From the IMG/VR virus record IMGVR_UViG_3300044971_002537, positions 62,001 to 126,000 of that record: DNA of 64,000 nucleotides; one strand, 5' to 3'. The stretch is from a virus. Under the pieces are notes generated by a model. The model searched no databases. It was not told the origin of the DNA and was given only the letters and a program-made list of their open reading frames with translations. Of the stretch, positions 1 through 64,000 are shown in pieces. Each line of letters opens with the position of its first letter. Positions within the stretch are counted from its first letter, which is position 1. A program made the translations under genes and the position numbers.

Positions 1-127
1 AAATGTACTCCATTTCACGCTCCAATTCACTAATATCATCACGAAGTGAGGCATTTTCAGCCTCAAGAGTGGAAATCCGGGCCTTTAAGGCCTGAATATC
101 GTCCAAGTTCACGTTAACGACCGTCAT
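1..127 (-). CDS. Coiled-coil protein, partial (runs off the left edge)
   Basis: The frame opens with ATG at 127 and is still open at base 1, giving 42 residues. The visible part has leucine-zipper-like heptads (LDDIQALKARISTLEAEN, then ELEREMEY), so a coiled coil and probably an oligomer. The gene overlaps the 26-residue membrane peptide upstream by 14 bases, and an AAAGGGA ribosome-binding site lies within that gene, which suggests translational coupling. The function is not recognised. The missing C-terminus lies outside the window. Confidence 0.6.
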   Translation of the reverse strand, partial: MTVVNVNLDDIQALKARISTLEAENASLRDDISELEREMEYI

Positions 128-194
128 TGTAACTCGAAATCCCTTTAAACATCGACAAAATGATCAAAAGTGCCACAAACTTTAATACACGCAT
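114..194 (-). CDS. 26-residue single-span membrane microprotein (copy 1)
   Basis: ATG at 194 follows a strong GGGGGAG site five bases upstream, and TAA ends the frame after 26 codons. The peptide has a basic start (MRVLK), a hydrophobic stretch of about 12 residues (FVALLIILSM) and the tail KGISSYNDGR. It has a near twin of identical length at 1600..1680, with the same MR start, central KGI and final Y-x-DGR. Two diverged copies with good start sites argue that this very short frame is real. It is probably an inner-membrane peptide (N-in); the role is unknown (small lysis, superinfection or host-modifying peptides are possible). Confidence 0.6.
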   Translation of the reverse strand: MRVLKFVALLIILSMFKGISSYNDGR

Positions 195-274
195 AATGCT
201 CCCCCGGTCACATTGTAGCCGAACAATTGCAAAAAGCAAGAGGGGACGGAAACAATCCGCCCCCTCGGATCGGA

Positions 275-643
275 CTATACCGGAGCAGTCAATGCTTCCA
301 GCTCGGAATCGGTGAGGACTCCGTCCTCGGATTCGGGGAAGGCTTCGCCTTCGGGAGGAGCCTCATCTTGAGGAGGTGCGATAGTTCTGGCAGCATCACG
401 CAACGCGATCAAAGCTTCTGCTCGCTTTGAAGTGCGGGGGCCGGTTCGACGCTTGAGAGGAGGGAAGATAAGCTTGAGTTCATCCTCAGTGGTGCCAATC
501 TCCCGCAGATCTTTTCGGGCCGCTGTGATGTTCTGTTGGAGCGAAGCTAGCTTGATTCCAAGTGTTGCGGCCAACTGTTCGTTGGTCTCACCATTGGCGG
601 CGGCGAGTGCGTAAGCTGAACGAAGTTCTGTAACTGTGACCAT
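275..643 (-). CDS. Hypothetical protein, N-terminal HTH-like, acidic C-terminus
   Basis: 122 residues from ATG 643, preceded by AAAGGA. Residues 1-45 look helical with an HTH-like pattern (TNEQLAATLGIKLASLQQNI), as in small DNA-binding or sigma-region-4-like folds. A basic stretch follows (PPLKRRTGPRTSKR), then a proline/glutamate-rich acidic tail. This may be a small regulator, but no family was recognised. It follows the 707..1189 gene after a segment with two perfect hairpins. Confidence 0.6.
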   Translation of the reverse strand: MVTVTELRSAYALAAANGETNEQLAATLGIKLASLQQNITAARKDLREIGTTEDELKLIFPPLKRRTGPRTSKRAEALIALRDAARTIAPPQDEAPPEGEAFPESEDGVLTDSELEALTAPV

Positions 644-662
644 GATGAATTATCCTTTTTGT

Positions 663-708
663 CCGGCTTTGCCGGTCTTTGAAATTCGATCCCAGAACAT
701 CTGGGATC
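663..708 (-). terminator. Two hairpins at the end of the 160-residue gene
   Basis: Two perfect inverted repeats lie between neighbouring genes: GATCCCAGA/TCTGGGATC (688-708, loop of 3) and CCGGC/GCCGG (663-675, loop of 3). The first overlaps the stop codon of the upstream gene. There is no long U run, only a purine-rich stretch before the next start. They may attenuate transcription or protect mRNA ends. Confidence 0.45.
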
Positions 709-1189
709 ATAACATGTGAACTGGAACTGACTGAATCATAGCAGGCGATGTAGCCTCTGTCAATATACCACTTGCGAAAACTTTCATTTTGAAGGCTTCG
801 CCTTCTTCTTGTTTGATCAGACAACACATTGTTGCTGATCTGACTTTTCCATCCTTGCAGACGAATGTCTCATTCTTGTAAGGGTTGTAGGTCACTTCCT
901 GATTATCCTTGCAGTAATCGCTGAAGAGCGGGGCGTCTCCAGCTTCCATGAGGAATCCCATTACAAAAGCATGAACCTCTTTCCTCTTGTTCGCAATCAC
1001 ACGTTGGCGGACTTTCTCATTAACTGGAAAGGTCACGTTTTTGAGGAAAATACATTGCGTGTGAAACCGTACCACACCCTGCTTGACGGACCAAAGACCC
1101 GTGTGCAAATTTCGGTAGACTCGGCAGGGTTTCTCAGGATCGAGGAGGGTCAGTTGTTTACAGTAGGAGTTTGCAATTGGTTTACTCAT
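707..1189 (-). CDS. Conserved-looking hypothetical protein (160 aa)
   Basis: The frame starts at ATG 1189, inside the last bases of the upstream gene (8-base overlap), so the two are co-translated. The sequence begins with a motif-rich segment (SYCKQLTLLDPEKPCRVYRN, then HTGLWSVKQ) and includes FLKNVTFPVNEKVRQRV and KRKEVHAFVMGF. It looks like a compact alpha/beta domain of about 100 residues, followed by a region around FVCKDGKVRSATMC. I recall similar proteins as unannotated genes in phage genomes but cannot name a function. Confidence 0.7.
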   Translation of the reverse strand: MSKPIANSYCKQLTLLDPEKPCRVYRNLHTGLWSVKQGVVRFHTQCIFLKNVTFPVNEKVRQRVIANKRKEVHAFVMGFLMEAGDAPLFSDYCKDNQEVTYNPYKNETFVCKDGKVRSATMCCLIKQEEGEAFKMKVFASGILTEATSPAMIQSVPVHML

Positions 1190-1415
1190 GACGATTAGAC
1201 TCCAAAGCCTTGCTCATGTCGATGATGTGTGTGGGATCTTGATCGTTGATGTCAGCCCAGATGATGATACGAGGAACCCCATCGTACCACTCGATAACGA
1301 TAGGAGAATAATCCCCATCATAGCAGGCAGTCCCCGCGTGTCGAATTGTGATCCCATCAAGGATCACTTTGGCGGAAATTTCTGATTTTGAATTCTCTGG
1401 CCAATTGATTTCCAC
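1182..1415 (-). CDS. Hypothetical protein (77 aa)
   Basis: GTG start at 1415 with an excellent AAAGGAG site seven bases upstream. A near-consensus sigma70 promoter (1452..1479) lies just ahead, so this is the first gene of a leftward unit with 707..1189 and 275..643. The protein is acidic and rich in beta residues (SAKVILDGITIRH, SPIVIEWYDGVPRIIIWADI). No family recognised. Confidence 0.65.
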   Translation of the reverse strand: MEINWPENSKSEISAKVILDGITIRHAGTACYDGDYSPIVIEWYDGVPRIIIWADINDQDPTHIIDMSKALESNRHE

Positions 1416-1451
1416 TGTTGACTCCTTTGGTTTGTTATTTCTTATACACCC

Positions 1452-1479
1452 ATTGTATCAGACATGTTTCTTATGTCAA
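1452..1479 (-). promoter_or_regulatory. Sigma70-type promoter
   Basis: On the minus strand TTGACA and TACAAT are separated by 16 bp. It lies 37 bp upstream of the GTG at 1415 and 45 bp downstream of two-hairpin element R0. Confidence 0.75.
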
Positions 1480-1523
1480 TAGCAATTAGTAAGAAAGACT
1501 AGCATGAAAGAGACGCGAAGTGT

Positions 1524-1577
1524 GTTCCGCCATGACAGGCGGAACAAACAGGAAGGCTCAGGCCCGGCGGGCCGAGG
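1524..1577 (-). repeat. Two-hairpin intergenic element R0 (divergent copy)
   Basis: In RNA sense there is a GC-rich hairpin (CUCGGCCC/GGGCCUGAG, loop GCC), a pyrimidine linker CCUUCCUGUUU, and a second hairpin with stem GUUCCGC/GCGGAAC. The UGGCGG core and linker match the other ten copies; the stems differ. It lies after the second 26-residue gene and before the 1452..1479 promoter. Confidence 0.6.
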
Positions 1578-1599
1578 GGAGGTATTCCCTCCCCCTTAC

Positions 1600-1680
1600 T
1601 CACCGCCCGTCCTTATACCCTAGGATTCCCTTGAGCATTCCCGCAAGCAGGACCATCATGAGCCAGAAAAGCAGCCTCAT
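1600..1680 (-). CDS. 26-residue single-span membrane microprotein (copy 2)
   Basis: ATG at 1680 overlaps the TGA of the DUF7227-like gene (ATGA), a classic translational-coupling arrangement. The 26-residue product starts MRLLFWL, is hydrophobic to about residue 16 and ends KGILGYKDGR. It aligns without gaps to the 26-residue product at 114..194 (shared MR-L, M-x-KGI and Y-x-DGR). The chance of two such frames of equal length is low, so both are probably real membrane peptides. Function unknown. Confidence 0.6.
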   Translation of the reverse strand: MRLLFWLMMVLLAGMLKGILGYKDGR

Positions 1681-2363
1681 TCTTGGCTTTCTAGCTTATG
1701 GGAAAGTCGCTTCTTCGCGGTCCCATGTGCGAGAAATCCAACAATACTTTTCCGGTCCCTGACTTGGCACAGTTTGCACTGGTCGCAAGTCATAGATTCC
1801 TGCGTTTGAGCAGGACATACCACAATCGGCAACCCTAGGGGTGTCTTATTCCCCCGCGTAGGTGCATCTTGCGGAAGGATCACGACCACTGGACCGATGT
1901 TCAGTTGGGCATACTGGTCCGCTTCTGCCATACTATCAGCGGACAAATTGACAGTTAGTCCTCCGGATTCGTTGAGAGACTTGATAGCCTCTCGATTCTG
2001 AGAATCCGTAGGATTATAGTGGGTATAGGTCCAACCCCTAGTGTGAGCTGAAGCCCGCCCTAGTGCGGCAGTCTTTTCCGCATCAATTTTGCCGTTTTCA
2101 TCTTGAGGAAAGTCCCCGGCTTGATTGTGCCGCCACAATTGCCCCTTCGGGAATCTTTCGACTCGTTTGCAAAACGAGTCCCAATTGTCCCCGCGACCAC
2201 CTTCCCCGATTTTCCGCCAGTGCATCCCTAGGGGACCGAAGCGGGCGTAACAATCCGTATCATTAAGAGGACACTCGATAGGGCACGATTTTTTCTCAGT
2301 AGTGGAAACAGGGATTTTGCCAACTTTTATATTGTCAGATTGCATATTAAGAGAAACCCACAT
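1677..2363 (-). CDS. DUF7227-like protein
   Basis: 228 residues from ATG 2363 with GGAG seven bases upstream. An ATG at 2429 is rejected because it lies inside the promoter. Motifs are those of a family common in phages and plasmids that I recall as DUF7227: a Cys cluster near the N-terminus (SCPIECPLNDTDCYA), GPLGMHWRK, QLWRHNQAGDFP, GWTYTHYNP, LTVNLSADSMAEAD, GPVVVILP, VVCPAQT, CDQCKLC and GFLAHGTAKK. The cysteines could bind metal or an Fe-S cluster. The order of motifs resembles radical-SAM-like or TIM-barrel proteins, but that is inference. Biochemical role unknown. Confidence 0.75.
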   Translation of the reverse strand: MWVSLNMQSDNIKVGKIPVSTTEKKSCPIECPLNDTDCYARFGPLGMHWRKIGEGGRGDNWDSFCKRVERFPKGQLWRHNQAGDFPQDENGKIDAEKTAALGRASAHTRGWTYTHYNPTDSQNREAIKSLNESGGLTVNLSADSMAEADQYAQLNIGPVVVILPQDAPTRGNKTPLGLPIVVCPAQTQESMTCDQCKLCQVRDRKSIVGFLAHGTAKKRLSHKLESQE

Positions 2364-2401
2364 AACTCGCTCCAAATAGGGGTGATTGACTTGACTGGTG
2401 C

Positions 2402-2429
2402 ATTGTAACACACTATCAATAATTGTCAA
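2402..2429 (-). promoter_or_regulatory. Sigma70-type promoter
   Basis: TTGACA and TACAAT with a 16-bp spacer on the minus strand. It reads into a short leader containing CACCCCT and then the GGAG/ATG of the DUF7227-like gene. Confidence 0.75.
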
Positions 2430-2472
2430 GCGAAAAACTCACGATTTGAGTCGCTTGGAAGTTACTGAAGTG

Positions 2473-2525
2473 ACACCCGCCACAAGTGGCCGGGTGTAAC
2501 AGGAAGGAAGGCGTCTTTCAGCCCA
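2473..2525 (-). repeat. Two-hairpin intergenic element R1
   Basis: In RNA sense hairpin A is degenerate here (GGGCUGAAAGACGCC). It is followed by UUCCUUCCUGU and hairpin B, stem ACACCCG/CGGGUGU around GCCACUUGUGG. It lies directly behind the intrinsic terminator of the structured RNA and ahead of the 2402..2429 promoter. Confidence 0.7.
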
Positions 2526-2528
2526 CCA

Positions 2529-2560
2529 ATAAAAAAAGCCCAGCATATAGCCGGGCTTTT
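2529..2560 (-). terminator. Intrinsic terminator of the structured RNA
   Basis: Stem GCCCGGC/GCTGGGC around TATAT, followed on the minus strand by seven T, with A-residues on the other side. It is the best canonical terminator in the left region and ends the RNA carrying the tRNA-like domain. Confidence 0.8.
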
Positions 2561-2650
2561 CAAATCTCATATACTCTCCAGCCTTTCGGCCTTGTAGGCG
2601 TAGTAACATACGTTGACGCCTCGTTATTCGGTGTTGCCACCTACAGTATA

Positions 2651-2786
2651 TGCTGAGCATTCACGGTTTCGAACCGCGTTTTCAAGATTGATTTGCTGAC
2701 AGGTAATTACTCTGTTGCCTTCTGCACGTATCGATCCGTGCTTCCGAGTTCTCTCTTGTGTTTTAGCCAGATTAAACTAAATGCCC
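2651..2786 (-). tRNA. tRNA-like domain with a 66-nt anticodon loop
   Basis: The cloverleaf is clear except for the anticodon. Acceptor GGGCAUU pairs with AAUGCUC (one G-U). Position 8-9 is UA, the D-arm is GUUU-AAUCUGGCUA-AAAC, the anticodon stem is CAAGA/UCUUG, the variable loop is AAAA and the T-arm is CGCGG-UUCGAAA-CCGUG, ending in A then GCA. Between the anticodon-stem strands lie 66 nt instead of 7, with internal hairpins GCACG/CGUGC and ACAG/CUGU. This is too short for a group I intron. It could be a tRNA with a small unusual insert or a tRNA mimic serving as a domain of the larger RNA. No identity can be assigned. Confidence 0.55.
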
Positions 2787-2943
2787 GTGGTGTTTCGGTG
2801 TGGTTTATGAAATAAGCCACACAGGGTATTTAAGCTTTTCAAGCTTGTGTTAGGTACTTCGCACGTTGGGACGTTTGAAGATTAGCCGATAGGCCCCTAG
2901 GCTATTTAATGCCCCCTGTGTGTCACCCGACTGACGCCGGGAA

Positions 2944-3147
2944 TTATAGTGGTCGAAGTGGAACCGGATCAATGACCAAATCGTCAATTGATATCTTCAT
3001 CATTTCCAAATTTGACTCGAAACAATCATCATCTTCCAACATGATGGAATATATGTCGTCGAAGACAAATTGCTGAAGTTGTTCGAGTGTCATTGACTCG
3101 ACCACCAAGTTTGCTAGTGATTCTACTTGTTCTGGTGTTGGTTTCAT
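2944..3147 (-). CDS. Small acidic protein (67 aa), probably leaderless
   Basis: ATG at 3147 lies only six bases after a TATAAT hexamer, so a normal transcript would start at or next to the start codon. No Shine-Dalgarno sequence fits. The protein is strongly acidic and begins with a helical segment (KPTPEQVESLANLVVESMTL), followed by LQQFVFDDI and an Asp/Glu-rich middle. Small acidic phage proteins often mimic DNA or bind host polymerase; that is a possibility, not a finding. It is followed by the structured RNA. Confidence 0.6.
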   Translation of the reverse strand: MKPTPEQVESLANLVVESMTLEQLQQFVFDDIYSIMLEDDDCFESNLEMMKISIDDLVIDPVPLRPL

Positions 3148-3153
3148 GGGGTT

Positions 3154-3181
3154 ATTATACCATCAGTAAAAGGAAAGTCAA
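3154..3181 (-). promoter_or_regulatory. Sigma70-type promoter with immediate start codon
   Basis: TTGACT-16 bp-TATAAT on the minus strand. The -10 box ends six bases before the ATG of the 67-residue gene, predicting a leaderless mRNA. The -35 region overlaps the end of the upstream 54-residue gene. Confidence 0.75.
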
Positions 3182-3342
3182 TCTAGAAACTCAACCTTTG
3201 TGGCAATTGCCATCAGATCATGCTCGCCATTCCCGAGATTGAATTCTTTCCCGATGTAGTAAGCGAGTATGCGATCATCAGTACCATTGATGTTGGTGAA
3301 CAGATGATCGCCGTTAGAGAAGTAGACTTTGATTGATCTCAT
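3178..3342 (-). CDS. Hypothetical protein (54 aa)
   Basis: ATG at 3342 begins a 54-residue frame, MRSIKVYFSNGDHLFTN..., ending in VEFLD and TGA at 3178. It has a beta-rich small-domain look (SNGDHLFTNINGTDDRILAYYIG). The start lies 25 nt after hairpin B of R2 with no promoter in between, so hairpin B would be in its 5' leader. No family recognised; sequence composition supports coding. Confidence 0.6.
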   Translation of the reverse strand: MRSIKVYFSNGDHLFTNINGTDDRILAYYIGKEFNLGNGEHDLMAIATKVEFLD

Positions 3343-3367
3343 GGTGGTCTCAGTTGGGTGTTATGTG

Positions 3368-3420
3368 CTAGCCGCCACAAGTGGACGGCTAGAACAGAAA
3401 GAAAGGGGCCTTTCAGCCCC
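3368..3420 (-). repeat. Two-hairpin intergenic element R2
   Basis: RNA sense: GGGGCUGAAAGGCCCC, linker UUUCUUUCUGUU, then stem CUAGCCG/CGGCUAG around UCCACUUGUGG. Compared with R1 and R3 the outer stem has changed on both strands while pairing is kept. Confidence 0.8.
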
Positions 3421-3426
3421 TTCGGA

Positions 3427-3525
3427 TCAGACTTCTTCCAGAGAATACTCCGAACAATAGGCTGGCTTCTTAAAGATCTCTGGAGGGACTTCGAAACCCT
3501 CATTCCCCTGCTTTTCTTCGTTTTC
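3427..3525 (-). pseudogene. Possible 3' remnant of a gene next to the HNH insertion
   Basis: An open minus frame of 32 codons, bounded by TGA on both sides, has a protein-like sequence (GNEGFEVPPEIFKKPAYCSE then YSLEEV) but no ATG, GTG or TTG. Its stop abuts hairpin A of R2, exactly where the other elements follow a gene end. The upstream side runs into the HNH endonuclease on the opposite strand. It may be the tail of a gene cut by that insertion; an unusual start codon is the alternative. Confidence 0.35.
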
Positions 3526-3686
3526 TCAGGACGAATACTGAGTGCGGGTTGTTAGCCTTACATTACAGAGATGACAGACCTAATCAATTGAGGATTGATC
3601 TGATCAGTATTGATGTTTTCTTCAGATTTCAGCGTATTCATATATGGGACTCACTACATATGCCCATTTTGAATACGAGGTTTTTC

Positions 3687-4328
3687 ATGATCACTTGTTT
3701 GACTTGTTTAGTAGAAAAAGATGATGACGATTTCTACCTCAGAAATAAGGCTACCGGCAACAGGTTCCGTAGGTGTAAATCTTGTAATGCAAAAGTCGCT
3801 AGAAAAAGATATGGAGCCGACGAGCTAGCCTATCAAGCTGGTAAGGTAGTCAGGCTTGAGAAAATAGCCAAATTGTCTGATGGGAAGAAGTGTTGTGTCT
3901 CATGCTCGGTCGAGAAAGAACTTTCAGACTTTTACTTTCGTAGTAAGGCTAAAGGAATTTTACAATCGAGATGTAAAGAGTGCCAGAACAATAGCAAGTA
4001 TGAGTACTACTTAGATAACAAAGACAAAATAAAGCAGAGAAAGAAGGATAGAAAGGCTATCGCGACTGAATTTGTCCGGAATATAAAGCTAGCTTCTGGC
4101 TGTTTTTTATGCGAAGAGAATGAGCCGATAGCTTTAGATTTTCATCATTTGGATCCACAAGAAAAGGGCGATAGGATCTCTAATATGACAAAAGAGAGGA
4201 GGACTCTTGAAGACATAGAGGCTGAGATTAAAAAATGTATCCTCTTATGCTCTAATTGTCATAGGAAAGTCCACGCTGGAATAATCAAATTGAAGCATGA
4301 GGGATTCGAACCCTCTTCCAAGGGTTGA
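3687..4328 (+). CDS. HNH homing endonuclease with two zinc ribbons
   Basis: 213 residues from ATG 3687, chosen because GAGG lies seven bases upstream; the frame is open further 5' but without protein-like sequence. Two similar Cys4 ribbons come first (CLTC...CKSC near residues 4-32, CVSC...CKEC near 70-100). A basic linker follows, then the HNH core (CFLC, DFHHLD, LLCSNCHRKVH) at about 145-200. It is on the opposite strand to its neighbours, as expected for a mobile homing gene. The last codons (HEGFEPSSKG) are antisense of tRNA-Glu, so the coding region invades the tRNA gene by 38 bp. The likely target is near that tRNA or in the truncated gene on its left. Confidence 0.85.
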   Translation: MITCLTCLVEKDDDDFYLRNKATGNRFRRCKSCNAKVARKRYGADELAYQAGKVVRLEKIAKLSDGKKCCVSCSVEKELSDFYFRSKAKGILQSRCKECQNNSKYEYYLDNKDKIKQRKKDRKAIATEFVRNIKLASGCFLCEENEPIALDFHHLDPQEKGDRISNMTKERRTLEDIEAEIKKCILLCSNCHRKVHAGIIKLKHEGFEPSSKG

Positions 4329-4362
4329 AAACCCTCGTGTCCTTCCAGTAGACGAATGCTCC
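4291..4362 (-). tRNA. tRNA-Glu (anticodon UUC)
   Basis: 72 nt. Acceptor GGAGCAU pairs with AUGCUUC, D-arm GUCU...GGAC, anticodon loop UUUUCAA (UUC), T-arm GAGGG-UUCGAAU-CCCUC, discriminator A. The UUCGUCUA start of the D-region is typical of bacterial tRNA-Glu. CCA is not encoded. It is transcribed from a consensus promoter 74 bp upstream and overlaps the HNH gene antisense. It would read GAA, a frequent codon in the phage. Confidence 0.93.
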
Positions 4363-4435
4363 GAATCCCGCACTCCTAGTGAGTGAACACTTGTGTGCTT
4401 ATTTACACCACCTGATAAATCAGGGCGGGATTTGA

Positions 4436-4463
4436 ATTATAGCAGCAAATATGCTGCTGTCAA
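4436..4463 (-). promoter_or_regulatory. Consensus promoter with palindromic spacer, for tRNA-Glu
   Basis: Perfect TTGACA and TATAAT separated by 16 bp on the minus strand. The whole spacer is an inverted repeat (GCAGCA-TATT-TGCTGC). It lies between the two tRNA genes, its -35 box touching the 3' end of tRNA-Ile. The symmetry suggests a repressor site placed between the promoter boxes. Confidence 0.8.
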
Positions 4464-4464
4464 G

Positions 4465-4537
4465 TGGGCAGTCATGGAATCGAACCATGTGTGCGGCCTT
4501 ATAAGGACCGTCCTCAAAACCGTCGAGGACACTGCCC
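4465..4537 (-). tRNA. tRNA-Ile (anticodon UAU)
   Basis: 73 nt. Acceptor GGGCAGU/ACUGCCC, D-stem CCUC/GAGG, anticodon stem CGGUC/GGCCG with loop CUUAUAA (UAU), T-arm CAUGG-UUCGAUU-CCAUG, discriminator A, no encoded CCA. It decodes AUA, which is rare in many bacteria but common in this phage's late genes. It sits just downstream of the SH3-like gene and is probably co-transcribed with it. Confidence 0.92.
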
Positions 4538-4550
4538 AAGCTCTACGAGC

Positions 4551-4844
4551 TTATTTTGCCACCAATTCCTTGACTTCGTAGACTTCCCCGCCGATCTGGG
4601 CCTGAATGATGCCCTCAAAAGCGAGACTACGATAGTTCTTCACGACCAAATCATACACAGTGATAACCTTAGCAGACTCTGGAGCGGCCTTGCCAGTGCC
4701 TACGAGGTGTTTTTTCACGTTCGTCTGGCAGTTCAAACGACGGACGTGATTATCACCACGGGCCGCACGGTAGAGAATGCTCATGATCTGGCCATTCGTG
4801 GATCTAACTTTCTGGATCATCTGGTCGCGTGTAACGTATTTCAT
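4551..4844 (-). CDS. SH3-like beta-barrel phage protein
   Basis: 97 residues. AAAGGAC precedes the ATG at 4844. The pattern MKYVTRDQM...GQIMSILYRAARGDNHVRRLNCQ...VITVYDLVVKNYRSL...GGEVYEVK is one I recall from small phage proteins annotated as SH3 beta-barrel fold-containing, including the YDL-x-x-K-x-YRS strand near residues 65-73. The fold is usually a binding module; the partner is unknown. It is expressed from the 4892..4919 promoter and followed by the two tRNAs. Confidence 0.65.
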   Translation of the reverse strand: MKYVTRDQMIQKVRSTNGQIMSILYRAARGDNHVRRLNCQTNVKKHLVGTGKAAPESAKVITVYDLVVKNYRSLAFEGIIQAQIGGEVYEVKELVAK

Positions 4845-4891
4845 AACTAAAGTCCTTTTGGGGGTTAAAAAACTGGTGAACTTGTTAGCCC

Positions 4892-4919
4892 ATTATACTT
4901 CAACAGTACTGGAATGCAA
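4892..4919 (-). promoter_or_regulatory. Sigma70-type promoter
   Basis: TTGCAT-16 bp-TATAAT on the minus strand, in the last codons of the 67-residue gene and 47 bp upstream of the SH3-like gene. Confidence 0.65.
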
Positions 4920-5096
4920 GGTGGTTGTGATAAATTGTTTGTCTTCTGGATCGTTTTTCATCACATCAAACGCCCCATCAATCAGGGCTTTCGATAGCAT
5001 CACTGCCATTTCTGGTGAGATATACATAGTGTCCTTGCCACCGTCAATAGCAATCATGTTTCTGAACCGTCGAACTGTTAGTTGTTTGCTGTCCAC
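4893..5096 (-). CDS. Hypothetical protein (67 aa)
   Basis: GTG at 5096 with GAGGAA nine bases upstream, inside the 3' end of the preceding gene (53-bp overlap). The sequence is convincing as protein: TVRRFRNMIAIDGGKDTMYI then SPEMAVMLSKALIDGAFDVM. A beta hairpin followed by a helix is likely. The carboxy end overlaps the next promoter. No family recognised. Confidence 0.6.
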   Translation of the reverse strand: MDSKQLTVRRFRNMIAIDGGKDTMYISPEMAVMLSKALIDGAFDVMKNDPEDKQFITTTLHSSTVEV

Positions 5097-5319
5097 GTTC
5101 GTATTCCTCGTTAAGTTTTAGCATTTTTGGGTAAGCATCGAAATACGTCAATCCCGATTCAATGAATTTGTAGCGTTTGTATCCGGGATGTTCCGGATTT
5201 GGTTCGAACTGATGTTTATCCATAATGGAACAATTACCCCGAGACATCTCGCTGCGTGGATCTCCATCGAAAGATGGTGGCTTTTGTTTTGCTTGATAGA
5301 TTGCATATCGTTTTGTCAT
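5044..5319 (-). CDS. Hypothetical protein (91 aa), start uncertain, possibly leaderless
   Basis: An ATG at 5319 lies five bases after a TAGAAT box, so the transcript would begin about at the start codon; an upstream frame extension is rejected because it crosses the promoter and R3. Other starts inside (near 5254 and 5223, the latter with GGGGTAA upstream) are possible. The conserved-looking part is EPNPEHPGYKRYKFIESGLT then YFDAYPKMLKLNEEYERG. Function unknown. Confidence 0.5.
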   Translation of the reverse strand: MTKRYAIYQAKQKPPSFDGDPRSEMSRGNCSIMDKHQFEPNPEHPGYKRYKFIESGLTYFDAYPKMLKLNEEYERGQQTTNSSTVQKHDCY

Positions 5320-5324
5320 AGCTA

Positions 5325-5352
5325 ATTCTACCATACTAGAGACATAAGTCAA
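5325..5352 (-). promoter_or_regulatory. Sigma70-type promoter
   Basis: TTGACT-16 bp-TAGAAT on the minus strand, downstream of R3. If the ATG at 5319 is used, the mRNA is leaderless. Confidence 0.65.
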
Positions 5353-5397
5353 GTGGAAAAGTGCCGATTTGGTTAGCGGCTCAGGGTGTCGTCTACT

Positions 5398-5467
5398 GCG
5401 TCCCGCCACAAGTGGCCGGGACGAGCGGGAAGAAAGGGGAGGGGCAGGGCCTTTCGACCCCACCCCT
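5398..5467 (-). repeat. Two-hairpin intergenic element R3 (extended hairpin A)
   Basis: Hairpin A is longer than usual (GAGGGG...CCCCUC outside the GAAA-loop stem). The linker is purine/pyrimidine-biased as in other copies, and hairpin B has stem CGUCCCG/CGGGACG around GCCACUUGUGG. Two further inverted repeats, GGCTAGGG/CCCTAGCC and GAGGCT/AGCCTC, lie at 5474-5521 before the upstream gene's stop. Confidence 0.75.
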
Positions 5468-5522
5468 CAGGGCGGCTAGGGGACACCCCTGAACCCTAGC
5501 CACCATATTCGAGGCTTTAGCC

Positions 5523-6800
5523 TCACATCAGTTGGTTGACAATCGCAGCAACCAGATCATGTCCAAACTTGGCAAACTCTGAAGTGTAGTCATCTGCCCC
5601 ACGAGTGTAGTGGTGAGCAAGTTCATGCACCATAGTTCTGCTCAGGTCTTTGTTCTTTTCCCAGAGCATAACTTCACTTTTACCGGAATTGTGCAATCCG
5701 AGGAACCCCGGATGGTGTCCATCCTTAGTATTGTACATGATCAGCTTTGGCCGAGGCAACCCATCCGAAAGACCAACGGTCTCGATCAATTCACAGATAT
5801 CGTTGTAGTGCTTAAGGACAGCTTCGCTCGGAGGAGAGATAAGGAATCCCCTGATCTCTGCTTCACAAACCCCATCAATCCCATTCAATTCTGGGATTTC
5901 GGCAATGATAGACTTGTGCCAGCGTGGATCAATCGCAGTTGCATTCGCGATGGTGAAGTTGGTAGGACATAATCCCACCTTACCAATAAGCTCTCGCCAA
6001 ACCTCAAGGAATTCTTCGCTGAATCCAGAATAGGTCTTCTCAGTTTCAACGAGTTGCATTTGGATAAGAACTGCGTCTCTGATCTTCGCGAGTCGCTCTT
6101 TCGCTTTCTCGTAATAGGTCGTATGGTACTGGATACTGTTGACCAGAGAATCCGAACTGCCAGTACGACACTCGTTGATCGTAAAGTCCATGTTGTAGTC
6201 AAACAGGGAATCATCCGTCAATTCCCGAATGAAAACTCCCTTTCGATAGATTCGACACCTTGAGACTGTGGCCTTATCAATGACCTTTTCGCCTTTCTTG
6301 TCAACGAAGTGCAGGAAGTACTTTCCAATGTTGTCGAAGTATTCCTTCGCCAGATCGGTGTATGGAACAAAAACCGCAACTTCATCGTCAGACGCCTCAA
6401 TCTTGTTCGTGAGAACCAGAAGTTCGCCCGGAATAGCGCCAGCATCCAGAGCGTTTGAGATCCATTCTCGCAATCCAAGGCAGGCAGTCGGCCAGTCTAG
6501 TGTCCCATACTCCAACGCGACGTTGAGCGGGGACTTTTTGCGACTGTGACACATGAGAACCTGCTGGAATGGAATCCCATCGCCCTTCAGGATATCTTTG
6601 GTCTCGAACGTGACTTTCTTCCCATTGATCATGAACACTGGCGATGTGCCATAGGCACGCATCCATGCCAGTGTTCCGAGGAGCGTTCCGCTCCCAAACT
6701 GGCCGATCTTGTCGTCCTTGCCACGAGAAGTGCTAACACCCAGCGTGAACATATCTTCCGGTGTGGTCACGGACTTGCTAACAATCTTAACGTACTTCAT
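5523..6800 (-). CDS. GHKL-ATPase-like / HExxH metalloprotease fusion protein
   Basis: 425 residues from ATG 6800. Near the N-terminus IGQFGSGTLLG (32-42) resembles the Hsp90 IGQFGVGF loop, and GLREWISNALDAG (109-121) resembles the GHKL N-box E-x-x-x-N-x-x-D. The order is reversed relative to Hsp90, where the N-box comes first. The C-terminus has TMVHELAHHY (H392, E393, H396), the zincin HExxH signature, with a possible third ligand in TSEF (E408). I read this as an ATP-binding module joined to a zinc peptidase. ATPase assignment is inference; HExxH is seen. It is the sole gene of its unit, between R3 and a strong promoter with a symmetric spacer. Confidence 0.6.
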   Translation of the reverse strand: MKYVKIVSKSVTTPEDMFTLGVSTSRGKDDKIGQFGSGTLLGTLAWMRAYGTSPVFMINGKKVTFETKDILKGDGIPFQQVLMCHSRKKSPLNVALEYGTLDWPTACLGLREWISNALDAGAIPGELLVLTNKIEASDDEVAVFVPYTDLAKEYFDNIGKYFLHFVDKKGEKVIDKATVSRCRIYRKGVFIRELTDDSLFDYNMDFTINECRTGSSDSLVNSIQYHTTYYEKAKERLAKIRDAVLIQMQLVETEKTYSGFSEEFLEVWRELIGKVGLCPTNFTIANATAIDPRWHKSIIAEIPELNGIDGVCEAEIRGFLISPPSEAVLKHYNDICELIETVGLSDGLPRPKLIMYNTKDGHHPGFLGLHNSGKSEVMLWEKNKDLSRTMVHELAHHYTRGADDYTSEFAKFGHDLVAAIVNQLM

Positions 6801-6838
6801 GACTGTCTCTCAACTAGGGGTTTTAAACTGACACACGA

Positions 6839-6866
6839 ATTATACCACACATTAATGTGATGTCAA
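6839..6866 (-). promoter_or_regulatory. Consensus promoter with palindromic spacer
   Basis: TTGACA-16 bp-TATAAT on the minus strand, driving the 425-residue gene. The spacer holds the perfect palindrome CACATTAATGTG, a plausible operator. Confidence 0.8.
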
Positions 6867-6905
6867 GCACATTTCTTCAGTTGGCTCAGGTGTTTGGCTT
6901 GATTG

Positions 6906-6957
6906 CCCACCGCCACGCCTGCCGGTGGGAACAGGAAGGAGGGGGCCTTTCGGCCCC
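6906..6957 (-). repeat. Two-hairpin intergenic element R4
   Basis: RNA sense: perfect GGGGCC-GAAA-GGCCCC, linker CCUCCUUCCUGUU, then stem CCCACCG/CGGUGGG around GCAGGCGUGG. It separates the DUF932-like gene from the promoter of the 425-residue gene. Confidence 0.85.
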
Positions 6958-6985
6958 ACTCCTTCGGGTCTCTCACCACTCACCC

Positions 6986-7861
6986 CTAGGCGGCAATCGC
7001 CAGTGCCTCAGCACGGTCGACCGCGACGTCCTCAAGGGCCATCAAAGTCTGGTCCATACGGGACATTCGATCGCCACCCTTACCCGCACGCTGAACGTGC
7101 TGAACATACCCCTGCACTGAATTGTAGGCCATCCAGCGAGAAACCATGAAGTCCCCGCCGAAAGTTCGGCCCGTCCGATAGCATTCGGACATTACACGCT
7201 TAACAATCGCCTCGGTACGATTCTTGTGAATCGTGACCGATCGCGGAGTCGCGTCACTCGCGAGCGGGTAGACCGCATCGAGGAAACTCACAAGCGAGAC
7301 TTGTCTCGCTTCCATTTCCGCGACGGTCTCAGTGACCGACTTCCAGCCCTCTTTCAGGCCAGAGAACACGTCGATCAACTCATTCAGGCGAGGACGCAGG
7401 GACTGAGTGTGACGAATCGACACGCTGGTTCCAGACACTTGCTTCAGGCGAGCAAGGTTCAGGCAGGCATCTCGGAACATCCCGAGAGACGCACGGAACG
7501 GACGGTCATCATACCCCGCTGAGACGATCATGCGAGGGAAGATATTGTCAGCGGTCCCGTAAACCGCCTTGCGGTGCTCGCGGGTAGGCTCAACAACCAC
7601 GTAGTGGCCGTTTCGCCAGTGACATTGGACGTTGACACCGTCGTCAAACGCGGCCTGAGCAGCCTCAACCAAAACGACCACGTCGTCGGTGGTGTGCGGC
7701 GAATATTTCGCCGTGACCGCGTTCAGGCAGGAATTGTCGTCGGACTTGAAAAGCCCGAAGTACGGGGTTGTAAACCCGTCAGGACCGGACAAACGCAGTT
7801 TGTCAACAGTAAAGTTAAAAGTGGATCGAACAACGTCAGCAGCAGAAATCAAAGTCGTCAT
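6986..7861 (-). CDS. DUF932-like phage/plasmid protein
   Basis: 291 residues from ATG 7861 (GGAG nine bases upstream; the frame's upstream extension lies in promoter sequence). Features fit the DUF932 family found on phages and plasmids: a central GVNVQCHWRNGHYVVVEPT segment, REHRKAVYGT, then FPRMIVSAGYDDRPFRASLG and a helical second half. Family members are often near DNA-metabolism genes, and some are discussed as anti-defence proteins, but function is unsettled. It is a single-gene unit between R4 and the 7912..7939 promoter. Confidence 0.75.
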   Translation of the reverse strand: MTTLISAADVVRSTFNFTVDKLRLSGPDGFTTPYFGLFKSDDNSCLNAVTAKYSPHTTDDVVVLVEAAQAAFDDGVNVQCHWRNGHYVVVEPTREHRKAVYGTADNIFPRMIVSAGYDDRPFRASLGMFRDACLNLARLKQVSGTSVSIRHTQSLRPRLNELIDVFSGLKEGWKSVTETVAEMEARQVSLVSFLDAVYPLASDATPRSVTIHKNRTEAIVKRVMSECYRTGRTFGGDFMVSRWMAYNSVQGYVQHVQRAGKGGDRMSRMDQTLMALEDVAVDRAEALAIAA

Positions 7862-7911
7862 ACCAATTCTCCAGAACAGGGGTTTAAGATGGCGATTAGC
7901 CAGACAGGTAC

Positions 7912-7939
7912 ATTGTACCAGACAACGTTCCGTTGTCAA
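7912..7939 (-). promoter_or_regulatory. Sigma70-type promoter with palindromic spacer
   Basis: TTGACA-16 bp-TACAAT on the minus strand. ACAACG/CGTTGT form a perfect dyad across the -35 edge and spacer, with a 3-bp centre. Confidence 0.78.
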
Positions 7940-7984
7940 GCACAAAACAGAACTTTCCGAGGAGGACCAGAGCAACACTAAGTG

Positions 7985-8036
7985 TCACCCGCCACGCCTG
8001 CCGGGTGAAACAGCAAGGAAGGGGCCTTTCAGCCCC
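7985..8036 (-). repeat. Two-hairpin intergenic element R5
   Basis: RNA sense: GGGGCUGAAAGGCCCC, linker UUCCUUGCUGUU, stem UCACCCG/CGGGUGA around GCAGGCGUGG. It lies between the 122-residue gene and the DUF932 promoter. Confidence 0.85.
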
Positions 8037-8063
8037 TCCCCCTAGTGGATAACCGAACTCAGC

Positions 8064-8432
8064 CTAATCCTCGAATTCCAGCCCGATTAGGTTGGCGAAA
8101 GTGATCTGATTACGATACAGTCGTTCCTCATCCTCATGAAACTTGATTTCTCGTTGTGCGTCAGTGTCCGCACAATATGCTTCCAACCGAAGTTCCTTTT
8201 CAATCTCGCGATCCTCAGCTTCCTGCTTTTTGATCTCAGCGGCAGTTTTCTCGGGATGGAGAATCTGCTTGGCCGTTCGGCCAGTGCGACCATGCAAGCG
8301 GGCCGGTAAAAGAGAATTGGGGATTTCGATAGCTTCGCTCCAAGCGTCATAGAGACCTTTCAGCAGATCTCGGGCCGGAGTCTTCAGGGAATCAATTTGC
8401 TCAATCAAAGTCATAGTCATAGTCTGGCTCAT
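8064..8432 (-). CDS. Hypothetical charged helical protein (122 aa)
   Basis: The ATG at 8432 lies inside the end of the preceding 57-residue gene (32-bp overlap). The first third has LLKGLYDAWSEAIEIPNSLL, a segment GRTGRTAKQI follows, and the rest is a long charged helix rich in Glu, Lys and Arg. ATGs at 8420 and 8414 could also serve. Co-transcribed with 8401..8574 and 8571..8720. No family recognised. Confidence 0.6.
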   Translation of the reverse strand: MSQTMTMTLIEQIDSLKTPARDLLKGLYDAWSEAIEIPNSLLPARLHGRTGRTAKQILHPEKTAAEIKKQEAEDREIEKELRLEAYCADTDAQREIKFHEDEERLYRNQITFANLIGLEFED

Positions 8433-8574
8433 CAGGGGTTTCCGATTCTAAGTCAAGGATTGCGAGAATAATTTCATCACGACTTGTGATGCGTATTCTA
8501 GGGAATTCACCATGCTTTGCAAGATACTTCCGGCAATAATATTGCCAGAGTTCTTTAATTGTTGCCTCTCTCAT
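8401..8574 (-). CDS. Hypothetical protein (57 aa)
   Basis: ATG at 8574 overlaps the preceding stop as ATGA; TGA is at 8401. The product has a helix-strand start (IKELWQYYCRKYLAKHG), an EFPRIRITSRDE segment and an acidic tail ending DYDYDFD. Tight overlaps on both sides support a real, translationally coupled gene. Function unknown. Confidence 0.6.
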   Translation of the reverse strand: MREATIKELWQYYCRKYLAKHGEFPRIRITSRDEIILAILDLESETPDEPDYDYDFD

Positions 8575-8720
8575 TTGGTCGTCACATAGTGAGAGGCAAT
8601 ACTGATCAGCTTTGCGGTTTCCTTGGCATTGTCAAGATCACCTTCCTTGATCTGATCTTCCAAGTACAAGGCCAATGAGCGAATCAGAATGATGTACTGT
8701 TGCTGAGTGAATGTGTTCAT
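8571..8720 (-). CDS. Hypothetical protein (49 aa)
   Basis: ATG at 8720 with GAGGGA six bases upstream. It encodes two predicted amphipathic helices (QYIILIRSLALYLEDQIKEG and NAKETAKLISIASHYV). It is the first gene after R6, with only about 33 nt between hairpin B and the start codon and no promoter in that gap, so its transcript must come through or be processed at R6. Confidence 0.6.
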   Translation of the reverse strand: MNTFTQQQYIILIRSLALYLEDQIKEGDLDNAKETAKLISIASHYVTTK

Positions 8721-8752
8721 AGTCCCTCGTGTGTTGAATGTGTCGCTTAAGT

Positions 8753-8805
8753 GCTCACCGCCACGCCTGCCGGTGAGAACAGGAAGACAGGGGCCTTTCA
8801 GCCCC
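8753..8805 (-). repeat. Two-hairpin intergenic element R6
   Basis: RNA sense: GGGGCUGAAAGGCCCC, linker UGUCUUCCUGUU, stem CUCACCG/CGGUGAG around GCAGGCGUGG. It is between the 69-residue gene and the 49-residue gene. Confidence 0.85.
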
Positions 8806-8822
8806 GTGTTTCAGCTTCTCTT

Positions 8823-9032
8823 TTACTGCTCGATTCTCACGTTTTTATTATTCGCGAAATCGAACATATAGTTAACTGAGTCTGTTGACTCGGCTGCTCT
8901 TGAGTCGGTAGGCACATACCACCGAGACATCAGTTCCTTACCTGACGCTTCTGCTTCTGCCTGTGTAGCAAATCGCAGGGCATTAGATGACCACTCACCA
9001 GCACACTTCATTTCAGGTTTCCACGACATCAT
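8823..9032 (-). CDS. Small conserved-looking protein (69 aa)
   Basis: Two ATGs in tandem (9032, 9029) follow AAGGAG; the second has the better spacing. The sequence WKPEMKCAGEWSSNALRFAT then AEAEASGKELMSRWYVPTDSR has a pattern I recall from small unannotated phage proteins (xLRFATxxEAEA...L..RW). It is likely an alpha/beta single domain. It has its own promoter (9050..9078). Function unknown. Confidence 0.7.
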   Translation of the reverse strand: MMSWKPEMKCAGEWSSNALRFATQAEAEASGKELMSRWYVPTDSRAAESTDSVNYMFDFANNKNVRIEQ

Positions 9033-9049
9033 GATTCTCCTTATGAGGA

Positions 9050-9078
9050 ATTATACCAGAGGGATTCTAGCCTGTCAA
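9050..9078 (-). promoter_or_regulatory. Consensus sigma70-type promoter
   Basis: TTGACA-17 bp-TATAAT on the minus strand, the -35 box overlapping the stop region of the upstream gene; the next start codon is 18 bp away. Confidence 0.82.
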
Positions 9079-9359
9079 TCCTGCCACGCTTTTAAGGCTT
9101 TGATTTGTTTGATGATGGCACTCATCTGATCGCAAGCAATTGCTTTTTGTGATTTGCTGAGACCAACTCCGATTTGGGTATATCTCCGCCAGATCGGAAC
9201 TTTTGGGACGCACGCCCGATCAACATCCGACATTGATGTCTGAAGCTGTGTGTATAGTTCATCAGGGATAAGACCCTTAAGGGCGTGGATCATTTCCCAT
9301 AGAGTATTTCTTTCGGACTGGGCTACTGTCGAATCTGATTTGTATACTGTGGCCGTCAT
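9075..9359 (-). CDS. Hypothetical protein (94 aa)
   Basis: ATG at 9359 with AAGGGA nine bases upstream is preferred over the in-frame start at 9395, which lies in R7. The product is largely helical (SERNTLWEMIHALKGLIPDE then ELYTQLQTSMSDVDRA, and QKAIACDQMSAIIKQIKALK). The first gene after R7; no promoter lies between. Function unknown. Confidence 0.6.
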   Translation of the reverse strand: MTATVYKSDSTVAQSERNTLWEMIHALKGLIPDELYTQLQTSMSDVDRACVPKVPIWRRYTQIGVGLSKSQKAIACDQMSAIIKQIKALKAWQD

Positions 9360-9384
9360 GTCTATCCCTTTGTTGTATTGTTTG

Positions 9385-9435
9385 CTACCCGCCACGCCTG
9401 CCGGGTAGAACGGAAAGAAAGGGGCCTGTCACCCC
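9385..9435 (-). repeat. Two-hairpin intergenic element R7
   Basis: RNA sense: GGGGUGACAGGCCCC (loop altered), linker UUUCUUUCCGUU, stem CUACCCG/CGGGUAG around GCAGGCGUGG. Confidence 0.8.
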
Positions 9436-9451
9436 ACCCCCTATTCCTCTT

Positions 9452-9655
9452 TTACCGGCCCCACGTCCTGTTGCTTGCCACACTACCCTCTAGGGCACCC
9501 TCGGCGATTACAGCTAGGGCGGTCTCTCTACCCCCCACTACGTTCCTCGCAAGCCTACGAGCCTCTAAAGCATTCTCCGCGTCGATGTAAAACGCTGGGA
9601 GGAAAACCTGTTCCCCGTCTCGTTCCGTTGTTGCCATAATCTCAAAACGTCTCAT
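9452..9655 (-). CDS. Hypothetical protein (67 aa)
   Basis: ATG at 9655 overlaps the stop of the upstream T5orf172-XRE gene by four bases, with AGAGGA upstream. MRRFEIMATTERDGEQVFLP then AFYIDAENALEARRLARNVV suggests a beta hairpin followed by a helix; short proteins of this form are frequent in phage early regions. Function unknown; possibly a partner of the upstream regulator because of coupling. Confidence 0.6.
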   Translation of the reverse strand: MRRFEIMATTERDGEQVFLPAFYIDAENALEARRLARNVVGGRETALAVIAEGALEGSVASNRTWGR

Positions 9656-10197
9656 GATTGTCCTCTTTTTACTGCGACTAAATCAACTCCGATGATTTTT
9701 GCTACTGCAATACACATATCAAATTGACAGGTCGGTTTTCCGGTTTCGAATTCAGAGATAAATCTGAGTCCTACGCCACACATATCTGCTAGTTCACTTT
9801 GTTTAATTCCTGCCTTTTTTCTCCAAGATCTACAATATCTCCCTAGATCGGCAAGATTATCAATATTTGCTTTGTCTGATATACCTAGGGATTCTAGTAT
9901 ACCAATTGATTCAAATTTCTCTAAGCAGATTTGGAATTGCTCTATTACTAATCTTGGAGGACAGGAAAACCAATCCCTCGAACTCCTAATAGAGAATTTC
10001 TTCAGGACATCTCTGACTTGACTTTCTGCTTCAAAGTGGTCTTTAGTTTGTGTCGACCACTCTAATGTTGACCTTCCCGGCAGCACCGAGGACAGATTAG
10101 AAAATCTAGTTTCGACGTCTGTAGTGGCCCCCAGTTTAGTTAGACCGGGGGACCACTCGTTTGTTAGAACATACACATATCCGATTTCGTTCGCCAT
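9652..10197 (-). CDS. T5orf172 (GIY-YIG-like) domain fused to an XRE/HipB-type HTH
   Basis: 181 residues. Residues 5-90 match the T5orf172/MUG113-like GIY-YIG relative: YVYVLTNEWSPGLTKLGAT, RFSNLSSVLPG and a conserved E-x-x-x-x-V-R-x-x-L segment. Residues 115-178 are a clear XRE helix-turn-helix (GRYCRSWRKKAGIKQSELAD, then VGLRFISEFETGKPT), close in style to HipB antitoxins. An AGAGAT stretch precedes the ATG at 10197. A regulator that binds DNA through the HTH and carries a nuclease-like N-domain is inferred. The 67-residue neighbour is coupled to it. Codon use is more AT-rich than the flanking genes, hinting at recent acquisition. Confidence 0.75.
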   Translation of the reverse strand: MANEIGYVYVLTNEWSPGLTKLGATTDVETRFSNLSSVLPGRSTLEWSTQTKDHFEAESQVRDVLKKFSIRSSRDWFSCPPRLVIEQFQICLEKFESIGILESLGISDKANIDNLADLGRYCRSWRKKAGIKQSELADMCGVGLRFISEFETGKPTCQFDMCIAVAKIIGVDLVAVKRGQS

Positions 10198-10207
10198 AAT
10201 CTCTTTT

Positions 10208-10531
10208 CTATGTAGGAAGTGGCTCGTGGTCCATCACAACCCCGTCAGGGATTTTCACGAAAATCCGATTTCCACAGATCCGAGCCTTGACCTTCCCGTG
10301 CATTGTAGGGAACTCGACAGCATTGTCAAGGCTCTTGAAGATTTCGCTGGAAACTTCCTGATTTCCAGTCATCCGAATCCCGAGGATCGAGTCTCCAGAT
10401 GAGAATGTGCTCCCTGACACCCAGATCCCCCGCAGGTTGCCCTGTTCGTCGCGTGTCCAGAACGTGAGTGAGCAGTGACGCTGGCCTGAAGTGCTCTTGG
10501 TCTTGACCATGGTCTTGATTGAAGTTCTCAT
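10208..10531 (-). CDS. Hypothetical beta-rich protein (107 aa)
   Basis: ATG at 10531 follows CACCCCTATTGGA, the leader motif seen before several genes here. The protein is beta-rich and basic at the start (MRTSIKTMVKTKSTSGQRHC, SLTFWTRDEQGNLRG, IWVSGSTFSSGDSILGIRM). A single-strand DNA- or RNA-binding barrel would fit but is not demonstrated. It is followed after 10 bp by the T5orf172-XRE gene, so probably one operon. Confidence 0.6.
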   Translation of the reverse strand: MRTSIKTMVKTKSTSGQRHCSLTFWTRDEQGNLRGIWVSGSTFSSGDSILGIRMTGNQEVSSEIFKSLDNAVEFPTMHGKVKARICGNRIFVKIPDGVVMDHEPLPT

Positions 10532-10596
10532 AATTGACAATCCAATAGGGGTGAAGCGGGCTGACCATCCCTTGATGGCCTGTGTTGTTTGTTTTG

Positions 10597-10647
10597 CTAC
10601 CCGCCACGCCTGCCGGGTAGAACCGCAAGGTAGAGGCCTGTCACCCC
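10597..10647 (-). repeat. Two-hairpin intergenic element R8
   Basis: RNA sense: GGGGUGACAGGCCUC, a linker, then stem CUACCCG/CGGGUAG around GCAGGCGUGG, identical in hairpin B to R7. Confidence 0.75.
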
Positions 10648-10675
10648 ACCCTTAGTACTGGCCGCTCGTGTCCAA

Positions 10676-10837
10676 TTAAGCTAGTGGCCAGACTTTGACC
10701 ATAATGATTGTCTCGAAGACGTATGTGGACACTTTGTCTACAACAGTGTTGATTGCATCGGTGAAGCCCAATGCTCTGACTTCCTGTTGGATTTTCCAAG
10801 CAGAAGCAAAAGTGATTTCAACACAGTATGATTGCAT
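10676..10837 (-). CDS. Hypothetical protein (53 aa)
   Basis: ATG at 10837 with AGGAA upstream; TAA at 10676. The sequence includes ITFASAWKIQQEVRALGFTD then VVDKVSTYVFETIIMVKVW, an alpha/beta pattern that looks like a compact folded domain. A GC-rich hairpin (10861..10876) lies between it and the upstream gene. Function unknown. Confidence 0.55.
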   Translation of the reverse strand: MQSYCVEITFASAWKIQQEVRALGFTDAINTVVDKVSTYVFETIIMVKVWPLA

Positions 10838-10860
10838 GATTTTAATTCCTGTAAGGTTTA

Positions 10861-10876
10861 GGGGCCGTTAGGCCCC
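10861..10876 (-). terminator. Hairpin GGGGCC/GGCCCC
   Basis: A perfect 6-bp GC stem with loop UAAC, resembling hairpin A of the R elements but without hairpin B. It lies between two genes and lacks a U run. Confidence 0.5.
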
Positions 10877-10907
10877 ATTGTAATAAATCCGCATTTCCCG
10901 TCAAGCC

Positions 10908-11108
10908 CTAGCCCCGAGAAATTGTTTCTTTATCAGAAATCCAATTGAGGATATGTAGAGGTTTCTCAGTAACGGTAAGATCACCTATTCCCACTACTGA
11001 GAGAAGCGAGCCATTCCCATCAGCCTTGACGCTTGTGATACTGGTCGTGCGTACATGGATCTCAGACTTGGTTGGTGACAGTGACTTGATCGTGAGGGTA
11101 ATGAACAT
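10908..11108 (-). CDS. Hypothetical beta-rich protein (66 aa)
   Basis: ATG at 11108 is preferred because GGAG lies nine bases upstream; an in-frame ATG at 11120 is the alternative. The sequence (MFITLTIKSLSPTKSEIHVR, TTSITSVKADGNGSLLSVVG) suggests a small beta barrel. Its promoter (11170..11199) is inside the upstream 33-residue gene. Function unknown. Confidence 0.55.
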   Translation of the reverse strand: MFITLTIKSLSPTKSEIHVRTTSITSVKADGNGSLLSVVGIGDLTVTEKPLHILNWISDKETISRG

Positions 11109-11164
11109 GCTTCGCTCCATTGTTTATGTATATGGCCGGTTTTGCCGGAGGTCGTCCGACTGTG

Positions 11165-11266
11165 TCAGAAGTATACCACAGTGTGTATGATCAGTGCAAG
11201 CCAAATGGCAACAATTGGCCCAATTGAGTAATAAAAAACAACACAGGCCCAGTCGGTCTTCGACAT
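11165..11266 (-). CDS. 33-residue single-span membrane peptide
   Basis: ATG at 11266 follows a strong AGGAGG eight bases upstream. After a short polar start (MSKTDWA) residues 8-33 form one long hydrophobic segment (CVVFYYSIGPIVAIWLALII then HTVVYF). It is likely an inner-membrane peptide, unrelated to the two 26-residue peptides. Its 3' end also contains the promoter of the next gene. Confidence 0.6.
   Translation of the reverse strand: MSKTDWACVVFYYSIGPIVAIWLALIIHTVVYF
11170..11199 (-). promoter_or_regulatory. Sigma70-type promoter inside a small gene
   Basis: TTGCAC-18 bp-TATACT on the minus strand, within the last codons of the 33-residue gene. Spacing is long, so strength is uncertain. 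Confidence 0.5.
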
Positions 11267-11311
11267 TTTGAGTTCCTCCTCTTGTATTATCGACTACCCC
11301 GGCTCCGGACT

Positions 11312-11479
11312 TTACTCTTTTCGCTCAGTACAGGCGATTGAAACGGCTTCAGACAGATTTACCGTTTCTGAGAGTTTCGCGTGGGCGTTTCTCACGGCTA
11401 GCATTGCAGTGATCGCATCAACCTGAATCTCGTGGGTGAAGCCATTAGAGAAAATGAAAGAAACAAGGAATTTTCTCAT
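11312..11479 (-). CDS. Hypothetical protein (55 aa)
   Basis: ATG at 11479, TAA at 11312. The protein starts MRKFLVSFIFSNGFTHEIQV and continues with a helix (DAITAMLAVRNAHAKL). The opening resembles the MRSIKVYFSNGD start of the 54-residue protein at 3178..3342 (shared SNG turn), possibly a related small fold. It lies 33 nt after hairpin B of R9 without a promoter between. Confidence 0.55.
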   Translation of the reverse strand: MRKFLVSFIFSNGFTHEIQVDAITAMLAVRNAHAKLSETVNLSEAVSIACTERKE

Positions 11480-11512
11480 GATCAGGTATCCGTCTGAGAG
11501 TTGTATGATGTG

Positions 11513-11565
11513 TCACCCGCCACGCCTGCCGGGTGAAACGGGAAGAAGGGGGCCTTTCAGCCCCC
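11513..11565 (-). repeat. Two-hairpin intergenic element R9
   Basis: RNA sense: GGGGGCUGAAAGGCCCCC, linker UUCUUCCCGUUU, stem UCACCCG/CGGGUGA around GCAGGCGUGG. It lies between the 106-residue gene and the 55-residue gene. Confidence 0.85.
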
Positions 11566-11591
11566 TCCCTAGCGGAACCAATCAGGCCACC

Positions 11592-11912
11592 CTACGAGAG
11601 GGAATCCTGAATGGCATAGAGCCGCTCGATGGGTGCCCACTCGGCCTCCAGCATCGCCTCATATCGGGCGGATTCATACAGGTCATCTAGGCGTGCCGCC
11701 TCACACTCCCACAGGGCCTTCTCAGCGTCCCACTGACGCTCTAGCTCGTCGTAGGCCTCGTATACCGGCATGGCCCATGGGTGAGTGCTATCGCACTCTA
11801 TGACGGTGTCCCCGTCCTTGAGTCGCCATTCTGGTGCGTCCCCGTGGAAGTAGGGGTTTCCGATGAAGCCGTATCCAGTAGCGTAGCCAGCCATGCCGGG
11901 GGTAACGATCAT
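11592..11912 (-). CDS. Hypothetical protein (106 aa)
   Basis: ATG at 11912 with AGGAC upstream is chosen; an in-frame start at 11951 would lie in R10. The product begins MIVTPGMAGYATGYGFIGNP, has an acidic middle and a long charged C-terminal helix (YDELERQWDAEKALWECEAA then RLDDLYESARYEAM). G+C-rich compared with late genes. Function unknown. Confidence 0.6.
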   Translation of the reverse strand: MIVTPGMAGYATGYGFIGNPYFHGDAPEWRLKDGDTVIECDSTHPWAMPVYEAYDELERQWDAEKALWECEAARLDDLYESARYEAMLEAEWAPIERLYAIQDSLS

Positions 11913-11953
11913 AGTACAAGTCCTGTTGAGGAAGTGAGGAGTTGGCGTCAACT

Positions 11954-12006
11954 GCCAGCCGCCACACCGGGTCGGCTGGAGCGGGGAGGGAGGGGTCAGT
12001 CACCCC
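11954..12006 (-). repeat. Two-hairpin intergenic element R10 (divergent loop)
   Basis: Hairpin A is weaker (GGGGUGACUGACCCC). Hairpin B has stem CCAGCCG/CGGCUGG around ACCCGGUGUGG; the stem again pairs perfectly and the 3' UGGCGG core is kept. Confidence 0.7.
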
Positions 12007-12019
12007 ACCCTAGGGTGGC

Positions 12020-12181
12020 TTACTGCTGAGCCTTACGTGCGTTGTCCTGATCTGCCTTAAGGGCGGCCATGGGCTGGACATTAGGGGGTAGCGGCACTGG
12101 TACGTAGGTGGGGCGAGGTGCCTTACCAGTAAGCATACCACGCTGAATAGCCTTGAGGGAATAGAACTTGATGTACTGCAT
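12020..12181 (-). CDS. Hypothetical protein (53 aa)
   Basis: ATG at 12181, with AGGA about ten bases upstream. MQYIKFYSLKAIQRGMLTGK is followed by a proline-rich segment (PRPTYVPVPLPPN) and a short helix. Upstream in-frame starts are rejected for lack of a ribosome-binding site. No family recognised. Confidence 0.5.
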   Translation of the reverse strand: MQYIKFYSLKAIQRGMLTGKAPRPTYVPVPLPPNVQPMAALKADQDNARKAQQ

Positions 12182-12237
12182 GGGGTGTGTCCTGAGTAGA
12201 GTGAGGGATAATGACATAGCCACCCTAGGGTGACCTA

Positions 12238-12426
12238 CTAGCCTACCCATTTGGGCATGCTCTTGACTACCTTACAGGTCACTTCGGCAATCTCCACGGG
12301 GGTAGTTTGTGCATCATGCAGGTAGGCGATTGCTTCAGCTACCGCTACGGTGGCATTGACCGCCTCAACTGTGCGAGTCAAGTAACCACCCTCAGTGCAT
12401 ACTAACTTAACTTCGTAGTACTTCAT
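12238..12426 (-). CDS. Hypothetical protein (62 aa)
   Basis: ATG at 12426 follows CACCCCTAATGGAG. MKYYEVKLVCTEGGYLTRTV then EAVNATVAVAEAIAYLHDA gives a beta-beta-alpha pattern with a further strand (VEIAEVTCKVV), typical of a small phage domain. It follows the 89-residue gene after a single GAAA-loop hairpin and is probably in its operon. Confidence 0.65.
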   Translation of the reverse strand: MKYYEVKLVCTEGGYLTRTVEAVNATVAVAEAIAYLHDAQTTPVEIAEVTCKVVKSMPKWVG

Positions 12427-12446
12427 CAGAGAACTCCATTAGGGGT

Positions 12447-12461
12447 GGGGCTTTCGCCCCC
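12447..12461 (-). terminator. GAAA-loop hairpin between two genes
   Basis: RNA sense GGGGGC-GAAA-GCCCC, the hairpin-A half of the R elements without linker or hairpin B. It lies just ahead of the CACCCCT leader of the 62-residue gene. Confidence 0.55.
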
Positions 12462-12483
12462 TTAGGGAAAAGGTCAGATAGTC

Positions 12484-12753
12484 TTAGGCCTCAATACTAT
12501 CCCACCCTACTGGCGAGGCCTTAGCTGCCCGCATCTTCTCAGCGATAGCCACTAGTTGTTTGTCGGCCTCACTCCTTAGGTGCATTGGCATCTCCCACTT
12601 AGGGGGGGAGTAGTTGGTACTATGCCATGCACAGAATTCATCAGTAGTAGGGTTGCCGCCCCGGACAAGGGCAGACATCGTTACATCGAAGTCGAAGCCA
12701 GACTTTTCTTTGATTTCGCAGAATTCGATCATCAGGTCAGACAATTTGCCCAT
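12484..12753 (-). CDS. Hypothetical protein (89 aa)
   Basis: ATG at 12753 has GAGGAG ten bases upstream behind a CACCCCC leader. The sequence contains MIEFCEIKEKSGFDFDVTMS, a Trp/His motif (FCAWHSTNYSP) and a helix (RSEADKQLVAIAEKMRAAK). It has its own promoter (12787..12815). Function unknown. Confidence 0.65.
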   Translation of the reverse strand: MGKLSDLMIEFCEIKEKSGFDFDVTMSALVRGGNPTTDEFCAWHSTNYSPPKWEMPMHLRSEADKQLVAIAEKMRAAKASPVGWDSIEA

Positions 12754-12786
12754 TTTAACTCTCCTCAGGGGGTGAATGATAGGGGG

Positions 12787-12815
12787 ATTTTAGAGGATTC
12801 CCCCGAACCTGTCAA
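12787..12815 (-). promoter_or_regulatory. Sigma70-type promoter
   Basis: TTGACA-17 bp-TAAAAT on the minus strand, immediately after the stop of the 61-residue gene. Confidence 0.7.
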
Positions 12816-12817
12816 GC

Positions 12818-13003
12818 CTAGTAATTCCCCTTGTCCAACCATTCCTGATCGAGATATTCAGGAGCCGGATCATAGACGGCTGACGCGGTCTCAATCACGT
12901 CTGCGATCCAATTTTCCATTTTGGCATCTTCTTCGTTCAGAAGGGCCAACAATTCGTTGGTGTTGTTCAATTCAACGCTGGTGATTCGGTCGTCGTATCG
13001 CAT
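12818..13003 (-). CDS. Small acidic protein (61 aa)
   Basis: ATG at 13003 is chosen because it lies behind the recurring CACCCCT leader; the longer in-frame version begins in a promoter-like sequence. The protein is acidic (MRYDDRITSVELNNTNELLA then LLNEEDAKMENWIADVIETA) and mainly helical. Function unknown. Confidence 0.6.
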   Translation of the reverse strand: MRYDDRITSVELNNTNELLALLNEEDAKMENWIADVIETASAVYDPAPEYLDQEWLDKGNY

Positions 13004-13053
13004 CGTGGTATCTTTCGTCAGGGGTGAAACACTTGTCAGACAGTATACTATCG

Positions 13054-13218
13054 TCATTTTGTTTTGATTGCAACAGTAGATGTTCCATAATTTTTTACTT
13101 TTCGAATCAAATAACTCATTTCTTTCGAGGTGAAAACTACGTCACCACGTTTGGCGACGTGATAGCAGGCTGATGTTCCCATGAGGCGTGAACTGAAAGT
13201 GAATCCGTTGATTTCCAT
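13054..13218 (-). CDS. Hypothetical protein (54 aa)
   Basis: ATG at 13218 has AAGGACA upstream; an earlier in-frame ATG at 13278 lies within the promoter. MEINGFTFSSRLMGTSACYH then VAKRGDVVFTSKEMSYLIR suggests a small beta-sheet domain. It is the first gene of the 13.2-12.8 kb unit. Confidence 0.6.
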   Translation of the reverse strand: MEINGFTFSSRLMGTSACYHVAKRGDVVFTSKEMSYLIRKVKNYGTSTVAIKTK

Positions 13219-13255
13219 GACTGTTGTCCTTAGAGTGTTTTGAATTGACACGCGG

Positions 13256-13285
13256 ATCATACCATAGTTATCGGCCATGCGTCAA
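13256..13285 (-). promoter_or_regulatory. Sigma70-type promoter
   Basis: TTGACG-18 bp-TATGAT on the minus strand, 38 bp upstream of the ATG at 13218. Confidence 0.6.
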
Positions 13286-13439
13286 TACTCGCATCAATGA
13301 TTCGGCCAAAATAAAAAAACTTTTCTGGAATTGGTCGATGGCGTAGGGGGGTGGGGTTTTATCTCCTTAGGGGGAGGGGTCTGTACAGGTATGTTAAGAC
13401 GCCGGGGCCTGCTCAAAAGTAATGTCCCATCAAACCCAA

Positions 13440-14357
13440 TTAAACCCCACCCACGCAACGCCCCAGAAACCTCGACAGCGTAGCCGCATGGACATCGCAC
13501 GGTAAAGCCATAGCTATCTCTTTGAGAGTCTTCCCATCTTTCTTCATCTCTAATATCTTATCTTTGAACTCATCTAGTTTGCTCCCACGGTAGCTCATAT
13601 TAGATAATCTCTTCGAACTCAATTCACGACTTTCTCTACATGAGACACTCACCAAATGATCTGGATTACAGCACTTAAAGTTCTTGCAGTTCCTCTGTAC
13701 CATATAAGAGAAGTTTCCACAATGGTGCATATACGACACTCTATGTGGAATATACTTTTCTCCTCGCAATGAAACATTTGGTTTCTCATATTCCCAGCAG
13801 CCGGAATCCAGTATGACCAAATCGGGCTGCATTTTTTGCCAGATCTCTGAGTAGTCAACGCCTTTATCAGAGATGACTGTACGATTGTACAGGCACCATG
13901 AATCTAGACTTGACATGATTTCATTCTCTCTCCTCAGTAGATCTTTCTCATCACAGTCCTCGATATAGGCCATATAAAAACCATACTTGCCCCAGTCATT
14001 TTGCAGGTCTGTATTTTTGTGTAGTCCTCTATCAAGCTGCGATATATGTTTTTGGAATCTTGAGTATACATCAGCACTCGATCCTATGTAGACTTTTGTA
14101 CAGTCAGTTCTGACTATTGCATAAACTCCGCATTTGCCCTTGAAGAAATCTAGATCCTTCTTGCCAGATATAAATTTGCCAAAATGCTTAGTCTTCAGCT
14201 TATAGTGTTTCACTATCGACTTGAACTGAGTCTTAGAAATATTGTATTTCTTTATCAAGTCGTTATTAGTCATAGTGGAATACTCAGCCACTAAAGACCT
14301 AGTCTCTGCTGCCGTCAGCGGGTTATTGTTACTCAATTTGCCAATTGGTCTAGCCAT
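13440..14357 (-). CDS. Homing endonuclease with GIY-YIG and HNH-like domains
   Basis: 305 residues. Residues 1-60 have an HTH-like segment (NNDLIKKYNISKTQFKSIVK). A GIY-YIG nuclease follows at about 74-150: CGVYAIVRTDCTKVYIGSS, then SRFQKHISQL and a conserved glutamate in LLRRENEIM. Residues 190-240 resemble the HNH type with HRVSY...C-x-N-x-x-CCNPDHLV; the usual His before the first Cys is Gln here, so this part may only bind. The C-terminus carries a second HTH (LKEIAMALPCDVHAATLSRF). AT-rich and between genes, it looks mobile. The stop of the next HNH gene overlaps its start by one base. Confidence 0.8.
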   Translation of the reverse strand: MARPIGKLSNNNPLTAAETRSLVAEYSTMTNNDLIKKYNISKTQFKSIVKHYKLKTKHFGKFISGKKDLDFFKGKCGVYAIVRTDCTKVYIGSSADVYSRFQKHISQLDRGLHKNTDLQNDWGKYGFYMAYIEDCDEKDLLRRENEIMSSLDSWCLYNRTVISDKGVDYSEIWQKMQPDLVILDSGCWEYEKPNVSLRGEKYIPHRVSYMHHCGNFSYMVQRNCKNFKCCNPDHLVSVSCRESRELSSKRLSNMSYRGSKLDEFKDKILEMKKDGKTLKEIAMALPCDVHAATLSRFLGRCVGGV

Positions 14358-14776
14358 TATTCTTCCTTTGCTAAGATCGCTACTTCGGCTGGATATCCAC
14401 GATAGATACGCTTATGAAGCGTATCGTAAGACACCCCACATCTTGGATCTCTAGCCCATTCTGCGAGAGTGAGTTCTTCGCCAAAGGCTAGAACTCTCAC
14501 ATTATCGACACGATTATTTGCGTTTTCGATGGGTGACATCCTACGTAAGTTGCTTACGCGGTTGTCGAGCCGATCCCTATTAATATGGTCAATGACGATC
14601 CTAGGATCATCCTCGTTCATAACAACTCGGTGCATGCGGACTGTACAGCCGTCCACTACGGCCACCGCATATGTGTTCCTCAAAAACCACTTGTATCGGT
14701 TGAGCCGCACATAATCTTCAGGATCAACCTCAGCATACTTGCCAGCACCAGCAACACCAGACAACCAAAGTTTCAT
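14357..14776 (-). CDS. HNH homing endonuclease (AP2-associated type)
   Basis: 139 residues from ATG 14776, with AAGG upstream; a GTG two codons earlier is possible. The start KYAEVDPEDYVRLNRYKWFL has the pattern found before HNH cores of this class. The core is MHRVVM...VIDHINRDRLDNRVSNLR, with conserved ENANNR after it, matching HNH homing enzymes of phages. The C-terminal segment (LTLAEWARDPRCGVSYDTLH then KRIYRGYP) is a NUMOD-like DNA-binding part. Tandem with the GIY-YIG/HNH gene. Confidence 0.85.
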   Translation of the reverse strand: MKLWLSGVAGAGKYAEVDPEDYVRLNRYKWFLRNTYAVAVVDGCTVRMHRVVMNEDDPRIVIDHINRDRLDNRVSNLRRMSPIENANNRVDNVRVLAFGEELTLAEWARDPRCGVSYDTLHKRIYRGYPAEVAILAKEE

Positions 14777-14806
14777 GGCCACGCCTTATAAGAACCACAT
14801 AATAGA

Positions 14807-14833
14807 AGAGTACGGGCACACCGCCCGTACTCT
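14807..14833. terminator. Perfect 11-bp hairpin at the divergence point
   Basis: AGAGTACGGGC and GCCCGTACTCT are exact inverted repeats separated by five bases. It lies between the leftward HNH gene and the rightward late region. No strong U run on either strand; it may act as a boundary or an mRNA 5' hairpin. Confidence 0.6.
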
Positions 14834-14874
14834 TATACGTTATTTCCACTAATGACAGCCATATTTAGATAAAA

Positions 14875-14886
14875 GCGTATATAATA
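14875..14886 (+). promoter_or_regulatory. Putative late promoter box L1 (GCGTATATAATA)
   Basis: The box GCGTATATAATA has no -35 partner at the usual distance. It lies 35 bp upstream of the first rightward gene and is followed 24 bp later by CTTTTTACTG, as at L5. Similar GCGTATWTA boxes precede four other late units. Confidence 0.6.
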
Positions 14887-14920
14887 GGGAGACTTCTCTT
14901 TTTACTGATGACTTGAGGTC

Positions 14921-15094
14921 ATGATGAAACTCGTAATTAATGGTGATACTCGCTATGTGGCTATGGCCACAGCAGAACTAAAGAAGCGAATTGAAGATGA
15001 GCTTCTTATGCCCGATCCCCCAAAGGAGATGGCGAAAGCTATCCTAGGTAAAATCCGTGAAAAAGCTGACAGAGATTCCCAAGGAACACCTTGA
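14921..15094 (+). CDS. Hypothetical protein (57 aa), first gene of the late region
   Basis: ATG at 14921 with TTGAGGT upstream; TGA at 15094. The product starts MMKLVINGDTRYVAMATAEL and has a helical, charged remainder. Its 3' end overlaps the sigma-like gene by 38 bp in another frame, suggesting coupling. Function unknown. Confidence 0.6.
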   Translation: MMKLVINGDTRYVAMATAELKKRIEDELLMPDPPKEMAKAILGKIREKADRDSQGTP

Positions 15095-15506
15095 TATTAT
15101 CTACTTCGTCGTAGATAAAGTCAAGAAGAAACCTTTCTCATTCATGACCGAGGAAGATATTTCCCAAGAGGCCATGATTATAGCATGCCAAGTTTATGAG
15201 AAATGGGATGGGGTGAGATCTCTAGAGTTCTTCCTCATGTACTCCGTTTCAAAGCGACTAATTTCCTTATCACGAAGTTACTACAAAAATCATGAGAAGA
15301 GGTCTGTGTTAGATTTCTCAGAGATTCTGGAACACCCAACTGAAGAATATGATCAGGTTACACCAGATCTCGTTGATTATATTCTAAACAATCTGTCGGT
15401 AAGTATGCGAGCCGACTATTTAAGATGGGCAAATGGGGTGTCTCTACCTTCGGCGAGACGAGCAGCCCTCATAAAAGTAGTTAAGGATCTAGTCGATGGC
15501 CAGTAA
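15057..15506 (+). CDS. Sigma-factor-like protein (candidate late sigma)
   Basis: 149 residues from GTG 15057. Residues 35-80 (MTEEDISQEAMIIACQVYEK, then SLEFFLMYSVSKRLISLSR) match sigma70 region 2: the E-D-x-x-Q-E-A helix that meets polymerase and the following -10 recognition helix. The C-terminus (SMRADYLRWANGVSLPSARR) could be a short region-4 remnant. T4 gp55, the late sigma, is 185 residues and also reduced. The first late promoter box lies just upstream, so this protein may direct polymerase to the GCGTATWTA boxes; that link is inference. It overlaps the next gene by 11 bp. Confidence 0.65.
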   Translation: MKKLTEIPKEHLDIIYFVVDKVKKKPFSFMTEEDISQEAMIIACQVYEKWDGVRSLEFFLMYSVSKRLISLSRSYYKNHEKRSVLDFSEILEHPTEEYDQVTPDLVDYILNNLSVSMRADYLRWANGVSLPSARRAALIKVVKDLVDGQ

Positions 15507-16311
15507 TATAGCTAAGGCTAAGGGTAGACTCAGTAAAGCTGAGTGGGACTATATCGAGAAACACTGCGATAAGATGACGGCTGACCAGATGGCCAAAAAT
15601 CTTGGGCGGGATATCGAGCCCGTTAGGCTCTATCTGCAAAAAATCGGCAAGACCAAGAACAAGAAAGAGGCCTTTGAGGTTCAGGCCGAATATGACATCA
15701 AGACTCGCCCATTCTGGAAAGAGCTACAAGGACAGTTCAGTAAAGAGGAACTAGAGATGTTCCTTTATCACTGGAAGCAAATTATTGCCCAGTTCCGCAG
15801 AGACGTACTCGCAACTGAGGAACTTCAGATCATTGATACGATCAAACTAGAAGTCCTAATGAATAGGGCTCTTCGTGAGCAGCAGCAGACGATCGAGACC
15901 GTCAGAGATCTAGAAGAGCAGATTGCTGTAGAAGACGCCAAAGCAGTTGCCGATCGCGACAAGGAGCATCATTTCTCTTTACAGAGGCAGGTGGCTTCGC
16001 TGCGTTCCGCCAAAGAGGCTTTGGGTAGGGACTATAAGGAGCTACAAACTAAAAAATCGGCCATGTTCAAGGATCTTAAGGCCACTAGAGAGCAGCGAGT
16101 CCAAAAACTTGAAAGTAATAAGACTACCTTTGCTGGGTTAATGAGCAAGCTCCTACAGGACCCAGACTTCTTTGAAGAGCAAGGTAGATTGATGGAGATG
16201 ATGAGGCTTGCCGCACAGGGAGCCAAAGAAGAGCTTGGTTCTTATCACACCTTTGCTGATTCTAAGGTGGATCGTATCATTCTCTCGCATGAAACGGTTG
16301 GCGATGAATGA
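15496..16311 (+). CDS. Probable terminase small subunit (HTH plus coiled coil)
   Basis: 271 residues. The N-terminus has an HTH-like segment (LSKAEWDYIEKHCDKMTADQ then MAKNLGRDIEPVRLYLQKI). Long charged helices follow at about 70-220, consistent with an oligomerising coiled coil. The domain order (DNA-binding head, coiled-coil core) and the position two genes to several genes before the large terminase, next to an HNH gene, fit a small terminase that recognises the packaging site. It could also be a non-packaging DNA-binding protein. The end overlaps the HNH gene as ATGA. Confidence 0.55.
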   Translation: MASNIAKAKGRLSKAEWDYIEKHCDKMTADQMAKNLGRDIEPVRLYLQKIGKTKNKKEAFEVQAEYDIKTRPFWKELQGQFSKEELEMFLYHWKQIIAQFRRDVLATEELQIIDTIKLEVLMNRALREQQQTIETVRDLEEQIAVEDAKAVADRDKEHHFSLQRQVASLRSAKEALGRDYKELQTKKSAMFKDLKATREQRVQKLESNKTTFAGLMSKLLQDPDFFEEQGRLMEMMRLAAQGAKEELGSYHTFADSKVDRIILSHETVGDE

Positions 16312-16571
16312 AAAGAGATTATGACTGCCCATTTTATAAGGAAGCCAGACTTGCTTGTATCAAGCGAGACAAGAAGAGATGCCAAATGCCGGGGTGTAAG
16401 GCAAAGAAGAAGTTAGTGGTCCATCACATAGAAAGGTGGAGCGATGCCCCATCTCTTCGGTTCGAACTGTTCAACTTAGTAACTTTGTGTAAAACCTGCC
16501 ATGACTCCATAAAGGACAAGGAGCTTCATTATGCCCCTTTATTTAGGAGTATCATAAATGGATACAATTAA
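16308..16571 (+). CDS. HNH nuclease (packaging-associated position)
   Basis: 87 residues. The core is complete: RCQMPGCKAKKKLVVHHIER, then a conserved Asn in FELFNLVTLCKTCHDSI. It is the small free-standing type often found beside terminase genes in HK97-like phages, where it can be needed for packaging-related cleavage. It overlaps both neighbours by a few bases and is on the operon strand, unlike a homing gene. A mobile HNH is the alternative. Confidence 0.85.
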   Translation: MKRDYDCPFYKEARLACIKRDKKRCQMPGCKAKKKLVVHHIERWSDAPSLRFELFNLVTLCKTCHDSIKDKELHYAPLFRSIINGYN

Positions 16572-17205
16572 GTCAATCATAGAAAACTACGGGACGATAT
16601 CGTTTGTCGTCGTTGGAGCTTTCGCCTTTATCGCACGCTGTAGGAGGTATATCAAAAATGCAATTAGATCCTTTGTACTCGGTGACCGCTTTCATGTCGT
16701 TTTTGGTGACAGCCCCGCAGAGGCTATTAAGGCGATTTATGACGCAATTCAGACCTCCTATGAGGTCTGTGAACTTCGGCAGCAGATTACAGAAAGGCAT
16801 ATCGAAATTGGAATATTCATCTGCGATACCAAAGGTAGATGCACATGGAGTAACTCATACCTCAATGAGTTATTTTGTCTTGACTCGAAAGATATGATGG
16901 GATTTGGATGGCTGCAAGCCGTTAGGCCGGGGGACAGGAAAAGAGTAAATGATCATTGGCTCTATTCTATACAAAACGACATCGCGTACGATTGTGACTA
17001 TACTCTAGTTAACAAGAAGAACAATTTGTTAACTGATATAACATCTACAGCTATGGCTGTAAAGGATGATACTGGCACTGTTCAGTGCTATCTAGGATAC
17101 GTCAAGGTAAATGCAATAAGGGGAACAAATGGAGATCTATTACGACACGAGGGAGAAAACTCCGTGGACATTCTTCACAGAGAAAACAACAAAGAAAACT
17201 CTTAA
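16558..17205 (+). CDS. Membrane-anchored PAS-domain protein
   Basis: 215 residues. A hydrophobic segment near the N-terminus (ISFVVVGAFAFIARC, 14-28) followed by basic residues suggests a membrane anchor with the rest in the cytoplasm. Residues 82-190 read as a PAS fold: EIGIFICDTKGRCTWSNSYL, LNELFCLDSKDMMGFGWLQA, VRPGDRKRV and a C-terminal IGYVKV-like strand (CYLGYVKVN). PAS domains bind ligands or partners and normally belong to sensors; no kinase or output domain follows. Its last 77 bp overlap the ERCC4-like gene. A PAS protein in a packaging operon is unusual. Confidence 0.75.
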   Translation: MDTIKSIIENYGTISFVVVGAFAFIARCRRYIKNAIRSFVLGDRFHVVFGDSPAEAIKAIYDAIQTSYEVCELRQQITERHIEIGIFICDTKGRCTWSNSYLNELFCLDSKDMMGFGWLQAVRPGDRKRVNDHWLYSIQNDIAYDCDYTLVNKKNNLLTDITSTAMAVKDDTGTVQCYLGYVKVNAIRGTNGDLLRHEGENSVDILHRENNKENS

Positions 17206-17632
17206 GTGTGGAGATTACACCACATCTATCCTTATTGGCAAATATGCTGTAGAGAGAAAAGCATCTACTGGCGAAATCTATATGAATCTTGGCAGAACCA
17301 AGAATATGGAGCGATTCCATAGAGAAGTTGACAAGCTTCTTCTTTTAGAAAAGGCAGAATGCGTCTTTGAGTTTTCAGAGTCTGACATCTACTGCTTCCC
17401 TGAGAATTCTGGCATACCAAAGCTCAGAAGACCATCAGTAAAAGAGATAGCCAGTGGCAAATATTCTAGGGGAGAGAGAGTTGATGCTTGGTCGGAGCTT
17501 CGTATAAATGGGCGACATCTTAAAACCTTGATAGATAGAGTGGCGGCTAAAATGCCGGTAGTATTCTGCGGAAATCGGCGTAGTGCTGAAGATTATGTCC
17601 TTGGGCGATTTAAAGAGCTAGAGCAATGTTAG
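17129..17632 (+). CDS. ERCC4-domain nuclease
   Basis: 167 residues. The XPF/Mus81 ERCC4 pattern is visible: YYDTREKTPW (D6, R8, E9), LKCGDYTTSILIGKYAVERK (G-D-Y then E-R-K at 44-46) and a following helix with RFHREVDKL. The usual ERK-x-x-x-D has Gly-Glu at the last position here, so activity needs checking. Such enzymes cut branched DNA; in a packaging operon it could resolve branched concatemers before packaging (inference). The gene starts within the PAS gene and ends overlapping the SPFH gene. Confidence 0.75.
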   Translation: MEIYYDTREKTPWTFFTEKTTKKTLKCGDYTTSILIGKYAVERKASTGEIYMNLGRTKNMERFHREVDKLLLLEKAECVFEFSESDIYCFPENSGIPKLRRPSVKEIASGKYSRGERVDAWSELRINGRHLKTLIDRVAAKMPVVFCGNRRSAEDYVLGRFKELEQC

Positions 17633-18159
17633 ACCTACTAACTCAGATCATCCAGTTTATTTGGGAACTTCTTCCAAGGCCCACAATTGTTGGCCCAATG
17701 GAGGAGGCAGTTTGTTTTTGGTTTGGCCGATGGGGGCGACGAAAAGGTCCGGGCCTCTATCTGATATGGCCACTTATCCAGTACTGGCGAGTTCACACAA
17801 TAGCAAGCCAAATCTGTGAGACTGCAATTATTGCTGTAACTTCCGCCGACGATAAAGACTGGCAGTGGAGGCTTGGGATCGAATATGAGATTCATGATGT
17901 CTTGAAGTATGAAACGGCACAGTTTAGCGGTCAGAACCATTTAGAAATGCTGGGTGGTGCTGCCCTAGTCCGAATTATCAGCCAATTGTCAGGTGATCAA
18001 ATTAAAGAAGCTGGTGTTTGGCGGATATGCAACAAGATCAAAACTAGAATTGCTGATTCGGCAGACCAGCGTGGAATGAGAGTACTAGGAGTTAGGCCCA
18101 TTATGGCGTCTCGCTGTCGGCCATTCTTTGTGTCTCAGGCAGAACGGCTAGTTGACTAG
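17626..18159 (+). CDS. Band-7/SPFH (stomatin-like) domain protein
   Basis: 177 residues. After a hydrophobic start (LDLLTQIIQFIWELLPRP), the segment EAVCFWFGRWGRRKGPGLYL then IWPLIQYWRVHTIASQICET matches the SPFH opening (G-R-x-x-x-x-GPG-L-x-x-x-P). A beta-rich part with AVTSADDKDWQWRLGIEYEI follows and then helices. SPFH proteins form rings at membranes. Its presence next to a PAS membrane protein and the terminase suggests a membrane-associated function during assembly, which is inference. It is shorter than cellular stomatins (about 280). Confidence 0.65.
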   Translation: MLDLLTQIIQFIWELLPRPTIVGPMEEAVCFWFGRWGRRKGPGLYLIWPLIQYWRVHTIASQICETAIIAVTSADDKDWQWRLGIEYEIHDVLKYETAQFSGQNHLEMLGGAALVRIISQLSGDQIKEAGVWRICNKIKTRIADSADQRGMRVLGVRPIMASRCRPFFVSQAERLVD

Positions 18160-18252
18160 GGCGTAACGGCATACAAGGGGTAGGTCGGCCCATTTTTTCT
18201 TTTACTGTGGGCTTCTTTCGCCCAATTCAAATTTAGTGGAACAACGTGCAGC

Positions 18253-20241
18253 TTGGAAAAATTAACCAAACAAGTCTTACGCGAACTCAACGAAGCATAT
18301 TTGACCAAGTATGTAAAGGAAGAGCCAGCATATAACCCATTAGATATCTTGAGAACAGACGATAACTTAGACTTCGAGAAAAAGGTAGCGTGGTTATTAT
18401 CTCAGCCTGAGTATTTTGCTTTTCTGTGTCATCACATTCTAAACGTAGACATACTACCATTCCAGAATGTGGTTCTTCAAGAATTGTGGGTAAGAAAATA
18501 CCCTATGCTAATCGGCAGTCGAGGAAGCTCTAAGAGCTTTATGCTTGCATTGTATTCCCTGATGCGTGCGTTGATTATGCCCAACAGGAGAATACTTGTT
18601 GCGGGAGCGGCCTTTAGACAGTCTAAGTTTATTCATGAATATATGGAAACCATATGGAAGGGGGCTCCTCTTTTAAGGGACTTAGTAGATCAAGATAGTG
18701 GTCCTACCAGATCTCCAGACATGTGTAGGTTTGGCATTAATGGGTCTACCATAACATGTATTCCAATTGGTACTGGTGAGAAGATAAGAGGGTATCGCTG
18801 CCAAGACCTATTGATCGAAGAATTCAGCTCTCACTCTAGGGAAATCTTTGAAACCGTTATCGCGGGCTTCGGTAACGTATCAGCCGCTCCTGCTGATGTG
18901 GTTAGAAGACGAGCCGCTGAAGAGATGGCCGCTGAAAGAGGAATTGACCCATTGTTGCTAGGAGCCAACGACCTAGCTATGGGAAATCAAATTATTTTGT
19001 GCGGAACTGCGTTCTATGATTTTAACCATTTCGCTGATTATTGGAAGAAGTATAAGCAGATTATTGCCTCAAAGGGTGATCCAAGGAGAGTCAGAGAGCT
19101 ATTTCCAGAGGGAGTCCCAGAGGGGTTCAATTGGAAAGATTATTCAGTAATTAGAATACCATACGAGGTTCTACCCAAGGGCTTTATGGATGAGGGAAAC
19201 GTGGCTAGATCTAAGGCGTCTGTTCATAGTGGTATCTTCAATATGGAATGGGGAGCGGTATTTGTCACTGATAGTAATGGGTTTTTCAAACGAAGCCTGA
19301 TCGAGTCTTGTGTTACTAATGAACATAATGAGGTTATTCTCCCATCTGGCCCAGTTGTATTCGATGCTGCGATAAAGGGCAACCCAGCCGCCAGATACAT
19401 CATAGGGGTCGACCCGGCTTCCGAAATCGACAACTTCTCCATAGTGGTCTTGGAACTCTATCAAGACCATAGAAGAATAGTACACTGCTGGACTACTACT
19501 CGTCAGTCTCACACGGAAAGAGTTAAGCTTGGTCTAACTACTGAGGATAACTTTTACAGTTACGCTGCTAGAAAGATTCGTGAGCTTATGCGTGTATTCC
19601 CTACTGAGCGTATCATGCTGGACTCTCAGGGGGGCGGTGTCGCGGTTAACGAAGCCCTACACGAAACCTCTAATTTGCATCCCGGCGAAGTCCCCTTCTG
19701 GCCCGTAATTGACGAAGACAAAGAGAAGCCGACAGATGATGAAGCTGGGCTCCATATCATTGAGTTGGTCAATTTCGCCAAGGCTGAATGGACCTCTGAG
19801 GCTAATCATGGTTTAAGAAAGGACCTAGAGGATAAGACCTTGTTGTTCCCTAAGTTCGATCCTATCGTCCTCGGTCTAGCCGCTGAACAAGATAAGATCA
19901 ATAATAAGCTCTATGACACACTAGAAGACTGTGTTATGGAAATTGAGGAGATGAAGAACGAGCTTGTCCTAATCGAGATAACCAAGACCCCGAATGGGCG
20001 AGATAGATGGGATACTCCGGACATCAAGGTTGGGGCTAACAAGAAAAAGAAGATGAGGAAGGATAGGTATTCTGCTTTACTGATGGCGAATATGGGGGCT
20101 AGAAACTTCTCGTTAGTTGGTCAGGCGGCATACGAAAGCTACGGAGGGTTCTCTAGTGGAGTAGTCGGTAAAAAGGCTAAGTTGGCCTACATTGCTCCGC
20201 AGTGGTTTAAGGATGCTCAAAATGCATATGATGGATATTGA
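18253..20241 (+). CDS. terL: Terminase large subunit
   Basis: 662 residues from TTG 18253; no ATG is available near the N-terminus. The packaging ATPase has a Walker A (IGSRGSSKSFML, about 92-103) and Walker B (DLLIEEFS). The C-terminal RNase-H-like nuclease has IIGVDPASEIDNFSIVV (first Asp) and RIMLDSQGGGVAVNEAL, with a third acid likely near YDTLEDCV. It pumps DNA into the prohead and cuts concatemers. Upstream (18160-18252) lie TTCTTTTACTG and a GGGC/GCCC hairpin but no clear promoter. The protein is longer than typical (about 450-600), with an extension in the nuclease half. Confidence 0.92.
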   Translation: MEKLTKQVLRELNEAYLTKYVKEEPAYNPLDILRTDDNLDFEKKVAWLLSQPEYFAFLCHHILNVDILPFQNVVLQELWVRKYPMLIGSRGSSKSFMLALYSLMRALIMPNRRILVAGAAFRQSKFIHEYMETIWKGAPLLRDLVDQDSGPTRSPDMCRFGINGSTITCIPIGTGEKIRGYRCQDLLIEEFSSHSREIFETVIAGFGNVSAAPADVVRRRAAEEMAAERGIDPLLLGANDLAMGNQIILCGTAFYDFNHFADYWKKYKQIIASKGDPRRVRELFPEGVPEGFNWKDYSVIRIPYEVLPKGFMDEGNVARSKASVHSGIFNMEWGAVFVTDSNGFFKRSLIESCVTNEHNEVILPSGPVVFDAAIKGNPAARYIIGVDPASEIDNFSIVVLELYQDHRRIVHCWTTTRQSHTERVKLGLTTEDNFYSYAARKIRELMRVFPTERIMLDSQGGGVAVNEALHETSNLHPGEVPFWPVIDEDKEKPTDDEAGLHIIELVNFAKAEWTSEANHGLRKDLEDKTLLFPKFDPIVLGLAAEQDKINNKLYDTLEDCVMEIEEMKNELVLIEITKTPNGRDRWDTPDIKVGANKKKKMRKDRYSALLMANMGARNFSLVGQAAYESYGGFSSGVVGKKAKLAYIAPQWFKDAQNAYDGY

Positions 20242-20308
20242 GCTTCCTACGTCAGCTCGATCGTATTAAATTGTGCAAGCACAATTCAATTACAATCGGA
20301 ATAAGCAA

Positions 20309-22303
20309 ATGGCAGTAAAAAAGAGTGTTCCACAGACAACTAACGCGATTCTCCAAGATGAGGCTTTAGCCTCATACACCGGGTTGATGAGCACTTCTGC
20401 TAGTAATCGTAGATACCTATCGCTAGAGCCCAACATATCGGTTCGCGATGAGTACAATCGGGAAGACTATTATGGGTTCCGCCCTTCAGAGTCTCCAGAG
20501 GGTGATGCTAAGGGCATCATGCGAAAGTGCGTTAAGGCTTACAATAATGTTGGCCTTATCAAGCAGGTTATTGATTTGATGGGGGATTTTGCCTCTCAAG
20601 GTATTAGGATCTCCCATACTAACAAGAACATAGAGCGATTCTATCGTAGATGGTGGCAGAAGGTCAATGGAGCTGAACGTTCTGAACGTTTCCTCAACTA
20701 CCTATACAGACTTGGCAACGTCGTTGTCTATAAAGCCAACGGTAAAATTACTAAATCTGACCAGAAGGATATGTCGAGGGCTGAAAAGAGAGTTATCCCA
20801 TTCAGGTATGACTTTCTCAATCCACTAGTTGTTGAGGCAGATGGGGACTATTCTGACATCTTCGGCGGGGAGAAGAGCTACAAGATTAGGATTTCTTCCA
20901 AGACCAAGAATGCTATCGCCAATAAGAAGGCTGACCCATCTTTCCTAAAGGACGTAGACCCTAAGACTAGAAAGATGATTCTAGATGGTGCCGAGTTTAT
21001 CCCCTTAGACTCAGAGCGTCTATCACTCTATCATTACAAGAAGGATGATTGGGACGTATGGGCCAACCCAATGATTCATGCCATCTTAGATGATATTACT
21101 ATGATGGAGAAGATGAAGCTGGCAGATATGTCGGCTTTAGATGGGGCCATCTCTAATATACGACTATGGCGATTGGGTAGCCTAGAGCATAAAATCGCCC
21201 CAACTAGAGCAGCCGTAGATAAGCTCAGAGATGTACTAGCTAGTAATGTTGGTGGCGGAACTATGGACCTAGTCTGGGGTCCAGAGCTTGATTTCAAAGA
21301 ATCTACTAGCCAAATTTACCACTTCTTAGGTAGCGAGAAGTACGGCCCAGTACTTAACGCTGTATATGGGGGACTAGGAGTCCCACAAACCATGACCGGG
21401 ACCTCCTCTGGTGGGGGTTTCACTAATAATTACCTGAGCCTTAAGACCCTCATTGAGAAGCTTGAGTATGGCCGAGGCCTCCTAGAGAACTTCTGGAGGC
21501 TAGAGTTTGAGTCTATCGCTACTGCTATGGGCTTCCCATCTCCAGCGGAACTCCGCTTTGACAATATGATCCTGTCAGATGAGGCGGCTGAAAAGAACCT
21601 CTGGATTCAATTGTCAGATCGGCACATCATCTCGGCTGAAACCCTTCGAGAGAGATTCGGCGAGTCTAACGACATTGAAGAGTCACGAATCGCCAAAGAA
21701 GAAAAAGACAGAAAGAAGCGTAAATTGCCACCTAAATCTGATCCATTCCATAACGGCAACGTCGAGTCTGAGTTTGTGAAATTGGCCCTCACCAAAGACA
21801 CACTCAGCATTGAAGATGTGACAGATTATAAGGCAAGAAAGCCTCCTGTCCAGCCCGGAGTTGGAAATCCTGCCGGAAAGAAGCCGGTAAAAGATAATGG
21901 CCGACCTTTGTTCAAAAAGGATGCTGGTCCTAGGAAGCAGAGGAGAGTCCTCCCTAAGAGCAAGGCAGATTTGGCTAGTACTATCTTGTGGACCACAGAG
22001 GCCCAGAAGAAGATTTCGGCCATACTTAATCCAGTTATGCTTTCTCAGTATGGGTGTAGTTCTCTACGAGAACTGACAACGGCCCAGCAGGCCGAATTAG
22101 AGGAGATTAAGTTCGTGACCCTTTGTGGACTAGAACCATTCTCTCTAGTAGATACTGAGTCCGTGGCCGAGGCCATGGAGAAAAAGAAGAAAATAGACGC
22201 CCATCCTTTTTACCGAAACTTTTTGGCGACTCATAATAGACAGCCGACTATTGATGAGGCACGTCAAATAAACTGCTTAGCATATGCTTACGAAGAATTT
22301 TAA
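20309..22303 (+). CDS. Portal protein
   Basis: 664 residues from ATG 20309. A GTG at 20273 in the same frame lies in a perfect palindrome (20269-20286) and is less likely. The protein shows portal features: a tryptophan-rich clip region (NIERFYRRWWQKVNG), a beta-rich wing, then helices with a long C-terminal part, and AVYGGLGVPQTMTGTSSGGG near residue 365, a loop typical of portal proteins. It forms the dodecameric DNA gate between head and tail. The C-terminal 200 residues are basic and proline-rich. Confidence 0.85.
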   Translation: MAVKKSVPQTTNAILQDEALASYTGLMSTSASNRRYLSLEPNISVRDEYNREDYYGFRPSESPEGDAKGIMRKCVKAYNNVGLIKQVIDLMGDFASQGIRISHTNKNIERFYRRWWQKVNGAERSERFLNYLYRLGNVVVYKANGKITKSDQKDMSRAEKRVIPFRYDFLNPLVVEADGDYSDIFGGEKSYKIRISSKTKNAIANKKADPSFLKDVDPKTRKMILDGAEFIPLDSERLSLYHYKKDDWDVWANPMIHAILDDITMMEKMKLADMSALDGAISNIRLWRLGSLEHKIAPTRAAVDKLRDVLASNVGGGTMDLVWGPELDFKESTSQIYHFLGSEKYGPVLNAVYGGLGVPQTMTGTSSGGGFTNNYLSLKTLIEKLEYGRGLLENFWRLEFESIATAMGFPSPAELRFDNMILSDEAAEKNLWIQLSDRHIISAETLRERFGESNDIEESRIAKEEKDRKKRKLPPKSDPFHNGNVESEFVKLALTKDTLSIEDVTDYKARKPPVQPGVGNPAGKKPVKDNGRPLFKKDAGPRKQRRVLPKSKADLASTILWTTEAQKKISAILNPVMLSQYGCSSLRELTTAQQAELEEIKFVTLCGLEPFSLVDTESVAEAMEKKKKIDAHPFYRNFLATHNRQPTIDEARQINCLAYAYEEF

Positions 22304-22330
22304 GAAAAAAGCAGAAAACTTACAATAGCT

Positions 22331-22342
22331 GCGTATTTAAAT
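22331..22342 (+). promoter_or_regulatory. Putative late promoter box L2 (GCGTATTTAAAT)
   Basis: Matches the L1, L3, L4 and L5 boxes. It lies between portal and protease genes, 13 bp before the protease start. Confidence 0.5.
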
Positions 22343-22355
22343 TATGAGGTAACCA

Positions 22356-23675
22356 ATGCAAGTATATGAAGCTGAAAAATTAGACAACTTATCTGACGCT
22401 CTTAAGAGCGTTAGTGTTGCTATGGTCTGCCCAATTACTAGCACGCAGTTACTTAGTGGAGATTCTGAGATAGCTGGAATAACACTAGCTTCAATTAGTG
22501 ATAGACCAGTTCAAGCAGATCTTTACTATCTAAATTCCATTCTAGTATCGGCGGGATGGAATAAAAACGACGATGTCTTTGACGTAGCAGACCTATGGGC
22601 GGCACGCGAAACACCAGTCGACAAGCCATTCAATTATATGCACGATGAGACAGACATCATTGGACATATGATTTCTTCAGCCGCAATGGGTGAGGATGGT
22701 GCCATTATTAACGAAGTTCCTCTTCCAGATAAGATGGACCTAGTTACTTCCGCCGTTATTTATAAGACTTGGGGCGACCCCGACCAGTCCATTCGAGTCA
22801 ATGACTTGATTGCTAAAATCGATGAGGGTCAATTAGCTGTATCTATGGAATGCGTATTTCGAAACTTCGATTATGCAGTTGTTGAACCTGATGGTTCACA
22901 AAAAGTTATAGCTAGAGACGAAAACTCTGCGTTCCTCACCAAGCATTTGCGGGCTTATGGTGGCACTGGATCGTATGAGGGCTACAAAATTGGCCGCTTG
23001 TTGAGAGACCTATATTTTTCTGGTAAGGGTCTTGTAGATAAGCCAGCAAATCCAAGAAGTGTTATCCTCCCGAAGGAAGTTAACCCATTCAAGCCCGTAG
23101 ATACTTTTTCCACATTGGCTATGGAGGTAGTGATGCCTGAAGATAATTCAGTGCAACTAGCAGAAGTCAACGCCTTGAAAGAGGCTCTCTCCACAGAGAA
23201 GGCTACTGCGAGCACTCTAGCGACAGAAGTCAGTGGTCATAAGGCCACTATCACTTCGCTTGAGACGAAAGTAAATGAACTAGAAGCCACTATCGCGACT
23301 ATTTCTCAGGAGAAACTGACCCTAAGTCAGGAGATCCAGAAGATGGTTTCTGAAGTGAAAGCTGCTGCAAGAAAGAACGCTCTTGTCACTGCTGGTGCAA
23401 CCGAAGATAAAGCAACAGAGTTGCTCTCTAAATTTGCAGATGCTACTGACGAGATGTTCGATGTAGTAGTAGCTCTAATTGTTAAGCCGACCCCTGTTAC
23501 GGACACTGAGTCGGTTGAAGTCGAAGTCGAGACAGAAACTGAAGCTCTAGAAACTGTAACCGAGGTTGATGAACCAGCAGTTGTAGTAGTTGAAGATTCT
23601 GTTGCTGACAAGATAAGCGTTGCCTCACAATGGCTGCGTGCTAGTGTCCTTCAGTCCACAAAAAATTCGAAATAA
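22356..23675 (+). CDS. Prohead protease fused to a scaffold-like coiled coil
   Basis: 439 residues, with GAGGTAA before the ATG. Residues 88-235 show the S78-type prohead protease pattern: NYMHDETDIIGHM (H96), VSMECVFRNFD (S163) and GLVDKPANPRSVI. Residues 265-350 are a heptad-rich helix (AEVNALKEALSTEKATASTL onwards), as in scaffold domains, then a Glu/Val-rich tail. The protein probably nucleates the prohead and then cleaves scaffold and capsid parts. The classical third catalytic residue was not identified. Confidence 0.8.
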   Translation: MQVYEAEKLDNLSDALKSVSVAMVCPITSTQLLSGDSEIAGITLASISDRPVQADLYYLNSILVSAGWNKNDDVFDVADLWAARETPVDKPFNYMHDETDIIGHMISSAAMGEDGAIINEVPLPDKMDLVTSAVIYKTWGDPDQSIRVNDLIAKIDEGQLAVSMECVFRNFDYAVVEPDGSQKVIARDENSAFLTKHLRAYGGTGSYEGYKIGRLLRDLYFSGKGLVDKPANPRSVILPKEVNPFKPVDTFSTLAMEVVMPEDNSVQLAEVNALKEALSTEKATASTLATEVSGHKATITSLETKVNELEATIATISQEKLTLSQEIQKMVSEVKAAARKNALVTAGATEDKATELLSKFADATDEMFDVVVALIVKPTPVTDTESVEVEVETETEALETVTEVDEPAVVVVEDSVADKISVASQWLRASVLQSTKNSK

Positions 23676-23685
23676 GGGGTAAGGC

Positions 23686-24135
23686 ATGTCACTAAAGGGT
23701 GATCGTTACGAGCTAGACACAGACATTTCATTTTTCATGAATGAAACTGCTACTCGTGGTTTGGTTGTTTCTGTAAGTACGGCGGGCTCAGGTGCCGCTA
23801 TGGATAGTGCTGTAGCTTTGGCGACAGTAAAAGCGAATCCATCTGGAGCATATCCTCTCGGGGTTCTGCTGAATGATATGGTCAACCTTGACCTGACTCG
23901 TCAGCACTTGAACCAGCACAAGGATGAAGTCCAGAAGGGTGGCAAGATTACTATCTTGCGTAAGGGATTCGTCACTACTGACGCTATCTCTGGTACACCA
24001 GCCGGTGGTCAAGATGCTTATCTTGCTGGTACTGGTCTTATTAGTGCCACTCAGGCCGCTGGGGCTCTGAAGGTCGGTCAGTTCCTTAGTTCTAAGGACG
24101 CTGATGGTTTCGCCAAGGTTTCAATCAATCTATAA
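23686..24135 (+). CDS. Capsid decoration-type protein
   Basis: 149 residues, AAGGGGT before the ATG. Sequence is small-residue rich: TRGLVVSVSTAGSGAAMDSA, then AYPLGVLLNDMVNLDLTRQH, KGGKITILRKGFVTTDAI and AGGALKVGQFLSSKD-like ending. This beta-rich pattern and its place directly before the major capsid gene fit head decoration or stabilisation proteins. It has the same AAGGGGTAA ribosome-binding site as the capsid gene, which suggests high expression of both. Confidence 0.7.
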   Translation: MSLKGDRYELDTDISFFMNETATRGLVVSVSTAGSGAAMDSAVALATVKANPSGAYPLGVLLNDMVNLDLTRQHLNQHKDEVQKGGKITILRKGFVTTDAISGTPAGGQDAYLAGTGLISATQAAGALKVGQFLSSKDADGFAKVSINL

Positions 24136-24146
24136 GGGGTAATTTG

Positions 24147-25151
24147 ATGTCGTTCACTAAGCCGAATCCAGAGTTCATTGAAATGCTTAAGCAGTCTGGC
24201 GATACGTCGCCATCTGTAGCATATGCTGGTCAGGAGCAGATGGCGAAAGCTCTTCAGACTCCTCTCCGCGAAGCTATCTTGGTGGGAGACGTTACTGCTC
24301 CTATCTTTGAGAAGCTTACACTTGATGGCAATTCTACAGCCGAGTTCCCACTCGACCTGTTGAATCCCGGCGACGAAGTTGACTTCGTAGCCTATACGAA
24401 TCCCGGCCATGGTCGGATTCCAGAACGAGCAGTTGAAGGCGACTACATTCAGGTTCCGACCTATGGTATCGCTAACTCAATTGACTTCTTGGCACGATAT
24501 GCCCGTGACGCCCGCTGGGATGTTGCTGGTCGTGCTATGAAGGTGCTGGAAGCTGGCTTCGTTAAGAAGATTAACGACGATGCTTGGCACGTTCTGCTTG
24601 CCGCTGGCGTAGACCGAAACATCATGGTATATGATGCTGACGCTGCTGCTGGTCAGTTCACTAAGAGATTGGTTTCTCTTATGAAGTCGGTTATGCGAAG
24701 AAATGCTGGGGGTAACTCTGGCTCTATCTCTCGCGGTCGATTGACCGATATCTATCTTAGCCCAGAAGCTCTGGAAGATATTCGAAACTGGGGCGTGGAC
24801 ATTGTTGACGAAACGACTCGTAGAGAAATCTACGTCGCTAGCGACGATGGTGCTATTACCCGAATTTTCGGTATCAACCTCCATGCTATGGACGAGCTTG
24901 GTGAGTCACAGGAGTATCAGTCCTACTTTACTAGTCAGCTTTCTGGTGCCCTTGGCCCATCAAGCGACGTAGAGTTGGTTGTTGGTCTTGATATGACTAG
25001 CCGAGACTCCTTCATCATGCCTGTTCGGCAGGAAGTTATGATCTACCCAGATCCTAGCTACTTCCGTCAGGGAAGAGTTTCGTTCTTCGGAAATTGCGAG
25101 CTTGGCTTCGCAGCATTAGACAACCGTCGCATTTTGCTGGGTTCTCTCTAA
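24147..25151 (+). CDS. Major capsid protein
   Basis: 334 residues. ATG 24147 is chosen over TTG 24144 for its spacing to AAGGGG. It has an extended N-arm, a strand-rich P-domain-like part (KLTLDGNSTAEFPLDLLNPG) and an A-domain region with GRLTDIYLSPEALEDIRNWG then AITRIFGINLHAMDELG, consistent with the HK97 fold. It lies after decoration and protease genes and before a strong terminator, as expected. Codon use is biased to highly expressed types. It forms the icosahedral shell. Confidence 0.88.
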   Translation: MSFTKPNPEFIEMLKQSGDTSPSVAYAGQEQMAKALQTPLREAILVGDVTAPIFEKLTLDGNSTAEFPLDLLNPGDEVDFVAYTNPGHGRIPERAVEGDYIQVPTYGIANSIDFLARYARDARWDVAGRAMKVLEAGFVKKINDDAWHVLLAAGVDRNIMVYDADAAAGQFTKRLVSLMKSVMRRNAGGNSGSISRGRLTDIYLSPEALEDIRNWGVDIVDETTRREIYVASDDGAITRIFGINLHAMDELGESQEYQSYFTSQLSGALGPSSDVELVVGLDMTSRDSFIMPVRQEVMIYPDPSYFRQGRVSFFGNCELGFAALDNRRILLGSL

Positions 25152-25178
25152 GAGAATTTTGGCCTAATCAAACTAAAG

Positions 25179-25211
25179 TCGCAGAAGTTAATCGCTTCTG
25201 CGATTTTTTTT
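25179..25211 (+). terminator. Intrinsic terminator after the capsid gene
   Basis: Stem TCGCAGAAG/CTTCTGCGA with a 7-base loop and eight T. Its stem sequence is nearly that of the terminator at 26906..26937. Confidence 0.9.
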
Positions 25212-25264
25212 GGCTATAATGGATTTGCTGGCATCTCCGAATTTGGCGTAGAAAAAGGAAAATC

Positions 25265-26860
25265 ATGCTGCTCGATGACAAAACAATTAAAGAATTTGGC
25301 TATTCACAAACTTCACTTAGCAAGCACTCAAAAAATATGCTCTGGCTTAAGTGTGATTACTGTAGTAATGAGTATACCAATGCACACTGCCGAAGAGTAA
25401 AGTCAAATGCAATGCTGGATAAAGACGCATGTAGAAGCTGTAGGATGATAAAAATAGGCGATATTAACTTTATCAAACTTGGGGTAAGAAATGTTTTTGA
25501 GCTAAAGTCTACCAAGGATAAATTAACTAAGACAAATCTGGATAGGTATGGAGTTGAAAGACCATCACAATCTCAGGCCATTAAGGATAAAGTTAAAGAC
25601 ACCATGATGGAGAGATATGGTGTCGATAAGATAATGGATATAGACGGGGTAAGAGACAAGATTAAAGAGACTAACTTAAAGAAGTATGGTGTTGAGAATG
25701 CTTCTTCGGTTGAGGAGTTCAAGGAGAAAAGGAAGAATACGTGCAAAGAGAGATTTGGTAAAGAGACATATCTCGGGTCTGAAGATTGTATCAAGAAAAC
25801 AAAGGAGGTCACTGGGGTCGACAATGTGTTCCAGCTAGAATCGGTAAAAGAGAAGTCTAGACAAACTATGCTAGAGAAGTATGGCGTAGATAATCTAATG
25901 AAGTTGCCAGAGGTGAGAAAGGATAGGATCAAGAAATGCAGACAGACCAAGATAGATAAAGGAATATTAGCTATTCATAAGGGCAGAACCAAAAGAGAAT
26001 GGGCAGAAGAAACTGGCTTTTCTAGGTCCCGATTTAGCGTTCTAGTAAAAGAGAACGGGTGGGAATTGGCTGTTAAGATGACCCCACGAATTAGTTCCCT
26101 AGAAGCAATAGTCGAGGATTGGCTGAAGCAAGCTGGGATAGAGTATAGCAAGCAGGTAAAAATTGGCAGATATTATGCCGATTTCACAATAGGTAATTTG
26201 GCCATCGAACTCAATGGTACTTATTGGCATAGTGAACTACACAAAAAGGACGACTATCACGTTAAGAAGAGAGAGTTCTATATTGAGCAAGGATTCGTAC
26301 CGCTATTCTTTGGTGAAGATGAAGTCACTCAAAAGTTCCATATAATTAAATCTATCATCCTCAACAAACTTGGCAAGAGTACCCGCCTATTCGCTCGCAA
26401 GCTCAAAATTGGCCAAGTCGGTAAAAAAGAAGGTGCCAAATTTTTAGAGGACAACCATCTCATGGGACAGGGGCGGGGCGAATGCATCGGCCTTTATGAT
26501 GGTACTGAGTTAGTAAGCCTAATGAGGCTTCGTCGAGTCAAGGGAAACGATTGGGAGATTTCCAGATTTTGTAACAAGGTTGGCCATTCGATTGTGGGCG
26601 GTTTGAGTAAGATCCTCTCCTTTTTTACTGAGGTGTTTAAGCCCGAAGGGCTTATTTCCTTTGTGGATTTGAGATATGGGACTGGAGACTATATGGAAGG
26701 GCTTGGCTTCGTAAGGGGCAAGGCTTTTAAGAGCTTTAAATGGACAGATGGTAAGAATTTGTTTAATCGCATGAAATTCCCATCTAATACTGGCTATGAT
26801 CATAAGCTCTATAAGTTGTGGGATTGTGGTCAGCTCAAGTTTTCCAAGAAATTTATGTAA
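25265..26860 (+). CDS. Vsr-like (EDxHD) homing endonuclease
   Basis: 531 residues. After an N-terminal Cys ribbon (CDYCSNEY...CRSC, 31-60) come about six repeats of the type K-YGV-(D/E)-N...EVK-K-K-T (70-230), typical of phage homing endonucleases with modular DNA-binding regions. An HTH follows (KREWAEETGFSRSRFSVLVK). The nuclease core at about 295-360 has YADFTIGNLAIELNGTYWHS and QGFVPLFFGEDEV, matching the Vsr-like class of I-Bth0305I. A C-terminal domain (VGKKEGAKFLEDNHLMGQGR) completes it. It sits between related terminators, with an extended -10 (TGGCTATAAT) upstream. It is probably a free-standing homing gene whose target is the neighbouring structural gene. Confidence 0.82.
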   Translation: MLLDDKTIKEFGYSQTSLSKHSKNMLWLKCDYCSNEYTNAHCRRVKSNAMLDKDACRSCRMIKIGDINFIKLGVRNVFELKSTKDKLTKTNLDRYGVERPSQSQAIKDKVKDTMMERYGVDKIMDIDGVRDKIKETNLKKYGVENASSVEEFKEKRKNTCKERFGKETYLGSEDCIKKTKEVTGVDNVFQLESVKEKSRQTMLEKYGVDNLMKLPEVRKDRIKKCRQTKIDKGILAIHKGRTKREWAEETGFSRSRFSVLVKENGWELAVKMTPRISSLEAIVEDWLKQAGIEYSKQVKIGRYYADFTIGNLAIELNGTYWHSELHKKDDYHVKKREFYIEQGFVPLFFGEDEVTQKFHIIKSIILNKLGKSTRLFARKLKIGQVGKKEGAKFLEDNHLMGQGRGECIGLYDGTELVSLMRLRRVKGNDWEISRFCNKVGHSIVGGLSKILSFFTEVFKPEGLISFVDLRYGTGDYMEGLGFVRGKAFKSFKWTDGKNLFNRMKFPSNTGYDHKLYKLWDCGQLKFSKKFM

Positions 26861-26905
26861 GCAGGAGAACTGGGGTAAGTCAATCTTAAGTAATCAGGAC
26901 AATGA

Positions 26906-26937
26906 AGGTCGCAGAAGTAACTCTCTGCGACCTTTTT
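26906..26937 (+). terminator. Intrinsic terminator after the homing endonuclease
   Basis: Stem AGGTCGCAGA/TCTGCGACCT with an 8-base loop followed by a short T run. It directly abuts the late promoter box L3. Confidence 0.85.
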
Positions 26938-26949
26938 GCGTATTTACTT
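26938..26949 (+). promoter_or_regulatory. Putative late promoter box L3 (GCGTATTTACTT)
   Basis: The box begins where the terminator T run ends, so one transcript stops and the next would start. It precedes the structural gene cluster at 27.0-29.4 kb. Confidence 0.55.
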
Positions 26950-27003
26950 ATGGAGAACAAATACGGATCTGTTGATCCGCTGTTGGTCGAATTTGGGGGA
27001 TTT

Positions 27004-27582
27004 ATGAACGGTTACGAAAAAGCTCAGTCGTTGAATTTGACCGGAACTGACGCGGAAATCGTGGCCGTTCTGCATACTTTGACTGTGTCAAACATCGCTG
27101 TAGATGCTGTTCGCGTGTGGCTCCGGGAGAATCTACTGTGGTTCCGATCGAGCCCAACAACAATGGGTGGGGCGATTCAGCAGGTGATAGAATCACCATC
27201 GACTCCGGATGAGACGAAACAGCAGCTCGGAATCTTCTGGAGTGCTGTTTTTGGTGATGGTGCTCAGAACCTGCTGACGACGGTCCCTACATGGGCTGGT
27301 CTTGTGTGGCAAATCATTCAGGGGCTTACTCAGGCCGCTCCGGATGCCGCCGCTTTGGTTGATTCGTTCTATGCTCTGGATGGTGGCAGGCCGTACAAGG
27401 AACTGACTGTTGAGCAATTTGCAGCACAAAGACAGGCTGCGGAAACCGAGGCAGCACTGACAGCAGCGCGAAACGAACGCCGGTCACTTTACGACGCATT
27501 TGAAAACGCTGTCGGCACATCAGAGCAACCTGAAAAGATCAACGAAATGCGGACAATGCTTGATGCGTTGGAGGCTGTTTGA
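27004..27582 (+). CDS. Hypothetical structural-region protein (192 aa)
   Basis: ATG 27004 is preferred because GGGGGA lies three bases before it; ATG 26950 in the same frame is the alternative, and an earlier one at 26902 lies in the terminator. The protein is mostly helical: NGYEKAQSLNLTGTDAEIVA, VRVWLRENLLWFR, IIQGLTQAAPDAAALVDSFY, and ends in a coiled-coil segment with QFAAQRQAAETEAALTAARN. G+C-richer codon use than neighbours. The next gene starts one base after its stop. Function unknown; likely virion or fibre assembly from context. Confidence 0.6.
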   Translation: MNGYEKAQSLNLTGTDAEIVAVLHTLTVSNIAVDAVRVWLRENLLWFRSSPTTMGGAIQQVIESPSTPDETKQQLGIFWSAVFGDGAQNLLTTVPTWAGLVWQIIQGLTQAAPDAAALVDSFYALDGGRPYKELTVEQFAAQRQAAETEAALTAARNERRSLYDAFENAVGTSEQPEKINEMRTMLDALEAV

Positions 27583-27583
27583 A

Positions 27584-28372
27584 ATGACAGTCTACTCCGA
27601 GTTAACACGATACTCCGCATCGATCTTTTTCGACTTTTCGGCGGCCGGAACAAAATATCAGAACACCGGAAAAACTGTCAGTGTTGCTGACGGCGATCCT
27701 GTGGCGGTGCTGGTCGGGACAGGATATGGTAGCAGCACTGCAGATGCTGTGAGGTCGACTGCCGACGCTAATCGGCCAGTGTATCGGGCCAACTTCTCCG
27801 CAAGTGGTTATCCGGCTTTGCAGTTTGACGGAACTGATGACTTGATGCTGATGAGTGCGACTGGGGCACCATCTGGGACATCATCACTTCGGTTTTTGCT
27901 TGCAGCAGTACACGCTACATCAACATCAGGTGCCAGAACGATATTTTCGCGAGCGTCTGACATTCCATCACAGGTATATCTTTCAAGCGCCAATCTTGAG
28001 TGCCAGAATCCGACGTTCACTGCCACTAACGCATCAGCAACAGGAAGGTTCGTGTTAGGGTTATTGATCGACGGATCAGCTACAAAACCGACATCAATGG
28101 TAACGACGGGCTGCGGAGGCGCTGCCAGAAAGATCAGTGCAACATCAGGAGGCAGCGGGAGTTTTTCGTTTGGTGGATACGTATCAGGAGTTAACCTGTT
28201 CGCAGGCGGAATCTCGCAGGTGATATATGGCACGATGCCGTCCACGGCTACGCTGTTGGAATTCCACCAAATTGCAAATGCACTGAGTCAGGACTGGGGC
28301 ATGGGTGATGTGCCATTATCCATCGGATCAAACAAGCCACAACACCCAATGAGTCAGCAGGTGATCGGATGA
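27584..28372 (+). CDS. Putative structural protein with lectin-like fold (262 aa)
   Basis: ATG 27584 begins directly after the upstream stop. The sequence has a concanavalin/LamG-like look: SASIFFDFSAAGTKYQNTGK, then ALQFDGTDDLMLMSATGAPS and SLRFLLAAVHATSTSGARTI. This pattern (a total-surface value, laminin-G-like barrel) is common in phage and bacterial surface proteins that bind carbohydrate. It overlaps the next gene by ATGA. A receptor-binding or decoration role is inferred. Confidence 0.6.
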   Translation: MTVYSELTRYSASIFFDFSAAGTKYQNTGKTVSVADGDPVAVLVGTGYGSSTADAVRSTADANRPVYRANFSASGYPALQFDGTDDLMLMSATGAPSGTSSLRFLLAAVHATSTSGARTIFSRASDIPSQVYLSSANLECQNPTFTATNASATGRFVLGLLIDGSATKPTSMVTTGCGGAARKISATSGGSGSFSFGGYVSGVNLFAGGISQVIYGTMPSTATLLEFHQIANALSQDWGMGDVPLSIGSNKPQHPMSQQVIG

Positions 28373-29229
28373 GACCAACGATTCTTCACATCGGTGGGGT
28401 TTTGTATTGGACAATTCAAACGCGAAATCCAGACACGCAAGTGCTCAAGGATGCTGATTCCACGCCGTCCGTTGCTGTGCGGAAAAACGGATCTTCAGTC
28501 GCGGATTCCGTTACGATCACAAAGCGATCAGCCACATCTGGGCTTTACGATTGCTCGTATAATCCTGCTGGTGAAGTCGAGGGGGACACATATCAGTTCG
28601 AAGAGTCTGCGGCTGTCACTGGAACGACGACAAGTTCCGCGACTTACGTCAATCAATTTTCAGTTCGTGCTGTCCATGCAGGAGCAGTGGAACTGGACTC
28701 CGCTAGTCGTCTCGCGATCTGGAATACACTGACCACAGAAACATTCACAGCAGACTCATTCGGTGATCTGCTGATAATCAGCGATGGAACTAACGGGCGT
28801 GAGGTAAAAGTGACTGGGGCCAATCACATCGCTGCAGACGTACATGATGTGCAACCTGATGGACTGACTGCCAGTACAGACATTATCGCGATCAAGGCAA
28901 AGACTACTAACTTGCCTACTGATCCCGCCGATCAGTCACTCGTTGAGGCAGCAATCACAGCGGCGACTTCCCCACTGGCGACTCCTGCTCAAGTGAACGC
29001 TCAAGTTCTTGATGTCCTCTCAGTGGATACATTTGGCGAGCTTTCCTCCCCACCAGCAGCGACATCGTCACTTAAAGATAAGCTTGTTTGGTTATTTATG
29101 TGGGCACGCAATAAGGCCACAGCCACTTCATCCCAGCGTAAGCTTTACGCAGATGATACTACGACGGTGGTTTCTACCGAAACCGTGGGAGATGACGGAG
29201 TCACCTTCACGAAGGGAGAAGCCTCGTGA
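28369..29229 (+). CDS. Putative fibre/baseplate structural protein (286 aa)
   Basis: The start overlaps the previous stop. Residues 10-110 form a beta-sandwich-like region (GVLYWTIQTRNPDTQVLKDA, RKNGSSVADSVTITKRSATS, GLYDCSYNPAGEVEGD), similar in style to BppU-like N-domains. Middle residues have SFGDLLIISDGTNGREVKVT then HDVQPDGLTASTDIIAIKAK, a Thr/Asp-rich pattern. The end (LVWLFMWARNKATATSSQRK) was seen in families of fibre-related phage proteins. Codon use differs from the AT-rich late genes. Confidence 0.55.
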   Translation: MRPTILHIGGVLYWTIQTRNPDTQVLKDADSTPSVAVRKNGSSVADSVTITKRSATSGLYDCSYNPAGEVEGDTYQFEESAAVTGTTTSSATYVNQFSVRAVHAGAVELDSASRLAIWNTLTTETFTADSFGDLLIISDGTNGREVKVTGANHIAADVHDVQPDGLTASTDIIAIKAKTTNLPTDPADQSLVEAAITAATSPLATPAQVNAQVLDVLSVDTFGELSSPPAATSSLKDKLVWLFMWARNKATATSSQRKLYADDTTTVVSTETVGDDGVTFTKGEAS

Positions 29230-29435
29230 TCGACAGTAAAAGGGAGCGGTCTGCCGTTCTTTCATTCGCTAGCCCCAATGGACTCCGGGAGCCCAAAGCT
29301 AGTCCAGACATATTGGACAGGGCCACATTGCTGGGTCACTACATATTTGTGTCTGGCCAAACTGGTCAAAGCGTTGTCACGATAAGGGCCAGTTTAGTGA
29401 TCAACCGTACACTAGACATAGAATTGATCAGATAA
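29226..29435 (+). CDS. Small structural-region protein (69 aa)
   Basis: GTG 29226 overlaps the upstream stop by four bases. The beta-rich product (RERSAVLSFASPNGLREPKA, then GHYIFVSGQTGQSVVTIRAS) has an ending typical of phage adaptor or fibre-attachment strands. No family recognised. Confidence 0.5.
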   Translation: MIDSKRERSAVLSFASPNGLREPKASPDILDRATLLGHYIFVSGQTGQSVVTIRASLVINRTLDIELIR

Positions 29436-29437
29436 GC

Positions 29438-31453
29438 ATGTCACACATAATAGCAGATAGAGTAAAAGAAAGAGTCCAGAGTCCAGCAGGTACTGGTATT
29501 TTGTCTTTACTGAATACCACTTCTGGCTATCGAAGATTTTCTTCGGTCATGTCTTCTGGTGATACTTGTTATTATTGCTTAGAATGTCCATCAAATGGGG
29601 ATTGGGAGTGTGGACTAGGCACATATTCTTCCAATAATGCACTATCTAGGACCACTGTTTATAGCTCATCCAACAGCGGAGCTATTGTAAATTTTGCCAA
29701 TCGTGTTTCGTATGCATTTATATCTTATGTAGCTTCTAGAGCCATATACCTCGACCCATCCGGGGAATTGAATTTAGCTCTCAGTGCCCTAAATGATGTG
29801 AGCCTAACGGCTCCTTCCAGCGGCCAGATCTTATCTTTTACTGGATCTGAGTGGGTGAATGGCCCAGTTCCGGGCTCGTATTCTGATGAAGAGGCCCAAG
29901 ATGCAGTAGGAGGAATCTTAACTGATACTTCAAGCATTAGCTTTAGCTACAACGATGGAACCCCATCGATATCCGCTTCTGTAAAGAATAGCGGAGTGAC
30001 CAACGATATGTTGGCCACTGGAATCGACGCGACCAAGCTCGGAAGTGGGAGCGTTAGCTCCACAGAGCTTGGCTACCTAGATGGGGTCACTTCTTCTTTA
30101 CAGGTGCAGCTAGACTCTAAGTATGCTTCTGCGAACCCGAGTGGATATCTGACTGCGTCAGTGGCGTCAGCCACTTATCAACCTCTAGATGCAGACTTAA
30201 CCTCACTGGCTTCAGCCAGCGGCTCTGGCATTTATGAGCGGTCTGGTGGTAGTTGGACCCCAGTAGTGATTGGGACTGGGTTGTCATTGGGGAGTGGCAC
30301 TCTCTCTAATACGCTGGATTTATCCAGCTATCTGACTAGTTCGGTGGCGACAGCCACCTACCTGCCTTTGACTGGCGGTACGCTAACCGGCGATCTAAAA
30401 TTTACTGATGCTACTTATGACATAGGCAAGAGCGGTGCGACTAGACCGAGGGATGGGTTCTTTAGTAGGAACTTGACTGTAGGAGCGTCGATATACGTCC
30501 CAGCCTATGGATCATCGGGAACGCCTATACTCAGTTGGGGTGGAGGTGATTTCGGCTTGTATGCGGCTACTTTCGGAGTTGCATTCAAGGCATATGGTGC
30601 TGCTGCCGCTGTTGCGGCTTTGAATAGTGGATTGATTGTAACAAGCGGATCTACTATCTGTTGGTCATCTACGTCTAGCGTAGACGGTACTAGAGATGTG
30701 TGTTTATGGCGAGGTGGAGCTGACATACTTGACCTCCAAAGAGGCACCAATGCCCAGACGTTTCGCCTCGCAGAGACATGGACTTCATCCACCTCATTCG
30801 GTGCTTTGCAAGTCAAAGCCAACACCGGAGCGGCCTATCAAATCGGTAGTGCTATTGGAAGTGCTGGCGGAACGAATAGAGCGATTACATTTGGTCACTG
30901 GAATGCTGCTGGCACATTTACAGCATCATTATCTGCTGCAGCGGACGGTTCTTTGACTTTTCTTGGTTCGTATTCGCTGGTTTCAAATAATTATAATCTG
31001 CAGTTGACTAATTCTCCTTCAGCGGCATTTGCTGGAACAGCATTTGGATTTTCTGCTTCTGCGGGACATTCAAATACCGTAGCGATTGGCACGAACTCAA
31101 CTACAACAGCCGCAGGTCAGTGCGTTATCGGTGGAAATGCTGCTGGTATTACGTCTGTGTTCATCGGTAATGGTGTCACACACGGAACGCCCAACAATAT
31201 TGTTTACAATGCAACGGGCGGGTCTGGGGCGAACACAGCAGGAGCATCACTTGCCTTGGCTGGTGGAAAAAGTACAGGATCAGCAAATGGAGGGTCAGTT
31301 AAAGTACAAGTTTCTCCTGCTGGATCTAGCGGTTCTACACTAAATACGTTAGTAGATGCGGTTGTAATAGATTCTAATAAAAATTCAACATTTTATGGAA
31401 CTATTTCTTCACCAAGTCTTACTCCTCTTCTACTATTGCAAATTTGGGGCTAA
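29438..31453 (+). CDS. Tail fibre protein 1 (671 aa)
   Basis: The N-terminus (SHIIADRVKERVQSPAGTGI, SSVMSSGDTCYYCLECPSNG, DWECGLGTYSSNNALSRTTV) is the tail-attachment domain seen in many fibres. Repeats rich in Ser/Thr/Gly follow (DLTSLASASGSGIYERSGGS). Around residues 320-350 is the module TDATYDIGKSGATRPRDGFF, and around 465 AGAAYQIGSAIGSAGGTNRA, both also present in the next fibres. It probably trimerises into a host-binding fibre. The C-terminus has no recognised chaperone domain. Confidence 0.75.
   Translation: MSHIIADRVKERVQSPAGTGILSLLNTTSGYRRFSSVMSSGDTCYYCLECPSNGDWECGLGTYSSNNALSRTTVYSSSNSGAIVNFANRVSYAFISYVASRAIYLDPSGELNLALSALNDVSLTAPSSGQILSFTGSEWVNGPVPGSYSDEEAQDAVGGILTDTSSISFSYNDGTPSISASVKNSGVTNDMLATGIDATKLGSGSVSSTELGYLDGVTSSLQVQLDSKYASANPSGYLTASVASATYQPLDADLTSLASASGSGIYERSGGSWTPVVIGTGLSLGSGTLSNTLDLSSYLTSSVATATYLPLTGGTLTGDLKFTDATYDIGKSGATRPRDGFFSRNLTVGASIYVPAYGSSGTPILSWGGGDFGLYAATFGVAFKAYGAAAAVAALNSGLIVTSGSTICWSSTSSVDGTRDVCLWRGGADILDLQRGTNAQTFRLAETWTSSTSFGALQVKANTGAAYQIGSAIGSAGGTNRAITFGHWNAAGTFTASLSAAADGSLTFLGSYSLVSNNYNLQLTNSPSAAFAGTAFGFSASAGHSNTVAIGTNSTTTAAGQCVIGGNAAGITSVFIGNGVTHGTPNNIVYNATGGSGANTAGASLALAGGKSTGSANGGSVKVQVSPAGSSGSTLNTLVDAVVIDSNKNSTFYGTISSPSLTPLLLLQIWG
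30399..30482 (+). repeat. Fibre module A, copy 1
   Basis: Encodes TDATYDIGKSGATRPRDGFF and the next residues. A diverged copy is at 34990..35067 in fibre 3. Many silent differences but near-identical protein, so selection keeps the module. Confidence 0.75.
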
Positions 31454-31456
31454 ATA

Positions 31457-31915
31457 ATGGCTAAAACATATACAATTCCTGTAACTCAAAACATCCAATC
31501 GGCCTTCGGCACTTTGCTGAACGCTGACTCATTCAGTGCAGCCAACGGTGGAACCGCACCAACTAATACCAAGCTCCTATGCACAGCAGGTGCTGACGGT
31601 AGTATTTTGAAGTCTTTAGTAATTTCTTCAGACGACTCATCTTCGAGAACGATCCAGTTCTGGGTAAGTACAGACGCTGGAACTACAAAGTATTTAATTG
31701 GATCTATTACTGTTGCAGCTAGTAGCGGGACCAATGGAACAAATGCGAATGTGGACTTTTTAGGAAGCCAAATTCTTTTAGGAATGTGTACCGATGCAAG
31801 CGGCAAGTATGTTATTCCTTTAGCAGCCAATGCTCGAGTCTACTACTGTGTGACTACTGCCGCTGTTACAGCAGGTAGAACAGTCTACATTGCAGCAACG
31901 TTGGAGGACTTTTAA
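31457..31915 (+). CDS. Fibre-associated structural protein (152 aa)
   Basis: The product opens MAKTYTIPVTQNIQSAFGTL, is rich in Thr, Ser and Ala with beta strands (SLVISSDDSSSRTIQFWVST, DAGTTKYLIGSITVAASSG), and ends VYYCVTTAAVTAGRTVYIAA. This fits a small virion protein such as a fibre collar or decoration protein. It lies between fibre genes 1 and 2 with a TAATG junction to the latter. Confidence 0.6.
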   Translation: MAKTYTIPVTQNIQSAFGTLLNADSFSAANGGTAPTNTKLLCTAGADGSILKSLVISSDDSSSRTIQFWVSTDAGTTKYLIGSITVAASSGTNGTNANVDFLGSQILLGMCTDASGKYVIPLAANARVYYCVTTAAVTAGRTVYIAATLEDF

Positions 31916-34488
31916 TGCAAAGTGGTATGTCTAACGGGGGAATGAGTTCTCCCTTAAATAGCGTACTGAGAAAGACTATTAGTCCTTCGTACGATGATAA
32001 TCCTAACCCTATCGCAGGAGCGAGCTGGCCACAGTATCTGAAAAATGCTATGGTTATTACCCCTCCACGTAGTCATATAACGCCCAATACTTTTGGTGGC
32101 TATCCAATTCTGATTATGCCTAAGCAGGGTGGACAGGTATTTATGCCTTCCGCCTTGATGGTTGGATCTCCATCACAGTCAGTTTCTAACCCAGCTATTA
32201 GATTAGGGTACGCTAGTAATCAGTGTTTTGAATTGAGTCAAGCTGGATCACACATAGCCTATTTCGGGAATGGAACAGCGGCTGGTACAAAATTGGGATA
32301 TGCGTGTAAATATCATATTAGGTCAGATGGATTCTATGGATTTTCATCTACTTCTAGTGGTACTACCTTAGCAGATGCTGACACCGCCTTGTTTCGCGTT
32401 GGGTCTGGCACCGTTGGCATTTATAATCCGACAACTCCAGCAACCGCCCAAACATTTGAGTTATATAACACTTGGACTTCTACTACAAGCTTTGAAAATC
32501 TTAGATTTAGGTCTGTGGCTGGAGCGGCCTATCAAATAGGTAGTGCTATTGGGAGTGCTGGGGGTACGACACGACCAATAGAAATTGGGCACACAAATTC
32601 AGCCGGAGCATTCACTTCAAGAATTCATATCACTGCTGCTGGCAACGTCGGAATAAGTCACGGGACTGCTGGGTATCTGAGAGATATTTTTCAGGTAAAC
32701 ACAACAAGCACGTCTACGTCGTTTGGTTCAGGAAGTATTGCTCCTCAAGGTATCACGATCACAAATTCGACCAACACGGTGAACCGACCTATCGGATTGC
32801 AGTTCTCGGGGTACGAAGGCTGGGGATTCGGCGGCATTTATGGAACTATGACGAGCGGTGGTGGCAACACTTATGGCCGAATATCAATCGTACTACGATC
32901 GGCATCAGGAGGATCTTATTCCGAAGTTTGTCGCTGGGATGAAAACGCCTGTATGTTGGTTACACCGTGGTTGAGTACGTCAGGTTCGCCATCGGCGTTT
33001 GTACTTACAGATGCTGCCCACACTACGATGACTGCTTCAACTGAGGCAACATCTGTCAACTTTAATCTATCGTCTACAAAGCAGTTCGCGACAGGAGCAC
33101 TAACGACTCAGCGAGCAATGCGGATTCAGGCACCTACCTATTCGTTCGTAGGTGCGAGTACGATCACGACAGCATCTACGCTTTCTATTAGTGGGCCTCC
33201 GATTGCTGGAACAAATGCGAGTATCACGAATAAGTGGGCACTGAATGTTGAAAGTGGTCACATACGAGCAAACAATGGAATTAGCATCGGTACTAATTAT
33301 ACGAATTCCGCAATAAATCTTGCTTCCTTTCAATGGATTAGCTGGAATAACGTGCAGTTGATTACTGCAGGAAATACGTACGATGGAGTTGCTTCGGTAT
33401 CTTTTGGTAATTGTGGGATTGATTCAATATCTCAAATTAGGCCAGTATCGAACTCGCTTACAATAAGAGCTGGAACCAACGCCCAAACTTTTAGTGTCAA
33501 TGGAACGTGGACATCATCCTCCGCTTATGAACTCATTAACATAAAAGGAAAAGCTTCTGCTAACTTCGAAATCGGCCCAGAAAGTGGGAGTGCTGGAGGC
33601 ACTCTGAGGGGCCTAACGATTGGGGGATACCCAGCCGGTGCGTCTACAATTGTTGGATGGGCACAATTCCGACCTAATACTTCGACGGGGGTACTAGAGG
33701 CGTTCTATCTTGGACCTATCGCTGACAGTACGGTGACTGGCGGAAATGCGAGAGGGACTAACTCGGTTGATTTGCAAACAGTCAGGACTTCAGCTTCGCA
33801 AGTGTGTGTGGCACAAAGGTCCGTGATTGGTGGTGGAGAGAGAAATACTATTGAAGTGTTTTCTTCCGTAAGCGTTATCGGAGGAGGGTATCAAAACTCA
33901 ATCACAGGTTTTGGTTATTATTCCGTGATAGCTGGAGGATACCTAAACACGCTCAGTGGATCTCCGTACTCAGTGATAGGTGGAGGGCGAGAAAATACAG
34001 TCACAACTGAGATTGGTATCATTCCCGGAGGAGTCGGAGCGTCTACTACTCGTTACTGCCAAGAGTCAACTGCGAGCGGAATGTTTGCTGCGGCTGGTGA
34101 CGCTCAAACTGTGCGATTGCGTGCAAGGATAAAAACAACAGACGCCACGCCATCAACACTAATGCTGGATGGGTCTGCAAAAAGATTCACGATCCCAAGC
34201 GGAAAGATCATGTTCTGCGATATTCTTGTCAGTGGTATAAAATCAGACGGCTCAGCCGCAGCCTGCTATAAGCGGAAAGTAGCTATCAAAAATGTGGGCG
34301 GAACAACATCTTTGGTTGGTACTGTTGAAGCCATAGGCACAGACATTGAAGATGACGTATTGACGGACGTAGTCATTACTGCGGACAATACCAATGACGC
34401 TCTAGATATTAGTGTCACTGGTATCGCTGGTGAGACGTGGAGGTGGGTTGCTGTGGTAGAAGGATTGGAAATAGCGTATGGCACCTAA
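31915..34488 (+). CDS. Tail fibre protein 2 with YadA-like head repeats (857 aa)
   Basis: The start overlaps the previous stop (TAATG). The protein contains shared fibre modules: AGAAYQIGSAIGSAGGTTRP near residue 203 and the RAMRIQAPTYSFVGASTITT block near 400. Residues 640-705 have four diverged repeats of SVIGGG-x-x-N (ERNTIEVFSS, YQNSITGFGY, YLNTLSGSPY, RENTVTTEIG), the left-handed beta-roll pattern of trimeric autotransporter heads. A beta-rich tip follows. This is expected to be a trimeric fibre with an adhesive head. Confidence 0.75.
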   Translation: MQSGMSNGGMSSPLNSVLRKTISPSYDDNPNPIAGASWPQYLKNAMVITPPRSHITPNTFGGYPILIMPKQGGQVFMPSALMVGSPSQSVSNPAIRLGYASNQCFELSQAGSHIAYFGNGTAAGTKLGYACKYHIRSDGFYGFSSTSSGTTLADADTALFRVGSGTVGIYNPTTPATAQTFELYNTWTSTTSFENLRFRSVAGAAYQIGSAIGSAGGTTRPIEIGHTNSAGAFTSRIHITAAGNVGISHGTAGYLRDIFQVNTTSTSTSFGSGSIAPQGITITNSTNTVNRPIGLQFSGYEGWGFGGIYGTMTSGGGNTYGRISIVLRSASGGSYSEVCRWDENACMLVTPWLSTSGSPSAFVLTDAAHTTMTASTEATSVNFNLSSTKQFATGALTTQRAMRIQAPTYSFVGASTITTASTLSISGPPIAGTNASITNKWALNVESGHIRANNGISIGTNYTNSAINLASFQWISWNNVQLITAGNTYDGVASVSFGNCGIDSISQIRPVSNSLTIRAGTNAQTFSVNGTWTSSSAYELINIKGKASANFEIGPESGSAGGTLRGLTIGGYPAGASTIVGWAQFRPNTSTGVLEAFYLGPIADSTVTGGNARGTNSVDLQTVRTSASQVCVAQRSVIGGGERNTIEVFSSVSVIGGGYQNSITGFGYYSVIAGGYLNTLSGSPYSVIGGGRENTVTTEIGIIPGGVGASTTRYCQESTASGMFAAAGDAQTVRLRARIKTTDATPSTLMLDGSAKRFTIPSGKIMFCDILVSGIKSDGSAAACYKRKVAIKNVGGTTSLVGTVEAIGTDIEDDVLTDVVITADNTNDALDISVTGIAGETWRWVAVVEGLEIAYGT
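33010..33255 (+). repeat. Fibre module C, copy 1
   Basis: Encodes about 80 residues including RAMRIQAPTYSFVGASTITT. Copy 2 is at 35875..36120 with few amino-acid changes. Confidence 0.75.
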
Positions 34489-34509
34489 TAGAACAAGCGG
34501 AGCACGATA

Positions 34510-37314
34510 ATGGCGACAGTCCCTAATTATTCACAACCAGCAATCTTCTCTGAGGTAGCTACACCTACAGTCCCAGATTCTGGCTATCTAAAAGTCTATG
34601 CTAATAGCGGAGTTTTAGCCTCTATAGCAAATGGTGGCTCTGAAAAGAGGTACGTAGCAATTTCTGACAGTGGGCTTCCTATTGGGGCTTACACATTACC
34701 CACCACAGACGGGACTTCTTCGCAGGTCTTACAGACCAATGGGAGCGGCACGGTAACTTGGCAGACTGTCAGCGGTGGAGGCGGCATCACTTCTATCAAC
34801 GGCGATACGACTGCTGCTCAACTACTCACAGTAGGTACTGCCGGTACTGACTTCGCTATTGATTCGACAACAACTCCCGGTACATCAGTCTTCAACCTCC
34901 CAGATGCGTCAGCTACTGCAAGAGGTCTAGTTACTACTGGTACTCAGACATTTGCTGGTACTAAGACCCTTGCTGGCGATCTGCTGTTTACCGATGCCAC
35001 TTATGACATTGGCAAGAGCGGAGCGACTAGACCACGCGATGGATTCTTTAGTCGGAATCTGACTGTAGCGACAAGCATCTCAATCGGAGCCGCAACCGGA
35101 GGGGTATTAAACATACCCGCGTGGCAATGGGTGTCGATTGGGGGTTCGTTAGTTCGGGGAGGTGACACTGCTGATGGGGTTGGAATTTTATACATTCCGG
35201 GAGTTTCACTGAATGGTGCTATTGTTCCTTCTTCTAATATACTGAATGTGCGGAGCAGCACAAACGCCCAGACACTCAACCTATACAACACTTACACTTC
35301 AGCAACGAGTCTTGAGACGTTCAGAATCAAAGCCAACGCCGGAGCAGCCTATCAAATCGGTTCTGCTATTGGGAGTGCAGGTGGAAGTAATAGAGCGATA
35401 GAAATTGGGCACTACAGTTCTGCTGGGACGTTCACTAGTGCGCTGAGTATCGCGACGAGTGGGACTTTATCCGCTTCTGCTCCGCTATCTTTTGCAGCGG
35501 CTGGCTACATCGACTTGAGTAGTACAACCTATTCGAGAAGTAATGTCGCCATTCGAATGAATTATGGAAGCGGGACTCCCGGAGGTATTTATGGCTCAAA
35601 CGGTAACGTCGGATTTTCAGCAGCCTCATCGTTTTTCTTTGATGCTGTCCAAACTCGCTGCTGCGTGCCAAATTCAAGTGGATACGCGATTGGGGGCACC
35701 ACATCACCGTCTCATCATGTGATGTTAGCGTCTCCATCATCTGGCGTGATGGAAATTAACTCTGGAACTCCCGGAGCATACAGAGACTTGTTAGTCAGAA
35801 ACCTGACTTCAAATTCAGAAACAATAACCCAAGTTGTAGCAACTACAGGTTCCCCAACAGCCTTCACCGTCACTGGTGCAGCCCATACTACGTTGACTCT
35901 GTCCACCGAAGCCACAGACGTAAACTTCAACTTGGCCAGAACTGTCCAATTTGCCACAGGAGCTATTACTACTCAACGGGCGATGCGAATCCAAGCTCCT
36001 ACGTATAGCTTCGTAGGTGCAAGCACGATCACGACAGCGAGTACGCTGTCTATCAGTGGACCTCCAGTCGCAGGCACTAATGCGACTATCACGAATGCTT
36101 ATGCGTTGAATGTTGAGAGCGGGAATAGTTATTTCGCTGGGAACGTCCGAGCGGTTGGCTCGTCTGTGTATGCTCCATCCTACGGATTTGGCTCAGACAA
36201 CTCAGGGTTCTTTAGATCAACTTCATCTAGGGTTTTTCTTGGCTTAAATGGGAATGTGCAATACGATTTCAACTCAGGTAACCTGTGCATAAACAGCGGT
36301 TCGTATGGAGTGGCTGGAGGATCTGTTGACTCTAACAGTGCCGACGTTTTGTGGGTGCGAGACGCTGCCGGTATGTGGGCGACACGAAACGGCACTAACG
36401 TCCAATCACTAGGCATCTACGGCACATGGACATCAACTTCATCCTACGAACGTGTAAACGTCCGGGGCAAAGCCTCAGCCAACTTCGAAATCGGCCCAGA
36501 GAACGGGAGTGCCGGAGGCACTCTTAGAGGACTAACGATCGGCGGCTACTCTGCTGGCACTACCACTATTACCCCTTGGCTCACCTTCACAAGTTCCGGA
36601 ACTCCCACATTCAACCTAGGCACCCTAGTCATCCCATCCGGTGGTACAGGTCTACTGTGCCAACAGACTAACATCTATTTAGACAGTTACGGTACTCACT
36701 CCGGTATTAGATATAGAAGATCTGAAGGCACGCAAGGTTCCCCTACTGGAGTTGCCCTTAATAGCTTGCTGGGATTCGTAGCAACTTATGGCTATCATAC
36801 TGGATCTGCTTATCACTCAACACAGGGGGCTTCTATCTCCTTCTATGCGACTGAGGCATTCACCTCGGGGGCACAAGGCTCTAAGATTGTCTTTGGAACT
36901 ACCCCAAATGGTACGACCACTAATACAGTCGCCCTGACCATTGACCAGAATCAAGTGGCCACCTTCTCTAAGCTGGTCGCCCAAAGTGCGGCTGAAATAA
37001 CCAGTACGCCTTCCGGCACGACTCAAACCATAACCCTGAACAACGGAAACCATCAAACTCTTACGTTGACAAGTGCTACAGGGGCGGTCACAGCCACCCT
37101 AACGGTGCCAAGCAATGTTTCGAGCGGTACGATTATTGTGAAGCAACATGCTTCTACTGTTCGCGATATCACTTGGGCAGTTTCCGCTGGAACCATAAAG
37201 TGGATGGGGACTGAACCAGACTGGGCGGCTGACGCAGCTAGCGACATAAGAATTGTCTCTTGGAGATATGATGGATCAGTTATGTATCTTATGAGTACAG
37301 ATAAGGCAGCATAA
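34510..37314 (+). CDS. Tail fibre protein 3 (934 aa)
   Basis: The N-terminus (TVPNYSQPAIFSEVATPTVP, then DSGYLKVYANSGVLASIANG) is a phage fibre attachment domain. It carries module A (about residue 160), the AGAAYQIGSAIGSAGG block, module C (about 455-540) and the KASANFEIGPENGSAGGTLR block also found in fibre 2. The C-terminus contains HQTLTLTSATGAVTATLTVP and KQHASTVRDITWAVSAGTIK, which resembles tip domains of phage fibres. It probably forms a trimer. It starts 21 bases after fibre 2. Confidence 0.78.
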   Translation: MATVPNYSQPAIFSEVATPTVPDSGYLKVYANSGVLASIANGGSEKRYVAISDSGLPIGAYTLPTTDGTSSQVLQTNGSGTVTWQTVSGGGGITSINGDTTAAQLLTVGTAGTDFAIDSTTTPGTSVFNLPDASATARGLVTTGTQTFAGTKTLAGDLLFTDATYDIGKSGATRPRDGFFSRNLTVATSISIGAATGGVLNIPAWQWVSIGGSLVRGGDTADGVGILYIPGVSLNGAIVPSSNILNVRSSTNAQTLNLYNTYTSATSLETFRIKANAGAAYQIGSAIGSAGGSNRAIEIGHYSSAGTFTSALSIATSGTLSASAPLSFAAAGYIDLSSTTYSRSNVAIRMNYGSGTPGGIYGSNGNVGFSAASSFFFDAVQTRCCVPNSSGYAIGGTTSPSHHVMLASPSSGVMEINSGTPGAYRDLLVRNLTSNSETITQVVATTGSPTAFTVTGAAHTTLTLSTEATDVNFNLARTVQFATGAITTQRAMRIQAPTYSFVGASTITTASTLSISGPPVAGTNATITNAYALNVESGNSYFAGNVRAVGSSVYAPSYGFGSDNSGFFRSTSSRVFLGLNGNVQYDFNSGNLCINSGSYGVAGGSVDSNSADVLWVRDAAGMWATRNGTNVQSLGIYGTWTSTSSYERVNVRGKASANFEIGPENGSAGGTLRGLTIGGYSAGTTTITPWLTFTSSGTPTFNLGTLVIPSGGTGLLCQQTNIYLDSYGTHSGIRYRRSEGTQGSPTGVALNSLLGFVATYGYHTGSAYHSTQGASISFYATEAFTSGAQGSKIVFGTTPNGTTTNTVALTIDQNQVATFSKLVAQSAAEITSTPSGTTQTITLNNGNHQTLTLTSATGAVTATLTVPSNVSSGTIIVKQHASTVRDITWAVSAGTIKWMGTEPDWAADAASDIRIVSWRYDGSVMYLMSTDKAA
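34990..35067 (+). repeat. Fibre module A, copy 2
   Basis: Second copy of the TDATYDIGKSGATRPRDGFF coding block; see 30399..30482. Confidence 0.75.
35875..36120 (+). repeat. Fibre module C, copy 2
   Basis: Second copy of the RAMRIQAPTYSFVGASTITT coding block; see 33010..33255. Confidence 0.75.
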
Positions 37315-37664
37315 TGGTCAGTAAAGAAGATATTTTCAAATTTTCGCCGTGTGTCGCTGCTACTCAGCAGTTAGTAGACACATGTTTTGCTGGGAGGGAA
37401 TTCCTTACCGTACCAGATATATTGGCGTTAGCCCTAGAAGATGAGTACAAATTGTGGCTATTACTACGTCCAGAACTTCTTTCTGAAGACAAATTGGCAA
37501 AGATTCGGGCAGATTTTATCGGCCTAATGAATCAACAGTGGTTAATAGATTTATCATTTTCTTGCCCAGTTTATGATATAATTGGTAAAGTGGCTAGATG
37601 TTTCGATAGGCCATACCCAGAGACATATGCAGAATTGATTAGGATAGTGGAGAGTTATGCCTAG
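37314..37664 (+). CDS. Hypothetical helical protein (116 aa)
   Basis: The ATG overlaps the fibre 3 stop by one base (TAATG). The protein is helical and acidic (KEDIFKFSPCVAATQQLVDT, DILALALEDEYKLWLLLRPE, NQQWLIDLSFSCPVYDIIGK). In style it resembles small assembly or chaperone proteins encoded after tail fibres, so a fibre chaperone is possible. The end overlaps the next gene by eight bases. Confidence 0.6.
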   Translation: MVSKEDIFKFSPCVAATQQLVDTCFAGREFLTVPDILALALEDEYKLWLLLRPELLSEDKLAKIRADFIGLMNQQWLIDLSFSCPVYDIIGKVARCFDRPYPETYAELIRIVESYA

Positions 37665-38166
37665 TACATCTTTCACTTCCCCAACTACTGCAACCAATGA
37701 TGCGGGCATTGGAACGACGGCTTGGACTATAACATCAGTAACAAACTGTATTTGCCCAGTCGATAAGACTACGTCAAACTACTTAGAGATGACCGGATAT
37801 GGATTCGATATACCTACAGGGGCAACCATATCAGGAATAGAGGCCACAATTACTTGCTCAAGTAGCGGGAGCGATACTCTTTACGTTCAAATCATGAAAT
37901 CAAATAATGTCGTGGGAACCTCAAAATCAGTTTTTCCTTTAGCGACAACCGCATTTGGCGATAGCTCAGATTCATGGGGGACCGGATGGACCGAAGCCGA
38001 CGTTGAAGCATCTGGGTTTGGTGTGGCTATTTGGGTAGTAGGAGGATCTAATGGGAATACAGTAAATGTGACTGGGGCAACTATCAGAATAACGTACACA
38101 ACTGGGGGCGGTGCCGCCCCCGGAAGTTCAACAAGTGGTCATTTTCTTTTTACTTGGGTCATTTAG
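37657..38166 (+). CDS. Structural protein, jelly-roll-like (169 aa)
   Basis: MPSTSFTSPTTATNDAGIGT is followed by TAWTITSVTNCICPVDKTTS, TGYGFDIPTGATISGIEATI and ATIRITYTTGG. This beta-sandwich pattern is found in phage head or tail surface proteins. The final residues (GGAAPGSSTSGHFLFTWVI) are a Gly/Ser linker and hydrophobic end. Exact role unknown. Confidence 0.6.
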   Translation: MPSTSFTSPTTATNDAGIGTTAWTITSVTNCICPVDKTTSNYLEMTGYGFDIPTGATISGIEATITCSSSGSDTLYVQIMKSNNVVGTSKSVFPLATTAFGDSSDSWGTGWTEADVEASGFGVAIWVVGGSNGNTVNVTGATIRITYTTGGGAAPGSSTSGHFLFTWVI

Positions 38167-38175
38167 GAGTTAATC

Positions 38176-38595
38176 ATGCCATTCGAAGTACCAACATCAA
38201 CATTCAACGCCGTAGAGCATGCCACCAACAAGGTGCTACGCTCCAATCAGCTCGAAGAAAGTATTCTTCAGCAGTTTAAGTCTTCTTATGAAGATTTCTG
38301 GGGAGTTTCTGGGTCAGACGCTACAAATGAAGTAGATGGCGTACAAGTCACTACTTTCACTGGTGGCGGAAGTCGCTATACGGTTGAAGAAATGCAGTCT
38401 ATTGTCACTACTTTAGGGGCTACGGCGATAGCAATCATGACAGCCGCTGGTGGTCTGGTCCAATTTATTGACGCAGCTTATCCCGGAGTTCTAGAAGATC
38501 GTTATAAGTCTGCGGCATTCGAATATACAGTTGGGGCCGGTATTACCTTGACAAAATTGGCAGATGTGTGGGCTGTGCCAGTAGACGCCCCATAA
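38176..38595 (+). CDS. Hypothetical virion-region protein (139 aa)
   Basis: AGGAGTT precedes the ATG. The product begins MPFEVPTSTFNAVEHATNKV, has a helical first third (RSNQLEESILQQFKSSYEDF) and an Ala/Gly-rich middle with TTLGATAIAIMTAAGGLVQF. It ends in a beta segment (EYTVGAGITLTKLADVWAVP). Last gene of the fibre cluster. No family recognised. Confidence 0.6.
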   Translation: MPFEVPTSTFNAVEHATNKVLRSNQLEESILQQFKSSYEDFWGVSGSDATNEVDGVQVTTFTGGGSRYTVEEMQSIVTTLGATAIAIMTAAGGLVQFIDAAYPGVLEDRYKSAAFEYTVGAGITLTKLADVWAVPVDAP

Positions 38596-38641
38596 TCCCT
38601 CAACAATTTTTGCTAGCTTAGATATACTAGCAATGGTGTAT

Positions 38642-38653
38642 GCGTATTTACTA
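38642..38653 (+). promoter_or_regulatory. Putative late promoter box L4 (GCGTATTTACTA)
   Basis: The box lies 21 bp before the ATG at 38674, and AAAGGAAA lies between them. A TATACT-like sequence (38625-38630) is also nearby. It opens the connector/tail unit. Confidence 0.5.
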
Positions 38654-38673
38654 TTGAATAAAAGGAAAATGTT

Positions 38674-38829
38674 ATGACAAAAGAAGAAATTCAGAACGTA
38701 GTAGTACTAATCGACGCCGGAGCGAGAGCCTTGGCTTCACAGAATCCCCTAGATAAAGCCGGTTCTATTATGGCAACTGCCCATGAGTTGTCACTTAAAT
38801 TGACCAAAATGGTGGAGGATGAAGGATAG
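38674..38829 (+). CDS. Hypothetical helical protein (51 aa)
   Basis: ATG at 38674 with AAAGGAAA upstream; TAG at 38829. The sequence (MTKEEIQNVVVLIDAGARAL, ASQNPLDKAGSIMATAHELS) is helical. Its stop overlaps the next GTG. First gene after box L4. Function unknown. Confidence 0.6.
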   Translation: MTKEEIQNVVVLIDAGARALASQNPLDKAGSIMATAHELSLKLTKMVEDEG

Positions 38830-38954
38830 TGGATTCGCCCATCTCATCTCTGCCGATATCTGGATCTGCAACACTTTCTCAAAATGGGGAAATGTTTACA
38901 GTTATTTTGTCCCTAAATAGGGTTATGACTTTCACTTTACAGATTGCCTACTAA
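38829..38954 (+). CDS. Hypothetical protein (41 aa)
   Basis: GTG at 38829 shares one base with the upstream TAG, and TAA overlaps the next ATG by one base. MDSPISSLPISGSATLSQNG then EMFTVILSLNRVMTFTLQIA is beta-rich. The chain of one-base overlaps supports reality. It looks like a small virion strand protein. Confidence 0.5.
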   Translation: MDSPISSLPISGSATLSQNGEMFTVILSLNRVMTFTLQIAY

Positions 38955-39256
38955 TGTCAAGCGAAATACATGCCCTAGATTATGGGACCGAACTCCGGAT
39001 AACGGTAAAAGATGATGATGTAGTTGTAGACATCTCGACAGCTACCGGCACGGACTTCCTGATCAGAAAACCTGATGGGACGCTCCTGACGGTAGCTGCC
39101 GATTTTTATACAGATGGAACTGATGGTATACTAACGTATACTACAGTAGAAGGAGATACCGATATAGTTGGTCTCTATAAATTCCAAGCCAGAATAACTC
39201 TTGGTGGTGTTTTCTATACTAGTTGGGCGACCTTTAAAGCTCACTGTAATGTGTGA
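38954..39256 (+). CDS. BppU-like N-domain protein (100 aa)
   Basis: The sequence (EIHALDYGTELRITVKDDDV, VVDISTATGTDFLIRKPDGT, then YKFQARITLGGVFYTSWATF) has the pattern of the baseplate upper protein N-terminal domain: a beta sandwich with a D-G-T turn and a final W-x-x-F. Here it stands alone. It is coupled to the 41-residue gene by TAATG. A structural part of neck, tail or fibre attachment is inferred. Confidence 0.6.
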   Translation: MSSEIHALDYGTELRITVKDDDVVVDISTATGTDFLIRKPDGTLLTVAADFYTDGTDGILTYTTVEGDTDIVGLYKFQARITLGGVFYTSWATFKAHCNV

Positions 39257-39291
39257 GTGTCTGGCTAATTCGCCATCCACTCGTTTCGGAT

Positions 39292-39307
39292 GTGGGCGAT
39301 CGCCCAC
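39292..39307 (+). promoter_or_regulatory. Perfect palindrome upstream of the connector gene
   Basis: GTGGGC-GATC-GCCCAC, 13 bases before the ATG at 39320 and directly before its GGGGAGG site. It may form an mRNA hairpin or be a protein-binding site. Confidence 0.45.
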
Positions 39308-39319
39308 AGGGGAGGCATC

Positions 39320-39790
39320 ATGTGGAATACTGAAATAGGCACGATTGTCAGATATCTAGTTAATGATACTGATATATCTGACCCATCCTACCCGGACGAA
39401 AGAATTGAGCAGACCATACTCGTTGCCGCTCAGCTCGTTTCTACTGAAATTGATTTTGAACAAGTCTACACAATTAATGTAGAGCGGTGTTCCATCTCTC
39501 CCGACCCAACAGAGCCATCCAGTAAAGATGATGGCTTCATAAACCTTATCTCTCTGAAAGCAGCCTGCATCATAATTGGGGCAGAATATAAGACCCACAG
39601 CCTATCGGCTGTTCGAGTCAGTGATGGCCCATCCAGTATTGATATGGGTGGTGTGGCCACCAACTTTAAGAGTCTCTATGCCGATATGTGTGAGAGATAC
39701 GAACGAACCAAATTGAACTTTGCTACGACCAATAATAATGTTGGTGAAGCTATCTTGTCCCCCTATGGATCTTATTGGAGTAGACACTAA
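39320..39790 (+). CDS. Head-tail connector protein (adaptor)
   Basis: ATG 39320 with GGGGAGG eight bases upstream is chosen; the frame's ATG at 39290 lies in a palindrome. The 156-residue protein is helical: WNTEIGTIVRYLVNDTDISD, RIEQTILVAAQLVSTEIDFE, FINLISLKAACIIIGAEYKT and a C-terminal SLYADMCERYERTKLNF. This matches head-tail adaptors of the gp6/gp15 type in pattern and position. It would bind below the portal. Confidence 0.7.
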   Translation: MWNTEIGTIVRYLVNDTDISDPSYPDERIEQTILVAAQLVSTEIDFEQVYTINVERCSISPDPTEPSSKDDGFINLISLKAACIIIGAEYKTHSLSAVRVSDGPSSIDMGGVATNFKSLYADMCERYERTKLNFATTNNNVGEAILSPYGSYWSRH

Positions 39791-39972
39791 TGCCAGATGT
39801 AGTATCATTTGCCGGTACTGGAGTCGTTTATAAGAATGGGACTGCCACAGTTTATGCTGATAAATTGGGCAATACCAAAAAGGTGAACCCAAGAGTTGAG
39901 CACAATGTGATTGTGGCACAATCTGGCATCCTCGATAGTCGTGTAGACGACAAAACCTACTACTCAAGTTAG
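39790..39972 (+). CDS. Hypothetical small protein (60 aa)
   Basis: TAATG overlap with the connector. MPDVVSFAGTGVVYKNGTAT then KVNPRVEHNVIVAQSGILDS is beta-rich. It lies among connector genes, so a small neck component is likely. No family recognised. Confidence 0.55.
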   Translation: MPDVVSFAGTGVVYKNGTATVYADKLGNTKKVNPRVEHNVIVAQSGILDSRVDDKTYYSS

Positions 39973-39980
39973 GCGAATCC

Positions 39981-40439
39981 ATGCAAATTCCCGCTAACGT
40001 GTACACTAAATATGCTGAGGCTATGTCATTGTTTTCCTCTCTGGATAACTTTGGTGTGCCCTGTCAGCTAGTGTATCAGAAGACATCGCTCATAGCCTCT
40101 ACTCCTACAGAGATAAGGCAGAGGCTGACTATGTCGCCTCAGGTGGGTCAAGCGGGAATGATTAGGGGCGGCGAGGCAACCAAGTTAGTTGAAACTACTG
40201 AGGATGTGACACTTCGTGTCTATTCCGACAAGAAGAGTTTTGACAAGGTGGGAGCCTTTGAGTTCATCTCGGGCTCCTGCATGACGATAGGGACTCTCTC
40301 CCAGATGGATAATCTAAGGAGAGCTTCATTCCTAATAACTCATAGCGAATCTAATGGCGAGGCCAGACTCCAAAGGAGTGGCGAAGTTCTAGTGTGGGGG
40401 CTAAACGGGGAATACTGCGTAGCTCACTGGACTAAATAA
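39981..40439 (+). CDS. Head closure / neck-like protein (152 aa)
   Basis: The start MQIPANVYTKYAEAMSLFSS is helical. A beta-rich middle follows (EDVTLRVYSDKKSFDKVGAF, EFISGSCMTIGTLSQMDNLR), ending in GEVLVWGLNGEYCVAHWTK. Position after the adaptor and a beta-barrel pattern fit a head-closure (gp16-like) protein. The TAATG junction couples it to the next gene. Confidence 0.6.
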   Translation: MQIPANVYTKYAEAMSLFSSLDNFGVPCQLVYQKTSLIASTPTEIRQRLTMSPQVGQAGMIRGGEATKLVETTEDVTLRVYSDKKSFDKVGAFEFISGSCMTIGTLSQMDNLRRASFLITHSESNGEARLQRSGEVLVWGLNGEYCVAHWTK

Positions 40440-41092
40440 TGGCAAAATCCCGAATCCAAATTATTGAGTCCACCTCCTCAATATCTGCCAAGGTGCTATT
40501 TGAGGTAGTAGAGCAAGTTGACAAGAAGATGAGGAAAGCCGCCCCTCAGATTAATTTGAGAGTGGGCGAACTTATAGAGACAAGGATTAGGGCCACTCCT
40601 CATGTGAAATCTTTGATATCTGGCCAACTTCAGGCTGATTTCGGCTTGAATATAGGAGAAGCCGAAGAAGCTATTGAGTCACTCCTGTTCGTGGTAAAGC
40701 GATCAGTAAAAGTGAATCTTGGCATCAAGAATAGGGGCTCTTTGGGGAATTCGGCATGGTCTATGTCGGTCTCAATACTCCCAGATGGCTTCAGTGACAT
40801 CCTAAAAGGCATAGGAACATACCAAAGCCCCAGAAGCGGCGAATTTATTCCTTGGATGGAGTGGCTATTAACTAAGGGGACTACGATCATCTATGATGAC
40901 TTTTTCGTGGCCAAAGGGGAATTCAGGACAAGTAGGTCTGGTTTCGCCCTGATGTTCCCCTCTGGTGAAAGTGGCAAGATCTTCCGAGTTGACCCAAACT
41001 TCGCCGGAACGGCAGATGATAACTTTGTTGTTAACACCATTGCTTCTCTTTTACCGGAAATTGGCAACATAATGTTCAGTTACCTACAGTGA
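40439..41092 (+). CDS. Putative neck/tail-completion protein (217 aa)
   Basis: The protein begins with a helical region (KVLFEVVEQVDKKMRKAAPQ, INLRVGELIETRIRATPHVK) like gp10-type or HK97 gp9-like neck proteins, then a beta region with SVSILPDGFSDILKGIGTYQ and a tail (FAGTADDNFVVNTIASLLPE). Position between head-closure and the next tail gene supports a neck role. Assignment by context. Confidence 0.55.
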   Translation: MAKSRIQIIESTSSISAKVLFEVVEQVDKKMRKAAPQINLRVGELIETRIRATPHVKSLISGQLQADFGLNIGEAEEAIESLLFVVKRSVKVNLGIKNRGSLGNSAWSMSVSILPDGFSDILKGIGTYQSPRSGEFIPWMEWLLTKGTTIIYDDFFVAKGEFRTSRSGFALMFPSGESGKIFRVDPNFAGTADDNFVVNTIASLLPEIGNIMFSYLQ

Positions 41093-41099
41093 GGCTTGT

Positions 41100-42041
41100 A
41101 TGTCATTAAAAGGTTTTGTTAGGTTGGGGGATTCTACTCTCACCAATGATATACAAGAGAATCTGGTCTCATATTTAGACTACAACCTTCTCCAGATGGG
41201 GAATTTTGTTGATGTTCCCGTTCCATCTACGGGACTTTATGGGGGAGTTGATAGTAGGCTTCGCTTGGTAGATGATCCTCGGTATACATCTGGACAGGTC
41301 TGGGCCACCTTCAGGCCAAATCTAGTTTGGGAATCTGGAGTCGGAGCCCTAACTTCTACTAATCCAGCCTATCCGGGGGTTTCTGGGGTTCGTGTTAATT
41401 CAACTCTATATCCACCCTCTACTACTGGTACTTATGCCTATCATGTTGACCACATAAATGGGGCAGTAAGGTTTGATACAGCTATAGCCGCAAGCTCTGT
41501 AGTAGAAATGGCCTACTCCTATAAGTATGTGAGTGTTACACGCTCAGATGGGCTGGGCTGGTTTAAGCAGCTACAGGAGAGATCTGAGAGATCCAATGGG
41601 GACTTCGCCTCACAAAGTGGGATCTATGAACTCCTGCCCGAAAACCGCCAAGCTCTCCCGGTAATAGGCGTTGAATTGGCGGGGCGTAGGTTGGCCCCAT
41701 ATCAGTTGGGAGGTGGCCAATTGGTCGAAACAGATTTCTACTGCCATTGTGTGGCGGAAGACTCCTACACGCGGGATTCCCTTGTGGATGCCCTTACATA
41801 CCAATCTAAAGCCTCCATGAAGATGTATGATCTTAACGAAATCGCAGACGCTGATGATTTCCCCCTAGATTACCGGGGAGTCCCAAATTCTGGGGCAAAA
41901 ACCTACCCCGATTTGTGTAGCACATATTCTGGCAGAACCATGTATATCAAAGATGCGAAGCTGGATTCTGTATACTCGTTGGGCACCCTAAAAATTGGCA
42001 CAGTTAAAATTACCACTGAGGTAATTCATTTTGGCGTATAA
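41100..42041 (+). CDS. Putative tail-completion/tail-terminator region protein (313 aa)
   Basis: The product has MSLKGFVRLGDSTLTNDIQE, YDSRLRLVDDPRY-like region (GGVDSRLRLVDDPRYTSGQV) and a beta-rich middle (AYHVDHINGAVRFDTAIAAS). Its place between the neck and the tube protein suggests tail terminator or a tail-associated protein. Its stop overlaps late box L5. No family recognised. Confidence 0.5.
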   Translation: MSLKGFVRLGDSTLTNDIQENLVSYLDYNLLQMGNFVDVPVPSTGLYGGVDSRLRLVDDPRYTSGQVWATFRPNLVWESGVGALTSTNPAYPGVSGVRVNSTLYPPSTTGTYAYHVDHINGAVRFDTAIAASSVVEMAYSYKYVSVTRSDGLGWFKQLQERSERSNGDFASQSGIYELLPENRQALPVIGVELAGRRLAPYQLGGGQLVETDFYCHCVAEDSYTRDSLVDALTYQSKASMKMYDLNEIADADDFPLDYRGVPNSGAKTYPDLCSTYSGRTMYIKDAKLDSVYSLGTLKIGTVKITTEVIHFGV

Positions 42042-42045
42042 ATAG
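42034..42045 (+). promoter_or_regulatory. Putative late promoter box L5 (GCGTATAAATAG)
   Basis: It contains TATAAATA, identical to the T4 late promoter core. CTTTTTACTG follows 23 bp downstream, then the ATG of the tube protein at 42076. No -35 is seen. Confidence 0.65.
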
Positions 42046-42075
42046 TTAGAAGTTCCTTTTTACTGGAGAAAATAA

Positions 42076-43284
42076 ATGGCGTTTAATACAAGTTCAAATA
42101 AGCGTGTTTTTTACGCCACTCAAGGTGTTGCTATCGGCGACATGGGGGCTACTGGCGTAAAAGATGCATGGGGCACCAGCAATGCTGGAACCGATTTTAA
42201 TGGTTCCGGCAATATGATCATCATGCATGGTCTTCAGAGCCTTGGGGTTAATACCAACTTCAGTCTTGAAGCCGTGCAGGAATTGGGTCAGCTTTCGATC
42301 TATGAGAACGTGGAAGAAGTTCCGGATGTCGAGGCGACTATGGAGCGTCTGCTGGATGGCTACACGATGGCCTATCATGCTGCCACTATTACTGCTAGCG
42401 ATCCTACCCTTTCTGGCAGAGCCAACGCGAGAGCCGACCTCAGAATGATTATCGGTCTCGATACTGACTCTGCTGTAACTAGTGGTGATAGTTTGGCCGC
42501 TGAGTTGTATTGTTCAGGTATGTATTGGTCTTCAGTTAGTATCAATCTTCCGACAGATGGAAATTTCACTGAGAGCCTGACTCTTGTTGGGAACAACAAG
42601 AAGTGGATCTCCACAACTGGAACCGCCGGTATTCTACTTGGTGCTGGTGGAGTTGTCAACTCTGTCTTCGCATTCGGGGATGACTCACCTGATTCGCCAG
42701 ATAGTGGTGTCCTGCGAAGAAACAACTTCCTGACCGGATCAGACTTAGTGACTCGCGGTGGCAATAGTTTCGTTACCGTCCTTCCGAGTTTTATCACTGG
42801 TATTTCTAATAACGGACCATCCACCGGAGCTAACGGAGCATCGACCTTCAAGAATTGTGGGACAATCAATACTGCCGACGTTCACGTTCAGTCTATCAGT
42901 TTCTCAGTTGATGCTGGCCGCGAAGCGATCAACCAGCTTGGTACTTATGCCCCATACTACAGATACGTTAACTTCCCAGTCAACGTAACAACTGAGATTG
43001 AGGTGATTGCAGTTGGTGGGGACAATATCAACGCTGTCGAAGACGTACCTAGCGGTGGTAACTTGTCAAACCATACCATTCAGGTATGTCTTGATGACTC
43101 AACCGTGATTCAGGTTGGCAACAAGAACAAGCTAACTAGCGTAAGCTATGGTGGTGGGGACGCTGGTGGGGGCAACGCCTCTATCACATACTCAATGCAG
43201 AACAACAACGACTTCGTAGTTCTACACTCTGGAGACCCAATGGGGCTTGAGGCTGGTAGCTACTTTAAGTACTGGTTTACGTAG
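42076..43284 (+). CDS. Tail tube (major tail) protein
   Basis: 402 residues behind TGGAGAAA. The sequence (GLQSLGVNTNFSLEAVQELG, QLSIYENVEEVPDVEATMER, LLDGYTMAYHAAT) has the beta-rich pattern of major tail proteins, and the long C-terminal domain (SVDAGREAINQLGTYAPYYR, then VSYGGGDAGGGNASITYS) fits an Ig-like decoration. The position before chaperones and tape measure is classic. It has its own late-type promoter box, consistent with high copy number. Confidence 0.8.
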   Translation: MAFNTSSNKRVFYATQGVAIGDMGATGVKDAWGTSNAGTDFNGSGNMIIMHGLQSLGVNTNFSLEAVQELGQLSIYENVEEVPDVEATMERLLDGYTMAYHAATITASDPTLSGRANARADLRMIIGLDTDSAVTSGDSLAAELYCSGMYWSSVSINLPTDGNFTESLTLVGNNKKWISTTGTAGILLGAGGVVNSVFAFGDDSPDSPDSGVLRRNNFLTGSDLVTRGGNSFVTVLPSFITGISNNGPSTGANGASTFKNCGTINTADVHVQSISFSVDAGREAINQLGTYAPYYRYVNFPVNVTTEIEVIAVGGDNINAVEDVPSGGNLSNHTIQVCLDDSTVIQVGNKNKLTSVSYGGGDAGGGNASITYSMQNNNDFVVLHSGDPMGLEAGSYFKYWFT

Positions 43285-43314
43285 GCCTTAGCTGCGTGAA
43301 CCTTCGGACTTGAT

Positions 43315-43330
43315 GGGGGCGAAAGCCCCC
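43315..43330 (+). terminator. GAAA-loop hairpin after the tube gene
   Basis: GGGGGC-GAAA-GCCCCC, the same tetraloop class as hairpin A of the R elements, now on the late strand. A second small hairpin (GGGC-GAA-GCCC) follows at 43354-43364. No T run; it may reduce transcription or protect the tube mRNA. Confidence 0.5.
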
Positions 43331-43397
43331 ATTCTCGTATAAGGACTTTAGGAGGGCGAAGCCCATCATACAGGAACTGCTGTCTAACACGACGCTA

Positions 43398-44312
43398 TTG
43401 GCTTTTAAAAAGCCGATCAGGATCGCCAATTTCTCCCCTATAGAGAAGGCTGAAGCTTCGGCTTATGCCGAAGCGGTCTACGACGAATGCTTTGAGTCTG
43501 GGTCTTTCAGTAAAGAAGAATTGGCCGATTATTTGATGGAGATTGGCCTATGGACTCAGCAGCAAGAGGAAGACTACCTTAAAGGGTTTGAAGATTTGCA
43601 GCAAATGAAAATGGATTATTTTGAAGCGTTCGCTCTGGAAACCAAACGCACGAAGATCAAGAAGGCGATCGACGCCAAAATGTATCAATTGAACATCGCA
43701 TTTCAGAAGAAAATCTACCTAAGCGAATACACTTGCGAATATGCTAGGGATGAGGCTTATGCATATTATTTATTCAGAGATAAAGACGCCCCGTTTGCGT
43801 TTTCTAGGAAATTTTTAAGTTCTAGGATGTCAGAGGAAGATATCAGGGCTTTGTATTTTGACAGTACTTGGAGAATGATATGGGGAGTTTCTAAAGACGC
43901 CAAATCTATTTTTGGGGTAAGTTCAAACCAGCTCAACGACAATCAGCTTAGTCTACTTTACTGGAGTAAGCTATACGACAATATTGGTGAATCTATGGAT
44001 GCCCCAAGTAATGCAGTCATGAAAGACCCACTAGCTGTTGATGGTTGGTTTATTAAACAGGCCAAAAAGAGAGAGACCGAAGACAAGAAAAATGCCCTTC
44101 CGGATCAGAACGCTGGGGAGGTCTTCGTTATGGCTTCTAGCCAGAAGGAGATTAAAGAGATTAATAGTCTAAATAGCGCAGAAGGTAAGCAGATTCTAAA
44201 GTCTAGGGCTAAAGATTTAGTCGCTAAAGGTGAGCTTGATGAGCGTCAGTTCTCGCACGTAAAACAAGAGATAGGCATCAAAAAGAACGAATTAAGTTTC
44301 AGAGGCAAATAA
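43398..44312 (+). CDS. Tail assembly chaperone (304 aa)
   Basis: TTG 43398 start; AGGA is upstream at a long distance, so the start is uncertain. Residues 15-70 (EKAEASAYAEAVYDECFESG, SFSKEELADYLMEIGLWTQQ, QEEDYLKGFEDLQ) align with the start of the 260-residue gene at 44582: a small helical module found in phage tail chaperones. It continues as a helical protein with a short C-terminal part. Tail chaperones lie between tube and tape measure, as here. Confidence 0.68.
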   Translation: MAFKKPIRIANFSPIEKAEASAYAEAVYDECFESGSFSKEELADYLMEIGLWTQQQEEDYLKGFEDLQQMKMDYFEAFALETKRTKIKKAIDAKMYQLNIAFQKKIYLSEYTCEYARDEAYAYYLFRDKDAPFAFSRKFLSSRMSEEDIRALYFDSTWRMIWGVSKDAKSIFGVSSNQLNDNQLSLLYWSKLYDNIGESMDAPSNAVMKDPLAVDGWFIKQAKKRETEDKKNALPDQNAGEVFVMASSQKEIKEINSLNSAEGKQILKSRAKDLVAKGELDERQFSHVKQEIGIKKNELSFRGK

Positions 44313-44343
44313 ATTTGCCTCAACAAGGATTGAGAGGTTAAAA

Positions 44344-44592
44344 ATGGGAAACGGGGCAGTACAACTTTATCAGGCGGTGCGGAAACGCATCATGACAACA
44401 ATGATTGGGGCTCTTGCAAGTTTGGAAGAGTTCAAAGAAATTTTTGAGGAGGATGAATATGAAGGACTAAGAAAAGACATTTTGGACAAGGGCCATTTTC
44501 AGATCAGGGAATTGGAACGGGATTTAGACGGGTACGATATCAAATACAAGACAGTTTACTTTATGCCACTTAGGAGAGATCATGGAAAATAG
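44344..44592 (+). CDS. Hypothetical protein (82 aa)
   Basis: GAGAGG before the ATG. The sequence (GAVQLYQAVRKRIMTTMIGA, LASLEEFKEIFEEDEYEGLR) is helical and acidic. It overlaps the next chaperone by 11 bp. A small tail assembly factor is likely from position. Confidence 0.55.
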   Translation: MGNGAVQLYQAVRKRIMTTMIGALASLEEFKEIFEEDEYEGLRKDILDKGHFQIRELERDLDGYDIKYKTVYFMPLRRDHGK

Positions 44593-45364
44593 ATTCACAG
44601 TTGGGGAAAAAGATTATTTTATCAAGCTTACCCCACAAGCCGTTGCAGAAGGAAAAAAGGCCCATAATAGAGCCTTTAGGGAAGCTATTGATGATGGGGC
44701 ACTTCTTAAGAAGAGCCTCATGAACCATATGCGAGAACAGGGCGTATGGAATGACAGCAAAGAGGAAAACTATAAACAATTCATCAAAGAAATTGGTGAA
44801 CTTGAATATAAGTTGTCTTCTGGAAAAATGAAAGTTAGTGAGGGTAAAACTCTTGCAATTCAACTTTCTAAAAAGCGTGCAGAATTTAGATCTCTTATTT
44901 CTGAGCGTAATCAGATGGAGGCAAATTCTGTCGAGGCCCAAGCAGATAACGCTAGATTCAATGCCCTTTTGGCAAAATCTATCTTTGATTATGACACTCA
45001 GAAATTAGTCTATGATTCTGTAGAGTCTTATGTCGAAAAGGGCTCTGACGAGCTAGGCATTGCACTCGCAGAAAAGTTTGCGAATTTTATCTACGGTGTA
45101 GACGAGAAATATGAAGATTCATTGGTAGAAAACAAGTTTTTGAAGCGATTCAAGCTTGTCAATGAATCTGGCCATTTCATCGATAAAGCTGGTCGCCTAG
45201 TCGATATCGATGGGCGTCAAGTCGACGAAGATGGATATAGGCTCGACAAGGACGGAAAGAGGATTGACCTAAATGGTAATCCGATAGGACTAAATATAGA
45301 AGATGCCGAGTTTGAGGATGATTTTAACTGTGATCCTGCACCTACGGAACCTGTAGAAGCTTAG
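44582..45364 (+). CDS. Tail assembly chaperone (260 aa)
   Basis: ATG 44582 in the end of the previous gene. Residues 20-110 repeat the chaperone module of 43398 (KKAHNRAFREAIDDGALLKK, SLMNHMREQGVWNDSKEENY). Residues 200-240 are a run of short repeats: DKAGRLVDIDGRQVDEDGYR, then LDKDGKRIDLNGNPIG, likely a flexible acidic tail. It may guide the tape measure. No frameshift signal was recognised between the chaperone genes. Confidence 0.68.
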   Translation: MENRFTVGEKDYFIKLTPQAVAEGKKAHNRAFREAIDDGALLKKSLMNHMREQGVWNDSKEENYKQFIKEIGELEYKLSSGKMKVSEGKTLAIQLSKKRAEFRSLISERNQMEANSVEAQADNARFNALLAKSIFDYDTQKLVYDSVESYVEKGSDELGIALAEKFANFIYGVDEKYEDSLVENKFLKRFKLVNESGHFIDKAGRLVDIDGRQVDEDGYRLDKDGKRIDLNGNPIGLNIEDAEFEDDFNCDPAPTEPVEA

Positions 45365-45385
45365 TAACTTTTATGTGGAGTAGTC

Positions 45386-48300
45386 ATGGCCCTTTACGAC
45401 ATATCTGCTAGGTTAGTACTAGAAAATGTAGATAGCTCTTCTGTCGACAGGGCCATTTCTAATATAAACTCACGCCTAGAAAAAGGCACTAGGACAGCTA
45501 AAACCTTTTCTGAGACTATAACCCTTAAAGGAATAAATTTAGCTGCTTACACTGCACTCAGCGGGGTAATGGTTAGACTTGCTTCTTTTGTATCTAGTGC
45601 TACAAATGATGCTATTAAGTTTGATAAAGAATTAGCTAAATTAGCTCAAACAGTAGGAGTTAGTAATCAGGACATAAAACAACATTCTGAGTCTATTAGA
45701 AATATGTCTGTTGCTTATGGTCTATCCGCCCCAAAAATCGCAGAGACTATAAGAGTTCTGGCCCAAGCCGGTTATTCTCTAAGAGAAGCTAAAGCTGCTG
45801 CTGATGAATTAGCCAAAACAACATTGTTAGCCTCATTTGAGAGCATAGCAAACACTACAGAAGGTTTGATTGCTATCAACAAGCAGTTCACTGAGACTGT
45901 TGGGCAGTCTGCGAGAGTTCTTTCTTTACTGAATGTGGTTGCTAAGAAGTACGCTGTTGAATCTGATGACTTGGTCGATGCGGCCAAGCGGGCGGGCGGT
46001 GTTTTTGCGGCAACTGGTGGGTCTTTAGAAGAACTTGTGACTATTTACACAACAGTCAGAGATACTACCAGAGAAAGCTCTGAGACTATCGCGACGGGTC
46101 TTAGAACAATCTTCTCTCGTCTGCAGCGGCCTAAAACGATTGACTACCTACGCCAATTTGGCATAGAGCTTACAGACCTTAAAGGGAACTTCATTGGTAA
46201 CTATGAAGCCATTCTTGAAATTCAGAAGGGGATACAAAGAGCCAATATTCAGCCCGGATCTATCCAGTTCGCTGAAATAGTTGAACAGCTTGGTGGTGTT
46301 TTGCAGCAGTCGAGAGTCATTCCTCTTTTGACTCAAGGTGCCAAGATGCAGAGGATTTATGCAGATGCTCAGAATGCTGCCTCTGAGACTGCTGCCGACT
46401 TGGCCAAGGCTCAAGAGACATTAGCTTTTAAGATAACTCAAACTCAGCAGAACTTTTCAAAGCTGATTGGGGATATCATGGATACTGCCTCCTTTAAAGC
46501 TATGGTCTCTGTGGTTTTGTCTTTGACTAATGCATTCATCGGGTTCGCTGATTCTATCAAGGAGCTTATTCCACTTATAGCTACTTTGGGGGCAATTAAG
46601 TTAGCAAGATCAGCTTTTCAGGTGTTGCCGGGTTCTAGTTTTGGTAGTATGAGGACTCCTATCAAGAGAGCAAGAGGTGGGTTTGTTCCCGGTAGCGGGA
46701 GTGGGGACACTGTACCGGCTATGTTGGAGCCCGGCGAATTCGTTATCAGGAAGAGTGCGGCTCAGGCGATGGGGGCTGACGCTTTGCATGGGATCAATAA
46801 ATATGGCTTTGGGGGCACAGTAGAGAAATTAAGCGATTCTTATAAGAGCATTAAAACCCTTAAAGGCTTTAAAGATTCTTCAGGTAATATTAGTGCTCTA
46901 GCTAAAAGAAAAATGAATTATACGGCTAATTTTAAAAACGTAATACCAAATCAGAAAGATATTGAGCTATTCCATAAATTGAGTGGCCCGTATGGAAAAA
47001 GATTTGAGCAGGTTCTATCTAAGAGTAGAAGATTTAAAACTGGTCGGCCATCTACTAATCCATATGCATATGTAGATTTTCCATATTCTCCCGGAGGTGC
47101 TTCTGAAGCTAAATTCATGAAGGAGGGAACCACGTATAGTGATGATGATAATATAAAGGGGGCAACACATGCAGGTATTGCTGCGAAGGCCCTATTATTA
47201 TCTGCTTCTAATAACGCGAACAGAAGAATACGAGGAATGGAGATTAGGCAGAAGGATCTTAGTCCAAAATCTGTTACTACGTATGTAACCGATCCAGATT
47301 TATGGACGATGAAGCGGAAAAAGAAAGTGGGTATAAGAAGGGCTACTGGTGGTGGAATTTCTGGTACAGATACAGTGCCAGCACTGCTTACTCCCGGCGA
47401 GTTTGTCGTTAACAAGAAGTCCGCACAAGCATTTGGTTATGGAAATCTCCATAAGGTCAATAAATATGCTAAGGGAGGAACTGTTTCTGGTATACAGAGA
47501 TTTTTTGAAGGTGGCGTTGCTGAAAAAGATGTTGTTAGAGCGCAAGGAAATGTGATAAAAGACCTTGAGCATGCTAGTAGGGTCTTTACAGGTGTGCTAG
47601 AGTTGATGCCCGAAACTCTCCAAAACAGTATATTGAGCACATTCAAAGGCATTGAGAATGTTCAAGCTGGTGCATCGCCCCAACTTGGAAGCTCAAAAGC
47701 TTTTGGAGAAGGCACTCGGGGTAGAGCTACAGTTGGAGATAGTGCATCTTCTATAGGCTTACAGATTCAGGGAGCAAAAACAAGTGCTACTGAAGAGACT
47801 GTTGTGCATGAGGCTACGCACCTAGGTGATGCAGCACTTGGAGCAGCTAGGGCCAACAAGGAGGGCTATGCAGGACCCAAATTAGCTAGTCAGCAAGAAG
47901 GAACATTTCAATTTGATGTGGTGGAAAAGGTAAAGCCAATAATGCAGGCCGCTATGGAAGCTGCTGGACATTCTGCTGAAAATATTGAAAAATACTTAGC
48001 CAAAAATGAAGAACTATTTGCTGAATTTGCTGCGAAGGCCACTCCAGAAGTAAGAAAAATTTTATTTAGCACTACAGATGCCGCCATCGGTATGGCCGAG
48101 TTAAGAAGCCACCTAGAAAAAGCTGGAAGCACTTATGCTGGTCTTGAGGCTTCAGATATAGATCTAAGGCCATATAAATCGCAAGAAGTAAGACAAGATG
48201 AAAATTTAGCTATTACAGCATTAAATTCCCCTGTTAATAAAACTTCATCTGTCAGCAGCAGACCTTTGGCTAAAGAATTTGGACCTGAGATAGGACGGCT

Positions 48301-51300
48301 TGGTAAATCTGTTTCAGAGGAACAGACTAAGCTAAAGGCTATACAGGAACAAAAGGCACAAGTTTCAACTAGGCCGGGAGAATCTTCCAAGGAATTAGGT
48401 AAGCTTAATGAGGCAGAAGCAAAATCAATTGAGACAATTGATAAACTTAATAAAGAAAGAGATGCATTACGTTCTGTAATCATTGAAGAGAAAAATAATC
48501 TAACTAAGGGACTAAAGTCCGGAACAGCTTCTACTTTTAGGGAATCTGTTCCATTAGCACCTGCTGTTAATAAGCCAGTCGTGCCCCCTAATCCAGCTAT
48601 GGCTGCGTTTGCTAAAATGGCTCAGTCCGGTCCGAATGGCCCTAACGGTCCGAATGGCCCAAATGGCCCGAAAGATAATAGTACAGTTGAAAAAGAAATA
48701 GAAGAAAGGGGTAAGAATTTAACTGGAACATTCTCTACATTGGCTTTGGTTGTATCTGGAGTCGCTTCTCAATATGTAGATCAAGAAACAGCAACTGGTA
48801 GAGCAATTGGAGGAATATTAGATTTTGTGTCTGTTCTTTCTGCTGCTCAGCTTACTTTGTCTCAATTCGGCATAGATCTTGACCCAAAAAAGATTTTTGA
48901 TATTGGAAAAGACCTATTTACCGGAAAAGGTGCTAAATTAGCTGAACAAGTAACTGGTGGGGCGAGACAAGTTGGGAAAAGCGTGTTTGGAGCTGGTAAA
49001 TATGTACAGGGGATTGGTGGCAAACTTGGCCAAGGGGTAGTTGGAAAGGCCGTCACTGGATTAGGATCACAACTTCAAACAGTAGGTGTTGGAGTTGGAT
49101 CTAAAACTGCTTCTGCTGCTATTGGTACTAAGGTTGCATCTGCCGCTACTGCAGCAGCTCCATTTGTAATCGCAGGAGCATCTGTTCTAGCATTCGGGAA
49201 AGGCTTAGATTATCTACTTGGCAGAGAGCAAGAGGCTGCTAAAGCTATTGAAGAAGGCAATATAGCAAAAGCTGGAGAGACGGCAGTATCTGTTCAGGCT
49301 CAAAATGATCTTACGGCTCTGGCTACTGGGGCCGCAGTAGTGGCGACAGCATTTGGAGGCCCGTTAGTGGGTGCTGCTGTTGGCGTAGCTGTAAAACTTG
49401 CTGGGTTTATACCGGGTGTAGAATATGCTATTGGGGGCCTTAGAAATTTAGGAGCTGAGCTTGGACTACTAGAATCAACGACATCTATAGCTGCTAAGGC
49501 TCAATTTGAAGCTGCAAAAAAGAACGCCGAGAAAACAAGAGAAAAGGGACAAGAGCGACTTACAAAGCTTTCCTCAAAAGTAAAAGACAAAGAATCGGCA
49601 GATAAGGTTTTAAATAGTTCTGAGACTAAAGCAAATGTAGCTGCCGCTATCAAGGTTGCAAATGAAGCAAAAGCAGTAATTGCAGAAAACGATAAAGCGA
49701 ATGTAAAAGATGCTTCAAATCTATCATATATAAAATCGTCTTCTAGAGCGGCCAGTGGTGCCGGTGGGCCGCTTGCTGGAAGTCTTGTAAAATTTTTAGG
49801 TAGCTTTGTTGCTTCAGAAGAAGAGACTAAAGCGAGAGATGAAGATAGTACAAAAAGGAAACAGGAAAGCCAAGCTGAGGCTAAAAAAAGTTTAGAACTT
49901 ATTATGCCCGCTATTGATTTCAAGATGGGTGAATCTGCTGATGCTGGTAAGGGTTGGACAGAATTTTTAGATAGCTTAGGAGAAAATAAAGCACTTGTTT
50001 TAGCTTCTGGAGAAGCTACTAATTTACAAGAAAAATTTGATGAGTTAGCAATTGCTGCAAAAACCGAAGCCGCTATAAGGGCTGTACTAAATGCACAGAT
50101 GCAAAAACAACTTATTACTACTACCGGGATTGCTGAAGCTAATAAAAAAGCAATTGCCGCATCTGAACTTGGAAACGTAGTCTCTGGTTTAGCTTCTGAT
50201 AGCTTTAGGGGCTCTTCTCTTTCTTCAGCCGCTTCTAGTGAAGACATAGATAAGCAATCTAGGGCTGCTGAGGCACTAGGAATAAAGGGCTATAAAGAAA
50301 ATGTTTCTGCGGTCACAAAAGGCAAGTCAGAGATGACTAAGCTAGAAACCGCTTTTGCTACTGCAACTCCCGAGAAAAGACAGGCAGCTCAAGACGCTAT
50401 AACAGCTAAAAAGAAAGAAATAATTAATGCGACTGGTGGAGATGCTACTGGACTAGAAGGTGAAGCTCTTGATAAGGCCTATGAATCTACCATTGAAGGT
50501 TCAGATAAGCTTAAAAACAGTCTAATAGAAGCCGCTAAGAACACAGAAACTGCAATTAATTCATACATAGATAGTGTATCGCGAGCTTCTCAAGCTCAGA
50601 CAGCATACAATGAGGCAGTATTTAATAATGCTCAAGCTGCTCAGAATAGACAGAAAGATTTACAATCATTCAAGGTTGGTGGATCTACTATATCTGAAAT
50701 TAGAGATAGAAAATCGGCTATAAGCACTAATGACGCTAGGGCGAATGCTTCTAGATTAAATTTTGTAGGAACATCAAGCAGGCTTGCTTCTACAGGAATT
50801 AAAATAGCACAAACGCAAGCTCAAGGAAATATAGTCAGTCCAGAGCTTGCTAACACGTTTGCTGCCCTACAAATAAAAGCTAAGGAACAGGCAGATGCTA
50901 TAGGGCTAGAAACTAAAAATAGGCAAGCTCTTATAGAGGCAATAAAAGAAGAGATGGAGATTGAAAAGAATCGCGGTCAAACATTTGAGGATTTGAATCT
51001 TGCTCTCAGCGGAGGACTTGGAAAGCAAGCGAAGAAGGAGGCAGAAAAACAGGTTAAGGCAATCAGCAGGGTTGAAGAAATTAGAAAGACCCAAGGAGAC
51101 GAAGCTGCAAATGCCCAACTCGGTAAAGAAATAGACCGGGGTACTCTAAATAGACAGATGTACACTAGCGTAATCCAAACAGAAGAAAGCCAAAGATTTA
51201 ATCAGAGTGCTTCTATGATGGGAGCTAATCGTTTTGAGAGTATAGCTGGTCCCGGAGCGATTACACAAGACTCAAGATCTATAGCTACTGGAAGAATGAC

Positions 51301-51658
51301 AGAAAGACAAAAGCAGCTCCAAGGAGAAGCCACATCTCAAACTTCTCAAATAGATAAAAATGAGAAGGCCCTTTTACAGGGGCAAGACGCCAGTCTCCAG
51401 TTATTAAAAGCGTCTGCTGATATATTTGGGAATTCTATAAAAGACATGAATACTGGATTAACTGGATTTAATAATGAGCTGAAAAATATTGTAACCTCTC
51501 TACAGAGTGGCTCTATAAGTATGAAATTAGATACCACTAATGTGGTAGTAGATATTAGCTCTCCTGAAGGACTAGAGGCATTGTCAAAGCAGATGAGGCA
51601 AGAAATGAAGACATTGATAGCTGATCAACTATTAGCGCAGAAAACAGGAAGAGTATAA
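45386..51658 (+). CDS. Tape measure protein with an internal HExxH domain
   Basis: 2,090 residues, which would suit a tail of about 300 nm at the usual 0.15 nm per residue. The N-terminal 360 residues are the TP901-type tape measure core (FDKELAKLAQTVGVSNQDIK, DLVDAAKRAGGVFAATGGSL, TTRESSETIATGLRTIFSRL). Two copies of the loop GSGDTVPAMLEPGEFVI / GTDTVPALLTPGEFVV flank a domain (about 485-640). Near 806-812 lies VVHEATH, the zincin HExxH signature. A stretch of GPN repeats (1078-1090) follows, then a glycine/alanine-rich hydrophobic region (about 1250-1370) and long helices. It sets tail length and is ejected during infection; a peptidase could help cross the cell wall (inference). Confidence 0.92.
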   Translation: MALYDISARLVLENVDSSSVDRAISNINSRLEKGTRTAKTFSETITLKGINLAAYTALSGVMVRLASFVSSATNDAIKFDKELAKLAQTVGVSNQDIKQHSESIRNMSVAYGLSAPKIAETIRVLAQAGYSLREAKAAADELAKTTLLASFESIANTTEGLIAINKQFTETVGQSARVLSLLNVVAKKYAVESDDLVDAAKRAGGVFAATGGSLEELVTIYTTVRDTTRESSETIATGLRTIFSRLQRPKTIDYLRQFGIELTDLKGNFIGNYEAILEIQKGIQRANIQPGSIQFAEIVEQLGGVLQQSRVIPLLTQGAKMQRIYADAQNAASETAADLAKAQETLAFKITQTQQNFSKLIGDIMDTASFKAMVSVVLSLTNAFIGFADSIKELIPLIATLGAIKLARSAFQVLPGSSFGSMRTPIKRARGGFVPGSGSGDTVPAMLEPGEFVIRKSAAQAMGADALHGINKYGFGGTVEKLSDSYKSIKTLKGFKDSSGNISALAKRKMNYTANFKNVIPNQKDIELFHKLSGPYGKRFEQVLSKSRRFKTGRPSTNPYAYVDFPYSPGGASEAKFMKEGTTYSDDDNIKGATHAGIAAKALLLSASNNANRRIRGMEIRQKDLSPKSVTTYVTDPDLWTMKRKKKVGIRRATGGGISGTDTVPALLTPGEFVVNKKSAQAFGYGNLHKVNKYAKGGTVSGIQRFFEGGVAEKDVVRAQGNVIKDLEHASRVFTGVLELMPETLQNSILSTFKGIENVQAGASPQLGSSKAFGEGTRGRATVGDSASSIGLQIQGAKTSATEETVVHEATHLGDAALGAARANKEGYAGPKLASQQEGTFQFDVVEKVKPIMQAAMEAAGHSAENIEKYLAKNEELFAEFAAKATPEVRKILFSTTDAAIGMAELRSHLEKAGSTYAGLEASDIDLRPYKSQEVRQDENLAITALNSPVNKTSSVSSRPLAKEFGPEIGRLGKSVSEEQTKLKAIQEQKAQVSTRPGESSKELGKLNEAEAKSIETIDKLNKERDALRSVIIEEKNNLTKGLKSGTASTFRESVPLAPAVNKPVVPPNPAMAAFAKMAQSGPNGPNGPNGPNGPKDNSTVEKEIEERGKNLTGTFSTLALVVSGVASQYVDQETATGRAIGGILDFVSVLSAAQLTLSQFGIDLDPKKIFDIGKDLFTGKGAKLAEQVTGGARQVGKSVFGAGKYVQGIGGKLGQGVVGKAVTGLGSQLQTVGVGVGSKTASAAIGTKVASAATAAAPFVIAGASVLAFGKGLDYLLGREQEAAKAIEEGNIAKAGETAVSVQAQNDLTALATGAAVVATAFGGPLVGAAVGVAVKLAGFIPGVEYAIGGLRNLGAELGLLESTTSIAAKAQFEAAKKNAEKTREKGQERLTKLSSKVKDKESADKVLNSSETKANVAAAIKVANEAKAVIAENDKANVKDASNLSYIKSSSRAASGAGGPLAGSLVKFLGSFVASEEETKARDEDSTKRKQESQAEAKKSLELIMPAIDFKMGESADAGKGWTEFLDSLGENKALVLASGEATNLQEKFDELAIAAKTEAAIRAVLNAQMQKQLITTTGIAEANKKAIAASELGNVVSGLASDSFRGSSLSSAASSEDIDKQSRAAEALGIKGYKENVSAVTKGKSEMTKLETAFATATPEKRQAAQDAITAKKKEIINATGGDATGLEGEALDKAYESTIEGSDKLKNSLIEAAKNTETAINSYIDSVSRASQAQTAYNEAVFNNAQAAQNRQKDLQSFKVGGSTISEIRDRKSAISTNDARANASRLNFVGTSSRLASTGIKIAQTQAQGNIVSPELANTFAALQIKAKEQADAIGLETKNRQALIEAIKEEMEIEKNRGQTFEDLNLALSGGLGKQAKKEAEKQVKAISRVEEIRKTQGDEAANAQLGKEIDRGTLNRQMYTSVIQTEESQRFNQSASMMGANRFESIAGPGAITQDSRSIATGRMTERQKQLQGEATSQTSQIDKNEKALLQGQDASLQLLKASADIFGNSIKDMNTGLTGFNNELKNIVTSLQSGSISMKLDTTNVVVDISSPEGLEALSKQMRQEMKTLIADQLLAQKTGRV

Positions 51659-53271
51659 TGCCAGTCATAGTAAACAATAAAAAAATTCTACCTGCCCCAC
51701 TCGTTACATTTGAGAAGAATATAGAACTTTCAGATGACGGTATGCTCTTGGGGTCTTCATACAGTGTCAATTTTGACGGCACAATTTTGCAGAATAAAGG
51801 CAATCCAGTCGCTGTTACTGGAACAAACTTTAGCTCTAGTTTTTCGTCAGATCCTTGGACATCTACTCAAGACCCAAGCGATGACCCAACTCATGGAGTT
51901 TCAGAGTCAGACCTGTTAATATCTACAATCACAAAGATAGAAAGACTTAGAGAAGCTCTTACCCCAGCGACAGGCATAAAAGTAGAAATTGTAGGATTTT
52001 CTAATGACAAAGGCCTAAAGTTTTATGGGGACCTAAAAAATTTCACAGTAAATAATGACAAGAATTGGTCTAATCCAACTAGCTATAGTTTTAGTGTAGG
52101 CTTCAATAATTTTATTGAACCCGCTAATAGCGGCCTATTCCCCAATGGTAGTTCTGAAGATAATTTTTCTTATTATGTTCAGTCAGCTTCAGATAGGTGG
52201 TCAATACAGGAATCTGATCAGGTAGTAGTAAATACTGGCAATTTTACTCAAATATCTAAAGTCTATAATGTAACTAGGAATCTTGAGGCCAAAGGCAAAA
52301 AGGTATATAATCAGAGTGGAGTAGTTTTATTACAACCATGGCAGCAAGCGAGTGGATATGTAATATCTGTTCTTGATACTTCGGCTTCATCTTTACCAGA
52401 TAGTATTCTTGGAGTGACTTCTGGGTACTCTCTAACTGGAAGAAAGATAGTAGAGAATGTAGATAAATTAGGAGGAAGCTATTCCATAGAAGAGTCTTTC
52501 ATATATTTACCATCTGGCTTAATGCCATCTGGACAGTATGCCATAGAAGAGACATCTTTATCAATTGAAAAAAGCGAATCATCAATTACTACAGTAAATT
52601 TACAAGGCACAATTGCAGGAATAGAAACTAATAATCCGTATACCGTATCTGGTACTGGGGTATCTAAATATACTAATGCCATTAACTATTATAATAGCGT
52701 CAAGGCTAGTTTCTATAATAGAGCCAGATTAAATTCTGGGCTAAATTGGCTTCATCCAAAAGTCAAGAGCTTTACAGAGGGCAGAAACCCATACACTGGT
52801 CAAGTAACTTACTCCTATAATTATGACGATAGACCGCCAAATTTAGTGCCGGGGAGTATTAGTGAAGACATATCTGTAAATGATACTTATCCGGGCCAAT
52901 TATTTTCGGCAACACCAGTAATAGGCAGAAATCAGCCCATCTTACAATATCTTGGATCAAGAAGCGAATATAGAAGATCGTTATCTATTAGCGTTCTTAT
53001 GGAAAGAGATTGGCAAAATTGGTCTTCTAGTGATGTTGATGCTTATGGTAGATGGACTACTGCTGATGTTGCTGGAGTTAGGTCTTGGTTTTCTCAAAAG
53101 CCTAGTATAACACAAACATCTTATTTTCAAGGCATATTTGATGCAATCAATCCGGCTAATGAGGTAGGGGTAGTTGCTTCTAAATGTTTTTATTCTGCTC
53201 CACAAGAATCTTGGAATCCTAAAACAGGAAACTATTCATATAATATTGAATGGACTTACGAAAGATCATAG
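51658..53271 (+). CDS. Distal tail/hub-associated protein (537 aa)
   Basis: TAATG junction with the tape measure. The product is beta-rich: MPVIVNNKKILPAPLVTFEK, GMLLGSSYSVNFDGTILQNK, ATGIKVEIVGFSNDKGLKFY, and has a region around RRSLSISVLMERDWQ with a repeat of hydrophobic strands. Position directly after the tape measure is that of the distal tail (Dit) gene; the length is about double the usual Dit. Assignment by context and pattern. Confidence 0.6.
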   Translation: MPVIVNNKKILPAPLVTFEKNIELSDDGMLLGSSYSVNFDGTILQNKGNPVAVTGTNFSSSFSSDPWTSTQDPSDDPTHGVSESDLLISTITKIERLREALTPATGIKVEIVGFSNDKGLKFYGDLKNFTVNNDKNWSNPTSYSFSVGFNNFIEPANSGLFPNGSSEDNFSYYVQSASDRWSIQESDQVVVNTGNFTQISKVYNVTRNLEAKGKKVYNQSGVVLLQPWQQASGYVISVLDTSASSLPDSILGVTSGYSLTGRKIVENVDKLGGSYSIEESFIYLPSGLMPSGQYAIEETSLSIEKSESSITTVNLQGTIAGIETNNPYTVSGTGVSKYTNAINYYNSVKASFYNRARLNSGLNWLHPKVKSFTEGRNPYTGQVTYSYNYDDRPPNLVPGSISEDISVNDTYPGQLFSATPVIGRNQPILQYLGSRSEYRRSLSISVLMERDWQNWSSSDVDAYGRWTTADVAGVRSWFSQKPSITQTSYFQGIFDAINPANEVGVVASKCFYSAPQESWNPKTGNYSYNIEWTYERS

Positions 53272-53280
53272 GAAAGACGT

Positions 53281-56200
53281 ATGGAAAATATTTTACCATT
53301 TGGTTCTGGAATTGAATCTAGTATCCCAGTTCAAAAATTTATGGGATGTACTGTAGCTAGCTTCAATTGTTCGGCAGATTTCTCGTCTCAACCCGGATCA
53401 TGCTCTATAGATCTAATAGTTGACGATACAGATGGCGATGTATTCTCTCCCGGAGTAATTGGATCTCCATATTTTTTTAAGATCGTAGATTATAATTCTG
53501 CGACTATATTTGGATTCAATGGAATTCTTGAGTCTGTCACTAGAGATTCAAGTCCAGAGGGCAAATTTTACAGAGTGGAGCTACTAAGCCCGCTTAAGAT
53601 ATTGGAAGCAGTTACGCTAATTATTGATGGGTACACAGGATATGGGTCTGCTCTAGAAGGGCTTCCTAGATACTTCTCTGATGACGGATATTATCAGATT
53701 GAAGACTCAGATAAACAACCGGGATATATTCCAGATGGAGTTAGTATGACTCCAACAGTAAGCTATTTTGAAACTGCTCAATTCTCATTCGCAACCAATA
53801 ACGCTAATCTGTCTTTTACTGGAATGTGGAATAGGTTATATAATCTAATAAATGTTTTTGCTGCATATGAAAACGAGTGGGTAGATTCAAATGGTAATTC
53901 TCTTGCGATAGTGCCTTTTGCTGGATTTGGAGCTTCAAGTGTAACTTCTGGAATGAGGGTAGACAAAATAGCTTATGCTATTGATGAGATAGTTAATAGG
54001 ACCGAATCTTCCTCGCCAAGAAGATATATAGGTGGTAATTTAATGTATGGAGCCAACACATACAATATATGTGGTACGGCCAATGGATACGTTCCCCCAT
54101 ATCCATTTTACTATGGATTTGATATCATAGGATTTACTTCTCAGGCATTGAATTATCTTCCTGAAGATTTTGTAATTCCCGGTCCATCTATTTCAATTGC
54201 TGAATTTATTTCCATAATATGCGATACCATAAGTGCTGATTTCATAGTAGAACTAAATGATTATAGCTATAAGGATGGTGCATTTGCAGCATCTATGAGT
54301 CAGACGTATCCAAATTCAGTTTTCGGTGGTATAATTTCCATTCTGCTTATTCCAAGAAGTCAATATGTAACATGCAATAAGCCATTTAGTCAATTCACTT
54401 ATGACTTATTGAATCTTGAAAAACCAGACACTGGAGACTATGGAACTCTTGGCAGCATAAATCCCGGTATAGCTCCGCAAAATGATGGGAGATTTATAAA
54501 TCCATTAGATCTAGATTATAGTAGAAGAGGAGCAGAAGGATCTTCTCCATATGGAGGGAGTTTTCCAGTAACTCCAACCCCATATCAAATACTTAATAAT
54601 ATAACAAATAGGCCAATAAATTTAAGCCTATCACTAAAGTCAACCAATCCAACTGTGGGCAAAATGGTTGTTGGTGGATTTCAGACTAGAATGAATGTTG
54701 TACCAAGAGATTTCATATATCAATATTGGGGAGAAATAACTCTAGTTACATCGTCTGGTGATGCGTGCGGTATAACCTCAAGCTCACAAAAATCAATCCC
54801 AATAATAACTCAGACACTCCCCCCCAATGACATATGGGATTGGGTGGCTATAGATATGCAGCATATTTTTTCCAGCAAAACTATTACAGGTGTCTGCTAT
54901 GATGGTATTTATTTTGCCAGTATGTTAGAGATAAGAGCTGCTATGTGCTCCTATGAATCTTGGGAAGAGTTCATGTCTTCCATAAAGCCTCATAAGTGGA
55001 TGGTATTGAGTGGTGGTGGACTTAATCAAATTAACAATGAGACTTTTAAATCCGCCGTCGCGACTGTTGCTAAATATATGGCGTTTAGAGGCTTGAGAAG
55101 TGCTAATACTTCTCAGGTGGATTTTTCATTTCCAGAAGATGACGATACGATAAAAAAGATCTGGGAAAAAGTGAAAGACATTGGGGACACGCACTATGGA
55201 AAAAGTTGGGTAGCTCCAATTCCTGTCTTTAAGACAAAATTGACCCAAGACAATCAGAGCTTAGTTGGTAACTTTGTCAGGTCTTGGGACGTAAGCTCTT
55301 CTGCATATGTAGAACCATATGCTTTTGACGAAATAGAGGCTCCAAAAGACTCAAAGTTTATAGAAGATGGTAAACTGAAACCATTTGCTAGTTTTGAGCA
55401 TTCTTTTACTGCTGGTGGAAGCGATGATCTTGTTTATGGATTATTAACTGGAGACATATCCGGATTCGCGTCTGGTGTAAAGTATAAATTTGACTTTTCT
55501 GAACATGGCGATAATACAGTTTTTGATCTTGATCCATCTGCATCTGGAGCATGCGCAAAAGTAGGAATGGCGTATACCTCGCCTGAGATATCTGAAAAAT
55601 ATCTATTTATTCCATCTCAATATTTCAGCTATTACAACAGGGGGCATTGTCCGTTTTTTGAAGCCGAAAGTAATGGGTTAGGATCTGCTGTTGAAGGAAA
55701 TCTTGGAAGCTATTATATGTATACATATAATTTTTCAGGAAAAACTGTCAGCAGGCAAGATGAAAGTTTATTACCTAATAATGTTATGAGTAATGCAGGA
55801 GCAAAAGATTTTGCTTCAGCGAATAATACACAATCAGCTATTTCTATAGAAAAGGCTAATCAATCTCAGTATAGTTATACGACCGTATATACACCGCCAT
55901 CTGGAATATTCAGCCATAATGTGCATTCTTCTGGATATTATACTCAAGTACTGCAAAGTTTTGATCAAAATAATAAAGTAGTATATTTAAATCTTGTAGA
56001 ACCAGCAGATATTAATTATACTGCGCATTTTTCTTTTCATTATTCAGGGACTGCCCTAAAAGATATTTTGTATGGAATTAAAAATAACCCAGCTAATGAC
56101 ACTGGCTCTGGATTACCTTTTATAAAATTTACGACTGAACCAGTATATTATCCGTCTAGTTTTCAGCATTCTGGAGTTAATCCACTATCTGGACAATATG

Positions 56201-56841
56201 TTGACGACATTTCTGATCTGATTAAGGAAAAATCATTATCGCTAATACCAGAATCTAGATTTAAGGAATTTGGAGACAACTTTGGTAGTAATTGTGTTTC
56301 TAGACCAGCAGTATCTCCAAGATCTATTGGTATACCACAAAAATCTAATAGGTACGTATATGGGCCTTGGATAACAAATTTTTCTGAAACTATATATTGT
56401 GGAAAATTTGAGTATGAACAAGATGAAGAATTAGTTCCTGAAAACTTTATGATACCTGTATATGGAACAATAAATACAAATTGGCAAATAGTAGATTCTG
56501 ATGGGAGTGTAAGTAGAAATATAGAATCAGTTAAGGGCACATCATTATCTGGTTTTGCTGGAATGAATCTAGCTGGACAAGCTATTGCAAATAGTATTGA
56601 TGATTTTTCTTTGTTCGCTCAAGAAGAAGGTAATTTAACCTTAAAAGGTTTGCCTATAATACAGCGTGTTGGTCAAACTTTGTTAAATGGTCCGAGAATA
56701 ACAGATATAAGTATAAGCTTTAATAACAGTGAAGTTAGTACTACATATAATTTTAGGACTTTGTCCCCAAGAGTTGGTAAAAGTAGTAAAGAACTACTAA
56801 AGCAATTAAGAAAAATATCTAACACATTAAGGAATAAATAA
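53281..56841 (+). CDS. Baseplate hub / tail-associated protein (1186 aa)
   Basis: GGAAAGAC lies upstream. N-terminal 120 residues (GIESSIPVQKFMGCTVASFN, SIDLIVDDTDGDVFSPGVIG, IFGFNGILESVTRDSSPEGK) have the hub-domain pattern of tail-associated proteins (Tal-like). A huge beta-rich remainder is rich in Asn, Ser and Tyr. The end (RVGKSSKELLKQLRKISNTL) is helical. It lies between distal tail and the cysteine-rich proteins, so a central hub is likely. No lysozyme or peptidase motif was seen. Confidence 0.6.
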   Translation: MENILPFGSGIESSIPVQKFMGCTVASFNCSADFSSQPGSCSIDLIVDDTDGDVFSPGVIGSPYFFKIVDYNSATIFGFNGILESVTRDSSPEGKFYRVELLSPLKILEAVTLIIDGYTGYGSALEGLPRYFSDDGYYQIEDSDKQPGYIPDGVSMTPTVSYFETAQFSFATNNANLSFTGMWNRLYNLINVFAAYENEWVDSNGNSLAIVPFAGFGASSVTSGMRVDKIAYAIDEIVNRTESSSPRRYIGGNLMYGANTYNICGTANGYVPPYPFYYGFDIIGFTSQALNYLPEDFVIPGPSISIAEFISIICDTISADFIVELNDYSYKDGAFAASMSQTYPNSVFGGIISILLIPRSQYVTCNKPFSQFTYDLLNLEKPDTGDYGTLGSINPGIAPQNDGRFINPLDLDYSRRGAEGSSPYGGSFPVTPTPYQILNNITNRPINLSLSLKSTNPTVGKMVVGGFQTRMNVVPRDFIYQYWGEITLVTSSGDACGITSSSQKSIPIITQTLPPNDIWDWVAIDMQHIFSSKTITGVCYDGIYFASMLEIRAAMCSYESWEEFMSSIKPHKWMVLSGGGLNQINNETFKSAVATVAKYMAFRGLRSANTSQVDFSFPEDDDTIKKIWEKVKDIGDTHYGKSWVAPIPVFKTKLTQDNQSLVGNFVRSWDVSSSAYVEPYAFDEIEAPKDSKFIEDGKLKPFASFEHSFTAGGSDDLVYGLLTGDISGFASGVKYKFDFSEHGDNTVFDLDPSASGACAKVGMAYTSPEISEKYLFIPSQYFSYYNRGHCPFFEAESNGLGSAVEGNLGSYYMYTYNFSGKTVSRQDESLLPNNVMSNAGAKDFASANNTQSAISIEKANQSQYSYTTVYTPPSGIFSHNVHSSGYYTQVLQSFDQNNKVVYLNLVEPADINYTAHFSFHYSGTALKDILYGIKNNPANDTGSGLPFIKFTTEPVYYPSSFQHSGVNPLSGQYVDDISDLIKEKSLSLIPESRFKEFGDNFGSNCVSRPAVSPRSIGIPQKSNRYVYGPWITNFSETIYCGKFEYEQDEELVPENFMIPVYGTINTNWQIVDSDGSVSRNIESVKGTSLSGFAGMNLAGQAIANSIDDFSLFAQEEGNLTLKGLPIIQRVGQTLLNGPRITDISISFNNSEVSTTYNFRTLSPRVGKSSKELLKQLRKISNTLRNK

Positions 56842-58505
56842 TGGAAAGGGACTTAATAGGTAGGCCACAGTTTATAGTATCTACGGCTGTAGACTTTGTT
56901 AGATCTAGTGGAGACGCATTAGCCAGTGGAACAGATAGACAAAACTTTTTTAATTTTTATACGTCGTTTGTAGACTCTAACTATTTCGATCAGTATACAA
57001 GATTGATAAATTCTTCTGGCAATAAAGATATGCTAGATAGAGTTGGAGCTATAAGTTTAGATGGTTTATTTGTACCATATTCTACTCACATTGAGCATAC
57101 TGGATCGTTGCCACATTTTGAAAGTCCTACAGAGAGCGGGGAAGGAGTAGTTAATGTAAATTCTTTAAATCCATTTAACCCGTCGAATATGTTTGGTACT
57201 GGAATATTATCGACTGGAATTACTGATAGCGGAACTTACAATCAGGATGTGTGGGCTTCTGGAGGTCACAACATACTTGCAGCAATTACTTCAAGTAAAT
57301 ATAGCACAGACAACTCTATAGAGTCTGGAGTACATCCATCAGATCATTATTTTGATGCTGATTTCTACTATAGAAAGAAGACAGAACTACTTGATATTAG
57401 GAGCATAGCCCACAGAGCCCCACTTATCCTTAGTGGCCCCGGCTACGATATTGACGGGAATCCGGTCCCCACGGGGGCTGATGGTGCGATGCATCCTCAG
57501 GCTTACTCGAATCCTTCCCTCTGGAAAACTGGCCCTCTGGACGTTCGCTGGGACCAATCCAGAGCCGTCTGGAGTGCTGGGACTTCTACCAAGGTCTTCT
57601 TATCAAAAGTTACGAATACCTACAATCCGCCAAACTTTTCTTATGAGGTTGAACGAAGTAATTCGAGGGACCAGTTCACCAGATCAGGTCCAGAGATGAT
57701 GAGGCAATTCTCATCTACTGGAGTAATTTATGATCCAGAATATGTTGCGTATACTGGTAATCCTAATAACGTTGGCACCTATGAACAATTAGACTATACT
57801 GGGCTTGAGTTCCCGCACTACGAGGCCTTTATCATCAGAGAAACTATTGATGATGTCGGTCAGGCCTACTATAATATTTGGAATGAAGATTGTCAAGATT
57901 GTGGACATGTGTCCAACCCATGCCCATCTGGTGATCGAATAGGGGGACACGGAACTGCATCAGTAAATAAGAAGATTTTGATTGAGAACCCTCTTAAGCA
58001 AAACTTGGATACTGGAGATCTTTGTTTCACTATGAAAACTGGCCGATCCAAGAATGTGAATACTGGGAGTTTTGTTGGGGGCTCCGGCGTTGGGGCCTCG
58101 GGGAATGTGGTGACCAACTCCTCTGGTATTGCAGTCTTTCAGGTGGCTAATGGTGGAAGTGGATATACCTATGGGGGATTTGGTATAATTAATTCAGGTA
58201 TATGTGCCTCGGTTTCTTTATCATTTACTGACGGAGTTATGACTACAGGGACTGTGAGTCCAAATAGTGGGTTTCCACGTAGCAAGACTTACTCGGTGTC
58301 TATTTATCCTACCAATGCGACTGTAGAGACTGAGAGCCTCGATATTCACTGGATCATGAATTCTGAATATAAAACGCAACAAGTTGTTACCCATGTGGCT
58401 TGTGATGGAGGACTGCTGCAGACTTGTAGCGTAAAGATTCAGAGCCAAGGCTTTAAATCTTGTGAGTGGTGTGGCGAGGACACAGCCCTATCGAACGCCT
58501 TTTGA
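56841..58505 (+). CDS. Distal tail protein, cysteine-rich C-terminus (554 aa)
   Basis: TAATG junction. The first half is Asn/Ser/Thr-rich and beta-like (FDADFYYRKKTELLDIRSIA). The last 200 residues include several cysteine motifs (NEDCQDCGHVSNPCPSG, HVACDGGLLQTC, CEWCGEDT), unusual for a virion protein. A Gly-rich region (SGVGASGNVVTNSSGIAVFQ) separates them. A segment at about 57.4-57.6 kb is G+C-rich. Role unknown; probably a virion protein that meets the cell surface. Confidence 0.55.
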   Translation: MERDLIGRPQFIVSTAVDFVRSSGDALASGTDRQNFFNFYTSFVDSNYFDQYTRLINSSGNKDMLDRVGAISLDGLFVPYSTHIEHTGSLPHFESPTESGEGVVNVNSLNPFNPSNMFGTGILSTGITDSGTYNQDVWASGGHNILAAITSSKYSTDNSIESGVHPSDHYFDADFYYRKKTELLDIRSIAHRAPLILSGPGYDIDGNPVPTGADGAMHPQAYSNPSLWKTGPLDVRWDQSRAVWSAGTSTKVFLSKVTNTYNPPNFSYEVERSNSRDQFTRSGPEMMRQFSSTGVIYDPEYVAYTGNPNNVGTYEQLDYTGLEFPHYEAFIIRETIDDVGQAYYNIWNEDCQDCGHVSNPCPSGDRIGGHGTASVNKKILIENPLKQNLDTGDLCFTMKTGRSKNVNTGSFVGGSGVGASGNVVTNSSGIAVFQVANGGSGYTYGGFGIINSGICASVSLSFTDGVMTTGTVSPNSGFPRSKTYSVSIYPTNATVETESLDIHWIMNSEYKTQQVVTHVACDGGLLQTCSVKIQSQGFKSCEWCGEDTALSNAF

Positions 58506-58642
58506 TTTATTACTTATTACTTATTACTTATTTCAAATGAACGTGATAAATTAAAAGAATCTTCACCGCAATTAGCATATGAAAAATTCATAAATAAACT
58601 TAGGAACATAGCCAGCAATCTTCTGGCTGATTAGGACATACA
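58506..58642 (+). other. Short intergenic segment with ATTACTT repeats
   Basis: The sequence starts with three copies of a TTACTTA-type unit. One frame has protein-like sequence (NERDKLKESSPQLAYEKFIN ending in TAG) but only ATT as a possible start. No promoter box or terminator was recognised. Confidence 0.35.
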
Positions 58643-61600
58643 ATGGCCGATATGCTATCTGGGTGCTACGAATGTAGCAGAAACTGCATCAATGACCAGT
58701 TCTGTGGTCAGGACGGCACTATCTCTTTACCGAAGCAGCTCAAGATCAGAGTTATTGCCAATCCTACCTTCTGGGGCTTCAATGATGGAAGTGGCAACGT
58801 ATTAACAAGTGGCACAGCCATCTTCTCAAATGGCCACTACGACTTCTTCGATGGGTATGATGAGCTACACTTCGCCACCAAGCAATGCGGTACTCTAGGG
58901 CCAGTTCAGGGTCCATTTAGAGACGAACAACGACCAGACGTACTATATAGGTCCGTTTACGACCCAGACGATCCTACTGCCGATGAATTTTCTGGGCTGA
59001 AACACTATAACGGTGCCACTAGGGATGACATAGAGCGTGGTGGGGCTGAGGTTTACCTGATTGATAGGGCCGGTACGGCCACTTCAGATCTTGAATCATG
59101 CGACCAATCAGATCCTACCAAGGTATACAAGAAGTTCCCAGAAAATTTCGGCTATGGGACCAAAATCTCAACTACGGACACCATCTTTAAGAACAAGACT
59201 GGGGCTTGGAGATACATATCACAAGACGTATGCTATGACAATATCTATATGGACTCTAGCGTAGTTTCGGAGTGTGATGGTTCTCCGAAACAAGAGATTC
59301 TGAGAGGTGATAATTTTGGCCTAGAATATGACCCATTCCAGATCCGTGTATCGGGAGAGCGGGGCTGCGTCCAAGATGGATCAATTCCGTCTTTATATAA
59401 AGGAGAAGCTTATGTTTACCGAAGTGGTGGGATCGAAGACTTCCTTCATTTAGGTTTAATCTATAATAGTGGAGTGGCTTCGGGCATAGCCGATGGTATG
59501 GCTCTTGGTGTATATGGCTCATATCTAGATGGGGGATACAGAGTCTTTGGAGTGACTCACTCAAGTGGGGTAACCGACTGTAAGGTTGTTGGCACGTTGG
59601 GTAGTGGCGAGGTATTAGAAACTGGGCACCGCTGGTCGGCCCTTGGAACGTCAGACCCGAATACGTGTTGCGGTGGAGCAGCCCACAACATATCGAATGA
59701 CACCAAAAGGCCCAATAGTGTCAAAAACTATCACTCAGATCTTGGCCGAATTTTCAATAATAATAAAAACAAGCTTCAGGCCAATAGGTTCCCAGAAAAT
59801 AGATATACATACGGGTTGGGGACCACTAGCCAGATCAATCCCGCCAACTCGTTTAGGGTCAACAAAACCATTCCAGATGTGACTGAGACTGGTGTACTTC
59901 TTGAGAGTGGTTATCCGGTATTCTCACAAGAGCACCCATACTATGGGGCATTCTTTGACATAGACAAATATGATACGTCCGTTCGGGTAGATGGAAAATA
60001 TAACAAAACCCAAGGAAATAATGGGACTTGCTACAGTAAGAAGGCCTCATTATCGGTATACCCAGATTGTATTACTCAGTATTCCGAAAGATTTCAAGAA
60101 TGTGATGGGCCATACAAACAAATTACTAATATGATTAGTAGATTAGCCATTGTTTATCGTGGCTGTAATTTCGATGATGGTTGCACATATAGTGAATCAG
60201 GACACCCATATTTTGCCCCTACGGGGGTAGAAGACTTAAGAAAGGGGTTGTCTGGTCAAGAGATTTATATGTACATCAATCTCTCAAACGTGTGGGGGCC
60301 TAAGACCAAACCACAAGACGTCTGCGGCTGTGGAGACGATGTTCCACCGGGTCTCAGAGATCCTATTTTTGTCGAAGTTCCATCTCCTGTTACCTTTCCA
60401 ACATTCCCAAAGTTTGACCTGTATCCCGAGGATTACGGATGTAATGACATATTGTGGCAATATAAATGGGCGTCAGAATGTGAAGGGGGAAGCTTAAGTG
60501 AGTGCCCTATCCCGTCATCAGATTATGCTTGTCTTCCCAAGCAGCCATATACTACCTATGGTTTCATTCGTAATCTTTGCGGAAATGAATATCATGATCG
60601 TAGAGAGGTAATCACCTCTGCATTTGCGAACTTAGTACAAGCCGGGGATTATAGGAATACTGGAGTAGCTCCCACAGATCCTCAACCCATGTATTGGCAA
60701 TTCAATAATCCATATACACTAGAAAGTGGACAGGTAGGAGGGTTCTCTGCATCAGGAAATTATCCATTCTGGGGAGTTTCTGATAGTCAGGGAAGAGTAG
60801 TATCGCCGTACTTCCGACCCAAGCCAGCTATTGCTTATGGACTGGCGTGTGATGGACCCCCTCCTGAGTATCCATACTTAGATTTTGATCTTTGCTCAAC
60901 CAGAGCCAGTGGATGGCCGACAGACAAAGTTCCATTCTTGGTGGAGATTGATCATACAGATGATTGTGTCGGATGCGGAAGCATTGAGGCTGCACAAACT
61001 GACCTAATATTAGAAACCGCTGGGCTAAATACCAGTTTCTCTCATGCTAGAGGAGAAAAGTATGGATGGAATCATTGCACTTATAAGGGGACCAACTTTG
61101 ATCCAACATACTCATGTGAGACTGGATTTGGTGTACCATGTGACGGACTAGTTAGTGGAATAGATTTGACAAGCTCGTACGTTGGCAATACGTGTTCGTG
61201 CATAGCAAATCAATTTGATCTTATGAATATAAAGCTCAGAGGAAGCAATATCTCTGCAGGATGGACAACTTGGAATATAAATAACTCATACATCAATGTG
61301 CCAGATTGTGCTCAGGATAGACTGAATGATTATTTCACGCCTGCTCCAACGGTTAGGTCTCCCGGATTTTCTGTCTATGCATCATTTAAGTTAGCATGCG
61401 AGGGGGCTCACGATCATTTAATACCTCCAGACGCTACTGGGATTATAAGGAATTACTTAACCCTATCTCAAATTACTGGGGCTAGTAATGTTTTAGATGT
61501 AATGTATGAAAATGCTGGCTGCGGCCATCATTTCCCTTCGGCTGCGTCTGATCTACAACTGAAAGCAAGCTTTGTTTTGGTCCCGAGTGGAAATGAGCAA

Positions 61601-64000
61601 ATTTTTGAAATCATTCCTGAGCCCCTTATTGATAGCTTAAAGTCGTTAGGAGTTTTAAATTCTCCAGCAGATGTTTTGTCAAGTCTCGCCTCTAATAAGG
61701 TTTTTGGGTGTAATACATATTTTAGCGAATATGGATGTGCCGGTACAAATAGTTATGGCCAGCAAGCATTTTTTCCGTGTGCAGCATGCTCTAATCCCAC
61801 AGTAGAAACCTGTGATTGTCCAACTGTGGTATGTGATGAGTGTGACACAATTACGTTTATACCGCCGGAATATCAAAATCCATGTGTTTGCAATTGTAAT
61901 TTACAGTTAATGAGAAAAACCCTTATAGATATATCTGGTGCAAAAACTTTAGTATATGGAACTGGCACAGTCTGTGATTTTTACGGGATAGAGACAACTG
62001 GACTGGTGGTAGCCGTAAGTTATTCCGGAGAATATGGATCAATTGGCCCAGTCTATATAAATTCGAATACTGAAATTGATTTTGCGTCTACTCCAGTAGA
62101 TCTGATTGCTGATTCGGCTTGTTCATGGCATACTGGCCCCAACATGCTAGCGACTGGCGTTTACTATGAGTTTGAAGAACCACATCGCGAACGTCAGGGC
62201 GATTTAGTATGCACAACACTAATACCATCTACTTGTGATGGAGATTGTAGTCATGATCAGTCAGCTCAAGCTGGATCGTGCGGAGACCCAATCCCTTGGT
62301 CTGGTGATGTGAATAGTGGAGTATCGGTTAATCTAAGATCCTGTTTTCCAGAAGTTATGGTGGTTAACAAGATAGAGTGTACAGGAGATGTCTTTAACCT
62401 ATACGTGGCCAGAGAGTACCATACCAGACCTAGAAATTGGCAACATATAGTAGGTGGTACGCCCGCATCATCCTGTAAACCTAAACAGATAGGATCATAT
62501 CGATACCCAGTTGGGACTGGGACTGTTTGCGTAGAGATCCCATTCTGTACCCCATCTGACTCTGTTACTCCTGCATATTATTCTGAGCCAGAAATGTCTG
62601 GAACTGGCATTGTGTCATATAGGGGAGTCTGCAATGCTCATTATTCAGAAGGTCTCCATTCAAATCAAGATTTTATTTTAGGAGAACCCCCAGCATCTGG
62701 CGAAGACAGACTGTGGAATTATTTTAATCTATTCTATGAGTCAGGTGTGCCTAGTAACAAATATTTTCCAGCCATTGATCTAGGAGATCAAACAGACAAC
62801 AGTCCACCTCCTAATCCTTGCGGGACCGGAGTAGTCTATAGTAGTACTGCTATTTTTGATACTGGCTTATATTTCACACCAGCAAATAGACTCGGGGTAG
62901 ACTGGACTAATAAATTCCATAGTTGCTTACAAGATCATGCAGAGTGTGGAAGTGACTTTTATTGTAATAAAATGTTCTTTCCAAGAAGGAAATATGTTGT
63001 AGGTACTAAAGTATCTAGATTTGGGGCTCTACAACTTTGTACATCTAATTCATCATTGGTTTTAGGAGACTGGTACACTGGATATCAAGATTTTGAAACT
63101 AACGAAATGCCAGACATAATACTAGAAGCAGAAAATACGAGATTTATCAATGCTTGTGACGAAACAGCTAAAACTTCTATAACTGAAAATGTTGGATTAG
63201 ATGACGTAATAATCACTGTTGAAGATTATCTTCCGTTAATAGGTGTGAATACATCATTATTTAGATATACATCAGATACTAAAAGTTGTTCTATAGTTTC
63301 CGATGCTTGTCATATTATGAGTCTACATTCTCAGTCTTCTATCGATGCTAGTGTCGGAAGCCCAAAGACCTTTTTGGCTAACAACTTTAGCAGTATGGGA
63401 TATTATCTTGATAAATCTGCCTATTCAGAACAAGATAATTGCTTATTTAATCCCTTCAAAATATTGGTGGACGTAGAATGTTGCGAGTCGGTTTTGAGGA
63501 GGAGAGACCTATTACAAGATCCGCCAACTTTACTTGAATATGTTCTAGATGGAGTGCCAAGTGTTGCTTGCGGGGGCTTTATAAAACCTCCTCCCTGTAC
63601 CTGCAATGATAGCACTTGTGGAGGGATTCTTGGATATTACGAACTAGCTCCACAGTCGGTCTGTGTAACGCTAGCAAAATCCAGAGGTATATATGCTGAA
63701 GTCGTTGGGACAGGAATAGTGGATTATTGCACTACACCATGTGACACATGTTGTGCTGGCCCAGCTAGTGGATCTGCAAATACTGCAACGGTAAGAGATT
63801 CAGCTCCATATTACGGATATATGACATCGTCAGGAGGGGTCGCTTACGAAATAGGAGAGACTATCGAGCCAGTTGGATGCTCCGCATGCGATAGGGCACA
63901 ACCAATAGCTGGAGCATATACTTACTGTGAATCTGGTGGTCAGCCGTTCATCAGTGATGGGAATATAAGCGTAGCAGCGTATAAGTGCGGTGATTATTTA
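58643..64000 (+). CDS. Giant cysteine-rich distal tail protein, partial (no stop in window)
   Basis: ATG 58643 opens a frame still open at 64000, giving 1,786 codons; the frame was checked at 60 kb, 61.2 kb, 62 kb and at the end. It is extraordinarily rich in cysteine pairs for a phage: CYECSRNC at the start, VCGCGDD, DDCVGCGS, CDCPTVVCDECDT, CVCNCN, CTPCDTCC, and many single Cys. It is also rich in Gly, Ser, Tyr and aromatic residues and has no recognised catalytic motif. The preceding 554-residue protein shares the cysteine style. It could be a disulphide- or metal-stabilised virion protein. Function not recognised. Confidence 0.75.
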   Translation, partial: MADMLSGCYECSRNCINDQFCGQDGTISLPKQLKIRVIANPTFWGFNDGSGNVLTSGTAIFSNGHYDFFDGYDELHFATKQCGTLGPVQGPFRDEQRPDVLYRSVYDPDDPTADEFSGLKHYNGATRDDIERGGAEVYLIDRAGTATSDLESCDQSDPTKVYKKFPENFGYGTKISTTDTIFKNKTGAWRYISQDVCYDNIYMDSSVVSECDGSPKQEILRGDNFGLEYDPFQIRVSGERGCVQDGSIPSLYKGEAYVYRSGGIEDFLHLGLIYNSGVASGIADGMALGVYGSYLDGGYRVFGVTHSSGVTDCKVVGTLGSGEVLETGHRWSALGTSDPNTCCGGAAHNISNDTKRPNSVKNYHSDLGRIFNNNKNKLQANRFPENRYTYGLGTTSQINPANSFRVNKTIPDVTETGVLLESGYPVFSQEHPYYGAFFDIDKYDTSVRVDGKYNKTQGNNGTCYSKKASLSVYPDCITQYSERFQECDGPYKQITNMISRLAIVYRGCNFDDGCTYSESGHPYFAPTGVEDLRKGLSGQEIYMYINLSNVWGPKTKPQDVCGCGDDVPPGLRDPIFVEVPSPVTFPTFPKFDLYPEDYGCNDILWQYKWASECEGGSLSECPIPSSDYACLPKQPYTTYGFIRNLCGNEYHDRREVITSAFANLVQAGDYRNTGVAPTDPQPMYWQFNNPYTLESGQVGGFSASGNYPFWGVSDSQGRVVSPYFRPKPAIAYGLACDGPPPEYPYLDFDLCSTRASGWPTDKVPFLVEIDHTDDCVGCGSIEAAQTDLILETAGLNTSFSHARGEKYGWNHCTYKGTNFDPTYSCETGFGVPCDGLVSGIDLTSSYVGNTCSCIANQFDLMNIKLRGSNISAGWTTWNINNSYINVPDCAQDRLNDYFTPAPTVRSPGFSVYASFKLACEGAHDHLIPPDATGIIRNYLTLSQITGASNVLDVMYENAGCGHHFPSAASDLQLKASFVLVPSGNEQIFEIIPEPLIDSLKSLGVLNSPADVLSSLASNKVFGCNTYFSEYGCAGTNSYGQQAFFPCAACSNPTVETCDCPTVVCDECDTITFIPPEYQNPCVCNCNLQLMRKTLIDISGAKTLVYGTGTVCDFYGIETTGLVVAVSYSGEYGSIGPVYINSNTEIDFASTPVDLIADSACSWHTGPNMLATGVYYEFEEPHRERQGDLVCTTLIPSTCDGDCSHDQSAQAGSCGDPIPWSGDVNSGVSVNLRSCFPEVMVVNKIECTGDVFNLYVAREYHTRPRNWQHIVGGTPASSCKPKQIGSYRYPVGTGTVCVEIPFCTPSDSVTPAYYSEPEMSGTGIVSYRGVCNAHYSEGLHSNQDFILGEPPASGEDRLWNYFNLFYESGVPSNKYFPAIDLGDQTDNSPPPNPCGTGVVYSSTAIFDTGLYFTPANRLGVDWTNKFHSCLQDHAECGSDFYCNKMFFPRRKYVVGTKVSRFGALQLCTSNSSLVLGDWYTGYQDFETNEMPDIILEAENTRFINACDETAKTSITENVGLDDVIITVEDYLPLIGVNTSLFRYTSDTKSCSIVSDACHIMSLHSQSSIDASVGSPKTFLANNFSSMGYYLDKSAYSEQDNCLFNPFKILVDVECCESVLRRRDLLQDPPTLLEYVLDGVPSVACGGFIKPPPCTCNDSTCGGILGYYELAPQSVCVTLAKSRGIYAEVVGTGIVDYCTTPCDTCCAGPASGSANTATVRDSAPYYGYMTSSGGVAYEIGETIEPVGCSACDRAQPIAGAYTYCESGGQPFISDGNISVAAYKCGDYL

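Follow-up and report, generated by a model that had tools for sequence, protein, structure and literature searches.

Organization of the locus

The window, a 64,000-nucleotide stretch of a 139,854-base IMG/VR virus contig (IMGVR_UViG_3300044971_002537, hereafter G000), carries on its minus strand, in this order, a promoter, a 67-aa ORF, a folded 5' domain, a tRNA-like domain, a 3' module and a terminator. The individual features are as follows.

3154..3181, minus strand: sigma-70-type promoter, TTGACT-16-TATAAT, the second hexamer preceded by TG; it agrees with the consensus at 11 of 12 positions
2943..2972, minus strand: promoter-like site TTGATC-18-TATAAT immediately ahead of the 5' domain, a consensus match only (10 of 12); chance alone would give 1.8 such sites in the region
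2819..2921, minus strand: 5' domain, a ACACAGGG/CCCUGUGU stem around several hairpins, from folding
2655..2786, minus strand: tRNA-like domain, made of acceptor, D-arm, anticodon stem with insert, and T-arm
2786-2780, minus strand: acceptor 5' strand GGGCAUU, 7 of 7 pairs with 2661-2655, one of them G-U
2777-2760, minus strand: D-arm GUUU-AAUCUGGCUA-AAAC, 4-bp stem, loop with GG, read from the sequence
2758-2754 and 2687-2683, minus strand: anticodon-stem strands CAAGA and UCUUG
2688..2753, minus strand: insert between CAAGA and UCUUG, exactly 66 nt
2724..2741, minus strand: insert hairpin GCACG-GAUCGAUA-CGUGC, from folding
2704..2723, minus strand: post-hairpin segment AGAAGGCAACAGAGUAAUUA, the first 16 nt of which are compared below with Streptomyces-phage AGUAGAUAACAGAGUA
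2678-2662, minus strand: T-arm CGCGG-UUCGAAA-CCGUG, 5-bp stem, from the sequence and comparison with a relative (G003)
2661-2655, minus strand: acceptor 3' strand AAUGCUC, followed by AGCA; CCA is not encoded
2652-2645 and 2575-2568, minus strand: 8-bp stem of the 3' module, CAUAUACU/AGUAUAUG, with three hairpins inside
2641-2630, 2621-2596 and 2591-2580, minus strand: hairpins of the 3' module
2533..2561, minus strand: intrinsic terminator, 12-bp stem and U run

A first-pass annotation of this DNA had described a canonical acceptor, D-arm, variable loop and T-arm with 66 nt between CAAGA and UCUUG, and this description is borne out on the minus strand at 2786-2655, the length of the insert being confirmed exactly. 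UA lies between the acceptor 5' strand and the D-arm, a single A between the D-arm and the anticodon stem, and the variable region is AAAA. Acceptor, D-arm and T-arm thus have the geometry of a decoding tRNA; a 7-nt anticodon loop with U33 is absent, the loop being 66 nt long, and does not arise after removal of any one intron. The downstream stem with three hairpins and the intrinsic terminator, also described earlier, were found at 2652-2568 and 2561-2533, and two of the hairpins indeed have GNRA loops (GGUG-GCAA-CACC, 2641-2630; GGCC-GAAA-GGCU, 2591-2580). Folding z-scores are -3.7 for the 5' domain (2941-2798), -3.5 for the 3' module alone, -4.8 for the tRNA-like domain together with the 3' module and -4.8 for 2925-2525; the extended anticodon arm by itself reaches only -1.8. 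The pair ACAGAGUA/ACAGACAGCAA may resemble an element conserved in RNase P RNA, a likeness on which no argument is built.

The sigma-70-type promoter precedes both the 67-aa ORF and the RNA unit, and G003 has the same element. The tRNA-like domain is 1.5-1.7 kb away from normal genes for tRNA-Glu and tRNA-Ile. On the plus strand, an HNH-like ORF (3549-4328; no Pfam match at E 0.01) runs into the tRNA-Glu gene and by eye resembles the HNH gene adjoining the tRNA-like RNA of Streptomyces phage Wofford. A hairpin with a CCACTTGTGG core is repeated between gene units, at about 2476-2502, 3365-3390 and 5400-5424 of the window, and is also found in G003.

Detection and chance controls

The tRNA-like domain is not called by ARAGORN in normal mode. 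In intron mode, ARAGORN calls it as the sole interrupted tRNA in the 64 kb, and no interrupted tRNA is called in 30 shuffles of the window or in 8.8 Mb of shuffled loci. A second intron-mode call in G000 (L243:4262-4137) was rejected as an ordinary tRNA-Trp misread. A strict descriptor of a cloverleaf with an insert gives 15 matches in both strands of 4.5 Mb of fetched DNA, the window RNA included, and none in a shuffled copy of that DNA.

Similarity searches return little. No Rfam family matches the tRNA-like region at the gathering score, a search at E<=10 over 1400-4600 gives no match for the RNA beyond terminator-like noise, and for the 3' module (2568..2652) such noise is again all that Rfam returns, with no family or known ribozyme. 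Models of GOLLD and ROOL are presumably present in Rfam 15. Comparison of the region by blastn with 50,697 phage records yields only short, low-scoring matches, mostly at the CCACTTGTGG intergenic hairpin. Among the loci returned by an exact scan of IMG/VR for the T-arm, all were ordinary tRNAs except for one copy truncated by a contig end; an exact scan for the core of the 5' domain found G003 and one coincidental match (L149); a scan for AGAGTAATT followed by a T-arm gave no further clear relative of the subtype, its matches being ordinary tRNAs, other RNAs with a T-arm and coincidences; and a scan for the subtype in 84,980 bacterial and archaeal genomes gave three matches, all by chance.

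The earlier exclusion of a group I intron stands, the insert of 66 nt comparing with a core of about 200 nt or more and no Rfam model matching, as does that of tmRNA, since neither ARAGORN nor Rfam calls one and there is no tag frame. A match to a tmRNA or intron model, or coding evidence, had been named as grounds for abandoning the RNA; both were looked for and neither was found. A coding region was considered and rejected: in the alignment with G003, gaps break the reading frame and the 3' modules are unrelated, so that ORFs running across this stretch are not preserved.

Conservation of the fold in a relative

The relative G003 (IMGVR_UViG_3300042556_001864), reached through terminase relatives, is the only close relative of the subtype that was found, and the compensatory changes reported here thus rest on two sequences. 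Its tRNA-like domain (L146:4587-4721) has diverged in sequence and kept its fold: 6 of the 21 pairs are altered on both sides and 95% of cells are still paired, a value that falls to 24-50% when the partners are slid against each other. No pair is broken in the acceptor, D and T helices, the acceptor having three two-sided changes, and the anticodon stem keeps three of its five pairs, with two broken. Because the relative keeps the shape despite the change in sequence, the window RNA is probably a real, non-decoding RNA. A decayed tRNA pseudogene with an acquired insertion, as might be imagined from the nearby normal tRNA-Glu and tRNA-Ile genes and the HNH-like ORF beside them, is highly improbable, since decay would leave broken pairs, whereas compensatory changes are found in the acceptor and T-stem relative to G003, and in the Streptomyces phage family discussed below.

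The comparison also bears on the extent of the RNA. In G003, the 5' domain and the tRNA-like domain are parted by an ORF of 78 aa, in front of which lies a purine-rich site resembling a ribosome-binding site; it follows that the two domains are separable units. Immediately 3' of the G003 acceptor lies a type-P5 twister ribozyme (RF02684; 57.1 bits against a gathering score of 37.6), which occupies the position of the 3' module of the window, where the window folds differently and has no RF02684 match above the gathering score. The 5' domain itself (2941-2798 in the window) is near-identical in G003, although the adjoining genes differ considerably.

It had been proposed that the downstream structures continue the same RNA as the tRNA-like domain, possibly as a tRNA mimic embedded in a large phage RNA of the GOLLD/ROOL type. 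What is shown is a shared transcription context only, and in G003 the ORF splits the 5' domain off from the rest. One ornate RNA of ~390 nt, with 5' domain, tRNA-like domain and 3' module forming a unit in GOLLD/ROOL style, would be consistent with the adjacency of the folded domains (whole-interval z-score -4.8), with the promoter and terminator context that they have in common and with the finding that GOLLD linkers can carry tRNAs (PMC12286853). It is nevertheless distinctly unlikely, given that the G003 3' module is a different structure, that no Rfam family matches and that the 78-aa ORF parts the 5' domain from the tRNA-like domain, which weakens the notion of one large RNA. A mimic within a structured RNA, the other part of the proposal, comes close to the evidence. 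GOLLD and ROOL are likewise phage-encoded, highly structured and near tRNA islands, but they are much larger, and the window has an insert within a tRNA rather than a tRNA within an RNA; with no match at either Rfam threshold, the suggested link to them is not upheld.

The insert as a possible intron

Every single excision between the D-arm and the T-arm was evaluated, the requirements being an anticodon stem of 5 bp, U33 and a purine at position 37. There is no solution in the window or in G003, even at four of five pairs; 13 Streptomyces phage copies give 0/13 under strict and 5/13 under loose settings, and none of 16 inserts of the ACRGAGUA class passes the strict test. Because no one contiguous excision yields an anticodon arm, the window RNA does not appear to be an intron-bearing decoding tRNA; judged from the sequences, a single contiguous intron is largely refuted, and with it the earlier alternative of a tRNA with an unusual insert, at least where that insert is a removable intron.

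A different class of insert behaves otherwise. CAGCAA occurs in 20 of 53 non-redundant inserts of tRNA-like genes, against 1.4 expected, and 15 of 34 CAGCAA-class inserts leave a canonical anticodon arm on removal, against 0.85 expected in shuffles, these counts holding for loci fetched by tRNA-arm patterns rather than for phages at large. The inserts are 39-56 nt long and consist of a covarying 6-7-bp hairpin, a 3-4-nt spacer and CAGCAA, and the loops restored by excision include AUGUUAA (Asn), CUGCUAA (Ser), CUGCAAA (Cys) and AUUCCAA (Gly). They resemble very short introns of phage tRNAs, many of them within the anticodon stem, and, because excision restores the arm so much more often than expected, such introns probably exist in phages. 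They may be what Lak megaphages carry, in which conserved and unexplained 'enigmatic introns' in tRNAs have been described (Devoto et al. 2019, PMC6784885); these, too, are phage tRNA genes with unexplained inserts, and form the nearest precedent for the CAGCAA inserts. Contigs with CAGCAA inserts in IMG/VR include L031, L032, L180, L191, L197, L198, L199, L205, L216, L223, L237, L264 and L302, among others, and in L225, L232 and L191 the tRNA genes with a CAGCAA insert are flanked by long hairpins with loops starting CAGCAAUU.

It could accordingly be argued that the window holds a tRNA gene with a short Lak-type intron, the insert being removed and the tRNA then decoding; besides the Lak precedent and the CAGCAA inserts, the layout 'hairpin then ACAG..AAUU', common to these and the window insert, speaks for it. 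We consider this reading unlikely. In the window insert, unlike the CAGCAA class, the hairpin has 5 bp, the spacer 9 nt and the motif reads CAGAGUA; although alike in layout, the insert fails the excision test of that class, as does G003 at four of five pairs and the ACRGAGUA class throughout. The Lak inserts were reported as introns, whereas the window RNA, compared with them by description only, has no arm-restoring excision and has a separate 3' module. The anticodons that ARAGORN guesses, moreover, vary among closely similar Streptomyces phage copies, an inconsistency that argues against a short intron, and RtcB was not found in G000. A search of G000 for RNA ligase 1 gave no match, but its control matched nowhere either, and the result is not informative.

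Other RNAs with a tRNA body

A scan constrained only by the D-arm and T-arm led to Streptomyces phage Wofford, which has an RNA of the same architecture. A similar RNA is present in at least 83 Streptomyces phage records (Stanwilliamsviridae), in nearly all of which it is unannotated, a few calling it tRNA-Tyr or tRNA-Thr. Among 13 aligned copies, 100% of the acceptor, D and T cells are paired, with 21 double-change cells against 7.3 in shuffles, and structure with covariation extends into the 3' flank. At the position taken in the window insert by the 2724..2741 hairpin, a hairpin is likewise seen in G003 and in the Streptomyces phages. After it follows AGUAGAUAACAGAGUA in the Streptomyces phages and AGAAGGCAACAGAGUA in the window, identical at 13 of 16 positions, a match equalled by 0.1% of shuffles for the preselected segment and by 24 of 1500 unselected; the G003 version of the segment is by itself no better than shuffles. 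A motif common to the window and the Streptomyces phages is weakly supported, at moderate significance, and the two RNAs are likely to be of common descent, as far as can be judged from sequence.

An array on the minus strand of another contig (L150, IMGVR_UViG_3300035670_010555) comprises six RNAs of 79-149 nt with near-identical tRNA halves (5' AGTCAGGTGGC..., 3' ...CAGGTTCGAATCCTGTCCTGACTAC), five with unrelated inserts in the anticodon arm and one, of 79 nt, of ordinary tRNA length. Because the halves match while the inserts differ, this putative natural tRNA scaffold array suggests that phages reuse the tRNA body as a scaffold. In six further contigs of 28-33 kb (L261, L274, L290, L295, L306 and L328), a AGAGUAAUUGGAGGAAGUACAGGUCG-type sequence precedes a canonical T-arm; the RNAs bearing these T-arms are not called as tRNAs by ARAGORN.

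A proposed non-decoding RNA on a tRNA chassis

The explanation that we favour, with slightly better than even confidence, is that this locus encodes a phage noncoding RNA with a tRNA as its chassis, in which a payload has replaced the anticodon and the function would be one of mimicry. The RNA unit would be transcribed together with the small upstream ORF, and its chassis matured at the 5' end by host RNase P, while processing of the kind that trims tRNA 3' ends and, in G003 at least, self-cleavage would free the 3' side. Self-cleavage in the 3' module of the window itself is a guess from its position, because none of the known ribozymes matches that module. What results would be a stable RNA, roughly 130 nt in length or longer, in which a tRNA body carries the insert as its payload, and its most likely use may be tRNA mimicry, that is, the binding or occupation of a factor that handles tRNAs. 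Candidate targets are a processing enzyme, a synthetase or a tRNA-cutting defence nuclease, with specificity provided by the insert.

A broader and rather doubtful version would make the tRNA body a general phage scaffold for non-decoding payloads, matured by tRNA enzymes and in some cases fused to a downstream self-cleaving ribozyme, with the 3' module of the window a ribozyme of an undescribed class in the place of the G003 twister. RNAs of the window type look common and mostly unannotated in phages and may belong to a broader class, and ordinary tRNA finders miss such genes. If the RNA is indeed a payload on a tRNA chassis, a sizeable hidden class of phage RNAs would mimic tRNAs without decoding, which would bear on the response of phages to tRNA-targeting defences and perhaps on T4 species 1 RNA.

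The latter (rnaC), a small RNA encoded in the T4 tRNA cluster, is likewise stable and has no annotated function; it combines a T-arm of the tRNA type and an acceptor-like end with additional structure inside, a likeness in features only. It differs in having no recognisable D-arm, a length of 139 nt and no 3' module, and its acceptor-like stem, by reading of the sequence, has two U-U mismatches. In tmRNA, too, a tRNA-like end domain goes together with sequence that is not tRNA in the region of the anticodon; the window RNA differs in its D-stem, its length of about 130 nt and the lack of any called tag reading frame.

In YrlA and the Ro-associated Y RNAs, tRNA mimicry also occurs within a noncoding RNA, but the window RNA is not permuted, and its region has no match to RF02553 in Rfam. 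A search for TROVE proteins found none in G000, a record that may be incomplete, in G003 or in G006. The partial G003 contig, in which no TROVE gene is found, carries at L146:3090-3205 a circularly permuted tRNA-Glu-like element, in the order T-arm, closed acceptor hairpin ACAC-UUC-GUGU and D-arm, with the anticodon stem open outward. It is the only match of its kind in the fetched loci, with none in shuffled loci, and its permuted topology resembles that of YrlA.
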